This document shows, piece after piece, positions 1 to 5,033 of a DNA stretch of 5,033 bases. This stretch comes from Rhodospirillales bacterium (GTDB lineage Bacteria > Pseudomonadota > Alphaproteobacteria > Rhodospirillales_A > JACZKS01), in NCBI GenBank assembly GCA_018648445.1, contig JABGRG010000171.1, forward strand, positions 1 through 5,033, written 5' to 3'. Under the pieces are notes generated by a model. It saw only the letters and a program-made list of their open reading frames with translations, was not told where the DNA came from and ran no database searches. A program made the position numbers and the translations under genes. Position 1 is the stretch's first letter, and each line of letters starts with the position of its first letter.

Positions 1-54
1 GGTTAGTCTACGCTCACCGCTTAATTTCTGAGCTGCTGTGAATAATTCAGGCTA
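1..54. mobile_element. Possible insertion-sequence end (terminal fragment)
   Basis: No frame here is open across the segment: all three plus-strand frames hit stops within the first 45 bases. Coding similarity to a radical SAM protein begins abruptly just after the string TGAATAATTCAGG (39-51). Read from the other strand, that string begins CCTGAATTATTCA, which resembles the terminal inverted repeats I recall for some IS1380-type elements. The simplest reading is that an insertion sequence lies mostly left of the window and that this is its right end. The element family is a guess from memory. The matching left end and target duplication cannot be seen, so a plain deletion junction is also possible. 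Confidence 0.3.
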
Positions 55-723
55 GCTAACGTAATCATCGGATTTCCGCACGAAACCGATGAATTCCTAG
101 CGGAGAACATTCCCTTCGTCAGAAGGCTCAAAACAGCTGGCTGCGAGGATCTGGCCGTCGTTTACTATATGGCGCTTCCGGGTACGGAGATTTTCCATAG
201 CCTGTTTGATGCGGGGAAACTTCGCATCGACGGCGCCTACTTCCGCCATATTCTGCATGGTGTCAGCCTTTGGCCGAGTATGACTTTCAATGGGGGAAAA
301 ATCAGCAAGCTCATGCTTCTGTGGTGGAAAGTAAAGATCAGCCTGGAATTCTACAGAACCAAGGGTCTGAGGGTGCGCCAAGGGGGGCTTGTTCAAACAA
401 TCCACAAGGTCTTTGCTGGAATTTTTTCGCGCAAGCACGATTCACGGTTACAGTCCGCAGTTGGTCATGCGTTGAAGAGTTCCTTCAACACCATCAAGGT
501 GCAGTTGGGACGGGGATGGATGGCCCGGAGCGAAGAAGAAGAATTTTTCCACGGTTGGCATGGAATATACGCTGACATCCGCCGCCAACTTAAAGACAAG
601 AACGTTTGCGTGCCAACGCCCGAGGACACGATGCTCATCCATACGAATAACGTTGTCAACAAGGTACGTCGCGATCACGAGACAAACCGCGTATTAGTTA
701 ATCCGAGCTCATTGAGAAACTGA
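55..723 (+). pseudogene. 5'-truncated radical SAM (B12-binding type) protein remnant
   Basis: An open frame of 222 codons (55-723) has no start codon at its left edge and meets in-frame stops at 43 and 22. The first residues, NVIIGFPHET, match the late strand/loop of the radical SAM barrel. Residues 40-46 (ALPGTEIF) match the Y/PGT-x-L/F motif typical of B12-binding-domain radical SAM proteins of the BchE-like superfamily. The following region (DAGKL, YFRHIL, a Trp/Leu-rich helix, then EFYRTK) fits the C-terminal extension of such proteins. The N-terminal cobalamin-binding region and the CxxxCxxC motif that binds the 4Fe-4S cluster are absent, so the fragment cannot be an active radical SAM enzyme. 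An internal ATG at 169 could start a 184-residue product, but it would begin inside the barrel. The frame shows no internal frameshift, which suggests recent disruption. The missing 5' part may lie beyond an insertion sequence to the left. Confidence 0.7.
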
Positions 724-812
724 AACTTACACTCAGAAACGATGGCGCAAACAAGTTGTTGCAGGCGAATGCCTCCCTAACACATCCGCCACGCAAGGGA
801 CTACTAACTCGG
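724..812. other. Short convergent gap, no gene
   Basis: This gap separates the 3' end of the radical SAM remnant from the 3' end of the minus-strand membrane gene. It contains a tiny dyad, AGGC-GAAT-GCCT (763-774), but no run of T on either side that would make it an intrinsic terminator. Nothing else is evident. Confidence 0.5.
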
Positions 813-2576
813 TTATCTGGGCGGAAACTTGAAAGCGATAATACTCGATTCCAATGGATCGTGGACAATCGCCAATATCTTGTCGTTTTTCATGATGTCG
901 TCGGGCGGGCTACCGATAAACAGTGTGGACGTGTCGCAATGTTCCGGGCCCGGACATGCTTTTGCGTAATTTTTCGCATAACGAATGCGCCCGTTTCGCA
1001 CCGTCAGCTTTTGAAAAGCGGCCTTGCTTTTGCCCAACCGGTAATTGTTGATACCGTAAAGAGTGGCGCAAGGCCTCGGTTGAACGGTGCGCAGGCAAGT
1101 GATGTTGTTTCCTGGATCTTGCGCCAGATGTGTATCAACGGCTTGCTGCAGCTGCTCCTCTATTTCATTGTACACCGGCATGACCGATCTGGCAGCGAAT
1201 ACATAGTCGCCAAACGAAAGGGCGACAATCGCCAAAACCGTGGCCACGCCGCCCCTCCTAAGGAATTTACTCGATGAGCGCTCGATCATCACGAGAATGT
1301 AAGCAACAACGATAAGACTCATGATGATCATGCGCGATGTTTGGCCATAAGCCGTGATTACGTTCGGTTCGACCAAAATGGCGTTTCCTGCCATAAAGAA
1401 GGTCAGAAGCAGTGAAACTCCAATAAAAATCAGGGCAAATACCGCTCGCGTAGTGACTCCCTCTCGTCTGGTGCTTTCGGCGATCGCCAAAAATGCCAGA
1501 ACGACGCTGACAATGGGCAGCCAATGCCATGACCAGGCTGTCAAGAAGCCCCAATAATCGGGTGTCACCACGATGTTAGGATGGGTCGAATCCGGGTCGG
1601 TGAACAAGGCCGCCGTCTTCCTCATTTTTTCGGCTGCGGTCGCTCCCCAGAAGCGGACGAGAAAATTGCACGAAAGCACCCAACCGATTGCCATGGGGGC
1701 TACCCACGCCCACCAGAACCGCCAGGCAACAGCTTTTCTGAGAATAAAATACAGAGCGGCGATGGCAATCACTGCAGTTACGCCCCAGGCAAAATCGCTG
1801 CTAAGCTTGATAATGCCGCTGTGGCGCAGAATATCGCGCGGAATATCCAGCATGTTTCTTATCAAAAAAACGAGAACAGCCAAAATTCCAGCAATAACCG
1901 GCCAGGATCGGGTCTCGGGTACCGTGGAAAGGCGCGATAGAAAGGAGTCCAACCCCTCCTTGTAGGCCAACCAGACGAAACCGACCATGGCACCCAATAC
2001 GATGGGAACAACAAGAAACAGGTTAGCCAGGAAAAAACCGAACAGCGCCAGTACGACCGTTATTACCCAACGCTTTCGTGTTGCGGACACGACAACGATA
2101 TAAAGGCCCAGCGCCAAAGCTGGCGAAAGGAAACCCAATGGGGCATATATGACAAGCAGAGGTGCATAGAGGGCTACGGTCGGCATGCTTATTGCTACCA
2201 AAGACAGCAACGCCGGGATGTAGAGCGGCAGGCGAAGAATATTCGAAAAAAGTGCGACCAGCACGGAGGCGATGATAGCAAACACAATGTTCAAGCCAAA
2301 ACCCATCCAATAGAATGCGTCAAGGGTCTCATCACCCTGGACCGGCAAAACCAAAAGGCTTTCCAGGAAGATTAAGGAATAGGCCGGATGGCCAAATCGG
2401 ATTTGGAACTCGCCATAGAGGAGGTTCTGGGCTAACCCGAATTGGCCGGGAATATTGTCGTTGGGAAAACTGTAATACTCGCGTCCCAGGGATTGGTCGA
2501 TAATCAGAAAAATAATAATGGGAAGGAAATACGCCAGAACGTATTTTTGGGGCATTAACTGATCCAATTTGCTCAT
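813..2576 (-). CDS. Multi-pass inner-membrane protein, possibly a GT-C-type glycosyltransferase
   Basis: The product has 587 residues when started at the ATG at 2574-2576. That start is preceded by AAGGGGG (2587-2593 on the minus strand) with a 10-base spacer. The frame stays open upstream to 2711, but the extra 45 residues are hydrophilic and lack a comparable ribosome site. About 11-13 hydrophobic segments follow: one at residues 10-28, then roughly 66-80, 93-112 and 118-155, and further ones to about residue 485. Between the first two lies a polar loop with D, E and N residues (REYYSFPNDN) followed by a GHPAYS motif. In layout this resembles the first extracytoplasmic loop of GT-C transferases, which use lipid-linked sugar donors, but no decisive motif is visible. 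The last ~105 residues are soluble and hold four cysteines in two close groups (CLRTVQPRPC and CPGPEHC), which would suit disulfides if this tail is periplasmic. It is transcribed away from the rfaH operon, and its position beside a polysaccharide-type locus supports a surface-glycan role. The function remains unassigned; an O-antigen ligase/polymerase-like protein is an alternative. Confidence 0.8.
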   Translation of the reverse strand: MSKLDQLMPQKYVLAYFLPIIIFLIIDQSLGREYYSFPNDNIPGQFGLAQNLLYGEFQIRFGHPAYSLIFLESLLVLPVQGDETLDAFYWMGFGLNIVFAIIASVLVALFSNILRLPLYIPALLSLVAISMPTVALYAPLLVIYAPLGFLSPALALGLYIVVVSATRKRWVITVVLALFGFFLANLFLVVPIVLGAMVGFVWLAYKEGLDSFLSRLSTVPETRSWPVIAGILAVLVFLIRNMLDIPRDILRHSGIIKLSSDFAWGVTAVIAIAALYFILRKAVAWRFWWAWVAPMAIGWVLSCNFLVRFWGATAAEKMRKTAALFTDPDSTHPNIVVTPDYWGFLTAWSWHWLPIVSVVLAFLAIAESTRREGVTTRAVFALIFIGVSLLLTFFMAGNAILVEPNVITAYGQTSRMIIMSLIVVAYILVMIERSSSKFLRRGGVATVLAIVALSFGDYVFAARSVMPVYNEIEEQLQQAVDTHLAQDPGNNITCLRTVQPRPCATLYGINNYRLGKSKAAFQKLTVRNGRIRYAKNYAKACPGPEHCDTSTLFIGSPPDDIMKNDKILAIVHDPLESSIIAFKFPPR

Positions 2577-2847
2577 ACGATCATGGCCCCCTTGTCGTTG
2601 GCATTGTCGCTGACCCCGTATCGCCAACAATACGGATGGTTCTTCCATCATTGGCGGGCACGCTGTCATATTTCCAGAGTTTCCGTCAAGACCCACAGCG
2701 CGCAAATGCAATTCACCAGGTTGTGCGATGGTTAGGTGGGGAGTTGTAGTTCTTAAGGGGGGCGGCGTTGGCCTTGACGGATCACGAAATGGTCAACACT
2801 TCTTAACCAGTGTTCTCTCGATTCCCCTTCGTCAGGTACCTGGACTC
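2577..2847. other. Divergent intergenic region, left part
   Basis: No credible gene is seen on either strand. The stretch holds small dyads: CCGTAT-N8-ATACGG (2616-2635) and AACACT-N8-AGTGTT (2795-2814). It also has a 9-bp inverted pair, TCCGTCAAG (2682-2690) and CTTGACGGA (2773-2781), 82 bases apart. It must contain the promoter of the minus-strand membrane gene, but no convincing -35/-10 pair with normal spacing was found. The 2795-2814 dyad ends in TGTTC (2811-2815), the same half-site as the tandem operator further right, but here no GAACA partner lies at the N7 distance. Confidence 0.4.
2587..2593 (-). promoter_or_regulatory. Ribosome binding site deciding the start of the membrane protein
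   Basis: On the minus strand this reads AAGGGGG, 10 bases before the ATG at 2574-2576. It favours this start over the longer open frame that reaches 2711. Confidence 0.55.
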
Positions 2848-2876
2848 TTGACCCTGCGTCCCCCCAACTGTATGTT
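2848..2876 (+). promoter_or_regulatory. Putative sigma70 promoter of the regulator-rfaH operon
   Basis: TTGACC (2848-2853, 5 of 6 to the -35 consensus) is followed by a 17-base spacer and TATGTT (2871-2876, 4 of 6 to the -10 consensus, keeping the TA start and final T). The expected start point is near 2883, giving an untranslated leader of about 64 bases before the ATG at 2947. The -10 overlaps the first operator dyad, an arrangement typical of a repressed promoter. The prediction rests on motif match and spacing only. Confidence 0.5.
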
Positions 2877-2906
2877 CGTGGCGTGAACATGTTCGTGAAA
2901 TGAACA
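2873..2906. promoter_or_regulatory. Tandem operator: two abutting TGTTC-N7-GAACA dyads
   Basis: Two 17-bp dyads lie end to end: TGTTC (2873-2877), seven bases, GAACA (2885-2889); then TGTTC (2890-2894), seven bases, GAACA (2902-2906). All four arms are perfect, and the abutting arms also create the palindrome GAACATGTTC (2885-2894). The sites overlap the -10 and predicted start point of the rightward promoter and lie 41 bp before the start of a winged-helix regulator. Autoregulation by that protein, with two dimers side by side, is the natural inference. The identity of the binding protein is not shown by the sequence. Confidence 0.65.
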
Positions 2907-2946
2907 GGGGGAACGCGGGGAGTTTAGAGCCCTCCGGTCGGATCGG

Positions 2947-3576
2947 ATGCCCGAAGAACAACGCGAAATCACACTGGGGCTGCTGAACGCGGTCCACGAA
3001 AACAGCAATGTGACGCAACGCAATGTGGCGCAGGATTTGGGCGTCGCGTTGGGGTTGGTCAACGCGTATCTCAAACGTAGCGTAAAAAAGGGTTTTATAA
3101 AGGTTCGTCAGGCCCCGGCAAACCGTTTTGCTTATTATTTGACGCCCGCTGGTTTCGCAGAAAAAAGCCGCCTGACGGCTGCATATCTTTCACACTCGTT
3201 TACTTTTTTTCGCAATGCCCGGCGCGAAGGATCCGAAATCCTGGGATTTTGCGAAAAACGCAATTGGCTAAAGGTTGCGCTCGCAGGAACCAGTGATTTG
3301 GCCGAGATCATCATCCTGTGCGCGGGAGAAAGCAAAGTCTCACTGGCCGGTATCCTTGATACAAACGTATCGGATGAACCGTTCATGGGACTTCCGGTAA
3401 CCAATCTTTTGAAAAAACTGGGCTCGGTGGACGCGGTCGTCATCACAGATTTGACCGATCCTCAGTCCGCCTTCAACGTGCTTTCCGAGTACTTTCCATC
3501 GGAGCGCATTTTGGCCCCCGATATTCTTGGCATCGTCCGCAATGAACGCAACGGTCGGAAGCGGGAGGCTGGCTGA
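2947..3576 (+). CDS. Winged helix-turn-helix regulator with C-terminal Rossmann-like domain
   Basis: The 209-residue product starts at the only credible initiator: the frame runs open back to a stop at 2896 without another ATG, GTG or TTG. The ribosome site is weak. Residues about 8-70 form a winged helix of MarR-like type: a first helix, a helix-turn-helix near 23-44 (TQRNVAQDLGVALGLVNAYL) and a basic wing near 52-66 ending LTPAG. Similar short winged-helix proteins are often annotated as EPS-associated regulators beside polysaccharide genes. A linker helix (about 76-100) leads to an alpha/beta domain: VALAGTSDLAEI at 110-121, a strand SLAGILD at 132-138, then GLPV and DAVVITDL. This pattern resembles a Rossmann-type nucleotide or CoA-binding fold, perhaps a ligand-sensing domain; the ligand is unknown. 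The gene is first in its operon and overlaps the next by one base, and tandem operators lie just upstream. It probably controls the operon, but repressor or activator cannot be decided. Confidence 0.85.
   Translation: MPEEQREITLGLLNAVHENSNVTQRNVAQDLGVALGLVNAYLKRSVKKGFIKVRQAPANRFAYYLTPAGFAEKSRLTAAYLSHSFTFFRNARREGSEILGFCEKRNWLKVALAGTSDLAEIIILCAGESKVSLAGILDTNVSDEPFMGLPVTNLLKKLGSVDAVVITDLTDPQSAFNVLSEYFPSERILAPDILGIVRNERNGRKREAG
3563..3568 (+). promoter_or_regulatory. Ribosome binding site of the rfaH-like gene, inside the regulator gene
   Basis: GGGAGG lies seven bases before the ATG at 3576-3578, within the last codons of the preceding gene. Together with the TGATG overlap (3574-3578) it suggests translational coupling of the two regulators. 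Confidence 0.6.
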
Positions 3577-4079
3577 TGCTCCGGTGGTATGTCGTCCATA
3601 CGAAGCCCCGCGGAGAAGAGACCGCATTATTCCATTTGCGCCGCCAGGATTTCGAAGCCTACCTGCCGTGCCACTTGAAGAAACGCGTGCACGCGCGGCG
3701 CACCGATTGGGTGCCGAGCCCGCTATTTCCAAATTATATGTTCGTGGCCATGGATAAGGATCACGCCAGATGGCGCTCCATTCGGGGAACCATCGGCGTC
3801 AAGGGACTGGTTTGCAATGGCGATCAGCCGTTGCCTGTGCCCGAGGGCATTGTGGAGGCCATTCGCGCGCAGGAAAATGGAAACGGTTACGTCGATTTTC
3901 ACCGCGACGAAGTCTTCAATAAAGGTGAGCGCGTTGAAATTGCCAAAGGCCCGTTTGCTGAGACCTGCGGAATTTTTGAATGTGTTGATTCAAAAGACCG
4001 TGTGATTGTGCTTCTCAGCCTGCTGGGCCGAGAAGTGCGCACGCGGGTTCGAACCGACTGGGTTCAGGCCGCCGCCTGA
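3576..4079 (+). CDS. rfaH: RfaH-type transcription antiterminator (NusG paralog)
   Basis: The 167-residue product has the NusG/RfaH layout: an N-terminal NGN domain (about 3-100, opening WYVVHTKPRGEE) and a C-terminal KOW domain (about 116-164). Several segments favour RfaH over housekeeping NusG: PLFPNYMFV at 49-57, IRGTIGVKGLV at 69-79, and IFECVDSKDRVIVLLSLLGREV at the C-terminus. Aligned from memory with E. coli RfaH, the numbering matches without gaps through residue 57. K10, H20, R23 and Q24, part of the surface I recall as contacting ops DNA, are identical. Position 73 is Ile instead of Arg, and 48 is Ser instead of the Glu that makes the autoinhibitory salt bridge; its Arg138 partner appears kept as R142. 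Such proteins bind RNA polymerase paused at ops, suppress pausing and Rho termination, and can recruit ribosomes. A perfect ops element 57 bases after this stop codon strongly supports the assignment. The start overlaps the upstream stop (TGATG). Confidence 0.9.
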   Translation: MLRWYVVHTKPRGEETALFHLRRQDFEAYLPCHLKKRVHARRTDWVPSPLFPNYMFVAMDKDHARWRSIRGTIGVKGLVCNGDQPLPVPEGIVEAIRAQENGNGYVDFHRDEVFNKGERVEIAKGPFAETCGIFECVDSKDRVIVLLSLLGREVRTRVRTDWVQAAA

Positions 4080-4109
4080 CTGGCCGGGTTTGAGAGAAAT
4101 TCTACCCAA

Positions 4110-4133
4110 CGGGTGAAACCTGTTTTTCACCCG
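4110..4133 (+). other. Leader hairpin upstream of ops
   Basis: A perfect 9-bp stem, CGGGTGAAA (4110-4118) with TTTCACCCG (4125-4133), encloses a 6-base loop. It ends three bases before the ops element. It has no T run after the 3' arm, so it is not a standard intrinsic terminator. In the RNA it would stand 12 bases behind position C9 and 14 behind T11 of ops. That is close to the hairpin-to-3'-end distance known for hairpin-stabilised pauses such as the his pause, so a role in pausing is possible. Confidence 0.6.
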
Positions 4134-4166
4134 AATGGCGGTAGCGTGAAGAATTGGTGGGTGAAA
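4125..4166 (+). repeat. Third copy of hairpin arm: alternative pairing across ops
   Basis: GGGTGAAAC occurs at 4111-4119 and again at 4159-4167. The complementary arm TTTCACCC (4125-4132) can therefore pair 8 bp with either copy, but not both. Pairing with the downstream copy would place ops inside a 26-base loop. GGCG (4137-4140) can also pair with CGCC (4167-4170). This is what a two-state RNA leader would look like. Function is inferred from complementarity alone. Confidence 0.45.
4137..4148 (+). promoter_or_regulatory. ops element (RfaH recruitment/pause site)
   Basis: The 12 bases GGCGGTAGCGTG equal the E. coli operon polarity suppressor sequence that ends the JUMPstart leader of capsule, LPS and related operons. 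In that system RNA polymerase pauses at ops and RfaH reads the exposed non-template strand. Here the element is on the coding strand, directly after an RfaH-like gene and 53 bases before the next gene, exactly where it would act on the downstream operon. The GC-GGTA-GC core (4138-4145) that forms the small DNA hairpin in the E. coli complex is intact. The rest of the E. coli JUMPstart sequence is not recognisable and is replaced by a different hairpin. Confidence 0.85.
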
Positions 4167-4201
4167 CGCCAAACCCATCGGAGATGCAACTGGAACAATC
4201 G

Positions 4202-5033
4202 ATGCCCTCCAGAAACGACAAATTGTTCAAATCACTCCTCCGCACGGCCCTACTGATCCGCAAAGTCGAAGAACGGATCATTGAGGTCTATCCCGATGAT
4301 AAGGTCCAAAGCCCTGTTCATCTTTCTATCGGGCAAGAGGCGGTGGCGGCGGGGGTTTGCCATGCGCTTCGCCGCGAAGATTGGCTCTATTCATCGTACC
4401 GCAGCCACGCATTTTATTTGGCCAAGGGCGGAGACCTGAAAGCGATGTTTGCTGAGCTGTACGGCAAGGTTACAGGCGGTGCGAAGGGCAAAGCCGGATC
4501 CATGCACCTGACCGCGCCTGAGGTTGGCTTAATGGGGTCGTCGGCCGTTGTTGCCAGTGCTATTCCCCACGCCCTGGGCGCGGCATATGCCAGCAAGCTC
4601 AAGAACGACGGCAAGGTTCACTTGATTGCTTTCGGCGACGGCGCCACGGAAGAGGGTGTTTACCATGAGTCCCTCAACTTCGCTGCACTCCATGAGCTTC
4701 CGATTGTTTTTCTATGTGAAAACAATGGATTAGCTGTTCATTCGCGACCGAAGGCACGTCAGAAATTCTCGATTCAAAGCCACGCCGCGACATATCAAAT
4801 CCCGGTTCACCACGTTTCTGAAGGCTACGATTTTATTGCGGTCTTCGAGGCCGTATCGCTATTGGTTGAACGCGCCCGGCATGGCGATGGCCCGCAATTC
4901 ATCGAGATCGACACCTGTCGCTACATGGAGCATGTGGGCCCGGGAGAGGATTTCAACGCGGGTTATCGGTCCCGCAGCGAGATCGAACCGTGGATGGCCA
5001 GAGACGTATTGATTCAGGAACCCGATCTTTGTG
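4202..5033 (+). CDS. Thiamine-diphosphate-dependent 2-oxoacid dehydrogenase E1, alpha subunit (partial, 3' end outside window)
   Basis: 277 codons are visible and the frame is open at the window edge. The family usually has about 320-360 residues, so most of the protein is present. The fold is clear: LLIRKVEER at 17-25, HLSIGQEAV at 40-48, YRSHA at 66-70, and GKAGSMHL at 96-103. The thiamine-diphosphate/magnesium motif runs from GDGATEEG (145-152) to ENN (173-175). With a beta subunit, usually encoded next, such proteins decarboxylate pyruvate or related 2-oxoacids, or acetoin, and pass the acyl group to an E2 lipoyl protein. The substrate is not decided by this sequence. Being first after ops in a polysaccharide-type operon, it may supply an acyl or keto precursor for an unusual sugar or lipid instead of serving central metabolism. 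The start is uncertain: ATG 4202 has only a weak GGAA (4192-4195). An in-frame ATG at 4184 directly abuts GGAG, and a GTG lies at 4157. Confidence 0.9.
   Translation, partial: MPSRNDKLFKSLLRTALLIRKVEERIIEVYPDDKVQSPVHLSIGQEAVAAGVCHALRREDWLYSSYRSHAFYLAKGGDLKAMFAELYGKVTGGAKGKAGSMHLTAPEVGLMGSSAVVASAIPHALGAAYASKLKNDGKVHLIAFGDGATEEGVYHESLNFAALHELPIVFLCENNGLAVHSRPKARQKFSIQSHAATYQIPVHHVSEGYDFIAVFEAVSLLVERARHGDGPQFIEIDTCRYMEHVGPGEDFNAGYRSRSEIEPWMARDVLIQEPDLC

Follow-up and report, generated by a model that had tools for sequence, protein, structure and literature searches.

Recruitment to RNA polymerase is known in detail solely for E. coli RfaH (PMC7593976). In the published structure, the side chains of K10, H20, R23 and R73 contact the ops element, and recruitment was reported to suffer dramatically when K10, H20 or R73 was changed to alanine (PMC5995543). 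A conserved JUMPstart stem-loop was reported in 2010 for gammaproteobacteria (PMC2864571). For NusG paralogs encoded in the operons that they serve, recruitment has been described as unknown or partly known (PMC6391919, PMC7593976, PMC7819879). In one account of RfaH evolution, action in cis came first and ops reading arose late, together with autoinhibition (PMC7593976), and cis-encoded, ops-independent monomorphic RfaHs have also been proposed (PMC13015549). These statements, and those credited to this literature below, reflect the available portions of each paper. Within such portions of the open-licence PMC literature, no report was found of ops directly after cis-encoded rfaH-like genes.

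Here we describe such an arrangement in a 5,033-nt stretch of DNA from a Rhodospirillales bacterium (contig JABGRG010000171.1), the whole of which is termed the window. The locus is laid out as a self-contained cassette in which genes for a winged-helix regulator and an RfaH-like protein are followed by a stem-loop and ops, and then by the operon. The parts were known already; their combination and its breadth are new to the literature searched, as far as the available text of that literature goes.

Organization of the window locus

The features of the locus are as follows:

2848..2876, plus strand: promoter-like site TTGACC-17-TATGTT from a consensus scan; weak, candidate operon start
2874..2905 (2874-2888 and 2891-2905), no strand assigned: two tandem palindromes GTTC-N7-GAAC, predicted operator of the winged-helix regulator
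2947..3576, plus strand: winged-helix regulator, MarR_EPS-like (TIGR04176 match below cutoff)
3576..4079 including stop, plus strand: RfaH-like NusG paralog of 167 aa (ORF, with profile and PDB sequence matches)
4110..4133, plus strand: stem-loop, with stem 4110-4118 (CGGGTGAAA) pairing with 4125-4133 (TTTCACCCG) and loop 4119-4124
4137..4148, plus strand: ops element GGCGGTAGCGTG, exact match
4154..5032, plus strand: dehydrogenase E1-alpha-like gene (PF00676, 189 bits), running past the window end

The stop codon of the MarR_EPS-like gene overlaps the start codon of the RfaH-like gene (TGATG), forming a tight array. The promoter consensus scan returned two sites, with 0.8 expected. Of 13 relatives with a MarR_EPS-like gene, 10 have the palindrome GTTC-N7-GAAC in the corresponding upstream stretch, compared with 0/151 other loci, and the pair is predicted to serve as the operator of this regulator family. 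For the MarR_EPS-like protein, HTH models match the N-terminal part alone. No Pfam match covers the C-terminal half, which appears Rossmann-like by eye and perhaps senses NAD or a sugar nucleotide. A 632-aa ORF (816-2711, minus strand) lies close by on the upstream side and diverges from the module; it is seemingly hydrophobic by eye and found no match in searches of Pfam and NCBIfam.

The best of six families for the NusG paralog was the RfaH equivalog TIGR01955, with 129.7 bits; because this is under the curated cutoff of 144.5, the protein is called RfaH-like. It matched PF02357 at 75.3 bits and RfaH among PDB sequences at 2.4e-14. Scores for the UpxY family (NF033644; 76.3 vs. a cutoff of 100 bits) were below the threshold, and those for LoaP (NF033641; 43.4 vs. 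125 bits) were far below it.

An exact match and the ORF ends confirm that, as originally predicted, GGCGGTAGCGTG lies 57 nt past the RfaH-like stop. It is the sole exact 12-mer match within the window, and a first-order Markov expectation from window composition is 5e-8 per position, or ~4e-6 over 74 positions. The stem-loop, which was absent from the original prediction, has a 9-bp stem and ends 3 nt before ops. No intrinsic terminator was reported at this hairpin by the scan. A second copy of GGGTGAAA is found after ops, at 4158-4165, and could pair with 4125-4132 in place of the first copy, leaving ops in the loop; the sequence allows this pairing, but the predicted folds do not show it, and it was set aside.

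The E1-alpha-like gene, which probably starts at ATG 4184 or 4202, would be the first of the presumed target operon, known here up to position 5033. The original prediction placed a biosynthetic gene after ops. A gene does follow, and it is E1-alpha-like; its biosynthetic role is one that we infer for a gene cut by the window end.

The ops element beside RfaH-like genes

The ops element beside the RfaH-like gene of the window is not there by chance. A set of 166 RfaH-like loci was picked by protein similarity alone, with ops ignored. This set comprised 32 loci from a largely betaproteobacterial genome contig set, 88 distinct loci from 398 genomes of one phylum, and 46 loci from the order to which the best match belongs (249 genomes). 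Flanks of 500 bp were taken on each side, some of them shortened by contig ends. The ops core GCGGTAGC was present downstream on the same strand in 52/166 loci vs. 1, 2 and 3 in the three control strand/side sets, and when the 8-mers of these flanks were ranked by downstream excess with no motif given, GCGGTAGC came out on top. Exact GGCGGTAGCGTG occurred downstream on the same strand in 16/166 loci, with control counts of 0 for the opposite strand downstream and, for the upstream flank, 1 on the same strand and 2 on the opposite strand. By sample, [GT]GCGGTAGC was found in 23/88 loci from the phylum, 25/46 from the order and 3/32 from the genome contig set, and the controls for the phylum and order samples did not exceed 2 per set. 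The loci are related by descent, and p-values therefore overstate their independence. No ops was found within 500 bp downstream in 115/166 loci, including 29/32 of the genome contig set.

The cis module of regulator and ops in the original prediction is real and recurrent, and the expectation there that ops would be found downstream of RfaH-like genes beyond controls is strongly upheld. Rather than being absent near homologs, ops is kept in the best-matching relatives with DNA at hand, at 44-45% protein identity; the closest homologs of the RfaH-like protein (80-87% identity) were compared at the protein level. Long conservation or transfer of the protein/DNA pair, which had also been suggested, is compatible with this breadth.

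The ops signal is positional. A genome-wide ops count was rejected as evidence, there being no excess of bare ops-like strings in 11 genomes. In these genomes there are 41 copies of KGCGGTAGCNTG and 174 of its reversed control, a roughly fourfold shortage that may reflect codon bias or avoidance of stray ops. At two loci, L083 and L105, exact ops is located ~170 and ~330 bp upstream, respectively, on the opposite strand and facing away from the rfaH-like gene, as for a divergent operon.

DNA sufficed in 47 ops-positive loci, and in 42 of them the longest ORF on the downstream side is co-directional. Every one of 28 downstream ORFs put to Pfam from five relatives (L208, L209, L210, L212 and L213) was matched, and the matches included epimerases, glycosyltransferases, DegT aminotransferases, NeuB, a cytidylyltransferase and ABC exporter parts. 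Sampled relatives mostly head sugar/polysaccharide gene runs. The reading is less clear for L212, where the first long ORF past ops runs on the opposite strand.

Stem-loop, ops and protein residues

The signal is more than ops and consists of a stem-loop and ops together. The 3' arm of the stem-loop is a second enriched motif, TCACCCGGA, whose spacing to the ops that follows it is constant. Since a MAFFT alignment of the hairpin misaligned the 5' arms, the hairpin was tested by arm permutation, shuffled-fold z-scores and per-position pair tallies. For the window and 51 other ops loci (52 in all), 26-nt pieces that end at ops had a mean MFE of -9.1 and a mean z of -2.3. Structure peaked exactly at the ops edge, with mean z from -0.95 to +0.26 at the remaining 16 piece positions. 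The z-score was -3.1 for 30 TCACC-type loci and -1.4 for the 22 others, with control pieces near 0. The stems of the 30 loci sum to a length of 198; with the 5' arms permuted among these loci, the sum fell to 175.5 (sd 4.5), and 0/1000 permutations reached the observed value. The pair at the fifth position ahead of ops was G-C, C-G, A-T, T-G or T-A, depending on the locus. The stem varies in sequence but stays complementary; lineages diverge widely in stem and loop, and ops stays the same. A stem-loop adjoins ops in 52/52 folded loci, in a search that sought one within 5 nt and a tally without a control of its own. In the window, the 26-nt piece up to ops has a fold energy of -11.6 kcal/mol (z -3.6, 0/1000 shuffles), and the advantage over shuffles is only moderate for wider pieces (z -2.0, -1.6 and -1.3).

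The composite pattern TCACCC-N4-[GT]GCGGTAGC was compared between genomes of one order with and without an RfaH-like match at E <= 1e-14 (RfaH-positive and RfaH-negative, respectively). It was found in 33/50 RfaH-positive vs. 3/199 RfaH-negative genomes (Fisher 3.7e-25, with kinship uncontrolled). Of the 40 composite sites, 3 belong to RfaH-negative genomes. The RfaH-positive genomes contain the rest, 24 of them no more than 500 bp downstream of the gene and 13 at other places. Both of the RfaH-negative sites examined (2 of 3) are inside long same-strand ORFs. Among the 7 of 13 elsewhere sites examined, L191 falls in a stretch rich in ORFs and could be background; the site at L182 (genome G603) is ~460 bp upstream of an rfaH-like gene on the same strand, in a layout that recalls UpxY leaders; and the first genes after L189 and L194 are sugar epimerase/dehydratase-like. 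Because 13 of the 37 composite sites in RfaH-positive genomes lie away from the gene, action in trans is possible as well.

The window protein is identical to E. coli RfaH at K10, H20, R23, Q24 and R138, and has I at R73 and S at E48. Three of the four base-contact side chains are therefore kept (not R73), and the autoinhibition salt bridge E48-R138 is replaced by S48 and R138. The original prediction drew on the identity of K10, H20, R23 and Q24 for support. The identities stand, but they fail as support and the argument was abandoned: H20, R23 and Q24 are alike in frequency with and without cis ops, and K10 (24/51 cis-ops proteins vs. 88/115 others), R73 (13/51 vs. 49/115) and E48 (9/51 vs. 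59/115) are rarer with it, a rarity that is confounded with ancestry and cannot be separated from it. The ops label requires 29 changes on the tree vs. a shuffled mean of ~44.7, with at least 9 changes forced by well-supported branches, and a tree-aware test of E48, R73 and K10 against cis ops had 9 usable pairs and no signal either way. AlphaFold2 was run for the window protein and for an E48-type cis-ops control (L006); since both were given a beta (NusG-like) CTD, the prediction does not discriminate on fold-switching.

Proposed recruitment at the stem-loop and ops, and described systems

The best reading, and one that we hold to be likely, is that a cis-encoded RfaH-type factor boards polymerase at the hairpin-ops element in its own operon. 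RNA polymerase, having transcribed the regulator genes, would pause at ops, with the window pause predicted at 4147 by analogy to E. coli ops, which pauses at U11 (PMC11001881). The stem-loop would form in the emerging RNA and may prolong or shape the pause. In hairpin pauses, the spacing from the hairpin to the 3' end is usually about 11 nt; the distance from the stem base to the predicted RNA 3' end is 14 nt in the window and 11 nt in relatives whose stem reaches ops. The RfaH-like protein, presumably abundant near its own gene, would bind the flipped G5/T6 of ops on the non-template strand, stay on polymerase, displace NusG and Rho, and carry polymerase through a long downstream run. We infer recruitment, hairpin-aided pausing, antitermination and cis loading from these arrangements, with the E1-alpha-like operon as the putative target of the window protein. 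Copies elsewhere in some genomes imply that the signal can also work in trans. Against this reading, R73, whose alanine change compromises E. coli recruitment, appears as I in the window, there is no cis ops in 115 of the loci, and bare ops-like strings are in no excess genome-wide.

A different possibility, the published 'ancestral' model, is that the protein needs no ops to act in cis and boards polymerase during its own translation; ops would then be just a strong pause that buys time. Such a model would suit a window protein with neither R73 nor E48 and a predicted NusG-like CTD; ops itself is a strong pause (PMC6391919), and constitutively active RfaH homologs without some ops-binding residues occur beside their own operons (PMC13015549). 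The CTD prediction, however, was no different for the E48-type control, the sequence kept is GCGGTAGC with the G5/T6 read by RfaH rather than any pause sequence, and composite sites also lie away from the gene, where boarding of a nascent protein cannot account for them. We consider this model improbable. The divergence of stem and loop sequences across lineages, with ops constant, means that if the stem-loop and not ops were recognised, as LoaP binds an RNA hairpin, recognition would need shape; this is a slim prospect, even with a stem-loop beside ops in every folded locus, the requirement of LoaP for a leader hairpin (PMC12691694), and the binding of RfaH by RirA, an RNA of the E. coli waaQ leader (PMC8745692). 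Coincidence, or a coding or repeat artefact, is very improbable: a lone 12-mer in one window would be thin, and most loci are without ops, but the expectation for the gap together with the cis enrichment refutes chance at the family level.

Beyond the preferred reading of boarding at the hairpin-ops element, a wider claim is offered tentatively, with the balance tilting slightly against it. It holds that RfaH-type factors encoded in cis, most of which lack E48 (autoinhibition) and R73 (T6 reading), form a large group that loads at the same ops, and that the working signal is bipartite, comprising a shape-conserved RNA stem-loop and ops. If true, sequence-specific loading could be separated from both autoinhibition and trans action and may be older than either, contrary to the published order. 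The loci suggest that many cis-encoded proteins lacking E48 and R73 keep ops beside them, with direction and causation unproven; such proteins offer a means to ask whether ops reading needs autoinhibition. As far as the available portions of these papers go, the data bear directly on the late-ops view (PMC7593976) and the ops-independent view (PMC13015549). A hairpin-ops element right after the gene would be a concrete recruitment site for many operon-encoded NusG paralogs, and the layout, which recurs in many distantly related bacteria, could help explain how built-in factors find their target genes. The JUMPstart stem-loop, of which no mention was found in the available portions of the structural papers, is suggested as part of the signal.

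UpxY of Bacteroides capsule operons is, as in the window, a NusG paralog encoded in the operon that it serves; it is reported to act in the leader that precedes its own gene (PMC7819879), whereas the window ops lies after the gene. LoaP of Bacillus is a NusG paralog dependent on a leader RNA hairpin, with no ops described in the available portions of its literature. RfaH cluster CL4 (PMC7593976) resembles the window by neighbor gene, being associated with an HTH regulator gene, and no mention of ops beside CL2-CL8 genes was found in the available portions of that paper. Monomorphic beta-RfaH homologs (PMC13015549), like the window protein, are located beside the target operon and have partly lost the E. 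coli-type ops and autoinhibition residues; they are presented as ops-independent, whereas ops is conserved beside such proteins in the present loci.

E. coli RfaH with ops/JUMPstart (RF01707) has in common with the window a NusG paralog, an exact ops and sugar-polymer target operons. The E. coli rfaH gene is unlinked to its targets, whereas in the window the gene lies immediately ahead of the signal; the window protein has other residues in place of R73 and E48 of E. coli RfaH, and the stem and loop sequences differ. An Rfam scan of the window up to E 10 gave no match, RF01707 included, and L102 alone reached gathering among 18 cis-ops loci scanned with RF01707. In E. coli waaQ and rfbB, which both reach JUMPstart gathering, a short stem-loop is found right before ops, as in the window, and the window signal has the architecture of the enterobacterial JUMPstart.
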